From positions 1-64,000 of the forward strand of contig JAVZNR010000008.1 of the NCBI GenBank assembly GCA_038882715.1: 64,000 bases of DNA, given 5' to 3'. This document shows, piece after piece, positions 1 to 64,000 of this stretch (position 1 is the stretch's first letter; each line of letters begins with the position of its first letter). The position numbers and the translations under genes were made by a program. The notes under the pieces were generated by a model. That model did not search any database. It was given only the letters and a program-made list of their open reading frames with translations, and was not told the origin of the DNA. The DNA is from Candidatus Bathyarchaeia archaeon. Lineage in GTDB: Archaea; Thermoproteota; Bathyarchaeia; Bathyarchaeales; DTEX01.

Positions 1-348
1 TCCACCAAAACTTATGGTTATCGCAGAAGCTAAAGTTCTGCTTATGGTATCTCTCAAGCTAACAAAGCCGTTTTTGAAATGGTATCTTTCAATTACAAGT
101 TCTGTTCCGCAACCGCACTCTTTATTTTCCGCCAACAGTCTTATTGTTAAATATCCTCCAAGGAGCGCAACAATTGTTGAGGCTAAAAGAAATGAAGAAT
201 TCCAGTTTACAATAATAAATGAAGCATAATTTAGCAGTTCGTAAATGTAGACAAGGAGGAATATGGCTAAGCCAATTATTGAGCCTAAAATTAAGGGCAG
301 CACCCAATACTTTGCTACTTCAAAGAATCTTTTACTGCTCAGCCTCAA
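1..348 (-). CDS. ClC-type chloride channel, N-terminal part (runs off window)
   Basis: An open frame of 116 codons starts at a TTG (348) directly after an in-frame stop and continues past the left edge. Hydrophobic segments at about residues 16-36 and 52-72 look like the first two membrane helices. They are followed by ECGCGTELVIERYH and TLASAITISFGG, which match the conserved ClC segments usually written GHGTD.VIEAFH and ALASALTIGSGG that precede the GSAGREGP selectivity-filter motif, lying just outside the window. Family role: voltage-gated chloride channel or chloride/proton antiporter in the cytoplasmic membrane. The + strand frame covering the same bases is a shadow. The start codon is uncertain; the family call is fairly secure. 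Confidence 0.75.
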   Translation of the reverse strand, partial: MRLSSKRFFEVAKYWVLPLILGSIIGLAIFLLVYIYELLNYASFIIVNWNSSFLLASTIVALLGGYLTIRLLAENKECGCGTELVIERYHFKNGFVSLRDTISRTLASAITISFGG

Positions 349-951
349 ATTTTATCCGCTCCTTATCTGAACCTCCTGATCAGCCCTAACTAAACTAACC
401 CCAAAATCATGAATAACTTCATTAATCCACCGCAAAACGATCCCTGAGCCCAACGCTCATTATAATGAACACTCATCGAAAGACCCTCTACCTCAAATTA
501 TTTCTTTCATACTGTCGAAAATTAAAGTTTATAGAAGCAAATTTAATTATTGAAAGCTGACAATTGAAGAATTAGTTTTTCACGTTTCTCACATAAATAT
601 TTTCGGAGTATCCCTTTAGAACGTGTTTAGAATTTCCTTCGTTTTCATAGGAATTTGTAGTATTCGTCGCAACCATACATCAACTTGATCTAGAGTACGC
701 CTTTCTCCTAATTAGGCTAGCTTCCCAAGCCGTAAAGAGCATATATATTGTCTCTGAAGGCGCTGCAAGACTCGAAAGGGGGCCGCATATTCTGCGTCCC
801 GAAGAACTTAATGCGCCTCGATGATTTGGTCCGTTGGAGAAACCCATACTGCTTTAAAACCCTATATCTGATATCGGCAGATCCCTCAACTGCTCCTTAA
901 GCACCTTACCCTCTCACGCGGATGCGTGTTCTTAGCCTTGAGATCCCGTCC
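349..951. other. Non-coding or decayed stretch
   Basis: No intact gene was found on either strand. The minus strand downstream of the small RHH gene (952-1122) contains short protein-like runs in shifting frames, such as LKEQLRDLPISD and VSPTDQIIEAH, which may be the remains of a toxin or other partner gene, but no frame stays open. No tRNA 3'-end repeat that could serve as the far attachment site of the integrase at 6785-7993 is visible here. Confidence 0.4.
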
Positions 952-1122
952 TCATCTCTCATGCCCCTCTTTCCAGTACTTTATGAGTTCGAGTATGACG
1001 TCCTCCAGGCTTCTAGGCTTTCCATTCCTCGCCTCCAGCTGCCCCCTAATCTTCACAAGCTCCTCCCTAGTGCTCTCATAAACTTGAATCGACGTCCTCT
1101 TTCCAGGCAACGTCCTCACCAT
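952..1122 (-). CDS. Small ribbon-helix-helix (VapB-like) protein
   Basis: A 56-residue frame begins at ATG 1122. It reads as an archaeal ribbon-helix-helix antitoxin or regulator: a basic beta strand (GKRTSIQVYEST), a first helix (REELVKIRGQLEARN) and a second helix (SLEDVILELIKYWKE). Such proteins dimerise, bind operator DNA and, as VapB-type antitoxins, usually precede a PIN-domain toxin. No intact toxin gene follows; downstream DNA looks decayed. It is divergent from the nuclease-like gene at 1242, with an inverted repeat between them, so it might control that promoter. The fold is inferred from sequence pattern only, and the antitoxin role is a guess from family resemblance. Confidence 0.55.
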   Translation of the reverse strand: MVRTLPGKRTSIQVYESTREELVKIRGQLEARNGKPRSLEDVILELIKYWKEGHER

Positions 1123-1160
1123 CCTAATTTATTGTTTATGGAGTGAATATATTTAATGTT

Positions 1161-1204
1161 TTCTATGGAGAAGCGGAAGATTTAAATCTATGCATTCCAT
1201 AGAA
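1161..1204. promoter_or_regulatory. Inverted repeat around a TATA-like box
   Basis: The arms TTCTATGGA (1161-1169) and TCCATAGAA (1196-1204) are perfect 9-bp inverted repeats flanking TTTAAAT near 1180-1187. The box is suitably placed to drive the gene at 1242, whose leader has a strong Shine-Dalgarno GGAGGTGAT. The layout suggests an operator covering a promoter, possibly bound by the divergently encoded RHH protein. Confidence 0.45.
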
Positions 1205-1241
1205 TATATGAAAAACAATAAATACATGGAGGTGATGGAAC

Positions 1242-2354
1242 ATGGTGTCCGAAATAAAATCCGTGGATAAATTTAGCCTAAATGGGGAAGGAAGAAGCCT
1301 ATTTGAGAAAGTCCTCAAATCCCTGCCCTCTGAGATTAGGAGCGCCTATGAGGGGGCTCCTAGGCGTGGTAGCCGGGCGCATGAGTTGGTTAGGCTTTAT
1401 ACTGCGCTTTATATGTTGCGTGAGGGCTATACGGATATAAGCTTTGAGAAGGTTGTTGAGACGGGTAATGGCGAGCCGATATATGTGGATATATTCGCTA
1501 GGGACGGAGACTACAATGTTTATGTTGAGTGCGAGCGCTATCCGGCTAAGGATAGGATTGAGAGGCGCGCGGGAGCCATTAAGTCTAGGGATAACTTCGC
1601 CAAGGTTATTGTAGCGCTCCAGGATAGGTGCGGCTGGTACTCTGGGCTGCTGAGCAGGGCTGCCAGCGTCTGGATCGTCTGCCGAAATGGCGAGGTCATG
1701 TATCCGGGCAGCTGGGAGTCTGAGAGGAGAAGGACCCTATATATGTCTATCCATGAGGCTGCACTCATATGCGCCCTAGCAGACTACAGGGAGGCTGAGA
1801 AGATTTATGGAGAGGCTAGGGCGCGGGCCGTTGAGGAGGAGGTCTTCTGGAGACCGCTGATAGACAAGGCTCTGGCCGCGGTCCTCGGAGGATCAAACGA
1901 GTGGGCTTTAAATGTGCCGATAAGGGGCGTGTGGCGCCAGAGGGCTGAGGAGGCTGAGAGGAGGCTTCTGGAGTATAAGGCTGAGGTCTTAGGGAGGGCT
2001 ATACCGGTGCTCAACGCCATTCTAGCGCTAGCCTCACCATACCAGATAGAGGTCGATGAGGATGGATCACTAAAATTCTCAATTGACTGGGAGGCATGGG
2101 AGTGGCTCGGCTGGAAGGACTACCCATGCTCCGAAAACAACGTCCACCTCAAGCTCCTAGAGAAGGTACTTAGGAGAGAGCTTAGGATCGCTGCAAAAAT
2201 GCTGGAGTTCGAGAGGACTGGTAGGATCTCCGAGGAGTATAAGATGGATGTATCCATGGCTAAGCTGGAGGCCCTAGCCAGGGAGATAGATGCCAGAGAA
2301 AAAACGCTTAAGCAGCTAAGGGACCTCATCAGGCAGATTAAGGAGGATGGATAG
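1242..2354 (+). CDS. Restriction-endonuclease-like protein, unknown function
   Basis: This 370-residue protein starts at ATG 1242, eight bases after a near-perfect Shine-Dalgarno. Residues about 45-120 include YVDIFARDG (D83) and YNVYVECERY (E96, E98). That is a strand-turn-strand with acidic residues, like the catalytic core of PD-(D/E)XK nucleases, although the usual E-x-K is E-x-E. Residues about 330-365 are a charged helix likely to form a coiled coil. I do not recognise the exact family. The gene uses many AGG and GAG codons and looks more GC-rich than the core genes to the right. It lies beside a second, frameshifted PD-(D/E)XK gene and three recombinases, so it is probably cargo of a mobile or defence region. 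Activity on DNA is inference. Confidence 0.5.
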   Translation: MVSEIKSVDKFSLNGEGRSLFEKVLKSLPSEIRSAYEGAPRRGSRAHELVRLYTALYMLREGYTDISFEKVVETGNGEPIYVDIFARDGDYNVYVECERYPAKDRIERRAGAIKSRDNFAKVIVALQDRCGWYSGLLSRAASVWIVCRNGEVMYPGSWESERRRTLYMSIHEAALICALADYREAEKIYGEARARAVEEEVFWRPLIDKALAAVLGGSNEWALNVPIRGVWRQRAEEAERRLLEYKAEVLGRAIPVLNAILALASPYQIEVDEDGSLKFSIDWEAWEWLGWKDYPCSENNVHLKLLEKVLRRELRIAAKMLEFERTGRISEEYKMDVSMAKLEALAREIDAREKTLKQLRDLIRQIKEDG

Positions 2355-2380
2355 ATCCTCACGCATATGCGTATCCCCAC

Positions 2381-3198
2381 ATGGCCTATAGGGCGGCGCC
2401 TATGGAATCAGATCAACTAGGCGTATTTAACAAGGAGGTAATTCAGCTAAGGGATACATTAATCAGTTTGGCTGCGGAGATAGCCGCCAAATATTCCAGC
2501 AGTGTCAGCAGTAAGAAGGTCATTGATCCGCTAATGGAGAACCTTTGTGAGCGCTGCATTATTGAGAGGCTTAAGGCCGGCTACTCCGGGGATGAGGAGG
2601 TAGATAGGGTTTGGAGGAACCTACATGAATACGCTGTTTCGCTGCTCGTCGAGCGGCTCAAGAATGAGCTGGCGGCCAAGGGCTTCCCAATAAATATATT
2701 CAGCGAGGCAGATATGACGCACTTCTAATCGTCGATAGAAGGAGCATTCAGATACTTAATGGTGGAGGAAATATCTGCATAGAGGCGAAAACTGGGCTAA
2801 ACATATCTTTAAGCCAGTCAGAGAAGTATATGTGGAATGGGACAACAGTTGTTCTCGTTAGGTTTTCGTCCGGCGACGCAATAGTGTTCAGGGCCGCTGA
2901 GTGGGCTGACTTCTTGAAGGCGGCGTTAGCCGACCGCATAGAGAAGGCGAAGCGTATTCTGAATGGAAGATTTATCTTGGTTCCGGGCAGGGATTGCTAT
3001 GAATGCCCAATAAAGTCGTGTAGGTTCAATAAGAGGAGTGATGGGGAGGGCGAGTCATCTAAGTCTCGAAGCATAGAAGACCTCTTTGACAGCTTTAGGA
3101 GAAACGCCTACAAAGCTATTGAAAGAGCCATTAAGGCGGTTATGGCCGAACTAAACCAGGTGCTAAAGGATGAGACAAACCACATAACCAACTCATAA
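2381..3198 (+). pseudogene. PD-(D/E)XK nuclease-like gene with a frameshift
   Basis: Two frames together make one protein of about 270 residues. The first runs from ATG 2381 to a stop at 2726-2728. The second is open from 2668 and continues to 3198. The best junction is near 2700-2712, where NIFSE in the first frame should continue into GRYDALLIVD in the second. The second part has D in YDALLIVD and E-A-K in CIEAKTG, the classic PD-(D/E)XK spacing. Further on is CYECPIKSC (C-x2-C-x4-C), reminiscent of the cysteines in Cas4/RecB-like nucleases, but without a complete four-cysteine set. A one-base indel explains the break; it may be real decay or an assembly error. Any relation to the neighbouring nuclease-like gene is inferred from position. 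Confidence 0.6.
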
Positions 3199-3220
3199 GC
3201 ACTCTTCAGGAGGCGATAAA

Positions 3221-4396
3221 ATGCTGTCTCAACTCACCATTATGGAACGCAAAGCAACGGCAGAGATGAAAATTTCCCATAAAGATTTGGCTGATGGATG
3301 GTTAAGTCGATTTGAGAGCATTAATAAATTGTTAAAGAAGCTGTCGAGAAAGAGTAAAAGTGAGTGGACAAAACGCACCTATCTCTCGATAATAGCCAAT
3401 TTATGTAACCGAGTAAAGGTAAACCCAGATGAGTTAATTAGGCTTAAAAAAGAGGACGTAGAGAAAATTATCCAGGAATACTGTGATGAACTAAATGGTC
3501 GTAGCTGCAGCCGAAGATACATTAACGGCATAATTCACGTTATGCGTTCCTTCTTTAAAGCAAACGGAATCGATATTACTCTTGAAGGATACTATACGCC
3601 TTCAAGATATAGGAAGAGACCCGAATATATACCAACAAAGGAGGAAGTTTATGCTATGGCTGACTGCGCTGGCAGTCTCCGCAACAGAGCTATAATCTTA
3701 TTCCTACTTTCAACTGGTCTCAGGGTTTCAACGCTAATTGCCTTAACGTATGGTGACATTAAGGATGATCTGGAAAAAGGTTATCCAATAATTAGGGTTC
3801 CAGTATATCCCGAAATGAAGAAGCGAGTTCCAGGGGCATGCAAAAACAACGTACCCTACTACACGTTCGCATGTGAGGAGGCGGTTAAGGCCTTGCGATT
3901 ATATCTTCGTGAGAGGATTGAGAAGTATGGGTCAATAGAACCTTACGAGCCGCTTTTCTGCTCCGAATATAATCAAATAAGTTTTCAAGAGCGTAGGTTG
4001 AAGTTCATGACTCCAAGGGAGGTTCAGAGAATTATTAAGGATGCTGCAAGAAAAGCCGGAATTGCTAACTGGATGTACGTTACTCCCCACTCACTTAGGA
4101 AGACTTATGAATCGATGCTCCGCAGCGAGCTTATCGATGGAGGAAGATTAGACGTAAAGACTCAAGAGTTTCTTATGGGGCATATTCTACCAGGATCTCA
4201 AGATGCGTATTACGATAAAACCAAATGCGAGCAACTTAGACTCGAATACGCAAGAATAAACTTCGGGAGAAAAGTTGTTGAAAACAAATTCAGCCTCCTC
4301 GAAACCGCTTTAACCAAAGCTTTTGAAGGGACTGGAATCGATTGGAAAGAGGTTTTAATAGAATATGTAAAAACGAGGATGAACTTATGCTTCTGA
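3221..4396 (+). CDS. Tyrosine recombinase/integrase (copy A)
   Basis: This 391-residue protein starts at ATG 3221 behind AGGAGGCGAT. An N-terminal helical core-binding domain (about 25-125) precedes a catalytic domain carrying the full active-site set: R168 in TGLRVSTL, a lysine region around K200, H290 and R293 in HSLRKT, H321 in LMGH and the nucleophile at Y330 or Y331 in DAYYD. It should therefore cut and rejoin DNA through a 3'-phosphotyrosine. It is convergent with, and clearly paralogous to, the recombinase at 4423-5769, with shared blocks such as RVSTL, HSLRKT and the YPEMK region. It lacks that protein's long N-terminal extension. Its DNA target is unknown. It probably belongs to an integrated element spanning this region. 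Confidence 0.85.
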   Translation: MLSQLTIMERKATAEMKISHKDLADGWLSRFESINKLLKKLSRKSKSEWTKRTYLSIIANLCNRVKVNPDELIRLKKEDVEKIIQEYCDELNGRSCSRRYINGIIHVMRSFFKANGIDITLEGYYTPSRYRKRPEYIPTKEEVYAMADCAGSLRNRAIILFLLSTGLRVSTLIALTYGDIKDDLEKGYPIIRVPVYPEMKKRVPGACKNNVPYYTFACEEAVKALRLYLRERIEKYGSIEPYEPLFCSEYNQISFQERRLKFMTPREVQRIIKDAARKAGIANWMYVTPHSLRKTYESMLRSELIDGGRLDVKTQEFLMGHILPGSQDAYYDKTKCEQLRLEYARINFGRKVVENKFSLLETALTKAFEGTGIDWKEVLIEYVKTRMNLCF

Positions 4397-4422
4397 AGGA
4401 TTATTAATGAGATGATTATTTA

Positions 4423-5769
4423 TTAGAACTCCGCCTCAACAATCATTCTCCCATCTGGAAGCTTAAACCTGACAATCCATCCATTCTCAAGATAATTCTC
4501 AACTTCGTTGACATCGATGATTTTCTGCTTTTTCTTTTTACCTATCTTGGCTTTGCTAGGATTGGGGATCATCTTTGAAAATTTCTCTCTCAGTTCTTCC
4601 ACCTTACCCCAATCATAATAGAAGTCCATTGACCCCTCCATAACATGACCGAATAAAAACTCTTGGTCTCGAATGTCGAGTCTTGTCGCCTCAGGCTGGT
4701 TCCGCAAAAAGCTCTGAAAAGTTTTTCGAAGTGAATGGGGAGTTACTTCTCTCCATCGTTCAAGCCCAGCGGCTTTGGCAGCGTTCTTCACTATACGATT
4801 AACCTGCCTTGCGCTTAAAGGTCTCTTTCTCCTCATCTCCTTTCTTATCTGATTATAATTTGTTATGAAGAGCGGTTCATCATCCTCAATATCTCCAAAG
4901 GCCCGCTTTCTTTCCTCAATATAAAGCTTCAATGTCTTGGTAGCTTTCTTAGTAGTAAAAGTATAATATCTAATGTTGCCTTTACATGCATTCGCAACAA
5001 CTTCCTTCATCTCAGGATAGACTTTAATTTGAACATTCTCTACGCCCTTCTCTAGCTCATCTTTGACGTCTTTATATCTCAGCGCTAATAGTGTTGAAAC
5101 TCTCAATCCCGAAAAAGCCATAAGAAGAATCATTGACTTATCCCTTAAATTGCCCGCCACCTCCGCCATCTTCAGTGCTTCACTAGGCGTTGGAATATAC
5201 TCACTACGTTTACTGTATCGAGGCGGTATAGAGGGCGGAGAAACCTCTATATTGTTAAGCCCATTTACTCTAAAGAATGTTTTGAGGACGTTTACAGTAG
5301 TTGCAATATACCGTAAGCTCCTACCTTTTTCCCGCATCTCCTTGATCATTTCCTCAACCATTTCCTTTATCCTGTTCTTAGGCATTTTCACTAAAGTATC
5401 CGGATCTACATTGAACCTTGCACAAAACCGATAAATAGTACTACTATAAGTTTTCCTAGCAGCCTCACTGCCACTCTTCCTAATCCCCAAATATGTAAGC
5501 AGATTATTAACAGATCTATAACTGCTGCTCCACCCATCAATCTTAAGCACTCTCTCCCAGATTTCCGTTCTACGACACTGCAGTGTCGTAGAATGACAAT
5601 TCTGCGAAACCGTGGTGTCGCAGAACGCTTTGCTTGTATCAATTGTTTTTTCACCAGAACTATTATAGTAATTGCTAGTGGAGAAAAATTCGTCCAGCGT
5701 TTGATCTATAAGATTCGATTTTCCTCCATATTTTAGCTGACCTTTCTTTCTTTTGTTTTGCCTGTTCAT
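4423..5769 (-). CDS. Tyrosine recombinase/integrase (copy B, extended N-terminus)
   Basis: This 448-residue protein starts at ATG 5769. An N-terminal extension of about 65 residues, rich in S, T, N and Q, has no counterpart in the paralogue at 3221-4396. The catalytic residues are R223 in SGLRVSTL, H345 and R348 in HSLRKT, H375 in LFGH and Y384 or Y385 in DFYYD. A basic KKKKQK stretch and a small domain ending in RFKLPDGRMIVEAEF follow. Two 26-bp palindromes lie within the codons for residues about 49-67, in the extension. The upstream region (5770-5907) carries repeated TTTACTGA elements and is shared with a divergent gene. Whether A and B act together or are two generations of insertion cannot be told from sequence. 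Confidence 0.85.
   Translation of the reverse strand: MNRQNKRKKGQLKYGGKSNLIDQTLDEFFSTSNYYNSSGEKTIDTSKAFCDTTVSQNCHSTTLQCRRTEIWERVLKIDGWSSSYRSVNNLLTYLGIRKSGSEAARKTYSSTIYRFCARFNVDPDTLVKMPKNRIKEMVEEMIKEMREKGRSLRYIATTVNVLKTFFRVNGLNNIEVSPPSIPPRYSKRSEYIPTPSEALKMAEVAGNLRDKSMILLMAFSGLRVSTLLALRYKDVKDELEKGVENVQIKVYPEMKEVVANACKGNIRYYTFTTKKATKTLKLYIEERKRAFGDIEDDEPLFITNYNQIRKEMRRKRPLSARQVNRIVKNAAKAAGLERWREVTPHSLRKTFQSFLRNQPEATRLDIRDQEFLFGHVMEGSMDFYYDWGKVEELREKFSKMIPNPSKAKIGKKKKQKIIDVNEVENYLENGWIVRFKLPDGRMIVEAEF
5568..5593. repeat. Perfect 26-bp palindrome inside recombinase B
   Basis: The 26 bases read identically on both strands, with outer arms TTCTACGAC and GTCGTAGAA around an 8-bp centre. It is related to the second palindrome starting exactly 32 bp away. 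The arm-spacer-arm layout resembles a tyrosine-recombinase core site (about 9-8-9), though it could equally be an operator or an RNA hairpin. Confidence 0.75.
5600..5625. repeat. Second, imperfect 26-bp palindrome inside recombinase B
   Basis: The arms TTCTGCGA and TCGCAGAA are perfect inverted repeats, and the centre is nearly so. It shares the frame TTCTRCGA-10-TCGYAGAA with the palindrome at 5568-5593, and the centres are 32 bp (about three helical turns) apart. Both fall in the low-complexity N-terminal coding segment of the recombinase. Confidence 0.7.
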
Positions 5770-5806
5770 GGTTCAATAAATTAATGATAAAAACTGGAAT
5801 AAAAAG

Positions 5807-5862
5807 TTTACTGATTATCAGTTATTTACTGAATTATAGATATTTTCTTTTAAGTCAGTAAA
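5807..5862. promoter_or_regulatory. Repeated TTTACTGA elements in a divergent promoter region
   Basis: TTTACTGA occurs at 5807-5814 and 5825-5832, and its inverse TCAGTAAA at 5855-5862, with a partial TCAGT at 5818-5822. They lie in the AT-rich gap between recombinase B (start 5769, leftward) and the gene at 5908 (rightward), as expected for a shared operator. Confidence 0.45.
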
Positions 5863-5907
5863 GCTTATTAAATTGGATCTTAAAGAATTTTGGTGGGAGG
5901 TTTAAGT

Positions 5908-6567
5908 ATGCCAGCTCCGGGCTATAAAAATTTTACAATTAGGAGGGAGGCTGCTGAGAGGCTTGAGACCTATGCCTCTCTTAATGGTTTAAAGCTTGTG
6001 CAGTTGATTGATAGGCTCGCCGAGGAGATTGAGATAGATGTTCCCTTTATGTATTTGTTGAAGGCTGTTAAGAATTCAAGGCTTTTTATGCTTAAGGAGG
6101 CTGTTGAGACTGAGTATCTACGGGACCTGCTTGTTAGGCTTTATCTAAACTTAAATGCTGTTTCCCTTGAGCTGCGGTCTATTGTTCACCCGGATGCTTA
6201 CTTGGCTTCCTACTCTTACATAAAGACCGCTATTATACCTATTATTGATATAGTGGATTATCAGGTATCAAGGCTAAAGAAGATTCTTGATGAATCCTAT
6301 CCGAAAGGGTGGGCTACACCTCTACCTCCACTCCCAACGGCTTACGGCTGGCTCCAACCTTATAGGCAGCCCTCCGAGCAATTAGAATCGACGATTAAGG
6401 AACGAATACTAGAGTTCTTTGAGTTTATAGAGAAGCAGATTGATGATTCATTAATAATTCTTGAGAAGTTAAAGCCATACCTACCCCAGCTCTGGGAGAG
6501 CATGGAGGAGACACTCAATCAGGCTCTACTAATACTTAGAGAAAAGGTCGTAAACAGGTTAAGTTAA
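5908..6567 (+). CDS. Unknown protein with RHH-like N-terminus
   Basis: ATG 5908 is chosen because GGTGGGAGG lies about eight bases upstream; a TTG at 5890 would also keep frame. The product is 219 residues. Its first 45 residues (GYKNFTIRREAAERLETYAS, then a helix beginning KLVQLIDRLAEEI) follow a strand-helix-helix pattern like ribbon-helix-helix DNA-binding domains. The remainder is mostly helical, with a proline-rich stretch near residue 143 and a leucine-rich C-terminal helix likely to mediate oligomerisation. I do not recognise the family. It lies between recombinases and opposite repeated promoter elements, so a plasmid- or element-type regulatory or partition role is possible but unproven. 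Confidence 0.6.
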   Translation: MPAPGYKNFTIRREAAERLETYASLNGLKLVQLIDRLAEEIEIDVPFMYLLKAVKNSRLFMLKEAVETEYLRDLLVRLYLNLNAVSLELRSIVHPDAYLASYSYIKTAIIPIIDIVDYQVSRLKKILDESYPKGWATPLPPLPTAYGWLQPYRQPSEQLESTIKERILEFFEFIEKQIDDSLIILEKLKPYLPQLWESMEETLNQALLILREKVVNRLS

Positions 6568-6670
6568 GTGCAGAGTTGTTATTTTTATAACCTTGTCTAC
6601 GGGTCATCATTTTTCCTGTCTATACCCGCTCATATTTTGGCATATGCCTTCATCCCTAATATAATCCGCT

Positions 6671-6680
6671 TTTAAATTTA
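6671..6680 (+). promoter_or_regulatory. TATA-like box for the 52-residue ORF at 6700
   Basis: TTTAAATTTA is centred about 26 nt before GTG 6700, the spacing expected for an archaeal promoter making a leaderless transcript. Confidence 0.4.
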
Positions 6681-6699
6681 GAGCCCTCTCATATCTCTG

Positions 6700-6858
6700 G
6701 TGGTGTACGTGGCTGACAGCAGATATGTTGTTATTCGTGAGGAGGATCTTAAGGCAATTTTAAGGGAAGTTTCCGCCTTGAAGGCTATTCTTGCCGAGTG
6801 CCTTGAGATCCTGCGAGGACGCCTTGAAGGGTCTTCTCGAGGTTCTCGATGCGCTTAA
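6700..6858 (+). CDS. Small helical protein overlapping the integrase 3' end
   Basis: A 52-residue frame begins at GTG 6700 (GTG codons also at 6703 and 6709) and ends at TAA 6856-6858. The central part (REEDLKAILREVSALKAILAECLEIL) is a regular amphipathic heptad-like helix, typical of small coiled-coil proteins of archaeal plasmids. A TATA-like box sits 26 nt upstream, supporting leaderless expression. The last 74 bases overlap the end of the convergent integrase gene. I recognise no family, and the gene may be spurious; the promoter and the helix pattern are the only support. Confidence 0.4.
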   Translation: MVYVADSRYVVIREEDLKAILREVSALKAILAECLEILRGRLEGSSRGSRCA

Positions 6859-7993
6859 ATGCCTCCTCAAGCATCCCAATTATCTCCTCCTCCCTTTTGC
6901 GCTCCTCTTCCTCAATCTTCATCGCCAGACCTTTATCGAGTATATACCCGCAACACTCGCACCTAATATTATTTGGCGGGTTTATGCTTCCACATCTTGG
7001 GCACTGTGCTGGCTTCAGTATTCCATCAGCCCGCTTAGCTTCTTTAAGTCCATGGATCTCTAGAACAGTTTCTTCTAAGTCTCTTGCTGAGAAGTGCACG
7101 TAGCGCCTAGCCATCTTAGAGCCGTGAACCCAGCCTGCATAGAGCTCAAGCTTACTCTCTGTCAACACCTTTGCTAGGGCTGTTAGGCATGAGTGCCTAA
7201 AAAGGTATGGCCAAACATCCCTCCTCAACCCAGCCTTTTTGGCCAGCTCCTTCACTAGCTTCCTGAAATAGTAGTAGCTCATCGCCTCGCTCTTTGAGTT
7301 GTTGCTAAGCGATATCCATAATGGTGCATCAGGATCATGCCTTCTAGGATGCTTCATCAGCCAATCCAGTAAGAGCCTATGGCTCGCAACCAGCGGAATC
7401 CTCTTAACGCCAGTCTTACCGCACACGGAGATTAGGCAGTAATTGTCCCTAAACTCAACGCTTCTAACTTTCATTGTTAATAGCTCGCTTGGCCTTAATG
7501 CAGCCTCGAACAGGACTGATATTAACGCTCTATCCCGCTCATTCTCAGCGGCGTTGATCATGGCTTTAACATCCTCAAGCGAAAGCAGCATTTCTGGCTT
7601 AACCTTAGAATCCTTCTCACTCCTATTAATGCTGAACCATGAGACCTCGGGCGGCACAGGAGTATTGCGCCCACAGTTACCACACTTAGCGTATTGAACC
7701 AGCTTCCTAACAAGTATCTTAAGATCCTCCTTAGTTGAAGACTTGTATGGCTGGCTATTTATCCAAGCTATTACGCGCTCAACCATACGCCTATCAGCCC
7801 CAGCCGGATCGAATGGGCAATTCTTCATCAACGTGCATAGGAGGTTAGCGTACTTAGCAACCCTACCAACCGATAATCCAAGAGCGCTCAAATGATCTAT
7901 GAATGATAGTAGTAGGCTGCTGTTCTCCAGCCTACTCAGCCTCTCTCTGGCTCTCTTAAGTCTACCAGCATAATCATGTATATCCGCTATCAC
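6785..7993 (-). CDS. Tyrosine recombinase/integrase with C-terminal zinc ribbon
   Basis: The start is taken as GTG 7993 (402 residues) because TTTTAAAT at 8014-8021 lies about 24-26 nt upstream, the spacing of a leaderless archaeal promoter. The frame stays open to 8086 but that part only reads through the tRNA-Leu 3' end. Catalytic blocks are ALRPSELL (Arg I), LFRHSCLTAL (Arg II, with Tyr where the first His of H-x-x-R normally sits), GWVHGS and RRYVHFS (Tyr nucleophile). A four-cysteine ribbon, CPRCGS followed by CECCGY, and a coiled-coil C-terminus follow. Its place against the tRNA 3' end is that of an archaeal integrase using the tRNA gene as attachment site. It is not closely similar to recombinases A and B. 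Confidence 0.85.
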   Translation of the reverse strand: MIADIHDYAGRLKRARERLSRLENSSLLLSFIDHLSALGLSVGRVAKYANLLCTLMKNCPFDPAGADRRMVERVIAWINSQPYKSSTKEDLKILVRKLVQYAKCGNCGRNTPVPPEVSWFSINRSEKDSKVKPEMLLSLEDVKAMINAAENERDRALISVLFEAALRPSELLTMKVRSVEFRDNYCLISVCGKTGVKRIPLVASHRLLLDWLMKHPRRHDPDAPLWISLSNNSKSEAMSYYYFRKLVKELAKKAGLRRDVWPYLFRHSCLTALAKVLTESKLELYAGWVHGSKMARRYVHFSARDLEETVLEIHGLKEAKRADGILKPAQCPRCGSINPPNNIRCECCGYILDKGLAMKIEEEERKREEEIIGMLEEAFKRIENLEKTLQGVLAGSQGTRQE

Positions 7994-8013
7994 ATTAAAC
8001 TCTGTACTCGAAG

Positions 8014-8021
8014 ATTTAAAA
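8014..8021 (-). promoter_or_regulatory. TATA-like box of the tRNA-adjacent integrase
   Basis: On the minus strand this reads TTTTAAAT, about 24-26 nt before GTG 7993. It supports a leaderless integrase transcript starting at that GTG rather than inside the tRNA gene. Confidence 0.45.
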
Positions 8022-8058
8022 GTTGGGCTTATGTGAACCGCACCAGAACTAGGGGTAT

Positions 8059-8146
8059 TGGTGCGGGGGGTGGGATTTGAACCCACGAACCCCTACGGGA
8101 CAGCCGCCTCAGGGCTGCGCCTTTGACCTGGCTTGGCAACCCCCGC
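8059..8146 (-). tRNA. tRNA-Leu (anticodon GAG)
   Basis: On the minus strand the acceptor GCGGGGG pairs with CCCCCGC, followed by discriminator A and an encoded CCA (8059-8061). The D arm is GCC/GGC, the anticodon stem CAGCC/GGCTG encloses loop CTGAGGC (anticodon GAG), there is a long type II variable arm as expected for leucine, and the T stem GTGGG/CCCAC encloses TTCAAAT. No intron is present. The 3' end faces an integrase gene, so it probably served as an integration site. Confidence 0.95.
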
Positions 8147-8295
8147 CCTCTAAAAATTATAGATTTAGTTCTTCAGTTAAATCTTTATCGGTTATGTTCA
8201 TTTTAAGCCTCTATTTTAGCCCAACTATTCTTATTTTTTAATGATACTTTTAAATCTTTAACGCTCATTTAATTAAAAACTTGTGGCGATAAAGC

Positions 8296-9672
8296 ATGTC
8301 TACAGCGATGATGCTTAAAGAAGGGGATCTAGACACCTTAGATCAGCGTAGAAGGTTTTCCCTCACCGTTGCTGGGTGCGGTAGGATGGGTTTGCCGACG
8401 GCATGCCTTTTCGCGGACGCGGGATTTAACGTCATATGCTTCGACATTAATCCGCAGATCATTAATCGAATCAATAAGGGGCTTAGCCCATTTATTGAGC
8501 CTGAGTTAACTAAGATGATAAGAAGGAACTTAAGCGAGAAACGCTTAGCGGCTACAAATGATGCGAAAACAGCGTTCTCTAAAAGCGATATAATAGTTAT
8601 CGTGGTCGATACCCCAATAGATGAGAAGAAAAGGCCTAACTACGCTAATCTTGAGAATGTTTGTAAAGATATAGGACTGAACTTTATGCATGGATCTATG
8701 ATCATCTTAGAGAGCACGGTTGGTCCCGGCATGACTGAGGAGGTTGTTAAAAAGACTTTAGAGTTATCTTCCGGACTGAAAGCTGGGAAAGATTTTGGTT
8801 TAGCTTTCAGCCCCATACGTGCCAGCGTTGGAAGAGTTATTCACGACCTCGTTAACTACCCTAGGATTTTAGCTGCCATAGATGAGCGGAGCTTAATGGC
8901 TGCGAGAACCATATTAAAGACGATTGTTAAGGGGGGAATAGTTGAAGTCAGTAATATTAAGACTGCTGAAACCGTTAAGCTCTTCGAAAACATTTATCGG
9001 GATGTTAACTTAGCGCTTGCCAACGAGCTTGCGAAGTTCTGCGAGAAGGCTGGTATAGATTATATTGAAGTGCAAGCTGCTGCTAACACGCAACCATACT
9101 GTCACCTACTTAAGCCGGGGATCGTTAGCGGACACATACCTAAAGATCCTTATCTCCTAATATATGAGGCTGAAAACCTCGGCGTTAAGCTTCAAATTCC
9201 AATTTTAGCTAGAAGAATAAACGATGAAACCGTTAAGAGGGCGTACAGTCTTATTAAGGACGCTTTTAAGGTGATGGAAAAAACACTCAAGAGGTCGAAG
9301 ATCGCTGTGCTTGGCATATCCTATAAGCCTAACGTTAAAGAGGTTAAGGGATCGATGGTGATAAATCTAGTTAAGATGATGCAGGACAGGAACATCAAGG
9401 TTAGCGTTTTTGATCCATTTTATTCTCCTGAGGAGCTAAAGGATATGGGGTTGCCGGCTGAGAAAAATCTAGCGAAAACCCTGGAGCATGCCGACTGCCT
9501 TATTATAGCTGTTGGGCATGATAGGTTTAGGCGTTTAAACCTAAGCAAGATAGGTGTGTTGATGAGGAAGCCAGCCGCCATAGTTGATCTAGCCCACGTA
9601 GTTGACCCGTCTAAAGCTGAAAAGGAAGGCTTTATATATCGTGGTCTGGGAAGAGGTGTTTGGACAAAATGA
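8296..9672 (+). CDS. Divergent UDP-sugar dehydrogenase (WbpA/WecC-like), catalytic Cys absent
   Basis: This 458-residue protein has the three-domain UDP-glucose/UDP-ManNAc dehydrogenase layout. There is an NAD-binding Rossmann domain (VAGCGRMGLP, residues 25-34), a central helix with the conserved lysine and asparagine (AETVKLFENIYRDVNLALANE), and a C-terminal UDP-binding domain (AVLGISYKPNVKEVKGS). Family members oxidise a nucleotide sugar at C6 to a uronate using a catalytic cysteine in PGVGGHCIP. Here the motif reads PGIVSGHIP, with H280 in the cysteine position, and the usual SPER glutamate is replaced (FSPIR). Full four-electron oxidation is therefore doubtful. The next gene overlaps by 4 nt, suggesting a joint step in surface-sugar synthesis. 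Confidence 0.8.
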   Translation: MSTAMMLKEGDLDTLDQRRRFSLTVAGCGRMGLPTACLFADAGFNVICFDINPQIINRINKGLSPFIEPELTKMIRRNLSEKRLAATNDAKTAFSKSDIIVIVVDTPIDEKKRPNYANLENVCKDIGLNFMHGSMIILESTVGPGMTEEVVKKTLELSSGLKAGKDFGLAFSPIRASVGRVIHDLVNYPRILAAIDERSLMAARTILKTIVKGGIVEVSNIKTAETVKLFENIYRDVNLALANELAKFCEKAGIDYIEVQAAANTQPYCHLLKPGIVSGHIPKDPYLLIYEAENLGVKLQIPILARRINDETVKRAYSLIKDAFKVMEKTLKRSKIAVLGISYKPNVKEVKGSMVINLVKMMQDRNIKVSVFDPFYSPEELKDMGLPAEKNLAKTLEHADCLIIAVGHDRFRRLNLSKIGVLMRKPAAIVDLAHVVDPSKAEKEGFIYRGLGRGVWTK

Positions 9673-10616
9673 GAAAAGTTAGAATAGCTGTTGTAGGAGC
9701 CGGTTTTTGGGGCAGAAACCATGTTAGGGTTTTAAGTGAGATCCCTGAGGCTGAGCTGGTAGCGGTATGCGATATAGATAAGCAGAGGGCTGATGCTCTC
9801 TCTGAAAAATATGGCTTAAAGTCGTATGATGACAGCGTGAAAATGTATAAAAATGAAGAGCTGGATGCGGTAACCATATGTGTATGGTCATCTAAGCTCG
9901 CCGAGGAATCAATAAAAGCCTTAAAAATGGGTAAGCATGTGTTTGTTGAGAAACCTATGGCTAGCTCTGTGAGAGAAGCGCAGAGAGCCTTAAACCTGGC
10001 TGAAGCAAAGAACCTTAAGCTTCAGGTTGGTTTTATAGAGAGGTTCAACCCCGGTGTTAGGCGAGTGAAAAAGGCTATAGATGATGGTGTTATAGGGTCT
10101 TTGGTTTTAGCTACCGCGAGAAGGGTGTCAAAGTGGCCTCAGAGGATAGGTGATGTCGGTGTGGTGAGAGATACGGCTATACATGATATAGATGTCATGC
10201 GCTTTCTCTTTAATGAAGATCCATCAACGGTTTATGCGAGCGTCGGATATCTTCAGCATGAGAAAATAGAGGATTACGCCCAAATAATGCTCACATTTTC
10301 GAGTGGAAGATCAGCTTTTATTGAGGCTAATTGGCTTACACCATACAAAATTAGGAAATTAATAGTTACTGGAAGCGAAGCCATAATAAACCTTGACTAC
10401 ATAACCCAAGAGATGACTATAGAGACTTCAGGTCAGACTTTAACACCAAGATATGAATGGGAAGAACCGCTTAAACTAGAACTGCAGCATTTTGTTGACT
10501 GCATATTAAATGATAAGAAGCCATTGGTTTCAGGCATAGATGGTATAAAAGCCCTAAAAATAGCCGAGGCTGCTCTAAAATCGGCCAGCAAGGGGCAACC
10601 TATTAAAATTCTATAA
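9669..10616 (+). CDS. Gfo/Idh/MocA-family oxidoreductase (WlbA/WbpB-like)
   Basis: ATG 9669 overlaps the preceding stop (ATGA), giving 315 residues. The N-terminus is a Rossmann fold (VAVVGAGFWGRNH-like, with VCDID ending strand 2), followed by VFVEKPMA, the EKP motif that contributes the catalytic lysine, and a C-terminal sheet domain with HDIDVMRFL. In glycan loci this type oxidises the 3-position of a UDP-N-acetyl-hexosaminuronate before transamination and acetylation. Together with the dehydrogenase-like gene before it and the hexapeptide acetyltransferase at 15277, it fits a diacetylated hexosaminuronate pathway, but no aminotransferase is present in the window. The family is certain; the exact substrate is inferred. 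Confidence 0.85.
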   Translation: MRKVRIAVVGAGFWGRNHVRVLSEIPEAELVAVCDIDKQRADALSEKYGLKSYDDSVKMYKNEELDAVTICVWSSKLAEESIKALKMGKHVFVEKPMASSVREAQRALNLAEAKNLKLQVGFIERFNPGVRRVKKAIDDGVIGSLVLATARRVSKWPQRIGDVGVVRDTAIHDIDVMRFLFNEDPSTVYASVGYLQHEKIEDYAQIMLTFSSGRSAFIEANWLTPYKIRKLIVTGSEAIINLDYITQEMTIETSGQTLTPRYEWEEPLKLELQHFVDCILNDKKPLVSGIDGIKALKIAEAALKSASKGQPIKIL

Positions 10617-10622
10617 TAACTT

Positions 10623-10904
10623 CTAGAGATGCTTTTCCTTAAGGTTAAAGGGTTTCCCCTCGAAAAGTATTTTCTTCGGTATTTTATCACGCCATTTCTC
10701 TAGGAAACTTAACTCATCCCTCATGTTTCTTAGCTCGTCGGGAAGCATTTCAGGTATCTCATCCTTTATAGGATACCAACGTAAGCATTTTGGGCAAACT
10801 ATCATCCCCTCAACTATCTCATCTTTCTCTTCAAAAACATAGAGTTCCAGCGGATGATGCTTATCAATTGGACATGCCAAAATATCCATTAGATGTCTCT
10901 TCAC
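10623..10904 (-). CDS. trm112: Trm112-like zinc-binding protein
   Basis: This 93-residue protein begins LMDILACPIDKHHPLEL and has C11, C37 and C40 (IVCPKCLRWYPIKDEIPEML), the compact zinc-binding signature of Trm112 proteins. Trm112 is an obligate activator that stabilises several Rossmann methyltransferases acting on tRNA, rRNA and release factor. The gene overlaps the stop of the upstream Trm5-like methyltransferase by 4 nt on the same strand, implying translational coupling. That is of note, because Trm112's known partners are of the Trm9, Trm11 and Mtq2 types rather than Trm5. The C-terminal 35 residues are charged and helical. Confidence 0.8.
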   Translation of the reverse strand: MKRHLMDILACPIDKHHPLELYVFEEKDEIVEGMIVCPKCLRWYPIKDEIPEMLPDELRNMRDELSFLEKWRDKIPKKILFEGKPFNLKEKHL

Positions 10905-11785
10905 GCTTGATCACCCCTATTAATTGTCCCGCGGTCGCAGATAAATATGTCTAAAACTGGCTGATACCATCTTGGCCCCACGGTCCTAACGACCCTCGAA
11001 GACAATATGCTGAACCTTGCGCCTAAATTTAAAAGTTTTCGGGATACCTTATCGATCACCTTCTTTATGGGATCCTCATTTTTTCCCGCATGTTCAAAGT
11101 CATAGTAATGTATTACGCCGCCACATGGCTTTAAAGCCATTAAGGCGTAATCTAAGTACTCGTAGGCTTTCTCCGGTAGCGGCATGAGAACCCTATCAGC
11201 TGTATCGCGCAGTCTAGATAAAATCACTTCCTTCGAGTCTCCCTCAATCGGCTCAACGATCCCGTCGACCCTGTTTAAAGCTACATTCATACGCATGTAG
11301 CGGACCGCTTCAGGATTAATATCTATAGAGAACACTTTTTCAGCCTTAGAGAACTTGGCGATCAATATTGAAAAGCAGCCGACGCCAGCAAACATGTTAA
11401 CCACAACCTCTCCCGGCTTAACTTGCCTCGCTACCCTCATGCGCTCGTAAGAAAGCCTTGGGGAAAAATAGCATTTACTTAAATCAACCTTAAATAGGCA
11501 GCCATGCTCCCTATGAACAGTTTCAGTCCTCTTCTCGCCGCGCAGCCACTTTAATTCCCTTAATCGCAGCTCTCCCGCGGTCGGCCCAACCTGACATAAA
11601 ACTGTCTTCACATTTCGGTGTATCCGCATTATGGCGTCAGCGATTATCTCGCTCTTATTTTTGAGGGCTTCCGGCACTTTGAGAATGGCTATGTCGCCAA
11701 CTATGTCAAAAGACTTGTACACCATCTTTATTTCTGAGGTTTCAAGTATGTTTGCGAGCTCATCCTTTAATTTCATAAAGTTCAT
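10901..11785 (-). CDS. trm5: tRNA (guanine37-N1)-methyltransferase, Trm5 family
   Basis: This 294-residue protein carries the Trm5 hallmark TVHREHGCLFKVD followed by YFSPRLSYER (about residues 89-115). The SAM-binding motif NMFAGVGCFSI lies at 130-140 and SIDINPEA at 153-160. The later catalytic loop reads DRVLMPLPEKAYEYL, whereas better-known Trm5 enzymes have an N-L-P there. Trm5 methylates N1 of G37 in tRNA, preventing frameshifting; some archaeal forms also start wyosine synthesis. It overlaps the flippase gene upstream (11782-11785) and the Trm112-like gene downstream, so all three may be co-transcribed. Family assignment is firm; the subtype is not resolved. Confidence 0.85.
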   Translation of the reverse strand: MNFMKLKDELANILETSEIKMVYKSFDIVGDIAILKVPEALKNKSEIIADAIMRIHRNVKTVLCQVGPTAGELRLRELKWLRGEKRTETVHREHGCLFKVDLSKCYFSPRLSYERMRVARQVKPGEVVVNMFAGVGCFSILIAKFSKAEKVFSIDINPEAVRYMRMNVALNRVDGIVEPIEGDSKEVILSRLRDTADRVLMPLPEKAYEYLDYALMALKPCGGVIHYYDFEHAGKNEDPIKKVIDKVSRKLLNLGARFSILSSRVVRTVGPRWYQPVLDIFICDRGTINRGDQA

Positions 11786-13278
11786 CTCGTGTCATCCCTA
11801 TTTTCAAAAATTTTTCCGAGCTCTTTCTTAACAGACCTGATAAGTTCTCTGGTTTCTTTATTGATTGCGGAAAGCGTGAGAAAATACGCTAGGGCTCCCA
11901 TAAGCACCCTAAATATTGTTAATGTGAGCCTCGCTGGAAATTGAAGAGCCCAAATAACTATGGTCATAAGCAATGCTGCGCAGAAATATTTTCCAATATC
12001 TCTCCAGGGAATTTTAAAGGGCATGCTTTTTTTCGCTATTATGTATTTTGCTAATGTCAGCGAAATATTTACTATAGTGTTTATGGATGCAAAGTATAAT
12101 GTTGCCTCTGGAGCATTCAATTCCAGCGACCCTAAAACAGCATATACTGACGGGACGACGATGGCCGCTTGCACATAATTTAGCGTTAATAGCAGAAACA
12201 ACCTGCTTCTAATCATCTTACTATAGGATATTTCGGGCTCAACATCTATTCTCTCCGTTCCGCTGATGATTGATTCGAATATCGATGAGAAAACGGAGAA
12301 AAAAGCGCTTAAAGATAAGATTATAAGCGTCAGCCTCGCTGCACCATATACTGGGTTAAGTATTAGTAGGAGCTGTTCTGAAAGGATTATGGCGCCTAAA
12401 CTCATCGGTATAACGAACATGGAAACCATTTTTAGGGAGAGCGTTACATCCTTTAGCTCGGGCCTTGATAGAAGTTTTGGATATAGGGCAGATGAGAGGA
12501 AGGATGAGTATCCTATTATTGAAGCAATCGCCGAAGCGGCTCCGTAATAAGCTCTCGATAGATCACCACCATAAATAAATAGGAAAATGTTTGCGAGCAT
12601 AAGTATTCTTCCGCTTAAAATGCCATAAACGTTTAGCAGCGAAGCCTTAAACCATTTACCAACATAATCTCGAACAGCTTTTTCTCTGAGGTCATGGAAC
12701 AGGTATCTCAAATAAAATAATGCTTGGATAATCGATGCCACTGCTATTGACAAGATAGCCCCTATCAAGCTCATTTTCATCGCAATTATCAGCGAGTATC
12801 CTAAAGCCAGCTTACTTGCCTCGAAGATAAATAATCCGAATCCGAGATTCTCTGGGCGCCTAGGATAAATTGCCGCCTCAAAAATCGTTAATATGTGGCT
12901 TTCGAACACTATTATAGAAGCGACCAGATATACTGGCAGATATTTTTGGCTAATTTGAAGAGCGTCCATAACGACAGGTATTAGAAGAGCATACATTGCC
13001 GTAGATATGAAGCCGATTAGAGTATTCATGTTAAATCCGGTCTTAAAAGAGCCTGATTGACATCTTGCTATAAACCTCGTTACCCAAAACGGTATTATTG
13101 TGGAGGTTAACGTGAAGTAGGATAAAATATCATTGAGGTTTCCAAGTATACCGTATTCTTCAGGCGATATGCTTCTAGTAACCATTAACGTGAAGAGTAG
13201 GCCGGTTCCAATGCTGATAACTCTGAATAGAAATATGATGAAGCCGGAGTATCTAAGTTTAATTTGCTCTTGAGCCAA
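11782..13278 (-). CDS. Polysaccharide flippase (MATE/Wzx-like)
   Basis: This 498-residue protein is almost entirely hydrophobic, with about 12-14 predicted membrane helices. The N-terminal LLFTLMVTRSISPEEYGILGNLNDI matches the start of RfbX/Wzx-type polysaccharide transporters of the MOP superfamily. Members flip lipid-linked oligosaccharides across the membrane, here probably for N-glycan or S-layer sugar export. It starts at ATG 13278, divergent from the GPT-type transferase at 13373, and its end overlaps the Trm5 gene by 4 nt. The family call is good; the transported lipid is inferred from neighbours. Confidence 0.85.
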   Translation of the reverse strand: MAQEQIKLRYSGFIIFLFRVISIGTGLLFTLMVTRSISPEEYGILGNLNDILSYFTLTSTIIPFWVTRFIARCQSGSFKTGFNMNTLIGFISTAMYALLIPVVMDALQISQKYLPVYLVASIIVFESHILTIFEAAIYPRRPENLGFGLFIFEASKLALGYSLIIAMKMSLIGAILSIAVASIIQALFYLRYLFHDLREKAVRDYVGKWFKASLLNVYGILSGRILMLANIFLFIYGGDLSRAYYGAASAIASIIGYSSFLSSALYPKLLSRPELKDVTLSLKMVSMFVIPMSLGAIILSEQLLLILNPVYGAARLTLIILSLSAFFSVFSSIFESIISGTERIDVEPEISYSKMIRSRLFLLLTLNYVQAAIVVPSVYAVLGSLELNAPEATLYFASINTIVNISLTLAKYIIAKKSMPFKIPWRDIGKYFCAALLMTIVIWALQFPARLTLTIFRVLMGALAYFLTLSAINKETRELIRSVKKELGKIFENRDDTR

Positions 13279-13372
13279 ACACCCTCATCCCGCACTGCAG
13301 AAACCTTTGAATACGGCGGTTGTTTAAGAATGTTTTCTCCAATAAATTAATAAACCTTGACGTTAGACTATA

Positions 13373-14281
13373 ATGGCTAGGTCGAGGTATGAGTGCGTTG
13401 ATATGTTAGGTAGGCTGCCCAGGGCCCCGGATGAACATAAGCCTGGAAGACCCCTTGTCCCCAACGGCTTAGGTATAATCTACGTTTTAGCGTCGGCAAT
13501 CTATTTATTTATGGTTCATGGCTTTCAAAGCTGGGTTCTCCAAGACTGGGAGAGGCCGTCAGCATTAACGCTGGCTTCCTGTATACTTTTTGGCGGCTTT
13601 ATGGGTCTCTTGGATGATTGGGCTGATATCCGATGGAGATATAAGGCTTTACTTCCACTCATAGCATCTTTACCGTTAATCATAATTCGTGAAGGCGAGA
13701 CCCGCATGAGCACATACTTTTTTGGTAAAATAGATTTTGGATTGGCTTACTATTCTATCATTGTTCCAGCCATCGTTACAGTAACCACCAACGCTGTTAA
13801 CCAGCTCGGCGGGTTAAATGGGCTTGAGACCGTCTGCCCCTCAATAGTCTTGACAGGTTTACTCGTAACCTCAATCATACATGGAAGAAGTGAGAGCATC
13901 CTACTTTATGTTCCACTCATAATCTCTTGGGCACTAGCATACTACAATTTTAAGGGAAGGATTTTCGTCGGCAATACCGGCTCATTCGCATTTGGAACAA
14001 CCCTCGCCGCCTACGCGATTATAGCTAACATGGAGCAGACCTTAGCGATAGCGCTAGTCCCATACATATTTAATTCAGCGCTCGTGCTAATTAACATCGT
14101 GATCTTTAAGAGGAGAGCGAGGCTCACCATGAACGGATTAATATTGAAGGCGGATCACAGAAGAAGCCTAATAACGCTGATAGCTTACTATCACCCAACA
14201 ACGGAGCGAAAAATAGTCACGCTAATATCTTTGCTCTTCATTATTACGACATCTATTGCGGTTATCATATCGACTATTTAG
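13373..14281 (+). CDS. GPT/MraY-family polyprenyl-P sugar-1-phosphate transferase (AglH-like)
   Basis: The 302-residue membrane protein shows the family motifs in order: DEHKPGRPLVPNGLGI (about 20-35), GGFMGLLDDWADIRWRYK (about 73-90), TTNAVNQLGGLNGLE (close to the NILAGINGLE of eukaryotic GPT/ALG7) and GRIFVGNTGSFAFG. It should transfer a UDP-linked HexNAc-1-phosphate to dolichyl phosphate, the first step of N-glycan assembly. AT-rich AATAAATTAATAAA lies about 26 nt upstream, suggesting a leaderless ATG. Only about 20 residues precede the first motif, so the usual first membrane helix seems absent; an in-frame stop at 13364 rules out a simple extension. Confidence 0.8.
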   Translation: MARSRYECVDMLGRLPRAPDEHKPGRPLVPNGLGIIYVLASAIYLFMVHGFQSWVLQDWERPSALTLASCILFGGFMGLLDDWADIRWRYKALLPLIASLPLIIIREGETRMSTYFFGKIDFGLAYYSIIVPAIVTVTTNAVNQLGGLNGLETVCPSIVLTGLLVTSIIHGRSESILLYVPLIISWALAYYNFKGRIFVGNTGSFAFGTTLAAYAIIANMEQTLAIALVPYIFNSALVLINIVIFKRRARLTMNGLILKADHRRSLITLIAYYHPTTERKIVTLISLLFIITTSIAVIISTI

Positions 14282-14297
14282 GGCCTTGGGGGTAAAA

Positions 14298-15296
14298 ATG
14301 AAAATATGGTATGATGCGTGTACGGGTAAACAAGTCCGCTACGGCGCGGCGATAGCGAAGCGCTTAGAGGAAAAAGGACACGAAATAATATTTACAACGA
14401 GAAAGCATCCCGACACAATACCATTAGCGAAGCATCTAGGCTTAAAATTTGAAGTTGTAGGAAAATACGATGCGAAAACACGTTTCACAAGGCTTTACGA
14501 AAGCCTTAAGAGACAAATAAAGTTCTCCAAAATGTTTCATGAAACCCCTCCTGACTGCGCTATCTGCCATGCATCGGTTGACCTCTGCCGAGTTGCATTC
14601 GGTCTGGGAATACCAATAATATATACGTTCGACACACCTCACGCAGACGTGGTGAACAGGTTAACTCTTCCCCTAGCAAGCGTTATAGTTGCTTCAAAGG
14701 CTATTCCGGCAGAAGTAATTCGAAGCTATGGCGCAAAAAATATAGTTCAATTTGATGGTGTAGATGAAGTTGCTTGGATGAAGGATTTTAACCCTTCTAT
14801 GAATTTCAACTTTGAGAGGCCAGTGATAGTTGTGAGGCAAAGCGAGATTAAGGCAACTTACGCTGAAGGAAAGAACGATATAATGCGGATAATAGCGGAG
14901 AAGCTCACCTCGCTAGGACATGTAATATATCTGGCTAGATACAGTAGAAGCCGAATAAAGGGGCTACTTATCCCAAAAGTTTTCGTGGATTCAGCCAGCT
15001 TGGCGGCTCAAGCCGACCTCGTCGTGAGCGCTGGCGGAACGATTTCGAGAGAAGCCGCGCTGGCGGGTACACCGAGCATTATAGTTGATATTTTTGGCAG
15101 AATACATGTGAATGATTATTTAGCGAGCAAGGGTTTCCCGATATTCACCGTTAAACCGGAGGGCGTCACGAAAACTGCTAGAGAGTATCTTGGAAAGCGT
15201 TTCGACGTCAAATCGCTTCTCAGCGATCTTGAGAACCCGGTGGATGTGATTGAGAATATTGTGTATTCATTGGAAGCTAAAGGCAAAGCCTTCTAG
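14298..15296 (+). CDS. DUF354 family protein (GT-B-like)
   Basis: ATG 14298 follows a G-rich Shine-Dalgarno, giving 332 residues. MKIWYDACTGKQVRYGAAIAK at the start, FDTPHA near residue 115 and VSAGGTISREAALAGTPSI near residue 250 are typical of DUF354, a family with a two-domain glycosyltransferase-B-like fold found in archaeal and bacterial surface-polysaccharide loci. The C-terminal AGGT/SREAAL motif resembles the nucleotide-sugar site of MurG- and WecB-like enzymes. Its exact reaction is unknown. It follows the GPT-type gene on the same strand and overlaps the convergent acetyltransferase gene by 20 nt. Confidence 0.8.
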   Translation: MKIWYDACTGKQVRYGAAIAKRLEEKGHEIIFTTRKHPDTIPLAKHLGLKFEVVGKYDAKTRFTRLYESLKRQIKFSKMFHETPPDCAICHASVDLCRVAFGLGIPIIYTFDTPHADVVNRLTLPLASVIVASKAIPAEVIRSYGAKNIVQFDGVDEVAWMKDFNPSMNFNFERPVIVVRQSEIKATYAEGKNDIMRIIAEKLTSLGHVIYLARYSRSRIKGLLIPKVFVDSASLAAQADLVVSAGGTISREAALAGTPSIIVDIFGRIHVNDYLASKGFPIFTVKPEGVTKTAREYLGKRFDVKSLLSDLENPVDVIENIVYSLEAKGKAF

Positions 15297-15786
15297 CGAA
15301 CATAGATTTTTTAATCTCATACTCCCCCCTCGTCATAAACGCCTTTGCTGGCACGCCTCTAACCACGGTTTCCGGATCCACATTCTTCGTGACAACGCTT
15401 CCAGCCGCTATTACAGCTTTGTTACCCACCACAATGCTAGGCAATATTATCGCGCCGCCGCCAATTATTACATCGCTGCCTACTATCGGCGGCGTTATTC
15501 GCTCGCTCACCGGATACCTATCGTTTAGAATTACCACACCTGGTCCTATGAAGACATTATCTCCTATTTTACAGCCGTTTGATATGGTTACGTGCGCTTG
15601 AATGTTGCATCCCCTACCTATTTCAACGTTTCTTCCTATATCGCAGAAACTTCCAATTTTAGTTTGCTCACCTATGATAGTGTTATCGCCTATGACAACG
15701 TAATTCCATATGATTACGCCGGCACCCAGGCGCACGTTTTTCCCCAATACTACGCCGACACCTATTTTTGGCTTTAATTCCTCCAA
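15277..15786 (-). CDS. Hexapeptide-repeat N-acetyltransferase (WlbB/WbpD-like)
   Basis: This 169-residue protein is a left-handed beta helix made of [LIV]-G-x4 repeats (VVLGKNVRLGAGVIIWNYVV and on). It has the loop VILNDRYPVSERITPP and ends with AAGSVVTKNVDPETVVRGVPAK, the usual acetyl-CoA-binding terminus. The arrangement matches UDP-2-acetamido-3-amino-hexuronate N-acetyltransferases (WbpD/WlbB). The WbpA-like and WbpB-like genes at 8296 and 9669 could supply earlier steps, with the aminotransferase encoded elsewhere. It acts as a trimer in the cytoplasm. Family call firm, substrate inferred from context. Confidence 0.8.
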   Translation of the reverse strand: MEELKPKIGVGVVLGKNVRLGAGVIIWNYVVIGDNTIIGEQTKIGSFCDIGRNVEIGRGCNIQAHVTISNGCKIGDNVFIGPGVVILNDRYPVSERITPPIVGSDVIIGGGAIILPSIVVGNKAVIAAGSVVTKNVDPETVVRGVPAKAFMTRGEYEIKKSMFARRLCL

Positions 15787-15903
15787 CCTTATTCACCCTA
15801 AACATCAATATATTCCCGCTTAAATAACATTAAAGATTTTATTTATCTAATTCTGACACTTACTACGGTAGGGGAACCATAATAATGTGGGGTTGATGCT
15901 GAA

Positions 15904-17996
15904 ATGATGGTTTCTATTAGGGGTGAAAGTTTCCTTTTGGATGGTAGGCCTACTTACGCTGATATGAAGAATGTTAATCCAAGAGCTGTAGGCATGCTGC
16001 TAAACGCCCGCATGGTTCAGGCGCTCTTTGAGGATGAGAACCCTGAGACCATGAATCTGTGGCGTTACCCTAATGGAGACGAATTTAACCCGGAGAGAAA
16101 TACCGATGAGTTTATTGCAGCGTTGCCTCTCTATAGGGCGCATGGCGTTATCGCCTTCACGATAAATATGCAGTGTGGGGGTCCAAAAGCGCGGCACTTC
16201 ACTGGCAACCAGTAAGCGGTTTTGAGGAGAATGGCGCTTTAAAAAGCTCTTGGATGAATAGGCTTAGGCGGGTTTTAGAGGCTGCGCGAGAGCTGGGCAT
16301 GGTGGTCATATTAGGGCTATTTTACTTTGGGCAGGATCAGCGGCTGCTTAACGAAGCGGCCGTTAAGCGTGCTGTTGAGAACATGGTTGACTGGTTGATG
16401 GGACACCGTTATAGGAATGTTCTCTTAGAGATTGCTAACGAATGCGATCATCCCGGCTACGACCACGAGATCATTAAGCCTAAACGCGTAGTTGAATTGA
16501 TCTCCTTGGCAAAAGAGATCAGTGATGGAGATCTTCCAGTGTCAACCAGCTTCTGTGGCGGCATCATACCTCCCGACAATATTTTACGCGCTGTCGACTT
16601 TGTTCTTCTTCATGGGAATGGGCAAACCCCTGAGGGCATTATAAGCATGGTAAGCGCTGTTAGATCTAGACTCCAGTCCTTTGGCATGCCTAAACCCATA
16701 GTGTTTAACGAAGACAGTACAGATCTGCGGAATATGGAGGCAGCGTTAAGCGAAGGCGCGAGCTGGGGCTACTACGATCAGGGACGAAACAATTATAGAG
16801 ATGGTTTCCAATCGCCGCCTACAAACTGGCTTATCAATACGCCGAGTAAACGCGCCTTCTTCCGTAAGGCCGCTGAGTGGGTTGGCATCTATCCTCCTGA
16901 AGGCGTTACCTATGAAATGCAGCGCATGGTTATTGCTCGCCTTAACCCGCAGCTTAACCGGACAATCTGCGTTGTAGGCGATATTAATGGTGATGGAAAA
17001 GAAGATGTAGTTATCGGCAGCAGGCAGAAGGGTGAGGACGCCCTCGTCTGGCTTGAACAGATCGCGTCAAACGATTGGAGCGTACATGTGATCGATGATG
17101 AGGCAGAGATGCTGGAGTCAGGCGGGGTTTTGGCTGATGTAAATAATGATGGACGCTTAGACTTTATAGCCGGCGGCGATTGGCGAAGCCCATATATTTG
17201 GTGGTGGGAGCAGCCGATTAATCCAGCGGAGAGATGGAGACGACATATTATTGGAAAATTCGCTAACAAGTTTCATACGCAGATCTGGATAAATGTTGAC
17301 AGTGGAGGCGAGCTAGTGACTTGGAATCAGGGGCAAAGAGCTTTATTAAGGTTGAAGCCAGCGGACGATCCGCGAAAAACGTGGCAGTTTTCCTTTATTG
17401 CTCGGGACGTGGAGGGCGAGGGGCTTGCGTGGGCGGATGTTGATGGAGACGGTAAATCGGAGCTTATTGCGGGAAACTATTGGTTTAAACCATCCAATGA
17501 TGAATGTAGGGAGTGGCAGCGCTTCTAGTTCGCGGAAGGATATGTTGGCACGCTTGTTGAAGCCGCAGATCTGGATGGCGATGGGCGGGTGGAGATTGTG
17601 CTCTCTGAAGGCGACGCTCAATACTTTGGACGAAAGGAGATGGGCCGGGTTGCATGGTTTAAGGCGAGGAATGATCCCCGCCAACTTTGGCAAGAACATG
17701 TGTTAGCTAATGATCTGGTTGATCCGCATTCGCTTGTAGTTGCCGACTTTACTGGCGACGGCCTACCAGATATATGTGTCATTGAAATGGATTTCACAGA
17801 GAACCCTCAAGTAATCCTGTTTGTTAACCGAGGCGATGGCGAATTTGAAGCCCATGTTGTCGATGAAGGCGTTGGGAGCCATGATGCTAGGCTCATACAT
17901 GTAGATGGAAGGCCAGCAATCGTTGGTAAACCGTTCATTGGCAGATGGCTGGGTGAAGTGCACTTATGGATGCCAAAATGGAGAATTAAATCTTAG
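15904..17996 (+). pseudogene. Glycosidase-like + FG-GAP repeat protein, interrupted twice
   Basis: Three segments make one protein. Codons from ATG 15904 (MMVSIRGESFLLDGRPTY) run to a stop at 16213-16215. A second frame, open across 16173, continues HWQPVSGFEENGALK through a TIM-barrel-like part (VVILGLFYFGQDQRLLNEAAV, LLEIANECD) into FG-GAP/VCBS-type repeats (DINGDGKEDVV, DVNNDGRLDF, DVDGDGKSELI). An in-frame TAG at 17526-17528 is followed, in the same frame, by DLDGDGRVEIVLSEGD and similar repeats to 17996. A one-base shift near 16185-16205 plus the TAG argue for a decaying gene. Pyrrolysine readthrough of the TAG is an alternative, but it would not cure the frameshift. Intact relatives would be extracellular or surface carbohydrate-active proteins. 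Confidence 0.75.
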
Positions 17997-18036
17997 CCTA
18001 AGCTTAAACACTAATGCTTGCTGATCATCAGCGTTT

Positions 18037-19893
18037 TCATTCGGGAAGCCTTCCAAGGCTCTCTAATTTGTCCGCTACTTCCTTTAAGCCATGCTTCTCT
18101 AAAGTTTCCCTTTTAGGCCAACCTGTTTCCGGATCCCATCCTCTAAGGCGATAAAACTCATCCATCAAATTTCTGAATTTATCCAAGTCTAGCCTTATTC
18201 CATTCATGTCTGGTTTCTGAAAGTATGGTATTACTGCCTCATCATCCTTTCTTGTTCTTCCTTCCCTAACCATTATCGCCCTCTCAAGGTTGTATATTCT
18301 GCTGCCGATGAAATCTAGATACCCTTCAGCGATATCTATCCTAGTGACGGCTGAAAGCATCTTCGCCTCTAAGTAGGTCTCGCCAAAGCCATCCGGCGAG
18401 AAAGCGTTAAAAATTACGGGAAAAGCCTGATCGCACACAAGAAGCGAGTCGTCAACAGCAAGCCTATTCTGATGCCATATTGTTGGCTGCGCCTTATATT
18501 CGTAGCCGCTTTCAGGATCAACCGCAGCCTCAGAACCATAGAGGCGTTTCCCAATAGCTTTAAGCCTATCTATGGATATGGGCGCATTCTCCCTCATAAC
18601 CCAATACGTTATGTTTTGAGCATAGCAATGCACCAATGGGTCTCTAGAGTCCATTGCCCATTGGAGGGCCGCAACAATCCAATATGGATATTTTGGCGCC
18701 CCGAAAAATCGCCCATCCCAATGCGTCTCAAATCCATGCGCAACGTGCGGTGAAAACTCCCGCCCTTTTCCGAGAATATCTATTGCCCTTGGAACACCCT
18801 CGGCGAACACCTTGCCTATACCTTCCTTATATGCTATCTTTTCAAGCATCTTGCTCCAGAACACCCCGCTCTTAAGGTCTATCGGCATACCTAAATCCTC
18901 CTCAGTGATCAGCCCCGCCTTAACGCAGTTATCAAGCCATTTGCCGACTCCAGTGAAGCCTAAAACAATCTCCCAATGATTTAAACCCAGTCTATCAGCG
19001 ATCTCAGCCGCCTCGAAGCCAGCTTCCCAGGGCTTAAATCTCAAATATATGGGAGAACAGCAATGAACTGCGCCAGTATAACGCCTAGAGGAAAGCTTTC
19101 CTTCAACATTCTTGTAGACAATCATTTTGCACGCAGACACGTTGCATGCTAAACTACAGGCTTTTAAGTTTGATTCACGTCCCCCTGGGACTCTCCTATA
19201 CATGATCTTTTGAACGTGCTTACAGATTTCAATTAGTTCTTTCGGCCTCGCAACTTTCACCATCCCAGATCCTTTTACTGTAATTGCCTTTAGATTTTTT
19301 GATCCCATAACGGCTCCGAAGCCTCCCTGGCCCGCCGCGCTTTCCAACCCATGATGAATAGTCGCTATTCTAACCAAGTTTTCTCCCGCTGGACCTATAC
19401 ATATGGTTTGCGAGCCGCCCCCATGCTCCTCCATCAACTTTTTCTGAGTTTCAAACGTGTCAAGCCCCCAAAGATTCTTAGCATCCTTAATCTCGACCTC
19501 TCCGTCCTCGATCCATAAGTATACCGGTTTTTCGGATCTTCCCTCAATGATTACTCCATCGTAGCCCGCATACTTTAATTCGGCTCCAAAATACCCGCCC
19601 ATGTTAGATCTCGTGTAATGAGGTTTGGGATAGGCTTGCGGCGCTATGCCCGCAAAGACCATTCTACCCGATGTCGGCGCAATGGTTCCAGTTAATGGTC
19701 CCGTCATCATTATTAACTTGTTTTCGGGGCTGAAGGGGTCGATACCGAAAGGAAGCTCTTCCCACGCTATAGCGGCTGCAATGCCCCTTCCACCTATGAA
19801 TTTCTCCGCATACTTCGTGGTGTCCATCTTATCTATTCTTCCATTTGTCAAATTCACGCGGAGTATCTTTCCAACCCAACCATAGATCTCCAT
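18037..19893 (-). CDS. Aldehyde:ferredoxin oxidoreductase-family tungsten/molybdenum enzyme
   Basis: This 618-residue protein has the AOR N-terminal domain (KFIGGRGIAAAIAWEELPFG, GPLTGTIAPTSGRMVFAG, GAELKYAGYDGVIIEG), which binds the bis-pterin cofactor. Cluster ligands appear as C246, C250 and C255 (CSLACNVSAC), with the distal C487 in LLVCDQAFPV. The spacing C-x3-C-x4-C differs from the C-x2-C-x3-C of classical AOR. AORs oxidise aldehydes to acids or run in reverse, with electrons passing to ferredoxin. The gene starts seven bases after a ferredoxin-like gene, so the two likely form one complex. The substrate is unknown; the paired ferredoxin recalls the YdhV/YdhY-type arrangement. Confidence 0.85.
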   Translation of the reverse strand: MEIYGWVGKILRVNLTNGRIDKMDTTKYAEKFIGGRGIAAAIAWEELPFGIDPFSPENKLIMMTGPLTGTIAPTSGRMVFAGIAPQAYPKPHYTRSNMGGYFGAELKYAGYDGVIIEGRSEKPVYLWIEDGEVEIKDAKNLWGLDTFETQKKLMEEHGGGSQTICIGPAGENLVRIATIHHGLESAAGQGGFGAVMGSKNLKAITVKGSGMVKVARPKELIEICKHVQKIMYRRVPGGRESNLKACSLACNVSACKMIVYKNVEGKLSSRRYTGAVHCCSPIYLRFKPWEAGFEAAEIADRLGLNHWEIVLGFTGVGKWLDNCVKAGLITEEDLGMPIDLKSGVFWSKMLEKIAYKEGIGKVFAEGVPRAIDILGKGREFSPHVAHGFETHWDGRFFGAPKYPYWIVAALQWAMDSRDPLVHCYAQNITYWVMRENAPISIDRLKAIGKRLYGSEAAVDPESGYEYKAQPTIWHQNRLAVDDSLLVCDQAFPVIFNAFSPDGFGETYLEAKMLSAVTRIDIAEGYLDFIGSRIYNLERAIMVREGRTRKDDEAVIPYFQKPDMNGIRLDLDKFRNLMDEFYRLRGWDPETGWPKRETLEKHGLKEVADKLESLGRLPE

Positions 19894-19900
19894 ACCGTTA

Positions 19901-20314
19901 TCACCCGACTACTTTAAGGGCTTGGGAGGGGCATATCTGCACGCACTGAGGACTGCCGAAGCATAAATCGCATTTCATGTAAACCCTCTTTTCAGGGTTA
20001 AAAACAACTATGTTTTTCTCAACGTTATACGGGCATGCTTCAGCGCATAATCCGCACCCCACGCATTCACCTTCATCTATGAAGTATGCGTTAGATTTTT
20101 CATCGAATTTTATGGCTCCAGTTGGGCATGCTTTAGCGCACTCCGGATCAGCGCATTGCCTACACACGTAGGCTTTAGCCTCAGCCTCAAAAATATCTAG
20201 AGAGATTCTTATTCTCGACAGCTCTAAGCTGCAGCCCCCCTCATGATGCAATGAGCAAATAAGCTCGCAGCTACGGCACCAAACACATTTCTGGCCGTCA
20301 AACTCTATCCTCAT
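19901..20314 (-). CDS. Four-cluster ferredoxin-like subunit
   Basis: In 137 residues there are four cysteine groups: CVWCRSCELIC near the start, CRQCADPECAKACP, CVGCGLCAEACP and CDLCFGSPQCVQICP. Together they can hold about four [4Fe-4S] clusters, as in the HycB/DmsB/YdhY type of electron-transfer subunit. It is immediately upstream of the AOR-family gene on the same strand and presumably carries electrons from that enzyme to a soluble or membrane acceptor. No signal peptide or membrane segment is visible, so it should be cytoplasmic. Confidence 0.85.
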   Translation of the reverse strand: MRIEFDGQKCVWCRSCELICSLHHEGGCSLELSRIRISLDIFEAEAKAYVCRQCADPECAKACPTGAIKFDEKSNAYFIDEGECVGCGLCAEACPYNVEKNIVVFNPEKRVYMKCDLCFGSPQCVQICPSQALKVVG

Positions 20315-20425
20315 GAATCATGTTCACCGTGATTCAGCCAGCGTTTCATATTAGGAGAAGCGCCAAACATTTAAAGGTTTAAGGGGAAATCGGCTACATT
20401 TTTGGCGGATACTACCCCAATTATA

Positions 20426-21550
20426 TTATTTGCCATGTAGAGGATATCTTCCATATTTTCTTGCTTCTTTTACCATTGTGTAAATGTTTTCTACCTTGAC
20501 ATTTGCGTGTAATGAGTTGCTTGATGTTAGGATGAACCCTCCACCTTCCGCGGCCGCGTTAACGCATCTTCTCACGTCTCTTTTCACATCCTCTTCATCG
20601 CCAAATGGAAGAACATATTTACAGTCAACATTTCCCGCCAAACATATCTTTAAGCCATATCTCTCCTTTACATCCCTTAAGCTCATTACGCCGGGCTCTA
20701 TGGGATGCAAGCAAGATATACCTGAGCCAACTATATCCTCTAATATTGGGTAAATATTTCCGTCCGAATGCTTTAACACCGGTATACCATATTTTCTCCC
20801 AACGCTAACGATTTCCTTTAAGTTAGGTAGCTCGTATTTCCTAAAGATTTCTGGGCTCATAAAGGGCCCTTTACTATCAGCGTAATCATCTGTCACGAAT
20901 AGGGCGTCCACCCCGGCCTCAGCCATAACTTTGGCGAAACCTTGGCAAGACCTTGCAATTTTATCTAGAAGTTTCTTTGCGAAAAGCGGATTTCGATAGA
21001 AGTCTACCAATATTTTATCTATTCCGCCTCTTACCTGAAACGCCATGTGCCATCCGCTGTGGCACTGCGCTATAATGGCGATATCTTCACCTCTCGCTTT
21101 ACTCATAATTTTCTCAATGGCTTCAATGACATCTTGATGGAATGGGTCCGGCGGCTCATAGAATTCTAAATCCTCTTGAGATTCGATTATTCCGCTGACA
21201 AAGAACGTTGTCTTCGCCTCCCTGCTCATCTGCATTACTCTGCCCCAATGATCAACATACCTTTTCCCATCAATATACCTAGGACTATAATCCTTTGTCG
21301 TAAGCGAGTAATCGGATAGGGCTGGTGCCGCATCAAAACCCAGCTTTTTGCACGCTTCGATAAGGGCAAGCCTATAGTTTAGCGATTCATCCCACCCAGC
21401 GCTTCCACCAGCCATCGTGAAAACTCCGCCGGAAAATCTTTTACCTAGGACTGCATCAACGATTGGCGGGTCGAGAGCAAGATCCGTTATTGGAACATAG
21501 TCCGGCTCCTCTAAGTCTAAAGCCCTAAAAAACCTTTCTCTACGATTCAT
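20426..21550 (-). CDS. Uroporphyrinogen decarboxylase (URO-D) family protein
   Basis: ATG 21550 is preferred over GTG 21559 as it begins the family pattern NRRERFFRALDLEEPDYVPI. The 374-residue TIM barrel includes VTDDYADSKGPFMSPEIFRKY, LKHSDGNIYPILEDI and CLAGNVDCKYVLPFG, shared by URO-D proteins of the methyltransferase type (MtaA/MtbA/CmuA-like). These usually move methyl groups between corrinoid proteins and cofactors rather than make heme. No corrinoid protein gene is in the window. It is divergent from the small membrane protein at 21618. The reaction is unassigned. Confidence 0.75.
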   Translation of the reverse strand: MNRRERFFRALDLEEPDYVPITDLALDPPIVDAVLGKRFSGGVFTMAGGSAGWDESLNYRLALIEACKKLGFDAAPALSDYSLTTKDYSPRYIDGKRYVDHWGRVMQMSREAKTTFFVSGIIESQEDLEFYEPPDPFHQDVIEAIEKIMSKARGEDIAIIAQCHSGWHMAFQVRGGIDKILVDFYRNPLFAKKLLDKIARSCQGFAKVMAEAGVDALFVTDDYADSKGPFMSPEIFRKYELPNLKEIVSVGRKYGIPVLKHSDGNIYPILEDIVGSGISCLHPIEPGVMSLRDVKERYGLKICLAGNVDCKYVLPFGDEEDVKRDVRRCVNAAAEGGGFILTSSNSLHANVKVENIYTMVKEARKYGRYPLHGK

Positions 21551-21589
21551 TTTAATCACAAGAATAAGTTTAAGGTCAGATTAAATTCT

Positions 21590-21600
21590 TATATTTTATA
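21590..21600. promoter_or_regulatory. AT-rich divergent promoter
   Basis: TATATTTTATA lies about 24-26 nt before GTG 21618, fitting a leaderless start for the rightward gene. The same AT-rich block could serve the leftward URO-D gene. Confidence 0.4.
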
Positions 21601-21617
21601 CCTAAAATACTGTTATA

Positions 21618-22004
21618 GTGAGGATTAAAGAATATTCGCTTGCCTATATGAGAGGTTATTGGAAGGCAATGAAACTACATAAAGTGTACTTGGTATTCTT
21701 TGGGGCGTATCATATACCGCATTTACTGCCCATGTTTGGGCTATATGAATTCATGATCGGTGCTCCCGGTTTTCTGCCGCTATTCTGGTGGCATTTAATT
21801 TTACTGTTCGTTTATGGTGTAGCTCCAATTCTAGCGGTCATCACTAACCGAAAAAAGCTATACATATTTGTTGCCATCTCATCGGCGCTTGGCTCAGTAA
21901 TTGAAGTCTTAAAGATATTTAAGTGGACTTACGAATTCTACTATGCGCTTGCCGTCCTCGATCTTCTGGCAACTTTTTCAGCCTGCTTAGCGATAAAAAG
22001 ATAA
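21618..22004 (+). CDS. Small integral membrane protein, unknown
   Basis: This 128-residue protein starts at GTG 21618 (probably leaderless). Hydrophobic segments at about residues 24-42, 54-76, 80-98 and 107-125 suggest four membrane helices. The sequence is rich in aromatic residues, and the loops carry K/R on the side expected to be cytoplasmic (TNRKK). I do not recognise a named family. It is isolated between a divergent URO-D gene and the end of the convergent four-gene operon, giving no clear functional clue. Confidence 0.65.
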   Translation: MRIKEYSLAYMRGYWKAMKLHKVYLVFFGAYHIPHLLPMFGLYEFMIGAPGFLPLFWWHLILLFVYGVAPILAVITNRKKLYIFVAISSALGSVIEVLKIFKWTYEFYYALAVLDLLATFSACLAIKR

Positions 22005-22091
22005 TTTAAGCGGTTTAGACCATATTTTATGGGAGAGATGCTCGTTAACCCATTTAACTATGATGAGATCGGGCATTTCCAGAAAAACAAT

Positions 22092-23750
22092 CTATTTAAC
22101 TTTTATTATGCCATGCTCTCTAATCTTTACGATAGTTGGGAACAGATTTTCAAATGCTGCGATAGTTTTCTCGTCATGTTTTTCAGTGATGAGAAACAGT
22201 GCTGGAATTCTAAAAGAAGATGAGATCTCGATGGCGCTTCTCGTAAACCTGTAAGTTTTTTCAAACCCGATGGAGTAATACAGGTCTGTAAGGTTATCTA
22301 TGAGCAGCGAATATGTTTTCTTTGCGGCTAAAGATAATTCTCCAAGCAAATGGGTTAAATTATATAGGGGCAATTCAACTTCACGCTCTGAAACGGCGAC
22401 TCTTTTTGATGCTTCAGATGATAAATAGAAGATGTACGTTTGCTCGCTAGGCAAATATTTCAGTATCCTAGAACCCCTCCTAGTGAATACCGCAAGTTCC
22501 TCGCAATTAGCTAAAACCTCATAAATGTAAGCCTTAACGAACTCCTCGTATCTTTCAGAAGGATCTATCTCTACCAGAACGGGGTTCCCAAACAAGTCTT
22601 TATGCGTAAAACCAAGATGCCGCGAAAATCCATCGAGATTCTCCTCAGAAAAACCTTTCGGTAAAAATATGTTTCGAAGCTTGCCGTCAGCCAACTCGTG
22701 AAGTATCCTAGCTTTTTTTATGAGGTCTTCATGGGCTTTTATCATTGCTACGCTATCGCTTTCAATTAACGGATTTATGCTATCCCAAAACTTCACTAAG
22801 TCATTTATAACCTCATATGGTAATTCTCCGCTTTCTATGTACTCTAACGTTTTATCTATGATTCTGACTAGACGAGAATAATCGGGCTCTTTTTGAATAG
22901 AAACTTTGCCTCCTGAAAGGACGGCGTATTCGCTGATTCCTGTTTCCTTCAAGTATTTGTCAAACTTGAGGTATCGTTGCCCTAGAACATCCTCTTCCAT
23001 TAAGCTAAAAACTCTTTGAAGAAATAGGGAGGTCTTTTTAGATAAGTCTTCGTATAATACTGAAAGTTGCGTTTCTTGCATTTTTTCTTTCAGCAATATG
23101 CCGAATGTTATCATTGATAGACCTATGCTTGTGGCTATTCCTCCTAAAGGCAGGGTTTCGGGAAAAACATAAAGCAGGATCGTGTTAAATATGACTACGC
23201 CGATAACGAAGAGTATAGTGAAGCCGAAAAGTATAAACTTATACTTTCTCCTGACGAAAGATGATCTGCTTTCTCTAATCGGCTTTATTATCCAAACATA
23301 ATTTAGAACAATGTAAAATATTGTTAGTGGGAGCAACATATAAGAGGACACTCCATATGTGAATACGTATGACCAGCCGAATTTTGTCCAAAAGACCTCG
23401 AAAGGCGAAAAGATCAGAATGAAGGCAAAGAACACTAGGTTTGGCACTAGAGCAACAAGGTGCTTCATACTTCCATCTTGAAGGAAAGAAATCGTTAAGA
23501 AGAGTGCTGGAAGCATAAGCGAAGCAAACCCGGTTCCTAACGCGAAAAATGTTTTTGACAGAAAAGCATTTGGAGCATTCCTGTGAAGAAAGATAAGGAA
23601 TTGCCATAGGGCTAAAAAAATCGAGAAAAGCATGAAAAACTTTGACGCCATAGAGCCACGGCTCTTGTAAAAAACATAAAAGCCGAGCAAAAGAGATAAG
23701 GTTCCCGCTACAATATATTGGAGGGTAGCTGGAATAAAGTACCATTCCAT
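22092..23750 (-). CDS. 7TM sensor with C-terminal DUF835 domain
   Basis: This 552-residue protein has about seven N-terminal membrane helices (residues 1-225), resembling the 7TM module of sensor kinases. A cytosolic region of about 190 residues and a C-terminal segment, KKTYSLLIDNLTDLYYSIGFEKTYRFTRSAIEI and following, split here as LLIDNLTDLYYSIGFEKT and RFTRSAIEISSSFRIPALFL, match the archaeal DUF835 pattern. There is no histidine-kinase H or N box, so it is not a kinase by sequence. It is the last gene of a tight operon with a GH3-like enzyme, a KaiC-like ATPase and a V4R-like protein. DUF835 folds like a degenerate RecA/KaiC domain in my reading of its pattern, so it may contact the KaiC-like partner. 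Role inferred. Confidence 0.65.
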   Translation of the reverse strand: MEWYFIPATLQYIVAGTLSLLLGFYVFYKSRGSMASKFFMLFSIFLALWQFLIFLHRNAPNAFLSKTFFALGTGFASLMLPALFLTISFLQDGSMKHLVALVPNLVFFAFILIFSPFEVFWTKFGWSYVFTYGVSSYMLLPLTIFYIVLNYVWIIKPIRESRSSFVRRKYKFILFGFTILFVIGVVIFNTILLYVFPETLPLGGIATSIGLSMITFGILLKEKMQETQLSVLYEDLSKKTSLFLQRVFSLMEEDVLGQRYLKFDKYLKETGISEYAVLSGGKVSIQKEPDYSRLVRIIDKTLEYIESGELPYEVINDLVKFWDSINPLIESDSVAMIKAHEDLIKKARILHELADGKLRNIFLPKGFSEENLDGFSRHLGFTHKDLFGNPVLVEIDPSERYEEFVKAYIYEVLANCEELAVFTRRGSRILKYLPSEQTYIFYLSSEASKRVAVSEREVELPLYNLTHLLGELSLAAKKTYSLLIDNLTDLYYSIGFEKTYRFTRSAIEISSSFRIPALFLITEKHDEKTIAAFENLFPTIVKIREHGIIKVK

Positions 23751-23753
23751 TTT

Positions 23754-25376
23754 TCAAATCGACTCCAATAAATCTAGTACCCTTTTTCTCTCGGCAGAAA
23801 CAATCTTTGGAGGCTTTATTTGACCTATCTCCGCGCCTTCTTTCGCCATTTTAACCGAGTATTGTAGGAATGCTCCTTTCCTTAAATACTTAACTTTAAT
23901 GATTTCAGTAGGGTTCTTGACGGAGAAGTCTCTCACATAGTTTTGGAAGTCAGGGAATGTTTTTAAGAGTGCCTCAAATATGATTCTGGCGGTTTCTTCT
24001 TCTGAATGCTCCCATGGCTTCTCCATCGCGACGTATAGGTATTCTCCTTCACCGCTAAACATTTTTGTAATAGCCCACTTCTCAAAATATTTCAACCCCG
24101 CCTCCCTTAAGGCTCTTGAAAAGATTCTTTCAGTGAGCCTAAAGTATCCATAGAAGTCTAACACTTCCTCAACTCGGCTCTTAAAAATGAAATATGGCAT
24201 ACCATCATCCCTAAAATCGACGACTGATAGAAGGTCTCTAATCCTATGTCTGATGAGGATAGATTCGATAGATGTTCCTACAAGCTCATAGGTCTCTCCT
24301 TTTTTAAGCTCATCTATCCTCCTTAAATTACCCCTTTCATCAATGAATTCATAGTAGCCGGATCTTAAATTCGGGATCAAACACTCCTTTCTATCCGGAG
24401 GCCCGCACATAATTACTGGGAACTCCGTAGAACCATATATGTTGGTCGGCTCAATCCCAAATTCTTGGACGAAAAAATCCTTATATGGCTCTATATTTAC
24501 GCCAGCTACCCCTATACCTTTAAGCGGCAGCAGATCCGCCAACTTCTCATGCTTTTTACCAAAATATGAGCTTAACCATTTAAATAACATGTAGGCCTTT
24601 GCAAAGCCAGCATTCAGTGAACTATAGTACTCTCTGAATATTTCGGGTTTATTTTTCAGATACCTACAAACCAGTTGAAAGAAAGATGTTGCTCCGGCAG
24701 CGAAGACCGGCCTCTTCCCCCTTTCAATCTCCTTAAGAATAATCCACATTCTTCTTCCCATATCAGTTACTTCTTCGGCGGTTTCCACTGAGGGGACGAC
24801 ATTAAAATATTTGCTGCCCAACAGAAGCCCCCATCCTGAAATATATGGGATAGGCGCGGCGAGCTGTAATCCAGTCTCGCCCTCTCTGACCTTAGTCTCC
24901 CCCCAGTTTTCGCTGCAAATTAGGGCTCCTATAGTTACGCAATTCTCTTCATAGTCTCTCATGCTTGTGACGCCGTGAATTATCCATTTAGGTTCTCCGG
25001 TTGTACCGGATGTTTTTGCAGCGTAGCCGAATTCGTCGATCATCCATTCGTCGATTATGGGCTTTAGCTCGGCAAATAACCCGGAATAATAGGCAAATAG
25101 GCGTTCTCCCCACTTTCGAGGTTTTTTCGCCATCATTGCCTCTATTTTTGATCCGAATTCTCGTAGAATAGGATAGTCCTCGTAGGTTGTTAATGGTATA
25201 TCTTCAAATCTTTCGAATTCTCTGCCATATTTCATCATCAGGTATTTCGCCGTCTTTGTCTTCTTCCACTTCTCAAAATGCCTCTTAACTCTCTCTTCGG
25301 AGTAGGCAACTTGCTCAGAAAACGGCTTCTCAAAAAAGCTGCAATATTTACGCCATATCTCTCCCTCATCCATCAT
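23754..25376 (-). CDS. GH3-like acyl-adenylating enzyme
   Basis: This 540-residue protein belongs to the ANL-related GH3 group. The phosphate-binding loop TSGTTGEPKW lies at about 122-131, and the adenine motif NIYGSTEFPV near 315-325. The later part (SVVDFRDDGMPYFIFKSRVEEVLDFYG) corresponds to the hinge before the mobile C-terminal domain. GH3 proteins activate carboxylates as acyl-AMP and, in plants and some bacteria, couple them to amino acids; archaeal substrates are unknown. It lies between the KaiC-like and 7TM-DUF835 genes with gaps of only 6 and 3 nt, so it may make or remove a small acyl signal in the same system. Family good, substrate unknown. Confidence 0.75.
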   Translation of the reverse strand: MMDEGEIWRKYCSFFEKPFSEQVAYSEERVKRHFEKWKKTKTAKYLMMKYGREFERFEDIPLTTYEDYPILREFGSKIEAMMAKKPRKWGERLFAYYSGLFAELKPIIDEWMIDEFGYAAKTSGTTGEPKWIIHGVTSMRDYEENCVTIGALICSENWGETKVREGETGLQLAAPIPYISGWGLLLGSKYFNVVPSVETAEEVTDMGRRMWIILKEIERGKRPVFAAGATSFFQLVCRYLKNKPEIFREYYSSLNAGFAKAYMLFKWLSSYFGKKHEKLADLLPLKGIGVAGVNIEPYKDFFVQEFGIEPTNIYGSTEFPVIMCGPPDRKECLIPNLRSGYYEFIDERGNLRRIDELKKGETYELVGTSIESILIRHRIRDLLSVVDFRDDGMPYFIFKSRVEEVLDFYGYFRLTERIFSRALREAGLKYFEKWAITKMFSGEGEYLYVAMEKPWEHSEEETARIIFEALLKTFPDFQNYVRDFSVKNPTEIIKVKYLRKGAFLQYSVKMAKEGAEIGQIKPPKIVSAERKRVLDLLESI

Positions 25377-25382
25377 GGCTTT

Positions 25383-26093
25383 TCACTCTTCAGCCTCCGG
25401 ATAAGGTAATAATTCTACTCCAATATTCTTTGAGATATTATACTGGTAGTATCTCAGGTTTAGATCCGTCGCCCGCATCTTAAGAACTATCAATCTCCTT
25501 CTGAGGAAGTTTTCTCTAGAAACCATTTCAAGCATAATTATTCCGTCGGATAGAAACTCCTCAACACCGGTGCCAAGCCTGCCACTCCCCCACGGGATTT
25601 CAGCCGTCAATATTGTTGTGCAGCCCAGTCTACGCAGCACTTTCTGGAGAATAGATATTAATGTTCTTACCTCAGCCATGCTTCTGAACACAACTGTTAA
25701 AGCGGTAATGGAATCTATAACTAGCCTTTTAGCCCCCATAACTCTAACGGTCTCAATTATTTCATCGAGGGCCGCCTCCGCTTTATCAGTTTCCTTCAGG
25801 GATAAAAGATCTAGAATCTCTACCTGCTGTTTTTTCTGCAAGTTGTCGAAGTTCCATCCAAGCGTAAGCATATTATTCTTAAAGGACTCAGCCCCCTCCT
25901 CAAAAGTTACAAAAACGCCTTTCTCCCTATACTTTGCGGCCCCCAAATATATGAATTGGGCTGCAAGTATAGTCTTACCGGTTCCGGGGCCTCCGGCTAT
26001 TAAAATTGTGCTCCCCTCTGGAAAGCCACCCTGCAATATTTCGTCGAGCTTCTCCACTCCTGTTGGGATTCTTCTCAATTTAACTTTCACCAC
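25383..26093 (-). CDS. KaiC-like RecA-superfamily ATPase
   Basis: This 236-residue single-domain protein contains the RecA/KaiC core. IPTGVEKLDEILQGGFPEGS leads into Walker A GGPGTGKT (34-41). VFVTFEEGAESF carries the conserved glutamates, and RLVIDSITAL is Walker B. LKMRATDLNLRYYQY near the C-terminus matches the KaiC K-M-R motif region. Such archaeal KaiC-like proteins act as ATP-driven switches in signalling. Its start overlaps the V4R-like gene by 14 nt, and it is followed 6 nt later by the GH3-like gene, so all are co-translated. Confidence 0.85.
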   Translation of the reverse strand: MVKVKLRRIPTGVEKLDEILQGGFPEGSTILIAGGPGTGKTILAAQFIYLGAAKYREKGVFVTFEEGAESFKNNMLTLGWNFDNLQKKQQVEILDLLSLKETDKAEAALDEIIETVRVMGAKRLVIDSITALTVVFRSMAEVRTLISILQKVLRRLGCTTILTAEIPWGSGRLGTGVEEFLSDGIIMLEMVSRENFLRRRLIVLKMRATDLNLRYYQYNISKNIGVELLPYPEAEE

Positions 26094-26520
26094 CCTTTGG
26101 ATAAAATATGGCTTCTAGCTCGCTTGGAAAATTATTCCTCATCTCCTTGACTGAAACCTTTTTTCCAGCAATACCCTCAAGGAAACCTGCAATTATACCG
26201 TATAAAATGAAGCGTGAATGCGGTGTTTTAAGAGAGGTTTCTTGAATTATAATCCTCCCCAGAAGATCGCTTTCCTCAACATCCGTAAAGATAAGGTTTC
26301 CTAAGGCTCTCTGAGCAAAGTATTCTGAGAGGGTTCTTAATCTCTCTTGGAAAGTTGCATCATACCTCTTGATCGCCTCAGCGTAACTTCTTCCGATACC
26401 TATGCCAATGTACCGCAATATTAGAGTGCCCCCGGAGCCGAAGAACTCATATATGGTGTCTGAGATCTCATCCCACTCTTTAATAATCCATTTAATTTCC
26501 ACCTGACCAATATTTTTCAA
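26080..26520 (-). CDS. V4R-like small-molecule-binding protein
   Basis: This 146-residue protein starts at TTG 26520 behind GGAGGT. The pattern TLILRYIGIGIGRSYAEAI followed by a helix, and FILYGIIAGFLEGIAGKKVSVKE with a closing beta strand, resembles V4R-type ligand-binding domains (related to haem-NO-binding folds), though the Cys residues that often mark V4R are missing. It begins the operon with KaiC-like, GH3-like and 7TM-DUF835 genes and may provide the ligand-sensing input. Fold assignment is tentative. Confidence 0.5.
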   Translation of the reverse strand: MKNIGQVEIKWIIKEWDEISDTIYEFFGSGGTLILRYIGIGIGRSYAEAIKRYDATFQERLRTLSEYFAQRALGNLIFTDVEESDLLGRIIIQETSLKTPHSRFILYGIIAGFLEGIAGKKVSVKEMRNNFPSELEAIFYPKGGES

Positions 26521-26684
26521 ATAGCGACCTCCAGATTAAAGGACAATCAAAGGTCTTTGTTCAGCCCTAATAAAGATTATTACGTTTTTCGAAAATAATG
26601 TGCGCCCTTTGGGATAAGAGTGCTACTTTTTTATATGTTAGGTCTACTCGCCTGATACTTAAAAAAGCGTTTCCACATATATGT

Positions 26685-27047
26685 TTAAGGGGCGCTATCT
26701 ACTCTTCTCTCCAAATCTACCAGCAAGCGTATTAAGGCTGTCATCCTTTCCCTAGCCCAAGACTTCCCTTTTTCAGTTACAGAGAAGACTCTACTCCTAT
26801 TTGTCATCGTATCTCCCTTGATTAAACCTCTCTTCTCCATTAAATGGAGTGTAGGATATAGGACGCTTGGCGCAACCAAGACCCCAAAAGCCTCATATAT
26901 ATGCGACAGCAGCTTATAACCAGTCATGGGACCATCCCTTAGCAACATCAGCACGACGATTAAGTCTAGAAACGTTTTACAGAATTTATCCCTGATTTCC
27001 CTTGAGACAGAAAATCTGACGAGGCTATGCGTATCTCTCTGAGCCAT
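26685..27047 (-). CDS. PadR-family transcription regulator
   Basis: ATG 27047 is chosen because GAGGAG lies just upstream; an upstream ATG adds an unlikely 27-residue hydrophobic leader. The 120-residue product contains the PadR winged helix: LDLIVVLMLLRDGPMTGYKLLSHI, then SVLYPTLHLMEKRGLIKG and RVFSVTEKGKSW. PadR proteins are dimeric repressors that bind palindromes near their own promoters. It has no C-terminal effector domain beyond a dimerisation helix. It is separate from the four-gene operon to its left by 164 nt, and whether it controls that operon is unknown. Confidence 0.8.
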   Translation of the reverse strand: MAQRDTHSLVRFSVSREIRDKFCKTFLDLIVVLMLLRDGPMTGYKLLSHIYEAFGVLVAPSVLYPTLHLMEKRGLIKGDTMTNRSRVFSVTEKGKSWARERMTALIRLLVDLERRVDSAP

Positions 27048-27282
27048 AAAGTCTCCTCTAAAGGAGATTTTATACGGATTAAATAAAAATTTTGGAGCAA
27101 AATTTAAGAATAATTTAAGCCCTATCAAAAATTTTAGTTAAGCGATGTTTACGATAATATTGTTTATCTTTAAAGTTTAAAGCCAGATATTTTTACTGGT
27201 TGAAAGCAATAAACATTGGCTTAGTGGCTTCCAGTTTATTTGGGCACTTCTATTCATCTAGAACAATAATAACGGCGTGATC

Positions 27283-27921
27283 TCAGGAGGCGCTCTTCTT
27301 CTCAGCTATTAAAACGCGATACCCGCTTTCCCTCGCGAGAACTGTAAAATTGCCGAATGCTTCCTTGAGCATCTGTGTAAATCTTTCTTTCCCAATCTTC
27401 GATCTCACAACTATCTGTAGTACGCCCCCATTGCTTAAATATTTCGGCGCCTCAGTCACTATGGCTCTGACCGTTGCTAGCCCGGCGCTTATAGGCGGAT
27501 TGGAGAGTATACATTCAAAAGTCATGCCCCTAACGGGATCATAAAGGCTGCCATGTCTAGCTTCAGCGTTATTAACCCCATTAATCTTGATGTTGTGTTT
27601 AGCGAGGTTTACGGCCCGCTTATTTACGTCAACCATTACTACGTGAATATTGGGGTTCAATGCGGCGGCTACAATTCCAATAACTCCGTATCCGCAGCCA
27701 ATATCCAGAACATAACCTTTTTCTGGTAGAATCATGTTTTCAACCAAAATTCTTGTGCCTAGATCAACTCGATTCTTCGAAAAGACGCTTTTAGACGTCA
27801 AAAACTGAAATCTTTTTCCACGTAGATACGCATTTATCAGCTTAAACTCCGGCTTAGATCTCGGTCTGGGAGTAAAGTAGTGCTCTACTTCACTAGGTTT
27901 ACCGCACATATTTTCATTCAT
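27283..27921 (-). CDS. Class I methyltransferase, RsmC/small-methyltransferase type
   Basis: This 212-residue protein has a SAM-binding motif GYVLDIGCGYGVIGIVAA (about 89-106), acidic motif MVDVNKRAVNLA, and SNPPISAG, the N-P-P motif of N-methyltransferases acting on nucleic-acid bases or glutamine. The pattern from YFTPRPRSKPEFKLI through FQFLTSKSVFSKNRVDLGT is that of the archaeal MTS group related to RsmC. A role in modifying rRNA is likely but the target base is not known. It stands alone, 124 nt from pyrB on the same strand. Confidence 0.75.
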   Translation of the reverse strand: MNENMCGKPSEVEHYFTPRPRSKPEFKLINAYLRGKRFQFLTSKSVFSKNRVDLGTRILVENMILPEKGYVLDIGCGYGVIGIVAAALNPNIHVVMVDVNKRAVNLAKHNIKINGVNNAEARHGSLYDPVRGMTFECILSNPPISAGLATVRAIVTEAPKYLSNGGVLQIVVRSKIGKERFTQMLKEAFGNFTVLARESGYRVLIAEKKSAS

Positions 27922-28045
27922 CCTTTAGATTTCTCAGCCCATCTTTTCGGTACAGGCGTTCTCTAAAACCATGTCGCCGCATTCTATACGCGACCGGTGC
28001 TACAACACTCTTGAAGGCTTTTAGTCTGGATTTCGATCCTAACGC

Positions 28046-28981
<936 letters not shown>

Positions 28982-29057
28982 TTAAAACACCTCGAGCAGG
29001 CAATAAGCATTTTACTCTATAAAAATTTAAATTTTCTCTCGTGGCATATTGAGAAAG

Positions 29058-29095
29058 TTTATATAGATGTATCAAAATTGATATCAATGGTGATA
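29058..29095 (+). promoter_or_regulatory. TATA box and palindromic operator before PadR gene
   Basis: TTTATATAG (29058-29066) is followed by TATCA (29070-29074), the 12-bp palindrome ATTGATATCAAT (29077-29088) and TGATA (29091-29095), ending just before ATG 29098. The nested inverted repeats sit over the expected transcription start, the usual place for autorepression. Confidence 0.5.
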
Positions 29096-29097
29096 TA

Positions 29098-29697
29098 ATG
29101 TTCAGGTTCTATGACGAGGAACACGATAATCCGCCGCATGTGCCTCCACCACCCCCACCTCCACCACACGGACCATGGAGAAACTTAGGTAGACATTTAG
29201 CCTGCGTTCCTAAAGGCTTTTTAAAGTTCCGTGTTCTCTGGCTGCTGAAAGAGAAGCCCATGTCGGGCTCAGAGATAATGGATGAAATTGAGAAGGAGAC
29301 TCATGGTTTCTGGAAGCCTAGCCCCGGGTCGATTTATCCGCTCCTAGCATGGTTACAGGATAAGGGCTATATTAAAGAAGTTCCAAGTGGAGAGACGGGG
29401 GTAAAACGTTACGCAATAACCGAGCAGGGCTTAAAACTGCTGGAGGAGCAGGCTAACATACAGGAGAAAATGCGGAGAATAATCTTTTTTGCTCCACGCT
29501 TCATATGGTTCCTTCCCTCAATGAGAAGGGTTGCTGAGTTACGGGAATCCTTTGAGAAAACTATTAGATCTCTTATAGATTTGGAGGAGGCTCTTAGGGA
29601 GAAGTTCGACGAGGAAACGCTTAAGGAGGCATCCAGAATTCTAAACGAGGCTGCCGAGAAGATTGAAGGGCTCGCTAAGAAGGCTAGGGAGAAATAG
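29098..29697 (+). CDS. PadR-family regulator with His/Pro-rich N-terminus
   Basis: This 199-residue protein starts at ATG 29098. Residues about 8-35 are rich in proline and histidine (eight consecutive prolines, with histidines on either side), a low-complexity stretch that could bind metal. The PadR winged helix follows: VLWLLKEKPMSGSEIMDEI, GSIYPLLAWLQDKGYIKE and KRYAITEQGLKLL. A long C-terminal helical region (about 120-199) should mediate dimerisation. The palindromic promoter just upstream suggests it represses itself, and possibly the divergent pyrB side or the ThuA gene 88 nt downstream. The effector is unknown; metal sensing is only a guess. Confidence 0.8.
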   Translation: MFRFYDEEHDNPPHVPPPPPPPPHGPWRNLGRHLACVPKGFLKFRVLWLLKEKPMSGSEIMDEIEKETHGFWKPSPGSIYPLLAWLQDKGYIKEVPSGETGVKRYAITEQGLKLLEEQANIQEKMRRIIFFAPRFIWFLPSMRRVAELRESFEKTIRSLIDLEEALREKFDEETLKEASRILNEAAEKIEGLAKKAREK

Positions 29698-29785
29698 GTC
29701 AAGCGCCCCTAAAGACTTTTACCGCTTTAGGAAAGCATTAAATAAATGCTTCCTCAAAAGAATATGTTCAGGAGGTTTAAGGCTG

Positions 29786-30454
29786 ATGAAAAGGCTCCTT
29801 ATGGTGACCCACTCAGCTGGCTTTAAACATGATTACCTGCCAGTTGCTAGGGAGACCATTAAGAGAATCGGTGCCGAGTCAGGGAGGTTTGACGTAGTCG
29901 CCACAGATGAATGTGATCTTTTAAACCATGAGAACTTGAAAAAGTTTGATGCAATATTATTCGCGACGACCGGCGAGCTGCCAATATCTGATGAGCAAAA
30001 AATGGACTTCATAAATGCGGTTAAAGGTGGAAAAGGTTTCATAGGTATCCATAATGCTGCGGACACATTCTACAAGTTTCCGGAATACGGGAGGATGCTT
30101 GGCGGATACTTTCATAGCCATCCGTGGACTCAGGAGGTCGCGGTTATCGTGGAAGACAGAAATCATCCGGCTACAAGACATCTTCCGGAAAGATTTACCG
30201 TCAAAGAGGAGGTTTACACGTTTAGGGACTGGTCCCGAGACAGAACTCATGTTCTAATAAAATTAGACAATAGCTCGGTCGACTTAAGTAAAGGGACTAG
30301 GCCGGACAACGACTATGCGCTCTGCTGGTGCCACAATTATGGTGAGGGCAGAGTCTTCTATACGGCGTTTGGACATTTTAAAGAGATTTGGAGCGAAGAA
30401 TGGTTTCAGACGCATCTATTAAATGGCATACTATGGGCGATGAGGGTTCTGTAA
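29786..30454 (+). CDS. ThuA-domain protein
   Basis: ATG 29786 follows AGGAGG; a longer frame from 29663 overlaps the previous gene and is unlikely. The 222-residue protein matches ThuA: RLLMVTHSAGFKHDYLP at the start, FDAILFATTGELPIS, GKGFIGIHNAADTFY near residue 78, and a C-terminal part with GRVFYTAFGH. ThuA proteins have a class I glutamine-amidotransferase-like fold without the amidotransferase cysteine and are linked to sugar (trehalose, glycoside) utilisation, mechanism uncertain. Lying 3' of the PadR gene on the same strand, it may be under its control. Confidence 0.8.
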   Translation: MKRLLMVTHSAGFKHDYLPVARETIKRIGAESGRFDVVATDECDLLNHENLKKFDAILFATTGELPISDEQKMDFINAVKGGKGFIGIHNAADTFYKFPEYGRMLGGYFHSHPWTQEVAVIVEDRNHPATRHLPERFTVKEEVYTFRDWSRDRTHVLIKLDNSSVDLSKGTRPDNDYALCWCHNYGEGRVFYTAFGHFKEIWSEEWFQTHLLNGILWAMRVL

Positions 30455-30475
30455 TTCGGCTTTAGAATCCTCGCT

Positions 30476-30826
30476 TTATTTTTCCCATATTCTCCCTAAG
30501 TACTCGGAGAGCTTATCTTTCAGCAATTTTATTAGCCTTGGATCGCTTCTCGCATATATATCCGGTATGTCAAGCACAACGATTTTGTTTTCTGCCTCAG
30601 GCTTCAAGGCCACTATAGCATCCTTATGATGCTCTTCCATCGCAAATATTACGTCAGCCCAATCAATAAGCCCCTCCGTTATTCTTTTCCTAGCGTTAGG
30701 CCATATGCCGGCTGATCGAACCTCAAACCCATCGACGCCTCTTAAAATAGCCTCGGCTGTTGGGCTCCGATCAACATTAGCCGTGCAAACAAAGAGAATA
30801 CGCTTAGGTTTTTCATTTATTGCCAC
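30476..30826 (-). CDS. Low-molecular-weight protein tyrosine phosphatase-like
   Basis: This 116-residue protein starts at GTG 30826 after GGGAGATGA. The N-terminal P-loop VCTANVDRSPTAEAIL supplies the C-x5-R active site, and DIPDIYARSDP near residue 88 supplies the general-acid aspartate region. LMW-PTPs dephosphorylate tyrosine or, in the ArsC variant, reduce arsenate; the extra cysteines of arsenate reductases are missing, so phosphatase is preferred. It is shorter than the usual 140-160 residues. It is followed 17 nt later by the MDR dehydrogenase gene on the same strand. Confidence 0.75.
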   Translation of the reverse strand: MAINEKPKRILFVCTANVDRSPTAEAILRGVDGFEVRSAGIWPNARKRITEGLIDWADVIFAMEEHHKDAIVALKPEAENKIVVLDIPDIYARSDPRLIKLLKDKLSEYLGRIWEK

Positions 30827-30843
30827 TTAAGTCATCTCCCTGC

Positions 30844-31857
30844 TCAGTAATTCTTGAATTGGAGGATTACGCCCATAGCATTAAACCTATCCTTTAAGAG
30901 CATTCTATAGGCTTCTTCAGCATTACGCCAAGAATATCTATGCGTTATTAAATGGCTAACTCTAATATATCTAGCTGACAATAGATCGAAAAATAGCTCA
31001 GTGTTCCTTTTTCTCGTCCATGGATTATATGGTGTCTCGTATTCGGGTTGGCTGGAGAAATGAGTCCCAATTATCACTCTGCTCGGCCTATTAACCTCAT
31101 CATGAAAGTCTATTGCTGTCTTTCCTCTAGGCGAACTTAAAACTACAAAGTATCCCAGAGGTTTAGTGAGCGTTATAGCTTCTGGTATAACGCTTGGATT
31201 CCCTGTTACCTCAAAGACTTTATCCACCATTCTTCCCCTAGTTATTCTCCTAACGGCTTCTCTCAGATCGCCCCAGTCGCCAGCGCGTAGAGTATGCGTT
31301 GCCCCCGATAGCTCGGAAAGCTTAAGCCTGTATTCGGCGAGATCTACGGCTATAACCGGATGCGCTCCAGCCATCCTAGAGAACATCACGGCCATCTGCC
31401 CAAGAAGCCCAAGGCCGACAACCGCAACAGATTCGCCTAGGGAAACTTTTGCAAGCCTAACTGAATTCATCACTCCAGCCGCAATCGTATGGAAGCATGC
31501 TTCTTCAACGTTAACGCCCTCGGGAACCTTTATAATCTGATCCGCGCGGACAGTGGCGTAGGTTGCATGCGGGGACATCGCTGCAATCATATCGCCAACA
31601 GTGAAGCCCTCAACCTCAGCGCCGCACTTTACTATTCTACCAACGCTAGAATACCCTGGCACGAAAGGATACTTAACATATATTGACCAAGCTGACCGCT
31701 CCGGGAAATCGCCAGTCAAAGCCGTCAGCTCCGTCCCCGTGCTTATCAACGTCGCCACGTTCTCCACCAGAACCTCGCCTTCAGACGGCTCCTTAACGTC
31801 GAATTCTTCAATCTCAATGGTATTGGCCTTTGGAAAAACGACCCTGTAACCCCTCAC
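30844..31857 (-). CDS. Medium-chain dehydrogenase/reductase (zinc-alcohol-dehydrogenase type)
   Basis: This 337-residue protein starts at GTG 31857 after GGAGG. The N-terminal GroES-like domain has LISTGTELTALTG where catalytic-zinc ADHs have a cysteine, then FVPGYSSVGRIVKCG. The Rossmann domain has VAVVGLGLLGQMA. The ISTGTE pattern occurs in BchC-like and sugar-modifying MDR proteins that have lost the first zinc ligand. It probably oxidises a polyol or glycoside using NAD(P). The substrate is not identifiable; the ThuA gene nearby hints at sugar metabolism. Confidence 0.75.
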   Translation of the reverse strand: MRGYRVVFPKANTIEIEEFDVKEPSEGEVLVENVATLISTGTELTALTGDFPERSAWSIYVKYPFVPGYSSVGRIVKCGAEVEGFTVGDMIAAMSPHATYATVRADQIIKVPEGVNVEEACFHTIAAGVMNSVRLAKVSLGESVAVVGLGLLGQMAVMFSRMAGAHPVIAVDLAEYRLKLSELSGATHTLRAGDWGDLREAVRRITRGRMVDKVFEVTGNPSVIPEAITLTKPLGYFVVLSSPRGKTAIDFHDEVNRPSRVIIGTHFSSQPEYETPYNPWTRKRNTELFFDLLSARYIRVSHLITHRYSWRNAEEAYRMLLKDRFNAMGVILQFKNY

Positions 31858-31952
31858 GATTAAACCTCCTTAAACATTCTAACCAATCTTGAAAACTATT
31901 CGTCCAAAATATTATATATGTCCCTTCCTTAAAAAGAAAATTGGCGGTTAAG

Positions 31953-32231
31953 ATGAGCGTTGATGAGGCTATGCGTGAAATAAAGGCTATAGAGCGCCTT
32001 ATTGGCCCCTACGAGCACTTTTCCTATGAGGCTAAGAAGGTTCTCGCTGCTTTAAGGGATCTGAAGAACGTGTTAGAAAGTATGGATGAAAAAAGCATAA
32101 AGCGAATAATGAGGGAAATGTCCAATATTGATGAGCTTGCAGCCCCATATAGAGGATACGACTTCGTTGAGGAGACTCTAGTGCACGCAAAAAAATTGTT
32201 GGATGAACTCAGGAAGATCGTAGGCGAATAG
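31953..32231 (+). CDS. Small helical protein, unknown
   Basis: ATG 31953 gives 92 residues; TTG 31941 in the same frame is possible. The protein is almost entirely helical and charged, with two similar blocks: IERLIGPYEHFSYEAKKVLAAL and IDELAAPYRGYDFVEETLVHA. These look like an internal duplication around a [IL]-x-P-Y core. An ATTATATATG box lies upstream. No family is recognised and the neighbours, an MDR dehydrogenase and a flavoprotein, give no firm clue. Confidence 0.65.
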   Translation: MSVDEAMREIKAIERLIGPYEHFSYEAKKVLAALRDLKNVLESMDEKSIKRIMREMSNIDELAAPYRGYDFVEETLVHAKKLLDELRKIVGE

Positions 32232-32251
32232 CCGCTTAATGATCTTTTCAT

Positions 32252-32827
32252 TCACCCTAATCCCTTTATCTTTTTTATAAGCCAAACCATCTTCTTCGCG
32301 AAGTTTCTCGCAGTTCTTAAACCCTCTTCATCTTTAAGCACGTCGCCTTTATCCCTGCCGAAAGCTATGTTCCAGTATGTTGACCCCGGAACAATCATGC
32401 CTTGAATCATAAAGAAGAAGAGCAGCTGCGCGAATGTGAAGTTTTGGCCAGCTCTTCTAGCTACAACTAGTGGTCCCCCAACCTTGTTCTCAAAAATCCG
32501 CCCTTTAGCCATGGAAACATACCCAGCTCTGTCGATTAAAGCCATTATCTGCGGTGTCGCGGATCCAAAGTAGACTGGTGAAGCAAGTATTATGCCGTCC
32601 GCTTTAACCATTTTATCAAAGATCTCTTGGAAATCATCCTTTATATGGCATTCGCCCGTTCTTCTGCATGAAAGGCAAGCATCGCATGGCTTAATCTCCT
32701 TGTCAGCCAACCTTATAATTTCGGTTTGAGCGCCCTCCTCGGTGGCCGCGTTTAAAGCCTCTTGAAGGAGCATCTCGGTGTTGCCGCCAATTCTCGGGCT
32801 ACCTACAATCCCTACTATGAAAACCAT
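32252..32827 (-). CDS. Iron-sulfur flavoprotein / NADPH-dependent FMN reductase
   Basis: This 191-residue flavodoxin-fold protein opens with VGIVGSPRIGGNTEMLLQEAL, the FMN phosphate loop. It has CDACLSCRRTGEC (C-x2-C-x2-C-x5-C) at about 48-60, the compact [4Fe-4S] motif of iron-sulfur flavoproteins, and ASPVYFGSATPQ for the flavin ring. Such proteins pass electrons between ferredoxin and small acceptors, including oxygen or quinones, in anaerobic archaea. The start is ATG 32827. Confidence 0.85.
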   Translation of the reverse strand: MVFIVGIVGSPRIGGNTEMLLQEALNAATEEGAQTEIIRLADKEIKPCDACLSCRRTGECHIKDDFQEIFDKMVKADGIILASPVYFGSATPQIMALIDRAGYVSMAKGRIFENKVGGPLVVARRAGQNFTFAQLLFFFMIQGMIVPGSTYWNIAFGRDKGDVLKDEEGLRTARNFAKKMVWLIKKIKGLG

Positions 32828-32886
32828 AATATCACCGAATTAAGTTAAACATGTTTACATAGATAAATCCTACAGGTCTTCTCCAA

Positions 32887-33431
32887 TCAAATTCTTAATT
32901 TAGTGGCGCACTTCTTACAGAATCTTCGCGTTTTCCTATCAGTCATCCCTATATGAAGCGAAAAGAACATGACGCATGCCGGGTTTTCACAGTGTCTCAG
33001 ACCGAACACATGCCCCAACTCATGAATCGCTTCTTTAATGGCTCTATCTACGAGAAGATCTCTGTTTGGATTCTCACCGTAAAATTCAGGCCTAAGCCTA
33101 AAAAGCGATATTATCGCAGATTTCCCGGGGCATTGAGCTTCACCGAAAATAAATTCATTCCCGGCGCATAAATATCGGCGCTGGTAACTCCCAGCGCTAT
33201 ACATGATTCCCCAGCATCCCTCTCTGATTCCACCGCAAACTTCAACACTTCGCTCAGCAGTATTTCCGAAAGGAATTGCCGCCTCACATGGTTATACGCT
33301 TTATCCGGCAACGGTATCGTTTTTCCACTAATTTCGCAAACAGCTCCTTTAAATGTCTCCATCACTTCTCTTCGAATAAAATCCAGAATTTCCGCATCCA
33401 CTTCGCCAACTCGAACTAAATAAATCCTCAT
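32887..33431 (-). pseudogene. amzA: Archaemetzincin, frameshifted
   Basis: The first frame (ATG 33431 to 33111) encodes the N-terminal half ending DIYAPGMNLFS. The second, entered near 33151, encodes FIFGEAQCPGK, SLFRLRPEFYG and the zinc site HELGHVFGLRHC, then CKKC. Together they make an archaemetzincin of about 180 residues, a zinc metalloprotease with an extra C-terminal cysteine-bound zinc. Adding one T to the run at 33151-33153 (plus-strand AAA) restores MNFIFGEAQ, so a homopolymer sequencing error is the simplest cause; genuine loss of function is possible. Substrates of the archaeal enzyme are not known. The start of the next gene on the same strand lies 9 nt before it. Confidence 0.8.
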
Positions 33432-33440
33432 TTCCCAAAC

Positions 33441-34697
33441 CTATATCACAAATTTTTCTCCGGGATTTGGCGCCTTCGACTCTAAACCCACCTCTTCCTT
33501 AATCCACTTAGCGAATTTTTGGCAGTTTCCGTCCGCTCCATGAATCGTGAACACGATTGGCTTTCCATCAAGCATCTTAATGACGCTTTTAAGCTCTTTC
33601 GCACCAGCATGGGATGAAAAGTCGAAGAAACCTACCTTTGCCTTAATCTTACGAATTTTTCCATCTATAACGCATCTGCCGCTATCCAACAATTCGCGCC
33701 CCGGGGTTCCCGGTATTTGATAACCGACCAGAAAGATCGCGTTCTTAGATTTTTTCCCAACTATTTGAACGTAATATGTTGCTGGGCCGCCCTTTAACAT
33801 TCCGGCTGGCGCTATTATTATGCCTGGCCGCTTCGCAGCTCTTTTTCGCTCCCTCCAATCATCCACCCAATTAACCATGTGAACGGCATCCATGAAGAGT
33901 TTCGGATCCCTGAGAAAATCTAAGTGATTCATAAGTATTCTGCTGGCTTCCCTCGCCATGCCGTCTATTACGACGGGGTGCTCAAAATGATAGGCTGCGA
34001 GGACGCATGCGATCTCTTGAGCTCGGCCAACGCTGAACGCGGGAACTAAAACTGTTCCACCCGCCTCTACAACTTCGGTCGCTTCTTTAATAAACTTCTC
34101 TTCGAGGAGTTTCCGTTCAGTATGATCCTCATCAGCATATGTGCTCTCAATTATCACGGCGTCGAGATCCTTATACTCTAAATCCGCTCCCGGAAGAAGT
34201 CTAGTCTCTATAGTGTTAAAGTCGCTCGTATATAGGAGGCATTTTCCCTCGGCTTCAATTAAAACTGAGGCCCCTCCGGGAAGATGCCCTGAATTCAGGA
34301 GCTTAAATTTTATGTCGCCCACCTTAACTTCTTCCCTATAACTCACGCTGATATAGCTTCTAACCATAGAGTTTAACTCTATATATTCGAAAGGAAGATA
34401 GTAGCCTGATAAATGAATGAAATCTTTGATTAATAGGCTTGTTAGCTCCATGTTCAACCTCGTTCCATAAACCGGTGTCCGCTCGCTTATATGGAAGATG
34501 GGTATCGCGCCTGTGTGATCCAAGTGGCTATGCGTAGCTATAACGAGGTTAACTTCCCTAGGGGGAACATGCATCGGGAAACCAGGAGTATGATTAAGCA
34601 TAACGCCATAGTCAAGTAGAATTTGAGTTTTAGCTGTCTTCACTGATATAGCGTTTCTGCCAACCTCTCTGGCTCCGCCTAAGAATCTTATCTCCAA
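33441..34697 (-). CDS. Beta-CASP metallo-beta-lactamase RNA nuclease (aCPSF2-like)
   Basis: This 418-residue protein starts at TTG 34697. Metallo-beta-lactamase motifs are present in order: HSHLDHTGAIP (motif 2), SGHLPGGAS (3) and YTSDFN (4). The beta-CASP insert and C-terminal motifs TVLVPAFSVGRAQEI, VDGMA-like, and FSSHAGAKEL follow. There are no N-terminal KH domains, so it is aCPSF2-like or RNase J-like rather than aCPSF1. These enzymes cleave RNA endo- or 5'-exonucleolytically in mRNA processing and turnover. The gene lies between the archaemetzincin and tgtA, all leftward. Confidence 0.85.
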   Translation of the reverse strand: MEIRFLGGAREVGRNAISVKTAKTQILLDYGVMLNHTPGFPMHVPPREVNLVIATHSHLDHTGAIPIFHISERTPVYGTRLNMELTSLLIKDFIHLSGYYLPFEYIELNSMVRSYISVSYREEVKVGDIKFKLLNSGHLPGGASVLIEAEGKCLLYTSDFNTIETRLLPGADLEYKDLDAVIIESTYADEDHTERKLLEEKFIKEATEVVEAGGTVLVPAFSVGRAQEIACVLAAYHFEHPVVIDGMAREASRILMNHLDFLRDPKLFMDAVHMVNWVDDWRERKRAAKRPGIIIAPAGMLKGGPATYYVQIVGKKSKNAIFLVGYQIPGTPGRELLDSGRCVIDGKIRKIKAKVGFFDFSSHAGAKELKSVIKMLDGKPIVFTIHGADGNCQKFAKWIKEEVGLESKAPNPGEKFVI

Positions 34698-34799
34698 CGG
34701 GCTTTTCCACCATCTAATTCCAATTAATCTCCATTTTTCAACTTTAAACTAAACTATTTATTCACAATAAAATATAATCTTTTTTCCGTATTCTCGGTT

Positions 34800-36386
34800 T
34801 CACTCTACTTTTAGAGAACTCATATCCAAAGTTAATATCTCCGCTTTAATCTCTCTTTCATAAAATCTTTCGATGAACGACTTTACTAGTTTATCGTTCC
34901 AAGACCCTTTTTCCACTAATACAATGATTTTCCTATATGGGGATGCGGCAACATATTCTAAAATCTTTTCAGCAACATATTCAATGGTTTCAGCGTCTGG
35001 CGGATAGGCATACTCATACTGATACAGCGGGTAAGTTTCAGATAACTCAATCGGTATGACTCCAAATGGCGGCGAATAAAAGCATACGTGAATAGCGTTT
35101 AAATCCACGTTTAACCTTCTACAGCTTTTCGAGACAACTCTCTTGACGTATTTCCGCCCGCGGGTGCTCTTTGTTTCAGAATCAGGAATTAGAATTAAAA
35201 CTCTGGCTCGCTCTGGAGGAACATATCTCTCTTTTAATCTTCTGTTGTGCCGAATAACCTCAGGTCGGCTCAAATCAATCGAGCCGAAGAAAAATAGACC
35301 CTTCTTCTTTACGCAGAGGCTGTTTTTCTCGATATATTCGCTGTGTTTCCGCATGCTTTTTAATGCCTTAAGAAGTGAGGGGTGAGCATGCGCTTTCATC
35401 TCCAAATACTCCCATAACCTGCCCTCAACTATAGCCTGCTTCACCCTCTTAATCTCAGCGAAACATACGTGCAAATTGTGCTTACTTAGCTCTCTTTCTC
35501 TCTCGTCGCTCGGCATCTCCATGAGATCGCTTGGACTACGCTTTACGCAGACGGGGCAAGAGCATGGAAAATACTTAATCTCCTCTAGGCGAATTGTTCC
35601 ATAATCTGTCAAATACCTGTTCTCACGGGCGAAAAGCGAGTAAGCCGCTGAGTCGAAAAGATCGCAGCCTAAGGCAACCGCCAAAGAAAACATCATGGGG
35701 TGCCCGGCCCCGAATAGGTGGAAGGCTCTTTCCACCGGGGCGTTCATTTTAGCTGCAACTATCATGTCAACTAGCACATCAAACAAGTATTGCTCCATGA
35801 CTGGTGTCGGGCTTCCTAAGGCATGTATGTCGAATGGGAGCTTCCCCATCTCCCTAGCTGAGGCGGCAACGAGATCTATGTATCGTCCACCCTGAATTGG
35901 GCCAACCCAAACTATATCAGACCTACCTCTAATATTTTCTAGCTCTCTCGCCCTCTTCAATGTCTCCTCAACAGTGTATCTAGCATAGTCGACTGAGACG
36001 TCCCAGCCGGTCGGCATGTCTAGAATGGTTGCAATATCGGTGTTTATCTCCTCCTGATATCTTATGATTTCCTCATTAGTCACGTTTAAGCTGCCGTAAA
36101 CGAGAATCTGGTAGGCTCCAGAATCAGTCATAACGACGCCTGGATATTCAAGTATTCTATGTATCCCTTTCATCCTAGCTTCTTCGCCAAAATGTTTCTT
36201 GACAATGTAAGCATTAGTTATTAGGGCTTTGCAGTTAAAATCTTCCCATAATTCTCTAGGCTTCACCACCTCTTTAGCCGGATTTATAACTGGCAGGAAC
36301 ACTGGAGTCTCGATTGTCCCGCTCTTAGTTTTAAGCCTTCCTATCCTTGCAAGTAGATCTCTTTCGCGAATCTCGAACTCCACCAT
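34800..36386 (-). CDS. tgtA: Archaeosine tRNA-guanine transglycosylase
   Basis: ATG 36386 is preferred to the upstream ATG 36410 because TAATTAAAT (36409-36417) lies 26 nt upstream, giving a leaderless message. The 528-residue protein has the TGT barrel (FLPVINPAKEV, MTDSGAYQI with the catalytic aspartate, GPIQGGRYIDL), the zinc site CSCPVC with a following histidine, and a C-terminal C1/C2-type extension of about 200 residues (HNRRLKERYVPPERARVLIL). No obvious PUA domain follows. The enzyme swaps G15 of tRNA for preQ0, the first archaeosine step. Confidence 0.9.
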   Translation of the reverse strand: MVEFEIRERDLLARIGRLKTKSGTIETPVFLPVINPAKEVVKPRELWEDFNCKALITNAYIVKKHFGEEARMKGIHRILEYPGVVMTDSGAYQILVYGSLNVTNEEIIRYQEEINTDIATILDMPTGWDVSVDYARYTVEETLKRARELENIRGRSDIVWVGPIQGGRYIDLVAASAREMGKLPFDIHALGSPTPVMEQYLFDVLVDMIVAAKMNAPVERAFHLFGAGHPMMFSLAVALGCDLFDSAAYSLFARENRYLTDYGTIRLEEIKYFPCSCPVCVKRSPSDLMEMPSDERERELSKHNLHVCFAEIKRVKQAIVEGRLWEYLEMKAHAHPSLLKALKSMRKHSEYIEKNSLCVKKKGLFFFGSIDLSRPEVIRHNRRLKERYVPPERARVLILIPDSETKSTRGRKYVKRVVSKSCRRLNVDLNAIHVCFYSPPFGVIPIELSETYPLYQYEYAYPPDAETIEYVAEKILEYVAASPYRKIIVLVEKGSWNDKLVKSFIERFYEREIKAEILTLDMSSLKVE

Positions 36387-36408
36387 AGTATGTACGCACC
36401 GACGCGAC

Positions 36409-36417
36409 ATTTAATTA
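36409..36417 (-). promoter_or_regulatory. TATA box of tgtA
   Basis: On the minus strand it reads TAATTAAAT, centred 26-27 nt before ATG 36386, with no Shine-Dalgarno between, indicating a leaderless transcript. Confidence 0.5.
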
Positions 36418-36460
36418 CCAGTTTAACCCCCTATTAAATTTAGATCGAGGGCGAGCATTA

Positions 36461-37207
36461 TTGGTTTGCGAGATAAAAATATATGAGCGCCCCAAATTAA
36501 CTAATCCCGTCCTCATAGAGGGGCTTCCGGGAATAGGGCTCGTAGCAAACATAGCAGTAGCTTACCTCATAAAAAAGCTTAATGCAAAACTTTTCTGCGA
36601 AATTAAGTCTTCCTACTTCCATGACATGGCCATCACCGATGAATCTGGGCTCTTAAAACATCCAATTAACCAACTATATTACTTTAGAGGAGATGAGGCT
36701 GGAGAACGGGACCTAATACTTTTGCATGGAAATACACAAGCGCTCACGTTACGCGGCCAATACGAGCTCTGCGGACGGATACTTGACATAGCCGAGAGCT
36801 TAGGTTGCGGCTTCGTTATATCTCTTGGAGGCTATAGGCCCGGCAGAACCGTCATTAAACCAAAGCTCTATTTCGCGGCTTCAGATAACGAGACAGCTAA
36901 AATCGCTAGAGATTTAGGCGTCGAACCCCTTAAAATCAGCATCTTCGGTGTGGCTGGCCTTTTAATAGGCATGTGCAGGATACGTGGCATTAGAGGTCTA
37001 TGCCTACTATCAGAGACCCCGGGAAACTATCCAGATAAAGAAGCGGCCATCGAGCTCTTAAAGGCTCTGTCTCAAATACTGAAAATTAAGGTTGATTTCA
37101 CCAATCTAGGTAACTTGGAAGACTTGATAAGTGTCCTATCGCCCTTCGACTTCGGTGCGTTATCTAAGAGAGGAGAGCGAGGGGCTAGGCCGGAATGGTT
37201 TATATAA
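36461..37207 (+). CDS. PAC2 family (proteasome-assembly-chaperone-like) protein
   Basis: The start is taken as TTG 36461, about 26 nt after a TATTAAATTT box, so probably leaderless. The 248-residue product matches the archaeal PAC2 family: TNPVLIEGLPGIGLVANIAV at the N-terminus, GLLKHPINQLYYF, LILLHGNTQALT, GFVISLGGYRPG and GLCLLSETPGNYPD. The fold resembles purine nucleoside phosphorylase. Eukaryotic PAC2 assists 20S proteasome assembly; the archaeal role is not settled. The downstream Lsm gene is convergent. Confidence 0.85.
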   Translation: MVCEIKIYERPKLTNPVLIEGLPGIGLVANIAVAYLIKKLNAKLFCEIKSSYFHDMAITDESGLLKHPINQLYYFRGDEAGERDLILLHGNTQALTLRGQYELCGRILDIAESLGCGFVISLGGYRPGRTVIKPKLYFAASDNETAKIARDLGVEPLKISIFGVAGLLIGMCRIRGIRGLCLLSETPGNYPDKEAAIELLKALSQILKIKVDFTNLGNLEDLISVLSPFDFGALSKRGERGARPEWFI

Positions 37208-37266
37208 AACTAATTTAGTAAATATGCTGAAGAATCGGGGAAGAATGTTTCCCTTGGAAACAAAGT

Positions 37267-37692
37267 TCACTCTTCTTTTACTTCCTGTAAGAACTGCTGA
37301 TAAACCTTTTGAACCCTCTCGGCGGCTGGTCCCGTCCCTTCTACAACACCGTCTTCTGTCACCTTGATTTTATCCATAACCCATATGAAGCCCTCCTTCT
37401 CGTAAAGCTTAACCATTCTCGGGAAAACCCTTTCAAGCCTTTCCGCTAAACCCTTAAGGTCAAAGGGCTTCTTGATCGATAGGATTTCGGCGACTCTACC
37501 TCCGCTCAACACTATTTTTGGTATAACCTGACCCTTCTCATCCCTAGCGTCTGATAGGCATAGGCTCAGATTAGCTGGGTTTATTCCGACAAGCGTGCCA
37601 ACATATGTTTTCCCATCGACGGTTATAACGCTAACTGTTTTATCAATAAGCGAGGAAATTTCAGTAATGAATCTTCTTTCAGCCGCAGACAT
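37267..37692 (-). CDS. Sm-like (Lsm) protein with C-terminal domain
   Basis: This 141-residue protein starts at ATG 37692. Residues about 10-72 form an Sm fold: LIDKTVSVITVDGKTYVGTLVGINPANLSLCLSDA (Sm1, cited in part) and GGRVAEILSIKKP (Sm2-like). The extra 65 residues (RLERVFPRMVKLYEKEGFIW and on) resemble the C-terminal domain of the archaeal SmAP3 type. Lsm rings bind U-rich RNA. It is 58 nt from the GlmU-like gene on the same strand. Confidence 0.8.
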   Translation of the reverse strand: MSAAERRFITEISSLIDKTVSVITVDGKTYVGTLVGINPANLSLCLSDARDEKGQVIPKIVLSGGRVAEILSIKKPFDLKGLAERLERVFPRMVKLYEKEGFIWVMDKIKVTEDGVVEGTGPAAERVQKVYQQFLQEVKEE

Positions 37693-37750
37693 GCTCCCTC
37701 TTCCTTACATTAACTATGTTCTAATATTATATGCTTCGATACTTATTACT

Positions 37751-39034
37751 TTATTGTGCAGCGCCCAGCTTCTTGCATTTAATTTGCTGCTCTAATGTGA
37801 GAATAGTATCCGGAGGTACATCTCTGTAAACAACAATATTTGGCCCAATCCAGCTATTACAGCCAACGGTTACGCCAGGCATAAATAAGGTGCCTACACC
37901 TGTCATCACGTTATCGCCCATAATTACACCTATCTTTATTCTACCACTATCGACTTTTTCTCCTCTAACGCTTACGCGAATAGTTTTCTTGTCGAAGCGG
38001 AGATTAGCTGAAATAAACCCTGCGCCTAGATTGCAGTTCTCTCCTATTATGCTGTCGCCTATGTATGAGAGGTGCCCTACATGGACATTATCCATCAGTA
38101 TGCTGCCCTTAACTTCACATGCGTTTCCAATCCTAACGTTTCTCCCTATGCTCGTATATGGGCGTATATAGCAGTTTGGGCCAATATCGCATCCATCGCC
38201 AATGAAAACCGGCCCCTCAATATATGATCCGGAGCGAATAAGCGCATCGTTACCTATGAAGACAGGGCCTTTAATGTGCACTCCTTCTTCAACTCTTCCC
38301 AGAATATCTGGCTTAATATTCTTTAGAACACGCATGTTGGCGTCAAAAAGATCCCAAGGCCGACCAATATCGAGCCATTTATCGCTGGGAACTTCCACAA
38401 CTGAAATCTTTTCGCCCTCCTTTATGGCTAATCGGATAGAGCCTGTTATCTCGACCTCTCCTCTCTGGGATGGTTCGGTACGCGCTATAAAATCAAATAT
38501 TTTCGTTGAGAAAACATAGATCCCTGCATTGACAAGATTACCTATATTTCTCTCGGAGGGTTTCTCGACTATGTCGATCAGTTTCCCACAATCCACCTTT
38601 AACACACCATAATCTTCTGGCCGTTCAACTTGAACAGCAGTTAAAGTGGCGATTGAAGAATCTTTTTTGTGCATGTGGACAACGGATTTTATCACGTCGT
38701 TCGATACGAGTAGGTCGCCATTAACTGTCAGAAAGTCTTCGTCTCCGACATATTTCTCTACGGCGCGAACAGCGTCAGCTGTCCCAGCAACACTCTCTTG
38801 AACAACATATCTTATTTTGACCCCATGCTTAGAGCCGTCACCGAAATAGGCTCTTATAGTCTCAGCTTTATAGTTAACAACGATCAAAATCTCCTCTATC
38901 TCAGAGATTTTAAGCGCGTTTATCAAGTGCTCTAAAATCGGCTTCCCGCCAACCGGTATCATGTGTTTTGGACGAGTGAGGGTTAAGGGTCTAAGCCTTT
39001 GACCCTCACCAGCAGCCAGCACGACAGCTTTCAT
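37751..39034 (-). CDS. Bifunctional sugar-1-phosphate nucleotidylyltransferase/acetyltransferase (GlmU-like)
   Basis: This 427-residue protein has an N-terminal nucleotidyltransferase domain (LAAGEGQRLRPLTLTRPKHM, with the catalytic Arg and Lys, and FLTVNGDLLV). A C-terminal left-handed beta helix (GPVFIGNDALIRSGSYIEGP and many [LIV]-G repeats) probably carries acetyltransferase activity. This is the architecture of archaeal enzymes of the ST0452 type that make UDP-GlcNAc or dTDP-glucose. It could supply the nucleotide sugar used by the GPT-type transferase at 13373 and the dehydrogenase at 8296. Confidence 0.85.
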   Translation of the reverse strand: MKAVVLAAGEGQRLRPLTLTRPKHMIPVGGKPILEHLINALKISEIEEILIVVNYKAETIRAYFGDGSKHGVKIRYVVQESVAGTADAVRAVEKYVGDEDFLTVNGDLLVSNDVIKSVVHMHKKDSSIATLTAVQVERPEDYGVLKVDCGKLIDIVEKPSERNIGNLVNAGIYVFSTKIFDFIARTEPSQRGEVEITGSIRLAIKEGEKISVVEVPSDKWLDIGRPWDLFDANMRVLKNIKPDILGRVEEGVHIKGPVFIGNDALIRSGSYIEGPVFIGDGCDIGPNCYIRPYTSIGRNVRIGNACEVKGSILMDNVHVGHLSYIGDSIIGENCNLGAGFISANLRFDKKTIRVSVRGEKVDSGRIKIGVIMGDNVMTGVGTLFMPGVTVGCNSWIGPNIVVYRDVPPDTILTLEQQIKCKKLGAAQ

Positions 39035-39103
39035 GCTTTTTCAACCATAAACCCAGACGCTTAAACAAGTAAGAAGATTTAAAGTGCTCTAAGCCTTCCT
39101 TAG

Positions 39104-39589
39104 TCAAGATTTTGAGATTTTCATCACAAGATTTGCGAATTTAAATCCGAATTCTCTACAGAGATTTTTATCCTCGTCGCTTTCTGGAGCGCCGACGATG
39201 GCGAGTCCATAATGTTTGTCTTCCGGATTCCCCTTGACTATCATGCCATGGATTAGTAGGGCGTTAATTATAGACAGTAATGTTGTCTCAGCCCCAGTCG
39301 CAGTTCCACCCGACGTGGTGAATGCAGCGCCAACTTTCCCCTCAAGCTTACCATGAATTTTAACACTTTTATCAATTAGATCTTTTATTTTCGCGCTCAT
39401 TCCACCATAATATGTTGGCGACCCAATAATTATTCCGTCAGCGTTTAAGAGATCATCTAGATTCGTCTCGTCAACCCTTTTAACTATGCAGTTCACACCA
39501 TTAACTTTCCTAACACCTTCAGCCACAAGAAAAGCGGTCTTCTCCGTGTTTCCGGTTCTTGAATCATAGACTATAAGTATATTCACCAT
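39104..39589 (-). CDS. Flavodoxin-like protein (WrbA/FMN reductase type)
   Basis: This 161-residue protein has the flavodoxin FMN phosphate loop VYDSRTGNTEKTA at residues 8-20, IIGSPTYYGGMSAKIKDL for the flavin ring, and AFTTSGGTATGAETT. It is a short-chain flavodoxin or NAD(P)H:quinone-reductase-like protein. It starts at ATG 39589 and has no cysteine cluster, unlike the flavoprotein at 32252. It is an electron carrier, partner unknown. Confidence 0.85.
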   Translation of the reverse strand: MVNILIVYDSRTGNTEKTAFLVAEGVRKVNGVNCIVKRVDETNLDDLLNADGIIIGSPTYYGGMSAKIKDLIDKSVKIHGKLEGKVGAAFTTSGGTATGAETTLLSIINALLIHGMIVKGNPEDKHYGLAIVGAPESDEDKNLCREFGFKFANLVMKISKS

Positions 39590-39765
39590 TACTTCAACCC
39601 CAACCTACAGTTCTCTACATCTATTATACTCGTTTTCTCCGAGATAAAAATATTTGAATTTTATCCTGACGCGCATCTAACGCGCTCAAAGATAAATCGT
39701 TTTAAATAAGGGTTGGTTAAAAATAACCATGATGTCGATTGCCACCTAATAAAGAGGTGTGTCCC

Positions 39766-40686
39766 TTGAAGAAAATAATTCTTGACACCGATATTGGAAC
39801 TGATGTTGATGATGCTTTAGCGTTGGCTCTCGCCATAAAGTCTAGGAAAGACGTAGAGATAAGGGCGGTAACAACCGTTCACGGAGATGTTAATTTAAGA
39901 GCGAAAATAGCTAAGAAAATGCTGAAAATTTCTGGGTTAGAGCATGTTCCAGTAGCTACGGGGATAGCGCAACCGTTAATGAGGGATAGGCCAATCTTAG
40001 GGTGGGCTGGACATGAAGGTAAAGGATTTCTAACCCCTGAAGATAATGAACTAAAACCATGTGAGACCCACGCAGTTGACCTAATAATCTCAGAGATAAT
40101 GTCTATGAAGGGTGAAATTACAGTGGTCGCCGTAGGGCCTTTGACGAATCTTGCCGCCGCCATAATAAAGGAGCCGAAGATAGCTGAAAACATTATGGAG
40201 ATAGTGGTTATGGGTGGCGTGACCAGGCTCTTTAACGGTTTAAATCTTCCCTACAGAGAACACAATATCTTATGTGATCCTGAAGCCGCAAAGATAGTTT
40301 TCAGCTCCGGGGCCCCGATAACAATGGTTCCGCTCGATGTGACATTAAAAGTCTATATTGAACGAAAAGACTTAGACAAGATTTCGGCAGCTAAATCCCC
40401 CCTAACGGACGCGATAGTTTCGATGGTTGAAGAATACTTAAGAATAGTGAATAGAGACTACACTTGGCTCCACGACCCCTTAGCGTTAGCTGTTTCAATA
40501 AATCCTAACTTAGTGAGAATGATGGACATGAAGATACTTGTGGAGACTAGAGGAGAATATACTACTGGGCAGACAGTAGCTTTGCCAGCTAAACTAGGAG
40601 AGAAAGCCGTGAAAGTTTGCGTGGATGTAAATGTGGATGGGTTCAAGGAGTTTTTTATGAAGAGAATTTGCATGAACAACATGTAG
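39766..40686 (+). CDS. Inosine-uridine-preferring nucleoside hydrolase
   Basis: TTG 39766 is chosen because GAGGTG lies eight bases upstream and it begins the family's first strand. The 306-residue protein starts KKIILDTDIGTDVDDALALA, the calcium-binding DxDxxxDD signature, and has VVAVGPLTNLAAAI, IVVMGG and a late LHDPLALA with another metal ligand. It hydrolyses the N-glycosidic bond of ribonucleosides in salvage. A TTTTAAATA box lies upstream near 39700. The URO-D-like gene that follows may be co-transcribed. Confidence 0.85.
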   Translation: MKKIILDTDIGTDVDDALALALAIKSRKDVEIRAVTTVHGDVNLRAKIAKKMLKISGLEHVPVATGIAQPLMRDRPILGWAGHEGKGFLTPEDNELKPCETHAVDLIISEIMSMKGEITVVAVGPLTNLAAAIIKEPKIAENIMEIVVMGGVTRLFNGLNLPYREHNILCDPEAAKIVFSSGAPITMVPLDVTLKVYIERKDLDKISAAKSPLTDAIVSMVEEYLRIVNRDYTWLHDPLALAVSINPNLVRMMDMKILVETRGEYTTGQTVALPAKLGEKAVKVCVDVNVDGFKEFFMKRICMNNM

Positions 40687-40822
40687 ACGCTGCCCTGTAA
40701 TTAAGTCCCTTAAGCAGAATCTAAGTCCCCAATGTAAGTTAAGACTTAAGGAGGCTACATATACGGGCTACGATAGAGCCCTTTCAGCCCTATATCTTGA
40801 GGAAAGCGACAGAGTCCCTCAA

Positions 40823-41827
40823 GTGGAGTTTCTTAATCATACTGAGTTTATAGCCAAGATCTCCGGCTTAAATCCGCTTGAAAAGCCGAGAGAGGCGCAG
40901 AGCCTAGCTTTCGCTAAGCTAGATTTAGACATGACATGGTTTACGTACACTCCTCTAGAGGATTTCATCGCTAAAAGATATAAGAGCATTGAGGTAAGAA
41001 AAGACTCTTGGTCCCAAGCTTATCCAACAGAATGGAGAAAAACAATAGAGGTAAAATCTATTAACGAGGTTTTAGATTTCGATCCATTCAGCGAGTGGAA
41101 TATACCGTCGCAAGAGGATCTTGCGGAGCATTTTAGAGAGGTTCACAGAGAGTATCAGTCAACCTATAGAAGTCAACTTGTTCCAGGAGGAACATACCAT
41201 ACTTGCTTAATGTGGCTCATTAAAATGTTTGGCTTAAACTACGTGGTTAAGGCCGCGTACATGGATCCGAAAGGCTTTGAGAAACTTTTAGGGAGGTTTG
41301 GCAATCTGTCGCTGCTTGAAGCGAAAGCATGGTCTCAGACTGATATAAAGGCTTTTATAAGCCACGATGATATCTGCTCAACACGCGGCCCATTCTTTCC
41401 TATGAATTGGATGCGCAGATACATTTTTCCATGGTATAATCGTGTTTGGAGTGAGTTAAAATCGAAGGGGATAGTTGTTCTCTTCTGTACCGATGGAGAT
41501 ATGACGCCCATAATGGACGATATATCTGAAGCGGGGGCAGACGGATTTATAATTGAGGAGTGCTCCAACCTAAGCCTTATAGCCGAAAAATATGGAAACG
41601 ATAAAGTTATAGTGGGCGGCGTAGACATAGGCAGACTAACGTATGGCACAGTGAGCGATGTCGTCATTGAGGTTAAAAGATGCCTTAAGATTGCAGGCTC
41701 ATATCCGGGATACTTCATAAATGTCTCAGGCTCAATCCCAGATAACGTGCCTTTAACAAACCTTGAAGCATATTTTAAGGCAGTTAAAAAATATGGTCGA
41801 AAAACGTCCCATGGGGGAAGAGGTTAA
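40823..41827 (+). CDS. URO-D family protein, start region abnormal
   Basis: The first canonical start is GTG 40823, giving 334 residues. Homology-like sequence extends further upstream in the same frame: GYDRALSALYLEESDRVPQVEF, the usual URO-D-family beginning, is encoded from about 40766. No ATG, GTG or TTG exists there in frame, yet AAGGAGG at 40747-40753 sits eight bases before an ACG codon (40763) that would be the natural start. The rest is a normal methyltransferase-type URO-D barrel (FISHDDICSTRGPFFPMNWMRRY, FCTDGDMTPIMDDI, IVGGVDIGRLTYGT). Either a non-standard start or an ATG-to-ACG change or error applies. Function: probable corrinoid or cofactor methyl transfer, unassigned. Confidence 0.7.
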   Translation: MEFLNHTEFIAKISGLNPLEKPREAQSLAFAKLDLDMTWFTYTPLEDFIAKRYKSIEVRKDSWSQAYPTEWRKTIEVKSINEVLDFDPFSEWNIPSQEDLAEHFREVHREYQSTYRSQLVPGGTYHTCLMWLIKMFGLNYVVKAAYMDPKGFEKLLGRFGNLSLLEAKAWSQTDIKAFISHDDICSTRGPFFPMNWMRRYIFPWYNRVWSELKSKGIVVLFCTDGDMTPIMDDISEAGADGFIIEECSNLSLIAEKYGNDKVIVGGVDIGRLTYGTVSDVVIEVKRCLKIAGSYPGYFINVSGSIPDNVPLTNLEAYFKAVKKYGRKTSHGGRG

Positions 41828-41902
41828 GCGCCACGTTGGGTAATCCTTAAATTCTCAATAGTCGTTTTTATCACTTTAGTTTGAACAGAAGGGGTTGTAA
41901 AT

Positions 41903-42817
41903 TTGAGGATAATTCGCTTTTCATCTCCCTTTGGAGAACGCATCGGCATTTGGATGAATAATGAAGTGGTCGATATAACTGAAGCGTGTGAAGACCCTTT
42001 ACGCTCCTTCCTAGATCTAGCGTCTAAAGCAAACGAGACCGGCAAATCTATCGACGATTTTCTTACAGATCTTATTGAGAAAAAATCCGGCAATCTCCCA
42101 GCATACTCGTACAAGAAGATTGAAAGTGGAGAAGACAATTTTCGGCTTTTAATACCCATTGTTCCACCAGAGGTCTGGGGTTGCGGCGTAACATATAGGC
42201 GGAGCAGGGAGGCGAGAGAGCGAGAAACTAGCGTGAAGAGCGTCTATGACTTAGTTTATAGCGCTGCAAGGCCGGAAATCTTCTTTAAGGCCACGGCTCA
42301 TCGTTGCGTAGGACCCGGGGAGGAGATATATGTGAGAGGGGATTCGAAACGAAATATTCCAGAAGCAGAGCTCGCATTTATCTTAGGATCTAACCAAGAA
42401 ATCCTCGGCTTCACAGCTGGCAACGATGTTTCTTCAAGAGACATAGAGAGCGAGAACCCGCTTTACCTTCCGCAGGCAAAAATATTTGATAGATGCTGCG
42501 CTCTAGGTCCATCAATCCTGACGATTGATGAAGCCGGAAAGGAGCCTAAACTGCGTGTAGAATGCAGAGTTTTCAGGTCTGGAAAAATAGTTTTCGAGGG
42601 CGCAACAAGCACGGCAGAAATGAAGCGAAGCATAGAAGAGCTTAGATCATATCTCTGCAAATATAACACTGTCCCACCGGGCTCCGTGTGCCTAACTGGA
42701 ACCGGAATAATTCCTCCAGATGACTTCTCTTTAATGAGTGGAGACATCGTTGAAATAACCATCGAAAAAATCGGGTCTTTAAGAAACCCGGTTAAACAGC
42801 TTCAACCCATCTCCTAA
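41903..42817 (+). CDS. Fumarylacetoacetate hydrolase family protein
   Basis: This 304-residue protein starts at TTG 41903. The FAH fold is shown by VWGCGVTYRRSREARE, EIFFKATAHRCVGPGEEIYV, the metal ligand cluster EAELAFILG and TAGNDVSSRDIES, and TGTGIIPPDDF near the end. The N-terminal FSSPFGERIGIWMNNEVVDI and the overall pattern fit 2-keto-3-deoxy-sugar-acid dehydratases (KdaD-like) of archaeal pentose pathways as well as acylpyruvate hydrolases. It lies between a URO-D-like and a Nudix gene with short gaps. Confidence 0.8.
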   Translation: MRIIRFSSPFGERIGIWMNNEVVDITEACEDPLRSFLDLASKANETGKSIDDFLTDLIEKKSGNLPAYSYKKIESGEDNFRLLIPIVPPEVWGCGVTYRRSREARERETSVKSVYDLVYSAARPEIFFKATAHRCVGPGEEIYVRGDSKRNIPEAELAFILGSNQEILGFTAGNDVSSRDIESENPLYLPQAKIFDRCCALGPSILTIDEAGKEPKLRVECRVFRSGKIVFEGATSTAEMKRSIEELRSYLCKYNTVPPGSVCLTGTGIIPPDDFSLMSGDIVEITIEKIGSLRNPVKQLQPIS

Positions 42818-42835
42818 ATTGAAGAGCGTGGAGAA

Positions 42836-43381
42836 TTGAGGAAACTTGATGCGATAGGCAGAAACTTAAAGCCCTTCTCCAACTATAGGGAAAGCGCGGC
42901 AAATGCCGCAGTATCTATTCTACTTAGAGTGCGCGAGTCAGACATATATTTATTGATTGTGAAAAGAGCTGAATCTCCAAGGGATCCATGGTCTGGCCAC
43001 TTCTCTCTTCCAGGAGGGAAACGCGAGGCGGAAGATAGGGATTTACTGGAGACAGCGGTTAGGGAGACTATTGAGGAGACCGGTATAGATCTTAAGGAAA
43101 GTATTCTTCTCGGCGCGGTGGAGCCGGAGAGGTCTAAGTCAAATCCTAGCATCATGGTTCTTCCCTTCGTCTTTCTGCTCGAAAGTGAACCAGAAATAAA
43201 GCTGAATAAACGTGAGTTAGAAAGATGTGTTTGGGTATCTCTAAGCGAACTGCTTAATAACGAAAAAGCTATTGAGGTTGGCTCCGAAACACAGCCCGCG
43301 TTCATTGTCGGAGACATAGTAATATGGGGGTTGACGTACAGAATCCTAAAGAAAGCTTTTCAAAACATGAAAGACTCCTAG
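42836..43381 (+). CDS. Nudix hydrolase (CoA-pyrophosphatase-like)
   Basis: This 181-residue protein starts at TTG 42836 behind GGAG. The Nudix box is intact: GGKREAEDRDLLETAVRET, followed by IEETG (GX5EX7REUXEEXGU). Preceding RAESPRDPWSGHFSLPGGK and following GAVEPERSKSNPSIMVLPFVF match the NUDT7/NUDT8 CoA-diphosphatase group, which cleaves CoA or related dinucleotides. It closely follows the FAH gene, suggesting an operon with it. Confidence 0.85.
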   Translation: MRKLDAIGRNLKPFSNYRESAANAAVSILLRVRESDIYLLIVKRAESPRDPWSGHFSLPGGKREAEDRDLLETAVRETIEETGIDLKESILLGAVEPERSKSNPSIMVLPFVFLLESEPEIKLNKRELERCVWVSLSELLNNEKAIEVGSETQPAFIVGDIVIWGLTYRILKKAFQNMKDS

Positions 43382-43497
43382 AGAAACAGCCGATTTCGCA
43401 GAGCATTCTAAAATATTTTTGAGCCTATAAAACTTTTAGTGGCAATTATCATATTTGCGTTAAGACTTTTACAGTGTCATAAAGAATTGCCGGCTGT

Positions 43498-43507
43498 CTT
43501 TAAATAG
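43498..43507 (+). promoter_or_regulatory. TATA-like box before URO-D gene
   Basis: CTTTAAATAG is centred about 26-28 nt before the TTG/GTG codons at 43527 and 43530, suggesting a leaderless start there rather than at ATG 43539. Confidence 0.4.
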
Positions 43508-43526
43508 GGATGTGGACAGTTAATTA

Positions 43527-44708
43527 TTGGTGGATTCAATGGATAACAATTTTGATCGGTTAGAAACTATTCTGCGTCTTGAGGGAGAGCCTGACAGGGT
43601 GCCATTCTATGATCTGTTCGCTGACCCAGAAATCATAGAAGCTGTAACAGGGCGGCAGCTGCCGTTACAACAAGCATCTCAGGCTGAAGCCGCTGGCGGT
43701 CGGATGGTGACATTATCTTCTGATCAAATGAAATCCATAGCTAGAGCGGAGAATCAGCAAAAGATTATTAGAGACTTGGAGCGTAGTTTTAGGGTTCAAG
43801 TGGACTTCTACTCGAAGCTGGGGTACGATTATGTTGTTCTTCATTTACCTTCCCCCTTCCCTAGGTGGAACGTTTTGCTAGCTGATGACACTGCGCCGCT
43901 AACCCGCCATAAGAGGACGTGGCAGGATGAAAATAGAGGTACTATAGAGAACAGGGAGGACTTTGAGAAATATTGTTGGCCAGATCTAAGCGATGTAGAG
44001 AACGCGTGCATATTGCTACTAGATATTTTAAGGGGATTTCTGCCTCAGGGAATGAAGATAGTGCCGTTAACACCGGGCGGTGTTTTGGAGAATGTTATGT
44101 GGCTTATGGGTTCAATAAACTTCTTTAAAGCATTATACATGGATAGATCTCTGATCGAAAATATGTTTCAGAAAATCGGGCCTGTGATATCTTTTTATTG
44201 CAGCATATGTTCTGAGGATAAGTCTGTGGGCGCAATATCCATGGGCGATGATATGGGTTATAAAACTGGGCCGATGATTCATCCAGATCTGCTGAGAAAA
44301 TATGTTTTTCCATGGCATAGGAAATGTGTGGAAAGCGTGCATAGGCATGGGAAACCATTTATATTACATAGCTGCGGAAACCTGAAGATCGTTATGGATG
44401 ACTTGATCGAGTATGTTGGAATAGACGCTAAACACTCGTATGAGGATGCTTCTTACCCAGTTGTAGAATATAAGAGACTATATGGTGACCGGATAGCGGT
44501 TCTCGGGGGCGTCGATATGGACAAGCTCGTCAGAGCCCCTCTCGGAGACTTCGAAAAATATGTTAAGAGCATCATACATGAGTGTGCTCCGGGCGGAGGC
44601 TACGCTTTGGGTTGCGGAAACACTGCCGCCAACTATATTCGACTGGAAAATTACCTGTTGATGTTTAATATTGGCAGGAAATATGGTAAGTATCCTCTCA
44701 GATGTTAG
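43527..44708 (+). CDS. URO-D family protein (third copy)
   Basis: This protein of 390 or so residues starts at TTG 43527, GTG 43530 or ATG 43539; the TATA spacing favours the first two. FDRLETILRLEGEPDRVPFYDL begins the URO-D pattern. It is followed by ISMGDDMGYKTGPMIHPDLLRKY, FILHSCGNLKIVMDDLIEYVG and VLGGVDMDKLVRAP, with a late GGGYALGCGNT. The histidine and cysteine of LHSCGN are typical of zinc-binding methyltransferase members, so it may transfer methyl groups from an unknown donor. Two other family members are at 20426 and 40823, but no corrinoid protein is nearby. Confidence 0.75.
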   Translation: MVDSMDNNFDRLETILRLEGEPDRVPFYDLFADPEIIEAVTGRQLPLQQASQAEAAGGRMVTLSSDQMKSIARAENQQKIIRDLERSFRVQVDFYSKLGYDYVVLHLPSPFPRWNVLLADDTAPLTRHKRTWQDENRGTIENREDFEKYCWPDLSDVENACILLLDILRGFLPQGMKIVPLTPGGVLENVMWLMGSINFFKALYMDRSLIENMFQKIGPVISFYCSICSEDKSVGAISMGDDMGYKTGPMIHPDLLRKYVFPWHRKCVESVHRHGKPFILHSCGNLKIVMDDLIEYVGIDAKHSYEDASYPVVEYKRLYGDRIAVLGGVDMDKLVRAPLGDFEKYVKSIIHECAPGGGYALGCGNTAANYIRLENYLLMFNIGRKYGKYPLRC

Positions 44709-44710
44709 GC

Positions 44711-45658
44711 TTAAACTACATGCTCTCTAGCATAGTATGGTTTACTCACGTACACATATGCCTCGGTAGCCGCAATTATCGCTTGTCCTACAGCGGTTCC
44801 AATCTGTTTTACTGGGCACGCTGTTATGTCCCCCGCGGCGTAAACCCCTGAGATACTAGTTTCTTGGTTGAAGCCCACAATTATATAGCCTTGCTCATCG
44901 ACCTTTATTCCAGACGCTACTGCAATCCCGCTATTCGGGCTTTCACCAACACATATGAAGACGCCGTCAACCGCTAGCTCGCTTTCCTCACCGCTCTTGT
45001 TGTTGAAGAGGGTTACGCTCCTGACTCTAGCATCCCCATCAATCTTTTTAACTTCAGTGTTCCATAATATTTCAACCCCACTCTTAACGAGATCATTAAA
45101 ATAAATTTTCTCGGCTCTTAGCTCCCCTCTCCTGTGAGCTAAATAAACCTTCGCTGCAATCTTGGATAAATATATGGCTGATGCGACAGCAGTATTTCCG
45201 CCACCAACAACGAGAACCCTTAAGCCCTTAAAGAACGCGCCATCGCATAGGGCACAATAACTTACACCTCTCCCCTCAAACTCCTCTTCCCCAGGGACAC
45301 CTAATTTTTTATGCTTCGACCCGGAAGCGATTACAACTGCTCTAGCAAGATACTCGGCTTTATCGGTTTTAACGATCTTCCTTCCGCGATCTTCAACCTT
45401 CAGCTTAACAGCGCTCTCAAACTCATGTATCTGAACGCCGTGCTTCAAGCACTGACTAACCATTCTTCTAGCAAGATCCTCACCGCTAATGCCCTCAGGG
45501 AAACCCGGATAATTTTCTATCCAGGGTATTATTAGAAGGGAGCCTCCAGCCTGTTTTTCCTCTAAAATTAGGGTTTTAAGGCCGCTTCTGGCGGCATAAA
45601 TGCCGGCTGTTAAACCAGCTGGCCCTGCGCCAATTATTACTAGATCCCATTCTTCCAT
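44711..45658 (-). CDS. trxB: Thioredoxin reductase
   Basis: This 315-residue protein has FAD-binding GAGPAGLTAGIYAARSG at 10-26, the redox-active CALC (C135, C138) followed by DGAFF, NAD(P)-binding VVGGGNTAVASAIYL, and the C-terminal FAD motif VYAAGDITA. It reduces thioredoxin or a related dithiol using NAD(P)H or another flavin donor. It starts at ATG 45658 and its stop lies 2 nt beyond that of the convergent URO-D gene. Confidence 0.9.
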   Translation of the reverse strand: MEEWDLVIIGAGPAGLTAGIYAARSGLKTLILEEKQAGGSLLIIPWIENYPGFPEGISGEDLARRMVSQCLKHGVQIHEFESAVKLKVEDRGRKIVKTDKAEYLARAVVIASGSKHKKLGVPGEEEFEGRGVSYCALCDGAFFKGLRVLVVGGGNTAVASAIYLSKIAAKVYLAHRRGELRAEKIYFNDLVKSGVEILWNTEVKKIDGDARVRSVTLFNNKSGEESELAVDGVFICVGESPNSGIAVASGIKVDEQGYIIVGFNQETSISGVYAAGDITACPVKQIGTAVGQAIIAATEAYVYVSKPYYAREHVV

Positions 45659-45767
45659 ATCCGTTCAACCCTGAATAAAATTATACCGACTCATAAACTA
45701 AAACTATTAATGTTGATAAGGCTTAGGTAGATTTCAGTGTTTAATAGAGTTAACGGAGGCTACGAGC

Positions 45768-46214
45768 ATGCCCGCGAATTGTAGGAAAGAACGGTTCGAG
45801 TTCCTAGAGCATACAGCCGATGTCTATATAGCTGCCTATGGCAAAAATTTATATGAAGCTTTTGAAAATGCGGCTTTAGCCATGTTTGAAACGATGACGG
45901 ATACCAAGGATGTTAAATGCGAAATTGAGGAGAGCGTTGAGGTTGAGGGGGAGGATAAGCAATCTCTACTATATAATTGGCTTGAAGATCTGCTTGTAAG
46001 ATTTGAGGTTGAAAATATGCTCTATTCAAGGTTCAACATAATTAAGATAGAGAAAACTGATGGTGGATTTAGGCTGAGCGCTAAAATTTGCGGCGAACCA
46101 TTCAACCCCGAGAGACATAAGCAGAAGGTCGGAATAAAGGCGGTAACATATCACCGCATGGAAATTATAGAGGATCCTAAGGAGGTAACCGTAAGGTTTA
46201 TACTCGACATATAA
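45768..46214 (+). CDS. Archease
   Basis: This 148-residue protein starts at ATG 45768 behind GGAGG. FEFLEHTADVYIAAYGKNLYE supplies the conserved HTAD motif, and AALAMFETMTD, LYNWLEDLLVRFEVE and KAVTYHRMEI complete the archease pattern. Archease speeds multiple turnover by the RNA ligase RtcB, needed to join halves of intron-containing tRNAs. Two introns in the tRNA-Arg at 49816 in this same window give it an obvious substrate. Confidence 0.9.
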   Translation: MPANCRKERFEFLEHTADVYIAAYGKNLYEAFENAALAMFETMTDTKDVKCEIEESVEVEGEDKQSLLYNWLEDLLVRFEVENMLYSRFNIIKIEKTDGGFRLSAKICGEPFNPERHKQKVGIKAVTYHRMEIIEDPKEVTVRFILDI

Positions 46215-46311
46215 TTGCTTGAAATGCTTTTTTCTCAAATCTTTACCCTTCACCATTAGAATGTAAGAGTGAGGCTGAACATCATCCTGCTGGAAAGATT
46301 GACCCATGAAG

Positions 46312-46911
46312 TTAAGTCCACGCTTTCAGCCCATTCATAATGTATTGTATTGCTATTGCAGCTATCAACAGCGCCATTACCTTTGAGATAACTACTGAAC
46401 CGTTCTTTCCCAATACGCTATAGATCGGCTCAATATATCGAAGAATTAACCATACTGCAGCAAACACTATTATTACCGAGGCAACCGTCACCATTATCCC
46501 AAATTCCTGGAGACTTAGTATCGTAGTTGTTATCGCCCCTGGACCGACAAGGAGCGGAACAGCTATTGGAACCGCGCCTATGCTTTCCGGCGCTCTATGT
46601 ATTTCTCCCCATTCCCCCACAACTAAAATTCTGATGGCAAGTATTAAGAGCAATATTCCGCCAGCCACCATGAAACTCTGTAACGTTATTCCGAAAATGT
46701 ATAGTATCTGGTTCCCGGCAACAGCGAATGATAAAAGAAGAATGAAGCCTGTTATGGTAGCCGTATTAAATACTTTCCGCTTCTCTCTTCGCTTCATCTC
46801 AACCGTTAAACCTATGAAAATAGGTATATTCCCAAGCGGGTCAACTATTATGAACAGTGAAATTACACTTTTAGCTAGAGATATGAGTAAATCTGCCGAA
46901 TATTCTAACAT
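46312..46911 (-). CDS. marC: MarC-family membrane protein
   Basis: This 199-residue protein has about six membrane helices. SLFIIVDPLGNIPIFIGLT is the family's N-terminal motif, and AVPLLVGPGAITTTIL is its internal repeat. MarC/UPF0056 proteins are inner-membrane proteins of uncertain function, despite the old link to antibiotic resistance. It starts at ATG 46911 and stands alone. Confidence 0.85.
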   Translation of the reverse strand: MLEYSADLLISLAKSVISLFIIVDPLGNIPIFIGLTVEMKRREKRKVFNTATITGFILLLSFAVAGNQILYIFGITLQSFMVAGGILLLILAIRILVVGEWGEIHRAPESIGAVPIAVPLLVGPGAITTTILSLQEFGIMVTVASVIIVFAAVWLILRYIEPIYSVLGKNGSVVISKVMALLIAAIAIQYIMNGLKAWT

Positions 46912-47139
46912 AAGTATAAGTCTGCTCTGCTTAATATTTTAATTTAGCTTATTCATTTTTAAGATGGGGCTCAGCCTAAATGATTTGCTTGAGGAAAGAT
47001 ATATATTATAGTGAATAAATATTCTACAGAAATATGTAGAAAATTATATGGAGGAGGAAAAACTCGACAGAAACTCTATCGCCACGTTTAATCGCTCTAT
47101 AATGATTTTGACCTCGATTTCTCTTCGGAGGTTAGTGTT

Positions 47140-48675
47140 TTGAGGGAGGAAAATAAGGAGATACGCATACGCTCGATAGATGAGATAAATGAAAAGATAA
47201 AGCGCGGAGACGCCGTAGTGTTAACTGCTGAAGAGGTTATTAAGCTCGCCGAGAGCAGCGGCGTTGAAGCCGTCGCCAAAGAGGTCGATGTTGTAACTAC
47301 TGGAACTTTCGGCGCAATGTGTAGTTCCGGAGTGTTCCTGAATTTTGGGCACTCGGATCCGCCGATAAAGATGGTTAGATGCTGGTTGAATGATGTGCCT
47401 GTCTATAAGGGGCTAGCTGCTGTTGATGGTTATCTTGGAGCAACTTCTATAAGCGAGACTAGAGGATTAGAGTATGGTGGGGGACACGTTATAGAGGATT
47501 TGGTCTCCGGTAAGGAGGTTGTTTTAAGAGCCGAGTCCTATGGCACAGACTGTTATCCAAGACGTCATATTGAAACCGTCATCACCATTGATGATTTAAA
47601 TCAAGCTATCCTCGTTAACCCAAGAAACTGCTATCAGAGATATGAAGCCGCCACAAACAGCTCTGATAGAATTTTGTATACTTACATGGGTACTCTACTA
47701 CCAAACTATGGGAATGTAACGTTTTCTGGAGCTGGCCAGCTCAACCCGCTCTGTAAGGATCCGAGCTACGAGACAATAGGTTTTGGAACAAAGATTTTTC
47801 TTGGAGGTGGAGTAGGCTACATAATCGGTGAGGGAACCCAGCATAATCCTGAACCCGGCTACGGAACCCTCATGGTTAAAGGCGATCTCAAGCAGATGAA
47901 TAGCAGGTATCTTCGGGGAGCATCTTTCTACAGATATGGCCCAACGCTTTACATCGGTATTGGTATACCTATACCGATAATAAACATGAGCGTTGCTAAA
48001 ACTGTAGCTCTAAGAGATGAGGACATATTTGTCAACATACGCGACTACGCCGTGCCGTCTAGACCGGATCTGAGGCCAATTATTAAGCGTGTATCTTACG
48101 CTGAGCTTAGATCCGGGAAAGTGTATTTAGGCGATAGAAAGGTTCCTTCCTCCTCGCTTTCAAGCTATAAGATGGCCAGAGAAATAGCTGAAACCCTGAA
48201 AAAATGGATTTTAGAAGGCATGTTCTTCTTAACTAAGCCTATTGAACCGCTGCCAAAAAGAGGAAAATTTAAGCCTCTGGAGATCAGAAGAAAAGAGCCT
48301 AAAGTTGGCGACATAATGAACCGGCATGTCATTATAGCGAAACCTAACGACGACGTAAATAGCGTAGCGGCAAAGCTCGTTGAGAAAGGCATAGATCACT
48401 TGCCGGTCGTCGATGATGAGGGAAAGCTTATTGGAATAGTGACTTCATGGGATCTAGCTAAAGCGATAGCATATAATAAGAGAAGACTGGATGAGATAAT
48501 GACTAGAAGAGTTATAACGGCCTTCGAGAACGAGTCCATAGATGTTGTTGTGCGTAGGATGGCTCAACACAATATTTCCGGTGTTCCAGTGGTAGATGCG
48601 ATGAACCGTGTAATCGGGATTTTAACCACCGATGACATATCGAGAAAGATTGTTGGAGGTAGGAACGTAACGTGA
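47140..48675 (+). CDS. L-aspartate semialdehyde sulfurtransferase (COG1900/DUF39) with CBS pair
   Basis: This 511-residue protein starts at TTG 47140 behind GGAGG. Residues 1-380 are the DUF39/COG1900 domain with two conserved cysteines, C61 (GAMCSSGVF) and C138 (GTDCYPRR). The end (about 390-507) is a pair of CBS domains (VGDIMNRHVIIAKPNDDVN, LDEIMTRRVITAF) that probably bind adenine nucleotides for regulation. In methanogens the homologue, with its ferredoxin partner, converts aspartate semialdehyde to homocysteine using sulfide. The next gene overlaps by 4 nt. All three genes of the known set occur here in order. Confidence 0.85.
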   Translation: MREENKEIRIRSIDEINEKIKRGDAVVLTAEEVIKLAESSGVEAVAKEVDVVTTGTFGAMCSSGVFLNFGHSDPPIKMVRCWLNDVPVYKGLAAVDGYLGATSISETRGLEYGGGHVIEDLVSGKEVVLRAESYGTDCYPRRHIETVITIDDLNQAILVNPRNCYQRYEAATNSSDRILYTYMGTLLPNYGNVTFSGAGQLNPLCKDPSYETIGFGTKIFLGGGVGYIIGEGTQHNPEPGYGTLMVKGDLKQMNSRYLRGASFYRYGPTLYIGIGIPIPIINMSVAKTVALRDEDIFVNIRDYAVPSRPDLRPIIKRVSYAELRSGKVYLGDRKVPSSSLSSYKMAREIAETLKKWILEGMFFLTKPIEPLPKRGKFKPLEIRRKEPKVGDIMNRHVIIAKPNDDVNSVAAKLVEKGIDHLPVVDDEGKLIGIVTSWDLAKAIAYNKRRLDEIMTRRVITAFENESIDVVVRRMAQHNISGVPVVDAMNRVIGILTTDDISRKIVGGRNVT

Positions 48676-49061
48676 GAGTCAAGCTAATATATTCTCACGA
48701 TGTTGTTGAAAAGCCAATTTTAGCTAGCATAGTGTTGAAAACCGGGGTGCCAATCAATATACTTGAGGCTAAGGTTAACGCTCAGAAAGGTGAACTTATA
48801 GTTTCAATACCAGCGACTGGAGACAAGCTTAGGGAGGTGCTTAACTTATTTAGAGAGGCGGGGGTTCAAGTCCAAGAATTTACTGAAACATTAAGAATAG
48901 ACTGGGATAAATGTATGGCGTGCGGCGCGTGCATATCGCCATGTCCAACCGGAGCGTTAAAGTTTAAGGATGATTGGTCAATAGAGTTCGATGATGAGAA
49001 ATGCGTAGCGTGTAAAGTTTGCGTTACAGCGTGCCCGGTTAGAGCCATATCCTTACCGTGA
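48672..49061 (+). CDS. NIL-domain ferredoxin, partner of the sulfurtransferase
   Basis: This 129-residue protein starts at GTG 48672, overlapping the previous stop. Residues 1-75 are a NIL domain (ASIVLKTGVPINILEAKVNAQ). The rest is a two-cluster ferredoxin: C81, C84, C87, C91 (CMACGACISPCP) and C111, C114, C117, C121 (CVACKVCVTACP). It delivers electrons for the reductive release of homocysteine in the COG1900 system. Confidence 0.9.
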   Translation: MRVKLIYSHDVVEKPILASIVLKTGVPINILEAKVNAQKGELIVSIPATGDKLREVLNLFREAGVQVQEFTETLRIDWDKCMACGACISPCPTGALKFKDDWSIEFDDEKCVACKVCVTACPVRAISLP

Positions 49062-49067
49062 TAGCCA

Positions 49068-49772
49068 ATGATCTACGAATATGGACTAACTATCGGGTAC
49101 TCAAAGATCCACATAAAGAGCGATGTTAAAAAAGCCATTTTTGAAGCTACTAAAAGTATAAAACGCCACATAAGGGATCTTCTAAACTATGTAGAGGAAA
49201 ATCCCTGCTTCAAATACTCATTGGAGCCGCTAGATGCGCACTCAAACGCGCCTACTATTGTGCAGAGAATGACTGAAGCCTCAAACATCGCTGGTGTCGG
49301 ACCTATGGCGTCTGTTGCTGGCGCAATAGCTGATTTAGGGTTAGAAACGCTAGTAAAGGCGGGCTCAACCGTCGCTGTCGTTGAAAATGGTGGCGAAATC
49401 TCAGCCTATACTAATAGCGAGGACATTGTAGTCTCGATTTTAACTAGCGAACCATGTTTATCTGGAAAAATAGGCTTCTTGATAACGGAGAATGATTCGC
49501 CGCTAGGTATAGGGTCAAGCTCCGGGAAAACAAGGTTGACAATAAGCTTTGGGGAAGCCGACTCAGTTACCGTTATCGCGGAAAACGCAGCCATAGCTGA
49601 TGCTGCCGCAACGGCAATATGTAACGTTGTCACAGGCTATGACATTAAAAAATCAGTATTTAGAGGCCTAGAGAAAGCCAGAAAAATAAGGGGAGTTAGA
49701 GGGGCAATAATTGTACGAGAAGGATATGTCGGTCTAATAGGCGACATGCCGAAAATAATTAAAATAAAATGA
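49068..49772 (+). CDS. UPF0280 (COG2122) family protein
   Basis: This 234-residue protein starts at ATG 49068, seven bases after the ferredoxin gene. TEASNIAGVGPMASVAGAIAD (part) and AVVENGGEISAYT are the family's signature, related to ApbE-like FMN transferases (thiamine-biosynthesis lipoprotein fold). In Methanosarcina a homologue is needed for sulfide-dependent sulfur assimilation along with COG1900. Its exact step, perhaps sulfur delivery or flavinylation, is unresolved. Confidence 0.85.
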   Translation: MIYEYGLTIGYSKIHIKSDVKKAIFEATKSIKRHIRDLLNYVEENPCFKYSLEPLDAHSNAPTIVQRMTEASNIAGVGPMASVAGAIADLGLETLVKAGSTVAVVENGGEISAYTNSEDIVVSILTSEPCLSGKIGFLITENDSPLGIGSSSGKTRLTISFGEADSVTVIAENAAIADAAATAICNVVTGYDIKKSVFRGLEKARKIRGVRGAIIVREGYVGLIGDMPKIIKIK

Positions 49773-49785
49773 GGAGGGAAATCGC

Positions 49786-49794
49786 TTTATAAAA
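49786..49794 (+). promoter_or_regulatory. TATA box of tRNA-Arg
   Basis: TTTATAAAA begins 30 nt before the first base of the tRNA (49816), i.e. centred about 26 nt upstream, the archaeal consensus distance. Confidence 0.6.
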
Positions 49795-49815
49795 CGCAGC
49801 GTTCAATTAAATGTA

Positions 49816-49936
49816 GGGCCCGTGGCCTAGCTTGGATAGGGCGCAGCTGAACCACGAGCAAAGCGGCGTAAGCCTTCGGAAATATACTGCTGGAGAAAGC
49901 CTGAGGTCGGGGGTTCAATTCCCCCCGGGCCCGCCA
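49816..49936 (+). tRNA. tRNA-Arg (anticodon TCG) with two introns
   Basis: Acceptor GGGCCCG pairs with CGGGCCC, with discriminator G and encoded CCA (49934-49936). D stem is GCCT/GGGC and T stem GGGGG/CCCCC around TTCAATT. The mature anticodon stem needs CAG (49844-49846) joined to GC (49872-49873), pairing with GCCTG (49899-49903). This removes 49847-49871 (25 nt, position 29/30) and 49880-49897 (18 nt, canonical 37/38). Each junction forms a 4-bp helix with 3-nt bulges: GCGC with GCGT, and CTTC with GGAG. The mature loop is CTTCGGA, anticodon TCG at 49876-49878. Splicing needs the archaeal endonuclease and RtcB. Confidence 0.9.
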
Positions 49937-50052
49937 TTTTGGAGTTAGAGTTGCTTAGAGTGAGGGTTAACATTTTAGACATTAAAAAGATTTATTACAT
50001 CTCTCTTCCTGATTATTTTTGGGATTGCTTTTAAAATGAGGAAAGGTGGCAG

Positions 50053-50892
50053 TTGTCTGATAGGTATCTTGAAGACTTAGCCGAGGAAGCGATTAAGAGA
50101 GGTGATTATGAGGGGGCTGCGCGATTATTTAGGCATCTCTCGGTACGTTTTGGGGTAAATGGTGACAGATTTAATCAAAGGAGAACCGCTATAAGGGCCG
50201 GAGAATGTTATATGCGAGCGGCCGAAGAATCTAGCGACGCTATAAAGGCGATAGCGCTCTATCTCAGGGCTATAGAGTCTTTTGCCGGACAGGGGGAAGA
50301 TGAGAAAGCTAATCTCTGTGGCTTAAAGATGTGGGAGCGCTTTCTATCTCTCGAGGGCAGCGAGCTTGAAGTAAGCGGCGAAAGCATAAGCATATTCAGA
50401 GCTGCAGGCGACTACTTTATCGATAACGGCGACTTTGAAAAAGCAAACATAATCTATCGGAACGCGGCTGAAAGAGCACTAAAAGGTGGAAAGACGCTTC
50501 TCGCTGGGAGACTATATAAAAGCGCTGGCGACTGCAGCCTAAAATCTGGTAGACTTGAGGAGACTGCAACTTTGTACACTAAGGCTGCTGACATATATTT
50601 CTCATGCCAAGAATATTTTGAGGCTGCGTGGAGCTACTGTGAAGCTGGCTTCATACTTATATATTTGGGACGTTTCAAGGAAGCCTCAGATATTTCGGAG
50701 ATGGCTGAAGAATCGTGTAGCAGAGATCAGGTGGAATTTTTCTTAAAAGATTTAAGCCATGTATGTAAGCTTCTCAGTAAAGGTTTTATAAGAGAGGCTA
50801 GAGAGAGATGGGATAAAATTAAGATAAAAGTTAGAAGAGAGTATGCTCATCTTATTGAATCTTCGTTTCAATCCGCTGAAATGAGACGCTAA
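50053..50892 (+). CDS. TPR-type repeat protein
   Basis: This 279-residue protein starts at TTG 50053 behind a GG-rich leader. Successive helix pairs such as AIKRGDYEGAARLFRHLS, YFIDNGDFEKANIIYRNAAE, AGRLYKSAGDCSLKSGRLEE and LYTKAADIYFSCQEYFEAA form about five tetratricopeptide-like repeats, giving a helical scaffold for protein binding, somewhat like alpha-SNAP. No enzyme motif is present. Its 3' end overlaps the convergent DUF131 gene by 4 nt. Partner unknown. Confidence 0.75.
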   Translation: MSDRYLEDLAEEAIKRGDYEGAARLFRHLSVRFGVNGDRFNQRRTAIRAGECYMRAAEESSDAIKAIALYLRAIESFAGQGEDEKANLCGLKMWERFLSLEGSELEVSGESISIFRAAGDYFIDNGDFEKANIIYRNAAERALKGGKTLLAGRLYKSAGDCSLKSGRLEETATLYTKAADIYFSCQEYFEAAWSYCEAGFILIYLGRFKEASDISEMAEESCSRDQVEFFLKDLSHVCKLLSKGFIREARERWDKIKIKVRREYAHLIESSFQSAEMRR

Positions 50893-51350
50893 CCCCTTCC
50901 ACTTCCGCCCAAGATGTCCGCGCTTCTACGCTTATTAAGAAATACAAATATAACTACGCACATTATTGTCACGATGGCCGCGATAATTGTGAGCAATATT
51001 GCATGTTCCCCGGCGCCGAGAATTATCGGTATAGGTCCTATAAGAAGAAATAAACTAGTGGAATTCTTCAGCCCGGAGAGCAGAGCGGCTAAAAACGTGA
51101 TTAACATCCCAACAAATATTAGCAGGAAGCCCAAGAAAAATACTTTCACTGGCAGAGTTTCAAATGCCATTCTTTCTTCAATTTTCTCAGATGATCTAAG
51201 AGATTTCTCGATTTTCCTATAACATTCGAGACAAAACAAATCATATGGCTCTATGCATTGCTCACATACTTTTCGACCGCATTCCTGACAGACATATTTA
51301 GCTTGCCTTTTACCGCATATCTCACATATTTTCGCGTTCATTTTCTTCAC
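50889..51350 (-). CDS. DUF131-like membrane protein with N-terminal zinc finger
   Basis: This 153-residue protein begins with a cysteine-rich domain, CEICGKRQAKYVCQECG, then VCEQC and FCLEC, resembling a B-box or treble-clef zinc binder. A linker and two or three membrane helices follow, containing LLIGPIPIILGAGEH. This motif is very like the GLVMIGPVPIVLGTD of the neighbouring DUF131 gene at 51347, so this is probably a zinc finger fused to a DUF131 unit. The two genes overlap by 4 nt. Function unknown. Confidence 0.7.
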   Translation of the reverse strand: MKKMNAKICEICGKRQAKYVCQECGRKVCEQCIEPYDLFCLECYRKIEKSLRSSEKIEERMAFETLPVKVFFLGFLLIFVGMLITFLAALLSGLKNSTSLFLLIGPIPIILGAGEHAILLTIIAAIVTIMCVVIFVFLNKRRSADILGGSGRG

Positions 51351-51619
51351 CTTATTAGCCAGCTTAAGGCTAGCAAAAATATTAATGCCAGAAGCATCAG
51401 CATAATTGATAATATAATGAGAACTTTTATTTTTTCCTTATCAGTTCCAAGCACTATTGGTACCGGACCTATCATGACTAAACCGCTCCATCCCGACCCG
51501 CGAGCCTTATATCTTCTCAGGCTCCTGAAAAACATTATTAAGGCCGCTACAAAGGACAGCATAAACCCTAAGATGATTAAAGTGAAGCCAGCAATGAATA
51601 GAATATTAAATCCATCCAT
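51347..51619 (-). CDS. DUF131 family membrane protein
   Basis: This 90-residue protein has an N-terminal membrane helix, a basic loop with GSGWSGLVMIGPVPIVLGTDKEK (the DUF131 signature, cited around IGPVPIVLG), and a C-terminal hydrophobic segment. DUF131 proteins are small archaeal membrane proteins of unknown function. It is translated just ahead of the zinc-finger version, and the two may form a heteromer. Confidence 0.8.
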   Translation of the reverse strand: MDGFNILFIAGFTLIILGFMLSFVAALIMFFRSLRRYKARGSGWSGLVMIGPVPIVLGTDKEKIKVLIILSIMLMLLALIFLLALSWLIR

Positions 51620-51752
51620 ATGGTTACCCTGTTAAGCAATAAGATTAATGGTTTTCAGAAAAATAAGCTTTTACCACTATCATAATAACAAACAATTTAT
51701 TTATCAATGGGCGTCATTATCTTTTAGGTTTATGTTTATGGTCGTTGCCGCA

Positions 51753-52601
51753 ATGTCGCTTGAGGATATTATTGCCAAAATACTTTCAGTGAAACCTGAA
51801 TTAACAAAGGATGAAGTTCTAAAGATTATCAAGGAGAGGGAGAAGAGCGCAAAGGGATTTTTAACGCTGGAGAGCGCTGCCCTGTCATTAGCCGCCGATC
51901 TGGGCATTGATTTCAAAGTGAGTTTCAGGCGCGAACTAAAAATTAAAGACTTAGTTTCCGGCTTAAGTAATGTAACGATTAGCGGTCGTGTAATCTATGT
52001 CGGCTCGTTAAGAAGGTTTTTTTATCCAGAGGGGCGCGAAGGATTTAAGAGGGTTATTTATTTAGCAGACGACACTGGTCTCACCAGAGCTACATTATGG
52101 AATGAAAAAGCGCTTCTCATAGACGTCGATGCAACAGATGAGATAGTGAGGTTGTCTCACGTAGCAGTGAGACGTAAAGGTGGCGGGAAAACGGAGCTGA
52201 ATGTGGGTCCTAAAAGTGAAGTGGAGATTAATCCAAAAGATTTAAATGAAGAAAATTATCCGCCCATAACGGGCTTCACTAAAAAAATTGGTGAAATATC
52301 TAGTCAAAATAAATTTGTTGATGTTATTGGCCTTATTGAGCAGGTTTATCCGCAGTTTACTTTTAAACGCAAAAACAGTGAGGGGAAAGTCAGACGTATG
52401 GAGATTAGCGATGAGAGCGGTAAAATTCTAGCGGTTCTTTGGGACGAGAGCGCCGATTTCATTTCAGAAGAACACTTAGGGCGTTATGTTATGATGCTAA
52501 ATATGAGAGTTAAGGAGCGTTTTGATGGTAAAATAGAAATTCATTCAGGAAGCCGGACAAGCATTCTTTTATTAAAAAAGAAGCCATCTGGCTTCAAATA
52601 A
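51753..52601 (+). CDS. RPA-like single-stranded DNA-binding protein (OB folds)
   Basis: ATG 51753 (MSLEDIIAKIL) is chosen as the natural start; ATG 51732 would add seven residues, and the frame is open back to 51648. The 282-residue product begins with a short helical region, then an OB fold (LSNVTISGRVIYVGSLRRF, YLADDTGLTRATLWNEKA) and a second OB fold (KFVDVIGLIEQVYPQFTF, MEISDESGKILAVLWDESA). This is the replication protein A pattern found in TACK archaea and euryarchaea. It protects single-stranded DNA in replication and repair. Confidence 0.85.
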   Translation: MSLEDIIAKILSVKPELTKDEVLKIIKEREKSAKGFLTLESAALSLAADLGIDFKVSFRRELKIKDLVSGLSNVTISGRVIYVGSLRRFFYPEGREGFKRVIYLADDTGLTRATLWNEKALLIDVDATDEIVRLSHVAVRRKGGGKTELNVGPKSEVEINPKDLNEENYPPITGFTKKIGEISSQNKFVDVIGLIEQVYPQFTFKRKNSEGKVRRMEISDESGKILAVLWDESADFISEEHLGRYVMMLNMRVKERFDGKIEIHSGSRTSILLLKKKPSGFK

Positions 52602-52665
52602 CTTAATACGGACAAAAATAAAATAAAGTTATTAAAAAGAAAAGATAAAAAAAGGTTTTATTGGC

Positions 52666-52944
52666 TTACTCCTTTTTTACTAGCGAGATCTCTATTGTCG
52701 AAACATTTGTCTTCGGTCGATCCGGGCTCGTCATCTCTTGAGTGCCTATCTCGATCTTCTCGATAACTATGTCTTTGAGGAAGGCGCGACGTAGCAATTC
52801 AACAACATCAACCGCTCGACTTATAGCTCTTCCTCTAGCCTTGACGACAACTCTTTTGGCACCGGAGTTGAACGCTGTCAGGCACGCTACCACATAGTTC
52901 ATTACTGGCTTCTTTCCGATCATTACTTGACTTTCTTCGGCCAT
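52666..52944 (-). CDS. albA: Alba chromatin protein
   Basis: This 92-residue protein has [19 protein letters not shown], where the paired lysines (the first or second is acetylated in Sulfolobus Alba) contact [24 protein letters not shown] and the beta hairpin [10 protein letters not shown] complete the Alba fold. Alba dimers coat DNA and RNA. It starts at ATG 52944 behind GAGGAGA in the leader. It is convergent with the RPA gene. Confidence 0.9.
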
Positions 52945-53022
52945 AGTGTATCTCTTCTCCTCACCGCTAATTTCTTGTTAATTCACCTTATTTTTAAACA
53001 TAACTACGATATAATATTTTCC

Positions 53023-54864
53023 TTAAGGAAGAAGAGATAATATTATCGTGAATAGAAAACCAAAGAAAACGAAAATAAGTGAATATTTTTTCGCTCTTCT
53101 TGAAACTATATCAGTAAGCGCGCTAAGCTGATTGATTTGAAGTTCTCCAATAACTTTAACTCTTGGAATTACTACTTTATGCCATGCTACTTCAACAGGC
53201 TCCATGTTATTTAACGCTTCAATAACGGAGCGCCTAACGTACTCAATCAATCTATTATGCTCTATAACTTCCCCTACGGGGTAGTATCCTCTCTCATTCA
53301 ACACAATTGCATTAACAATATGTGTATCGGTCGTGAAAACCTCACCGCCACTTACGCCCAAATCCTTTAGACTTAAAAGAATCTTTTCTCTTAAACCGGA
53401 CACCACATTGTTCCCATCTATTGTAACGTAAGCTATCTTCTGACCGCTGGCCGCGACAACTATGGCCGTGATACCCCCCGGCCCAATCCCATCTTTAACG
53501 CTTAAATCCTTCGGGTTAACTTTTCCGGCGCCCACCATTAAGCCATCCGGAATACATGCGAGACCCTTTGCTTTATTGAGGGCTAATATCACGGCTTCTC
53601 TGAACGCTTCCACGGCTTTCTCAACATTGAATGGTCCATTGAGACTGTTATGGGAGTCTACAGCTATTGCCCAGGAGAAGCCGTTTTCCATGGCCTTCTG
53701 AACTATAAAGTCGTTTAATTCTATTGGTAAATCTTCCATTGTTTCAGGGGAAAGAGTCAAAGTTAAAAAGACACATTTATTGAAGACTTGGCAACCAACT
53801 TTCGCTCCATCCTTCTCAACGCTAAAGAAAATAGTTGCGTTGGTGGAAAAAACATGTGGCTCATTCATGGCCTCAAGCAACCTTTCAAGAACCTTTTTGT
53901 TTTCTCTTTGAGAGACTAGGTCGAGAGAATGGCCTGATATCCCGTGCGGGACAGAAACCACGCATCCATACTCTTTTTCTAATAGGTTTTCTATTAAGCT
54001 TGGAAGGGAGCTGCTTCCAATATTTTTAAATGGTCCCGGATGCAAGTTAGGGACAACTATTATGGCCTTTAAGTCTCCAGTATTTTTGCTCCTAAAAATG
54101 ATTAGAGACGTCATTATGTCGCGTTCTTCTCCAAGGCGCTCCAATATTTCCTCAAATGGCCCCTCTAGGCTTTCAGTCCAATTGGCAAGAAAAGCCCTAA
54201 ATATCTCAAGCGATGGAATGCTAAATGTTTTCTCTCCCTCCCTATTAAGGAGGGTTATGAACAAGTGCACACTTAACATTGAGGCGGCTGCGGCAATAAT
54301 GATATGTCCTATATGACTTATGGAAAAAGTCTTCACACGAATTAAGATCATTAGCAGCAAAGTTGCAGAGGACTGGAGCCCGCTGGCAATAGATTTAGCC
54401 AAAAAGTTTGAAAAAGAAATAGAGTGGACGACTAGGGTACGAAAAGAAAAATTTGCAAAAAAGCAAATTGATAAAACTTTAATAAGCAAGTCTGGATCTT
54501 TTAGGGAACTTGGAGCTAGTATACCCCCGATAGTCATGATAACTATATAGAAGAGATTTGCGGAAAACGATAGAAAAGATATTCTCCTATGGTTTAAAAC
54601 AGGGTCTCTGGCAGATAATATCCTAGCGGCAAGATAATCCAAAGCTATAATTAGCGCATTGAACAGGATCCCCAGCTTAAAGCCCCTCGTGATCCATGAT
54701 ACTAACTGATGCTGCAAGCCGATCATCGTTATCAAGCCCAAAAGAAAGTTCTCGAGGCACAGTAATGCGAGTATTACTTTAAATGACGGGAGAGTAAATA
54801 GGCTAGAATAATGTTTAACGGCAAGGTCGATGCTGCTTTCAGAAGGCGACGGATCCAATCTCAA
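53023..54864 (-). CDS. DUF2070 family membrane protein
   Basis: This 613-residue protein starts at TTG 54864. Six or seven N-terminal membrane helices (about 30-210) are followed by a large soluble domain with IVVPNLHPGPFKNIGSSSLPS, VSVPHGISGHSLDL, AVDSHNSLNGP and TTDTHIVNAI, and a C-terminal membrane anchor. The repeated histidine and aspartate motifs (LHPGP, SGHSLD, DSHNS, DTH) look like a metal-dependent hydrolase site, which is my inference; DUF2070 is a mainly archaeal family with no established function. Confidence 0.85.
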   Translation of the reverse strand: MRLDPSPSESSIDLAVKHYSSLFTLPSFKVILALLCLENFLLGLITMIGLQHQLVSWITRGFKLGILFNALIIALDYLAARILSARDPVLNHRRISFLSFSANLFYIVIMTIGGILAPSSLKDPDLLIKVLSICFFANFSFRTLVVHSISFSNFLAKSIASGLQSSATLLLMILIRVKTFSISHIGHIIIAAAASMLSVHLFITLLNREGEKTFSIPSLEIFRAFLANWTESLEGPFEEILERLGEERDIMTSLIIFRSKNTGDLKAIIVVPNLHPGPFKNIGSSSLPSLIENLLEKEYGCVVSVPHGISGHSLDLVSQRENKKVLERLLEAMNEPHVFSTNATIFFSVEKDGAKVGCQVFNKCVFLTLTLSPETMEDLPIELNDFIVQKAMENGFSWAIAVDSHNSLNGPFNVEKAVEAFREAVILALNKAKGLACIPDGLMVGAGKVNPKDLSVKDGIGPGGITAIVVAASGQKIAYVTIDGNNVVSGLREKILLSLKDLGVSGGEVFTTDTHIVNAIVLNERGYYPVGEVIEHNRLIEYVRRSVIEALNNMEPVEVAWHKVVIPRVKVIGELQINQLSALTDIVSRRAKKYSLIFVFFGFLFTIILSLLP

Positions 54865-54977
54865 TCACCAGTCACATTCACCCTCTTCCACTTAAAGAAT
54901 TTAGGATAAAAATAAATTTAATAGTCAGCCTGAAAACAGCCCTGGAGCACGCATACCGTTATTTTAGGTTGCTTTCG

Positions 54978-55154
54978 CTACATGGAAAACTGAATGATGA
55001 TGCATAACGCTATGAAAACTATTGTCAATATTATTAATGTTCTGGGCCTTATTTTTACACCTAAACTTTCCTCTTCAAAGAACCTCAGTAAGCCGGCGCC
55101 AGCGGCTGGCGCTGGTGCAGTTCTACGCCTTTTTCTCTCCCTTCCACCGCTCAA
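54978..55154 (-). CDS. Preprotein translocase Sec61-beta/SecG subunit
   Basis: A 58-residue frame starts at TTG 55154 behind AGGTGG. It has a basic Arg/Lys N-terminus, a Pro/Ala stretch (APAPAAGAGLLRFFEEES), GVKIRPRTL, and one C-terminal membrane helix. This is the archaeal Sec61-beta pattern, in which GLxRFFEEE and the KI.P before the helix are diagnostic. It assists the SecYE channel. The short GC-rich hairpin inside results from the Ala/Pro codons. Confidence 0.85.
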   Translation of the reverse strand: MSGGRERKRRRTAPAPAAGAGLLRFFEEESLGVKIRPRTLIILTIVFIALCIIIQFSM

Positions 55155-55209
55155 AGATTAACCACCTTTTCATAAATTTTAGTGATGAGTAGCCAATTAA
55201 CCTTTTCGC

Positions 55210-56841
55210 TTATATTTCGCCTCCTCTTTTAAGTTTTCTTTCGAGACATGCTTTAACAAAACCATAATATTCTGGACTTGGCTTCCCAGGCCTACTCTTA
55301 AATTCGCCGTGGAACTGTGACGCGAAAAAGAAGAATTTATCCGGCAGTTCTAGAATCTCCATCCTCTTGCCATCTGGGCTCTTTCCGGAGAAGACGAGTC
55401 CATGCTTTTCTAAAATCTCTACGTATTTCGGGTTGACTTCGTATCTATGCCTATGTCTCTCGTATATTTCCGTTGCGCCATAAAGCTTATGGGCTAATGT
55501 ACCCTCCTTAACTATTATTTTATGTGCCCCTAGGCGCATGGTAGCTCCTTTATAAGTTGTCTGATACTGTTCAGGCATTAAATCTATTACTGGATGGGGA
55601 GTATCCTCATCTATTTCAGTACTGTTTGCGTTCTTTAATCCGCATATGTTTCTCGCGAATTCGACAACAGCCAATTGAAAGCCGTAACAGATGCCTAGAA
55701 ATGGAATATTGTTCTCTCTCGCATACTTGATCGCCATCATTTTACCAGCTGTCCCTCTAGGGCCAAACCCGTATGGAACAAATATGCCATCGTACTCCTT
55801 AAGTTCATTGATCCTCTCCGGGTTCTTCTCAAACTTCTCCGCTTCTATAAAATCTATCGTAACCTTGGTGCCGCAGGCCGCACCAGCATGCTTAAATGCC
55901 TCATTCATACTAACATAGCTATCAATTAGCCCTGTGTATTTGCCAACAAGAGCTATTTTTACGCTGTATTTAGCGTTCTCTAAGGCGTTAACAAAGTTTC
56001 TCCATCTCTCTATCTCACTTATATTGATCTGCTTTGGCGCAAGACCGAGCCGCTTACATATGTAGTCGCCCATCCCCTGTTCATCCAAAATTAATGGAAC
56101 CTTATAGATGGTTGATACATTATAAGAGCAGAACACCGCTTCTTTAGGTATTGTTCCAAACAACGCTATTTTCTCAAGAGCTTCATTGGTGATCATTTTT
56201 GCACATCTAGAAACTATTATGTCGGGCTGTATACCTATTCTGCGCAGCTCGTTTACGCTGTGTTGAAGGGGCTTAGTTTTCATCTCGGATGTCACGTCGA
56301 GTATGGGGACCAGAGCAACATGTATGTAAAGAGTATTCTCATAGCCTTCCTCAAGGCGCATCTGCCTCATAGCCTCTAAGAAAGGTAGCCCTTCTATGTC
56401 GCCAACGGTTCCACCGCACTCTGTAAGAACGACATCTGCTCCAGACTTTTTTGCGACCGCACGTATCCTATGCTTAATCTCATCGGTTATATGCGGTATT
56501 ATTTGGACGCATTTTCCGAGAAAGTCCCCCCTCCTCTCCTTCTCAATGACCGCCTGATACACTTGCCCTGTTGTAATATTATTTTCTTTCGACAAATTGA
56601 TGTCAAGGAACCTTTCATACCAACCTAAGTCGAGGTCTGTCTCTCCTCCATCATCGGTAACAAAAATTTCGCCGTGAATGTACGGGTTCATGGTTCCGGC
56701 GTCAACATTTACGTACGGGTCTATTTTAATTACTGTAACTGAGAAACCTCTAAACTGAAGCATTTTTCCTACAGATGATGTGACTATTCCCTTACCTACC
56801 GAGCTTAATACTCCGCCAGTAACGAAAATATATTTAACCAT
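55210..56841 (-). CDS. pyrG: CTP synthase
   Basis: This 543-residue protein has the N-terminal synthetase domain ([44 protein letters not shown]) and the C-terminal glutamine amidotransferase domain with the nucleophile in [15 protein letters not shown], then the catalytic His-Glu pair late (FHGEFKSRP). The usual GICLG motif reads GICYG. It makes CTP from UTP, completing the pathway that starts with PyrB at 28046. The start is ATG 56841, and it is 55 nt downstream of the Sec61-beta start on the same strand. Confidence 0.95.
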
Positions 56842-56988
56842 CGCCTAAACCTCTTCCCAATTATATAGAGATAAGTCCAGAACATGCTTAAAATGGTTAA
56901 CGTCTGCTTTTATGTTAAGCGAAAGATTTTTTTCCAACATTTTCCCTCTATACCTAAAGGGTTCGCATGTTTAAAGGAGGAGCTATAA

Positions 56989-58017
56989 ATGAGAGTTGGG
57001 GTTCTAACGGGCGGTGGAGATGCACCGGGACTTAATGCCGCTATCAGAGCAATAGTGAAGAAATGTGAGAAATATGGCTTCGAAGTTTTAGGTATTAGAC
57101 GCGGGTGGGCAGGCATGCTTGAGGGCGACGCGATACCGCTGAAATATGATAATATTAAGGATATCATTGGGTTTGGCGGCACAATAATTAAGACTTCGAG
57201 GACAAATCCTCTAAAGTATCCTGACGGGATAAAAAGGATAGCTGAAAACTTTAAAAAACTCGGCTTGGATGCATTAATAGCGATCGGCGGAGATGATACT
57301 TTAAGTGTCGCTAAAGCTATTAGTGACGCTGGATTAAACGTTGTCGGTATTCCTAAAACCATTGATTACGATGTGCCGGAAACCGAGCACACTATAGGCT
57401 TTGACACAGCCATTAATGAAGCCATGCATCAGATAGAGAACATTAAGGCTACGGCCGACGCTCATGAAAGAGTATTCATTGTTGAAATTATGGGTAGACA
57501 TGCCGGATGGATTGCGCTATACTCTGGATTAGCTGCAGGGGCTGATCTCATATTGATACCGGAAGAACCGTTCAGCGTATCCGACGTAGTAAACTTTGTG
57601 AAGAAGAAGATGGAAAGTGGCCAAAAATCTCTAGTGATGGTTGTTGCTGAAGGCGCTTTAATCAAAGATTACAGAGGCCCAATAACTAAAGATGTTAAAG
57701 TCGACCAGTTTGGGCACGTTTATCTTGGAGGAATAGGGGAGTTTTTGGCAAAGGAGATTGAAAAAGCGTTAGGCATTGAAACAAGACATGTTGTTCCAGC
57801 TCACACGATTAGGGGAGGATCGCCGACGGCGCTTGACCGCATAGTATCTACAAGATACGGTCTAGCAGCGGTAGATTTAGTCAAGGAAGGAAAATTTGGT
57901 TTAATGGTCGCGCTCAAATCCGGAAAGATAACCACAGTCCCACTTTCAGAAGCGACCGGAAGAACCAAACAAGTAGACTTAGAACTATATAATGAGGCTA
58001 AAGTTTTCTTCGAATGA
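56989..58017 (+). CDS. 6-phosphofructokinase (PFK-A family; PPi-type signature)
   Basis: This 342-residue protein starts at ATG 56989 behind GGAGG. GGGDAPGLNAAIRA, GFDTAINEAMHQIENI, EIMGRHAGWIAL and GGSPTALDRI are PFK motifs. At the phosphoryl-donor site it has GGDDTLSVA (D103) and GIPKTIDYDV (K123), the Asp/Lys pair typical of pyrophosphate-dependent enzymes, where ATP enzymes have Gly/Gly. The usual TIDND reads TIDYD. It may therefore use PPi, working reversibly in glycolysis or gluconeogenesis. Its neighbour is a PfkB kinase transcribed convergently. Confidence 0.85.
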   Translation: MRVGVLTGGGDAPGLNAAIRAIVKKCEKYGFEVLGIRRGWAGMLEGDAIPLKYDNIKDIIGFGGTIIKTSRTNPLKYPDGIKRIAENFKKLGLDALIAIGGDDTLSVAKAISDAGLNVVGIPKTIDYDVPETEHTIGFDTAINEAMHQIENIKATADAHERVFIVEIMGRHAGWIALYSGLAAGADLILIPEEPFSVSDVVNFVKKKMESGQKSLVMVVAEGALIKDYRGPITKDVKVDQFGHVYLGGIGEFLAKEIEKALGIETRHVVPAHTIRGGSPTALDRIVSTRYGLAAVDLVKEGKFGLMVALKSGKITTVPLSEATGRTKQVDLELYNEAKVFFE

Positions 58018-58064
58018 AATAGAGGAAAATTAGCCTTAACATTTTTGTTTAAATATTTTAGTTT

Positions 58065-59039
58065 TTAGATTTCAACACCAGCCCCATGCTCCTTGAGAAA
58101 ATTATTTAGTTCTTCTCGGTAAGGTAGAGCGGTTATCGCACCATGTTTCGTAACTACGAAAGCTCCAACAGCATTAGCTATTTTAACACATTTCTCTAAG
58201 TCCCATCCTTTAATTACGCCAAGAAGTAGGCCAGCGTTCCATCCGTCGCCAGCACCCGTAGTATCTACAGGTTTAACCTTGAAGGCTGGAGCATAAACTT
58301 TTCTTCCATCTTTGGTTTTCACAAAGGCCCCTCTCTCGCCAAGCTTTATGCCAACTATTTCAACACCGTATCTCAAAGCCTTATCTGCAGCCCTTTCCGG
58401 CTCACTTGTCCCAAACGTGAACTCCGCCTCTTCCCGTGAAAACATCGCTATGTCGGAAAGCCTGAGCACTTTGCTATAGATAGCTTTTATCGTTTTTTCG
58501 GATCTCCATACGTCGAGCCTTAAAGTTGGATCGAATGAAACTTTAACTCCCCTCTTTTTAGCATACATGGCGGCGTCTAAAATGGCTTTTCTCGACGGAT
58601 TGACTGAAAGAGCGAAACCGGAAACATGAAGAATCTTCGCAGAAGAGATGTAATCGTAGTCGATGTCCTCCGGCGATAGTGAATCAACCGAAGTTCTTTT
58701 AACCCAAGGGCTTCTGTAAAATATGAACATGCGTTCACCAGTTTCCGGATCATTAACAACAAAAGCAAGCGTTGTTCTAACATCTCTTTTAACTTTGACG
58801 CGGGATATATCAACGCCGTTTCTTTCAAGTTCCTTTAAAAGAAAATACCCAAAAGGATCATCTCCGACAACCGTTATGGCTCCAACAGCTAGACCCAACC
58901 TCACCGCTCCAATCAATGTATTCATGGGCGCCCCACCAAAAAACTTTCTGAAGGTCGAAGCCTCAATATACGATACAGGCTCTGTAGCAATGAAATCGAT
59001 CAAAACTTCACCTATTCCAACAATGTCTAAATTTGGCAT
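58065..59039 (-). CDS. PfkB-family carbohydrate kinase (fructokinase-like)
   Basis: This 324-residue protein has the N-terminal ribokinase motif (FRKFFGGAPMNTLIGAVRLG) and the C-terminal ATP/base motif DTTGAGDGWNAGLL. The intervening AFVVNDPETGERMFIFYRS and SFDPTLRLDVWRS fit fructokinases and 2-keto-3-deoxygluconate kinases. It phosphorylates a sugar such as fructose or KDG. It lies 17 nt from serS on the same strand. The substrate is undecided. Confidence 0.85.
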   Translation of the reverse strand: MPNLDIVGIGEVLIDFIATEPVSYIEASTFRKFFGGAPMNTLIGAVRLGLAVGAITVVGDDPFGYFLLKELERNGVDISRVKVKRDVRTTLAFVVNDPETGERMFIFYRSPWVKRTSVDSLSPEDIDYDYISSAKILHVSGFALSVNPSRKAILDAAMYAKKRGVKVSFDPTLRLDVWRSEKTIKAIYSKVLRLSDIAMFSREEAEFTFGTSEPERAADKALRYGVEIVGIKLGERGAFVKTKDGRKVYAPAFKVKPVDTTGAGDGWNAGLLLGVIKGWDLEKCVKIANAVGAFVVTKHGAITALPYREELNNFLKEHGAGVEI

Positions 59040-59055
59040 GTTCTCAACCCTTCCA

Positions 59056-60339
59056 CTACTTTGCCTCCAGCTTCTCCATATTATTCATGTACGGTCTTAA
59101 AACTTCCGGGATAATGACAGACCCATCCTCTTGCTGATAATGCTCTAGTATCGCCATCATTGTTCGGCTTGTCGCTAAAGCGGTGCTATTAAGCGTATGC
59201 ACGTATCCTTTGGGTGGTCTTCCAGGCCCATCCCTGTATTTTATGTTTAATCTTCTCGCTTGATAATCAGTGCAGTTTGAGTTTGAGCCTATCTCCCTAA
59301 ACTTTCCATCAACCATCCAAACTTCCGTATCGTACTTCTTCGCGGCAACCGTCCCTATATCGCCAGTGCAGACATTTACTACACGATAATGTAAACCGAG
59401 CATCTGATACATTTCTTCACAGTTCCGCTGCAGCTCTTCATGGATTTCCCAAGACTGCTCCGGGAGACAGAAGACGAATTGCTCAACCTTATTGAATTGA
59501 TGCATTCTAAAGAAGCCCTTAGTATATTTACCATGCGCCCCCACCTCCTTTCTAAAGTTTGTGCTCACGCCAACAAACTTTAGTGGCAGTTGACTTTTAT
59601 CTAGAACTTCGTCCATAAACATCGCCGCTATCGGATGCTCGCTTGTGGCGATCAAATAAAGGTCTTCGCCCTCAATCTTATACATAACTTTCTCAAAATC
59701 CTCTAGATCTACGCAGCCCTCGTAGGGTTTTCTACGGAGCATGAACGGCGGCTCAATTAATATGAAGCCGCGCTTTCTAAGGAAGTCTATGGCGAACCTC
59801 TGTATTGCAAGATCAAGTAAAACGAGCTCCTCCTTAAAATAAAAGAAGCCTGAGCCGGCAACCTTATTAGCTCTCTCCTCATCAACTAAACCTAGATTTT
59901 TCGCTATATCTATGTGGCTTTTAGGCGGAAAATCAAACCTTGGCGGTGAACCCCACCGTCTTACCTCGACATTATCATTTTCATCTTGACCGTATGGAAC
60001 TGACTCGTGAAGTAAATTTGGCACCCGCATGAGCAAACTCCTTACTTTCACCCTATACTCCTCAACATGGTCTTCTAGAACCTTTATATCCGCCTGAACC
60101 TTTTCGGCCTCAAGAAGTAGCTGGTCAGCGCTCTCATTCATCTTCTTTCTCTGAGCAATTGCGACACTAAGCTCATTTCTCCTCCTCCTCAAATTATTTA
60201 GCTCAGTTTGCAACATCCTCCATTTCTTATCGATTTCCATGAGTTCGTCGAGAATCTTCAGTTTTTCAGGATCGTTTCTGCGCTTAATGTTTTCCTTAAC
60301 AAAGTCCGGTTTCTCTCTTATCAGCCTGATGTCTATCAT
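59056..60339 (-). CDS. serS: Seryl-tRNA synthetase
   Basis: This 427-residue protein has a long N-terminal helical hairpin (residues about 30-105) that grips tRNA-Ser, then class II motifs: motif 2 FRKEVGAHGKYTKGFFRMHQF and motif 3 LNSTALATSRTMMAILE (both in part). This is the common bacterial-type SerRS found in most archaea, not the rare methanogen form. The start is ATG 60339, and it is divergent from the S3Ae gene. Confidence 0.95.
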   Translation of the reverse strand: MIDIRLIREKPDFVKENIKRRNDPEKLKILDELMEIDKKWRMLQTELNNLRRRRNELSVAIAQRKKMNESADQLLLEAEKVQADIKVLEDHVEEYRVKVRSLLMRVPNLLHESVPYGQDENDNVEVRRWGSPPRFDFPPKSHIDIAKNLGLVDEERANKVAGSGFFYFKEELVLLDLAIQRFAIDFLRKRGFILIEPPFMLRRKPYEGCVDLEDFEKVMYKIEGEDLYLIATSEHPIAAMFMDEVLDKSQLPLKFVGVSTNFRKEVGAHGKYTKGFFRMHQFNKVEQFVFCLPEQSWEIHEELQRNCEEMYQMLGLHYRVVNVCTGDIGTVAAKKYDTEVWMVDGKFREIGSNSNCTDYQARRLNIKYRDGPGRPPKGYVHTLNSTALATSRTMMAILEHYQQEDGSVIIPEVLRPYMNNMEKLEAK

Positions 60340-60488
60340 AGCGGAAACCCTTTTTCAAAAAGAAAAGATTTAGACCAATATAAAAGCGTTCATTTAAAGT
60401 TTCATAAAAATTTAAGGCTTAGGATTTTTCAGAAACCTTTAATATAAACCTATTTTATTATTTTCTGAATACGACGGTGGCATGAAAG

Positions 60489-61190
60489 GTGTCAAAGAGC
60501 ACCCGTATTAAAGATAAGTGGCGTAGTAAAAAATGGTATACTGTAGTTGCTCCACCATATTTTGGGAGCGTTGAAATAGGCGCTATACCAGCAGATGAGC
60601 CGGAGAAAATTCTAGGAAGGGTTGTGGAAGCGACGCTATACGATATAACTGAGGATTTTGCCCATCAATATCTGAAGACTTACTTTCAAATCATTAATGT
60701 GGATGGTAAAAGAGCGCTGACTATATTTAAGGGACACGAGTATTCAAGAGATTATCTGAGGAGTCTCATCAGAAGGAAGACAACTAAGGTTGACGGAATA
60801 TTTGACGTGATTACTAAAGACGGCTATAAATTGAGGGTCGCGGCATGCGCCTTCACAACCACTAGGATAAAGACTTCTCAAGAGCGGGAGATACGCGCAA
60901 TAATGAAGAAGATTATAGAAGAAAAGGCGCAGACATTATCTTTCGATCAGTTTGTGCAGGAGGCTGTCCTTGGTAAAATAGCCTCCGACATATATAACAA
61001 TGCGAAAAAGGTGGCGCCTCTACGCCACGTAGGCATAAGAAAAACAAAGCTACTCTCAAGTCCGGGGGTCCAAATACCGATGGTTAAAGAGATATCTGAA
61101 GCTGAAGTTGAGGCGGATGCTGAGCTAAGCGAAGCTAAAGAAGCCGAAGAAGTTGAGGATGAGAAAGAGCCTTCTTATGATGAGGAGTAA
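60489..61190 (+). CDS. rps3ae: 30S ribosomal protein S3Ae (S1e)
   Basis: This 233-residue protein starts at GTG 60489. RIKDKWRSKKWYTVVAPPYFG and GRVVEATLYDITEDF are the S3Ae N-terminal signatures, and TSQEREIRAIMKKIIEEKAQ is conserved. The C-terminal 30 residues are strongly acidic (rich in Glu and Asp), an extension beyond the usual about 200 residues. It is part of the small ribosomal subunit near the decoding platform. Confidence 0.95.
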   Translation: MSKSTRIKDKWRSKKWYTVVAPPYFGSVEIGAIPADEPEKILGRVVEATLYDITEDFAHQYLKTYFQIINVDGKRALTIFKGHEYSRDYLRSLIRRKTTKVDGIFDVITKDGYKLRVAACAFTTTRIKTSQEREIRAIMKKIIEEKAQTLSFDQFVQEAVLGKIASDIYNNAKKVAPLRHVGIRKTKLLSSPGVQIPMVKEISEAEVEADAELSEAKEAEEVEDEKEPSYDEE

Positions 61191-61240
61191 TTAAAACAGG
61201 CTTTTATCCTCATTTAATATCTTGTCTTAATTAAAGTAGT

Positions 61241-61873
61241 ATGAGTAAAGAGAAAGACTTCTGGAGCTCCCTGTCGAGGAGGAGAGTCGCGCAAGAAGCT
61301 GCCTTCTTACTATATACTATGCAGGAAAAGGAGTTTAAGCAAGCTAAAGAGAGGGCTGCTAGCATACTCGGTTTAAGAGTTCTGCCGACAAACTTGGAGA
61401 TCGCTGAAGAGTTGGATCGAATAGCTGATGAATATGAAGGAGAAGAAAGGAAAACTCGTTTAATACGGATGAGGGAAGAAGCCCTTAAAATAATGGAGTG
61501 CCTTCAAGACTTTCATCCAAAACTTATAGGCAGCGTTTGGAGGGGGACAGCAAACAGGAATAGTGACATAGATATAGTTCTTTTCGCGCCAGATGAAAGC
61601 TTAGTTATAAAGACGCTCGTTAGTGGAGGATTTAAGTTAACAAGGATCGAGATGACGCCCACTGCAAAAGATGGAAGCGGCGAAGCCACTCATATTTTTT
61701 TAGATTTGCCATCAGGAGACAAAGCTGAAATAATAGTTAGGAGGCTAGAAGACATGTACGTTGAGGAGCGCTGTGAAATTTACGGTGATTTAAAGAAAGG
61801 CTTAACGATCTCTCAGCTCAGAGAGGTTCTGGAAAAGGATCCTTTGAAAAAATTCATTCCAAAGAAGGCTTGA
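61241..61873 (+). CDS. Nucleotidyltransferase-domain protein
   Basis: This 210-residue protein has LIGSVWRGTANRNSDIDIVLF (G97, S98, D109, D111), the G-S...D-x-D signature of Pol-beta-type nucleotidyltransferases; the third acidic residue may be in DKAEIIV. A helical N-terminal region of about 90 residues precedes it. It resembles the catalytic part of archaeal NTase proteins found with ribosomal genes, but the substrate is unknown. It follows S3Ae by 50 nt and precedes DUF2095 on the same strand. Confidence 0.75.
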   Translation: MSKEKDFWSSLSRRRVAQEAAFLLYTMQEKEFKQAKERAASILGLRVLPTNLEIAEELDRIADEYEGEERKTRLIRMREEALKIMECLQDFHPKLIGSVWRGTANRNSDIDIVLFAPDESLVIKTLVSGGFKLTRIEMTPTAKDGSGEATHIFLDLPSGDKAEIIVRRLEDMYVEERCEIYGDLKKGLTISQLREVLEKDPLKKFIPKKA

Positions 61874-61959
61874 ATCACCTCAGCTTCTTCCTAAAATATT
61901 TAATAAAACCTTTTTAAGGCGTAGCTGCCATAAGATAGATTGGAGATGATTAAAAGACA

Positions 61960-62307
61960 ATGAATATTGACAAAGAACAGTTCAGAAAAATGTTCCCTAA
62001 TCTCGCCAAAGAAATGGAGGGCGAGGAAGCTAAAATAACGATTTCATCCATAAGGCTGGATCCTCAGGAAGGAGAAAAGGCGGTCTCAAAGAGATTCGAT
62101 GGTTACATTCCAGATGTAATTGATTTTCTGAGGAGATGCGATAACGAGGAGCAAGCTGAAGAAATAATAGCGTACTTAGAGAGGAGAAAAGAAATAACTC
62201 ATGAATATGCATCATCTTTAAGGAAGCAGTTAAAAGAGAAGGGTGTTAGAAGCTTTGGCCCAAAGAAAGAGGAAGCCTATTACCTTAGGCAAGCTGGCTA
62301 TAAGTAA
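61960..62307 (+). CDS. DUF2095 family protein
   Basis: This 115-residue protein starts at ATG 61960. DVIDFLRRCDNEEQAEEIIAYLERR, cited around FLRRCDNEEQAEEII, and KQLKEKGVRSFGPKKEEAYY are typical of the archaeal DUF2095 family. It is helical, charged and cytosolic. Function unknown; conserved proximity to translation genes is the only hint. Confidence 0.8.
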   Translation: MNIDKEQFRKMFPNLAKEMEGEEAKITISSIRLDPQEGEKAVSKRFDGYIPDVIDFLRRCDNEEQAEEIIAYLERRKEITHEYASSLRKQLKEKGVRSFGPKKEEAYYLRQAGYK

Positions 62308-62451
62308 GAAGCGTTTTAACCTAAGTTAAATTGAACTCGTTAACGCGTAATCTTCTTTTATACGTAACTTTTAAATTAAATGATCTATTACTTTGATTCA
62401 AAATATTAAAACGGTGGACGAAAATCAAAAGATATGAGAGGTTAAAAGAAA

Positions 62452-64000
62452 TTGAGGAAAAGTGCGCTATTATTGTTCCTTCAGCTTTTACTCAGTTCTA
62501 TAACCGTTTTTACAGTTAATTCCGTAAGCGCGGAGAACACCGTGATGCTGTTGCCGGAAGACCTATATGTGGGTATAGAGAGAAGGATAGCCCCTTTAAG
62601 CGGCGGATATATTATGATTAACGACACGTTTACATTTTCAATTTTTGGGGGAAACACCGAAAAACGCATGTTAACTAGCTATACTGTTGGCTTACCAAAA
62701 AACTATAGCGGAAAATTGATTTACTATGAGGCTTACAGCGGCCGAGGCATCTTACCTATAACATCTTTCGAAGATGAAAGTTTTAAATGGCTGAATATAT
62801 CGTTTTTAGAACCAGTAAGTTTAAGCGGCGATGATATCTATAATTTTACTGTAACGCTCGTTTTTTCTGATCTAGTTGAAAGAAAGAATGCAAACTTATT
62901 TTACGCTGTTTTCCCATTATATCCAAGTCTAATGCATGAGGCATCTTTTTGCAATGTTACATTAATTCTGCCATCTTTAGCTAAGCTTTCAGAGGATAAT
63001 TATCCGAGTAATGTTTTCATAAATAAAACTAGCGACCTTCGAGTCCTCTGTAATATAACTAGCCCTCTACCGCCTTTCGCGAGTTCTTCCTCTTGGGTGG
63101 AGTTCTCAGACACAACCTTTAAGATACTAAAATTCTTGGAATTGAAGAGAGAATTGTCTATAGATTGTTGGGGAAATATTTTTGCAACGGATTTTTACGA
63201 ATTAGAGACGATTAACGTATACTCTATAGATGTTGTCTTACCTTCCGGGGCAACTGATATATCTGCTTATGATGCATATGGTAGATATCCTAAAGGCAAT
63301 ATGGATATCGTGGATGCAAGCCATGGTACAGCCGTTAAAATATATTTGAGCGAAAAACTGGAGAAGAGCGAGAGGATTAAGATAGCAATATCGTACGTGC
63401 TGCCTTCTAAAAAATATGTTATCAGAAATGGATGGCAGGTCTATACACTAAATATAAATCTCACGAAGCCGGACGCATGGATCATATACAAAGTTATCAC
63501 CAGCATTACACTACCTGAAGGCGCAAGTTTAGTGCGAGAGAACAACGCTATTGAACTGAATATTGAGACGATAAATCCATTCCAAGAAAAGATAGTCTTT
63601 AAGCGACATAACGTTATAAAATTTGAGAGATTAAATCTAAACGTTAAATATCAGTACGTGATTTTCTGGGCAGCATTAAGACCTACGCTATTCGCAGCAA
63701 TCATAATCGGCTCAATCATCGCGATCCTTCTATCTGCTAAATTAGCTGGAAAAGTTAGCGTCCCTTCACCAGCACCTGTCTCTGCCGAGATTCTAGAAAG
63801 ATTTATAGAGGTCTGCGAGGAAAAGGTTCGCGTTTCCTCTGAGATAGAGGTTCTAGAGCAGCAGTCCATTAAAGGAAAAATCTCTAGAAAACAATATAGG
63901 CTCGCTAGGAGGGCTCTTGAAGAACGACTTTCATCTATCCAGGAGAGATTCCTTGATTTAAAAGCAAAAGTGGAGGCTGCTGGAGGACGCTATGCTAGCA
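62452..64000 (+). CDS. Sequon-rich surface/lumenal-type membrane protein (runs off window)
   Basis: A frame opens at TTG 62452, behind GAGAGGT, and stays open for 516 codons to the right edge. It has a signal peptide (LLLFLQLLLSSITVFTVNSVSA), then about 380 residues of beta-sandwich-like extracellular sequence with many N-x-S/T sequons (NDT, NYS, NIS, NFT, NVT, NKT, NIT, NLT). A single membrane helix follows near residues 403-425 (TLFAAIIIGSIIAILLSA), and a cytosolic coiled coil. The layout resembles ribophorin I-like proteins (large lumenal part, one helix near the end), but this is only architectural; no clear homology is seen. The N-glycan locus at 8296-15786 could modify it. Confidence 0.7.
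   Translation, partial: MRKSALLLFLQLLLSSITVFTVNSVSAENTVMLLPEDLYVGIERRIAPLSGGYIMINDTFTFSIFGGNTEKRMLTSYTVGLPKNYSGKLIYYEAYSGRGILPITSFEDESFKWLNISFLEPVSLSGDDIYNFTVTLVFSDLVERKNANLFYAVFPLYPSLMHEASFCNVTLILPSLAKLSEDNYPSNVFINKTSDLRVLCNITSPLPPFASSSSWVEFSDTTFKILKFLELKRELSIDCWGNIFATDFYELETINVYSIDVVLPSGATDISAYDAYGRYPKGNMDIVDASHGTAVKIYLSEKLEKSERIKIAISYVLPSKKYVIRNGWQVYTLNINLTKPDAWIIYKVITSITLPEGASLVRENNAIELNIETINPFQEKIVFKRHNVIKFERLNLNVKYQYVIFWAALRPTLFAAIIIGSIIAILLSAKLAGKVSVPSPAPVSAEILERFIEVCEEKVRVSSEIEVLEQQSIKGKISRKQYRLARRALEERLSSIQERFLDLKAKVEAAGGRYAS

Follow-up and report, generated by a model that had tools for sequence, protein, structure and literature searches.

A GH3-like enzyme and a seven-helix membrane protein as a candidate signal synthase-receptor pair with exchangeable output in a Bathyarchaeia archaeon and its relatives

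The window analysed here is a stretch of 64,000 nucleotides from the metagenome-assembled genome of a Candidatus Bathyarchaeia archaeon (contig JAVZNR010000008.1 of assembly GCA_038882715.1). The four open reading frames that had been predicted to form a signalling operon in this window are real and lie at the predicted positions, all on the minus strand. They encode a V4R-like protein of 146 amino acids, a KaiC-like protein of 236 amino acids, a GH3-like protein of 540 amino acids and a seven-helix (7TM) membrane protein of 552 amino acids. Their tight packing was likewise confirmed, with an overlap of 14 bases between genes 1 and 2, followed by gaps of 6 and 3 bases. The cassette in which they are embedded holds two genes beyond these four, one for a small 4-helix membrane protein and one for a PadR-type regulator. 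The features are as follows.

21560-27282, no strand: the whole cassette; a congeneric species has the two flanking genes next to each other without it
21618-22004, plus strand: small 4-helix membrane protein (alignment to L040:7247-7654, 7e-23)
22092-23750, minus strand: gene 4, 7TM receptor with an inactivated-KaiC (DUF835/DUF7090-like) C-terminal domain (helix prediction; homology to GH3-adjacent 7TM proteins)
22092-22613, minus strand: output domain of gene 4, a degenerate KaiC/RecA fold, the place of which is taken by HisKA and HATPase in Bathyarchaeia relatives
23094-23750, minus strand: seven-helix sensor domain of gene 4 (residues 1-219), the equivalent of which is the polymorphic part in genus g114
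23754-25376, minus strand: gene 3, GH3-like acyl-adenylating enzyme and presumed signal synthase (PF23571; PDB GH3.12; conserved motifs)
24996-25013, minus strand: nucleotide-binding motif I of the GH3-like enzyme, TSGTTG (residues 122-127; motif conservation)
25383-26093, minus strand: gene 2, KaiC-like ATPase (PF06745; intact Walker A motif GGPGTGKT, residues 34-41)
26080-26520, minus strand: gene 1, putative V4R-like ligand-binding protein (predicted fold; homologues in genus g114 with an N-terminal AsnC-type HTH)
26685-27128, minus strand: PadR-type winged-helix regulator (PF03551, 1.2e-10), missing along with the cassette in the sibling species; probable ATG start at 27047

The assignment of gene 2 to the KaiC/RecA-type ATPases was borne out by its Pfam match (PF06745, 1.6e-64) and by the P-loop that starts at residue 34, and the protein is 43-48% identical to the KaiC proteins encoded in the same operon of genus g114. 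Gene 3 also proved to be GH3-like, as predicted: the model PF23571 (GH3_M) scores 27.1 bits, above its cut-off of 23.6, the Pfam models of the N- and C-domains score under their cut-offs, and a PDB search with a profile of nine GH3-like homologues returned GH3 enzymes exclusively, including GH3.12 (the best match, at 1.5e-8), JAR1 and GH3.5. The motifs TSGTTG, YGSTE, RHRIRD and GQIKPP are present in the window protein and recur with small variations across all aligned homologues. A strict motif regex had raised the idea that the GH3 motifs are degraded, and the enzyme inactive, in genus g114. This idea was rejected because the alignment shows conservative motif variants in which the key residues are kept.

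The other two assignments stood in part. An AlphaFold2 model of gene 1 (pTM 0.72) matches the H-NOX/TRAPP-Bet3/PoxR/MopR superfamily (PoxR 5fru, TM 0.72; MopR, TM 0.67-0.69; H-NOX and Bet3, E-values of 1e-4 to 2e-3), and also BcsD. The predicted fold thus agrees with a V4R domain, but Pfam PF02830 scores only 15.9 bits against a cut-off of 31 and we therefore refer to this protein as V4R-like. Its likeness to the aromatic (phenol) sensors PoxR and MopR and to Bet3 counts in favour of the synthase-receptor reading set out below, and V4R domains are thought to bind hydrophobic ligands (PMC2253512). Profile searches with the V4R-like protein were dominated by matches to AsnC-type HTH domains (model positions 3-60). 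Strong matches spanning the V4R part itself were confined to the seven operons and to two g114 genomes, each of which has one such paralogue away from KaiC. These HTH and V4R-like paralogues (L129:6968-7633 and L130:4000-4656) adjoin a TrmB-like regulator and show no association with KaiC or GH3. An HTH hidden upstream of the V4R-like gene of the window was not found in the three frames checked, which contain just short stretches between stop codons.

Gene 4 had been described as a 7TM-DUF835 protein. The seven helices are indeed predicted (residues 7-219) and are followed by a helical linker and a RecA-like alpha/beta domain (residues 391-550), but there is no Pfam DUF835 match in this protein. 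Its tail gives weak matches to DUF7090 (20.7 bits) and DUF7504 (14.2 bits; cut-off 27) and contains no P-loop. Fold searches yielded marginal matches of the C-terminal half to FlaH and KaiC (E-values of about 2e-3) and of the membrane half to GPCR-type helix bundles, also with marginal E-values. The tail is better called an inactivated KaiC/RecA-like domain of the DUF835 kind, DUF835 itself having been described as an inactivated KaiC domain (PMC5847659). The Pfam family HisKA_7TM does not match the window protein; it does match the relative encoded at L040 (29.5 bits; cut-off 28.6), to which the window protein aligns across the membrane domain and linker.

The cassette lies between a URO-D gene (20426-21559) and a methyltransferase gene (27283-27921). 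In a sibling species of the same genus, represented by L073, the counterparts of these genes (3227-4381 and 4495-5112; 83% and 75% identical, respectively) are separated by 113 bases, and the genes that come next are the same as in the window. Because the sibling has both flanking genes adjacent to each other without the cassette, the block from 21560 to 27282 is a discrete insertion, or its absence from the sibling is a loss. GH3 was not found in the ten other searched genomes of the window's genus. The PadR-type regulator within the block is a possible DNA-binding partner of the cassette. Homologues of the 4-helix protein adjoin GH3 at several Bathyarchaeia loci, and none was found near GH3 in genus g114. 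An aldehyde ferredoxin oxidoreductase (AFOR), a ferredoxin-like protein and the URO-D-family protein are encoded next to the cassette (18037-21559). They were considered as partners of the system and rejected, as the sibling keeps the URO-D gene without the cassette. On the other side, at 29098-29697, lies a gene for another PadR-like protein, the N-terminus of which is rich in proline (PPHVPPPPPPPPHGP); this protein is conserved across the genus.

Conservation was assessed in genomes that are mostly metagenome-assembled. GH3 loci were found with an alignment-based contig scan, a single-sequence scan having given no matches, and the search outside the phylum comprised pattern scans and one other archaeal phylum. 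GH3 homologues with 41-45% identity occur in 12 of the 257 genomes of the class and in 13 of 398 genomes of the phylum. In genus g114, which by its assigned kinship belongs to another class of the same phylum, GH3 is present in six of eight genomes, including all four good ones. A survey of gene order showed that the arrangement of the window recurs in these six genomes, where it reads: AsnC-type HTH fused to a V4R-like domain, KaiC, GH3, and 7TM with an inactive-KaiC tail. Since the order of the four genes is kept in other genomes, it is not a chance arrangement. GH3 and 7TM genes are neighbours in all 17 loci with the relevant flank intact (five divergent, the others tandem), and a GH3 profile and one built separately from the 7TM domain with its linker identified an identical set of 13 out of 398 phylum genomes. 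The corresponding Fisher p-values are 1e-24 by genomes and 1e-9 by genera, although it should be noted that relatives are not independent and that five genera are involved. A gene order unique to this genome, together with partners that do not co-occur elsewhere, would have refuted the original prediction; instead, the order is shared by six other genomes, and GH3 and the 7TM receptor co-occur perfectly in the sample of 398. The deeper unit is the pair of GH3 enzyme and 7TM receptor, and KaiC and V4R are not constant.

One exception concerns genome G014, which has an extra gene for a 7TM protein with a histidine kinase (HK) and without an adjacent GH3 gene. This second 7TM-histidine kinase gene (L128 and L125, on contigs C54 and C3) is apparently split over two contigs, and the GH3-7TM pair lies elsewhere in the genome. 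A pair of the HK type was also encountered at L036 (JAUQYT010000225.1), which is filed under Candidatus Njordarchaeum and where the pair is flanked by a gene that shares 42-46% identity with neighbours in Bathyarchaeia. As the 148 genomes of that phylum contain no other copy and a flanking gene matches Bathyarchaeia neighbours, mis-binning or transfer is likelier, and L036 was rejected as a sign of wide distribution.

In the Bathyarchaeia relatives of the window, KaiC and V4R are missing from the GH3 locus. The GH3-adjacent 7TM protein of these relatives shares the membrane domain and linker with the window protein, and ends in HisKA and HATPase domains. Because these relatives have a histidine kinase at the end of what is otherwise the same receptor, the comparison of domain architectures indicates that the output is swapped, consisting either of a histidine kinase and response regulator or of an inactivated KaiC (iKaiC) domain with KaiC and V4R, and that GH3 and 7TM are kept. 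The ATPase that the original prediction had placed in between is therefore present, but as an exchangeable output module for which a histidine kinase substitutes in the Bathyarchaeia relatives. In both the GH3 tree and the sensor tree, the HK-type and g114-type sequences each form one clade, so that one output exchange would suffice; the window sequences sit on a long branch between the two types. A pair of the HK type is also carried by the genome of Ca. Bathyarchaeum tardum (L046). At several HK-type loci, further genes come next, which encode a receiver-domain protein, a protein of about 101 residues, the 4-helix protein and, in some cases, a winged-helix regulator. The protein of about 101 residues (L037:2877-3182 and L040:7655-7978) has no convincing Pfam match; its gene occupies a conserved place, with the response regulator on one side and the 4-helix protein on the other.

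The four close g114 metagenome-assembled genomes with loci L056, L057, L058 and L059 were compared codon by codon. This revealed a polymorphic block of about 2 kb, encompassing most of GH3 and the 7TM sensor domain, between near-identical V4R/KaiC and linker/output sequences. L058 and L059 share 97-98% DNA identity in V4R, KaiC and tyrS, and 59-82% from about residue 75 of GH3 to about residue 250 of the 7TM protein. Specifically, identity drops at GH3 residue 75 or so, amounts to 70-82% up to the end of GH3 and to 59-73% through the seven-helix domain, climbs between receptor residues 250 and 400 approximately, and reaches 92-98% beyond residue 405 or thereabouts. When L056 and L057 were compared with L058 and L059 in protein windows, identity was 24-48% in the membrane domain and 71-100% in the linker/output region to about residue 640, the values of the last windows being depressed by truncation of the L058 gene. 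Genus g114 is the only one in which the polymorphic block was observed. Among Bathyarchaeia, the pair L037-L043 differs most in the 7TM domain (57% versus 77-84%), and no such contrast was found in the pair L042-L043.

Synonymous positions follow the same pattern. Between L058 and L059, 53% of four-fold degenerate sites are identical in the block versus 91% outside (p-value of 7e-26), and the corresponding values are 26% versus 67% for L057-L059 and 26% versus 58% for L056-L059. For L056-L057 the relation is reversed (71% in the block versus 57% outside; p-value of 4e-4). Because four-fold degenerate sites diverge in the block too, these data argue against simple relaxed protein selection as the cause of the divergence. 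By this measure, the block would predate the species split in some pairs and have been shared more recently in another. As L056 and L057 are more alike inside the block than outside, and the other pairs show the opposite, enzyme and sensor domain appear to have been exchanged together, as a unit, between lineages. A single assembly chimera cannot account for all these loci, because they sit on contigs of 438, 140, 79 and 38 kb. L058 is located at a contig end (G290:C82), and the same metagenome-assembled genome holds a second receptor variant, L126 (C106), which is 91% identical over the overlap. The presence of two overlapping, differing versions of the receptor gene in one genome suggests that G290 is a strain mixture in which contigs break near the polymorphic block.

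Genus g114 thus has what is seen in agr-type systems, namely a contiguous variable region over the signal maker and the sensor part of the receptor, with conserved sequence outside. If receptor specificity were all that mattered, the membrane domain would be expected to vary. Here, most of the enzyme varies together with the membrane domain while the linker recovers, and this is the layout predicted for a matched pair of maker and reader.

We consider it reasonably probable, on this basis, that the locus is a signal synthase-receptor cassette, in which GH3 makes a signal of the acyl-amide type, the 7TM protein recognises it, and V4R/KaiC or a histidine kinase and response regulator relay it. 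GH3 enzymes couple carboxylic acids to amines via an acyl adenylate. The enzyme of the window would likewise adenylate a carboxylic acid and then attach an amine, which is probably an amino acid, giving a small amphiphilic amide. A precedent among bacteria is the GH3-like OlsH, which makes N-acyl-ornithine from fatty acids and ornithine (PMC12493201). The seven-helix domain would recognise the product of the enzyme, or possibly its acid precursor, and the inactive KaiC-like tail of the receptor would then act on the KaiC-like ATPase and the V4R-like protein. The latter may control transcription of target genes through its own HTH in g114 and perhaps through PadR in the window, while the same enzyme and receptor would use a histidine kinase in Bathyarchaeia relatives, in some of them with an adjacent response regulator. 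Presumably the cell would release the signal for other cells to share; no gene of the cassette stands out as encoding a dedicated exporter. The prediction of a circuit for sensing or making an acyl-derived molecule is thus supported as far as recurrence and co-occurrence are concerned, whereas we infer its acyl chemistry from the GH3 family. A more far-reaching version is plausible, although we advance it more tentatively: this may be a polymorphic, pherotype-like form of chemical communication among archaea, in which a GH3-made acyl-amide is read by its cognate 7TM receptor through either output, and in which the synthase-sensor block would be a specificity cassette swapped between strains.

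The most serious alternative, which we nevertheless regard as unlikely, is metabolite sensing, whereby an aromatic or branched-chain acid from outside is sensed by the receptor and conjugated by GH3 for inactivation or storage, with no communication between cells. Acids of this kind are produced by peptide-fermenting archaea. Moreover, the V4R relatives PoxR and MopR sense aromatics, and plant GH3 enzymes modify hormones like auxin in this way (PMC11253546). However, it is not obvious why a receptor for environmental acids should come in several alleles that are exchanged together with the enzyme in one genus, and the cassette is devoid of conserved transport or catabolic genes. It is less probable still that the system serves envelope modification, with GH3 making an amino lipid like that of OlsH, the 7TM protein monitoring the membrane, and selection by viruses or at the surface varying the 7TM protein and, by linkage, the enzyme. 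Surface-exposed domains do often vary, and the bacterial GH3-like OlsH makes a lipid precursor (PMC12493201). Linkage alone is nevertheless disfavoured because it would favour neither side, whereas the variation is asymmetric, extending over nearly the whole enzyme on one side and recovering about 30-150 codons past the membrane domain on the other. In addition, amino lipids of the ornithine type are reported to be absent from archaea (PMC12493201). Both alternatives fit the polymorphic block less well than the synthase-receptor reading. Lastly, an ordinary KaiC-hub signalling operon with GH3 as an unrelated passenger is very improbable, since, even though archaea widely use KaiC-like proteins and iKaiC domains in signalling (PMC5847659), GH3 and 7TM are constant whereas KaiC and V4R are not, and the co-occurrence of GH3 and sensor is perfect, a conservation pattern that has already largely refuted this view.

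Almost no genes for cell-cell signalling are known from archaea, and a 2025 paper regards filI as the sole archaeal gene with an empirically demonstrated role in quorum sensing (PMC12240190). Against this background, the GH3-7TM pair is a testable candidate for chemical communication among archaea. If the synthase-receptor reading is true, it would provide a defined enzyme, a matched receptor and natural allele pairs for cross-activation, KaiC-type ATPase circuits and histidine kinases would be interchangeable as outputs of one receptor, and GH3 enzymes, known from plant hormones, may serve archaeal signalling. In agreement with the claim that no such system had been described, none of this composition was found in the open full-text literature on KaiC/V4R/DUF835 signalling, prokaryotic GH3, GH3 with histidine kinases or quorum sensing, Bathyarchaeia signalling and archaeal quorum sensing. 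The families of the parts are known, but their composition, the exchangeable output and an archaeal polymorphic synthase-sensor block appear to be undescribed.

The main prior work is reportedly that of Makarova et al. 2017 (mBio e01959-17) on KaiC-like ATPases as signal hubs with iKaiC/DUF835 partners. Such hubs, as described in PMC5847659, resemble the present system in combining an active KaiC with an inactivated KaiC domain borne by a receptor, and differ from it in the coupling to GH3, the HisKA_7TM-like receptor and the exchange for a histidine-kinase output on the same receptor. FilI/FilR of Methanosaeta harundinacea also links archaeal signal synthesis to a two-component system (PMC3991700, PMC12240190), but FilI is a single CHASE4/HAMP/PAS/GAF/HisKA protein that makes carboxyl-AHL, and GH3, 7TM and KaiC have no part in it. 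The plant GH3 acyl acid amido synthetases and bacterial OlsH share with the window enzyme a profile match, the nucleotide motifs and the C-terminal GQ.KP motif, whereas the window enzyme is distant in sequence, archaeal and located inside a signalling cassette. In LuxM/LuxN and CqsA/CqsS, the synthase gene adjoins that of a multi-helix membrane kinase sensing its product; these systems are bacterial and their synthases are unrelated. The agr system (AgrB/AgrD/AgrC/AgrA) likewise has signal-making and sensing parts side by side, with a contiguous hypervariable region over the synthesis genes and part of the receptor, which in Staphylococcus aureus spans agrB, agrD and agrC (PMC12312760). Here, by contrast, the 3 bases between GH3 and 7TM in the window leave no room for a peptide precursor gene, the operon has no AgrB-like gene, the maker is a GH3-like ligase, the membrane domain is another one and the output in the window is of the KaiC type instead of a histidine kinase. 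The GH3-7TM system may work like agr, yet it is not agr.
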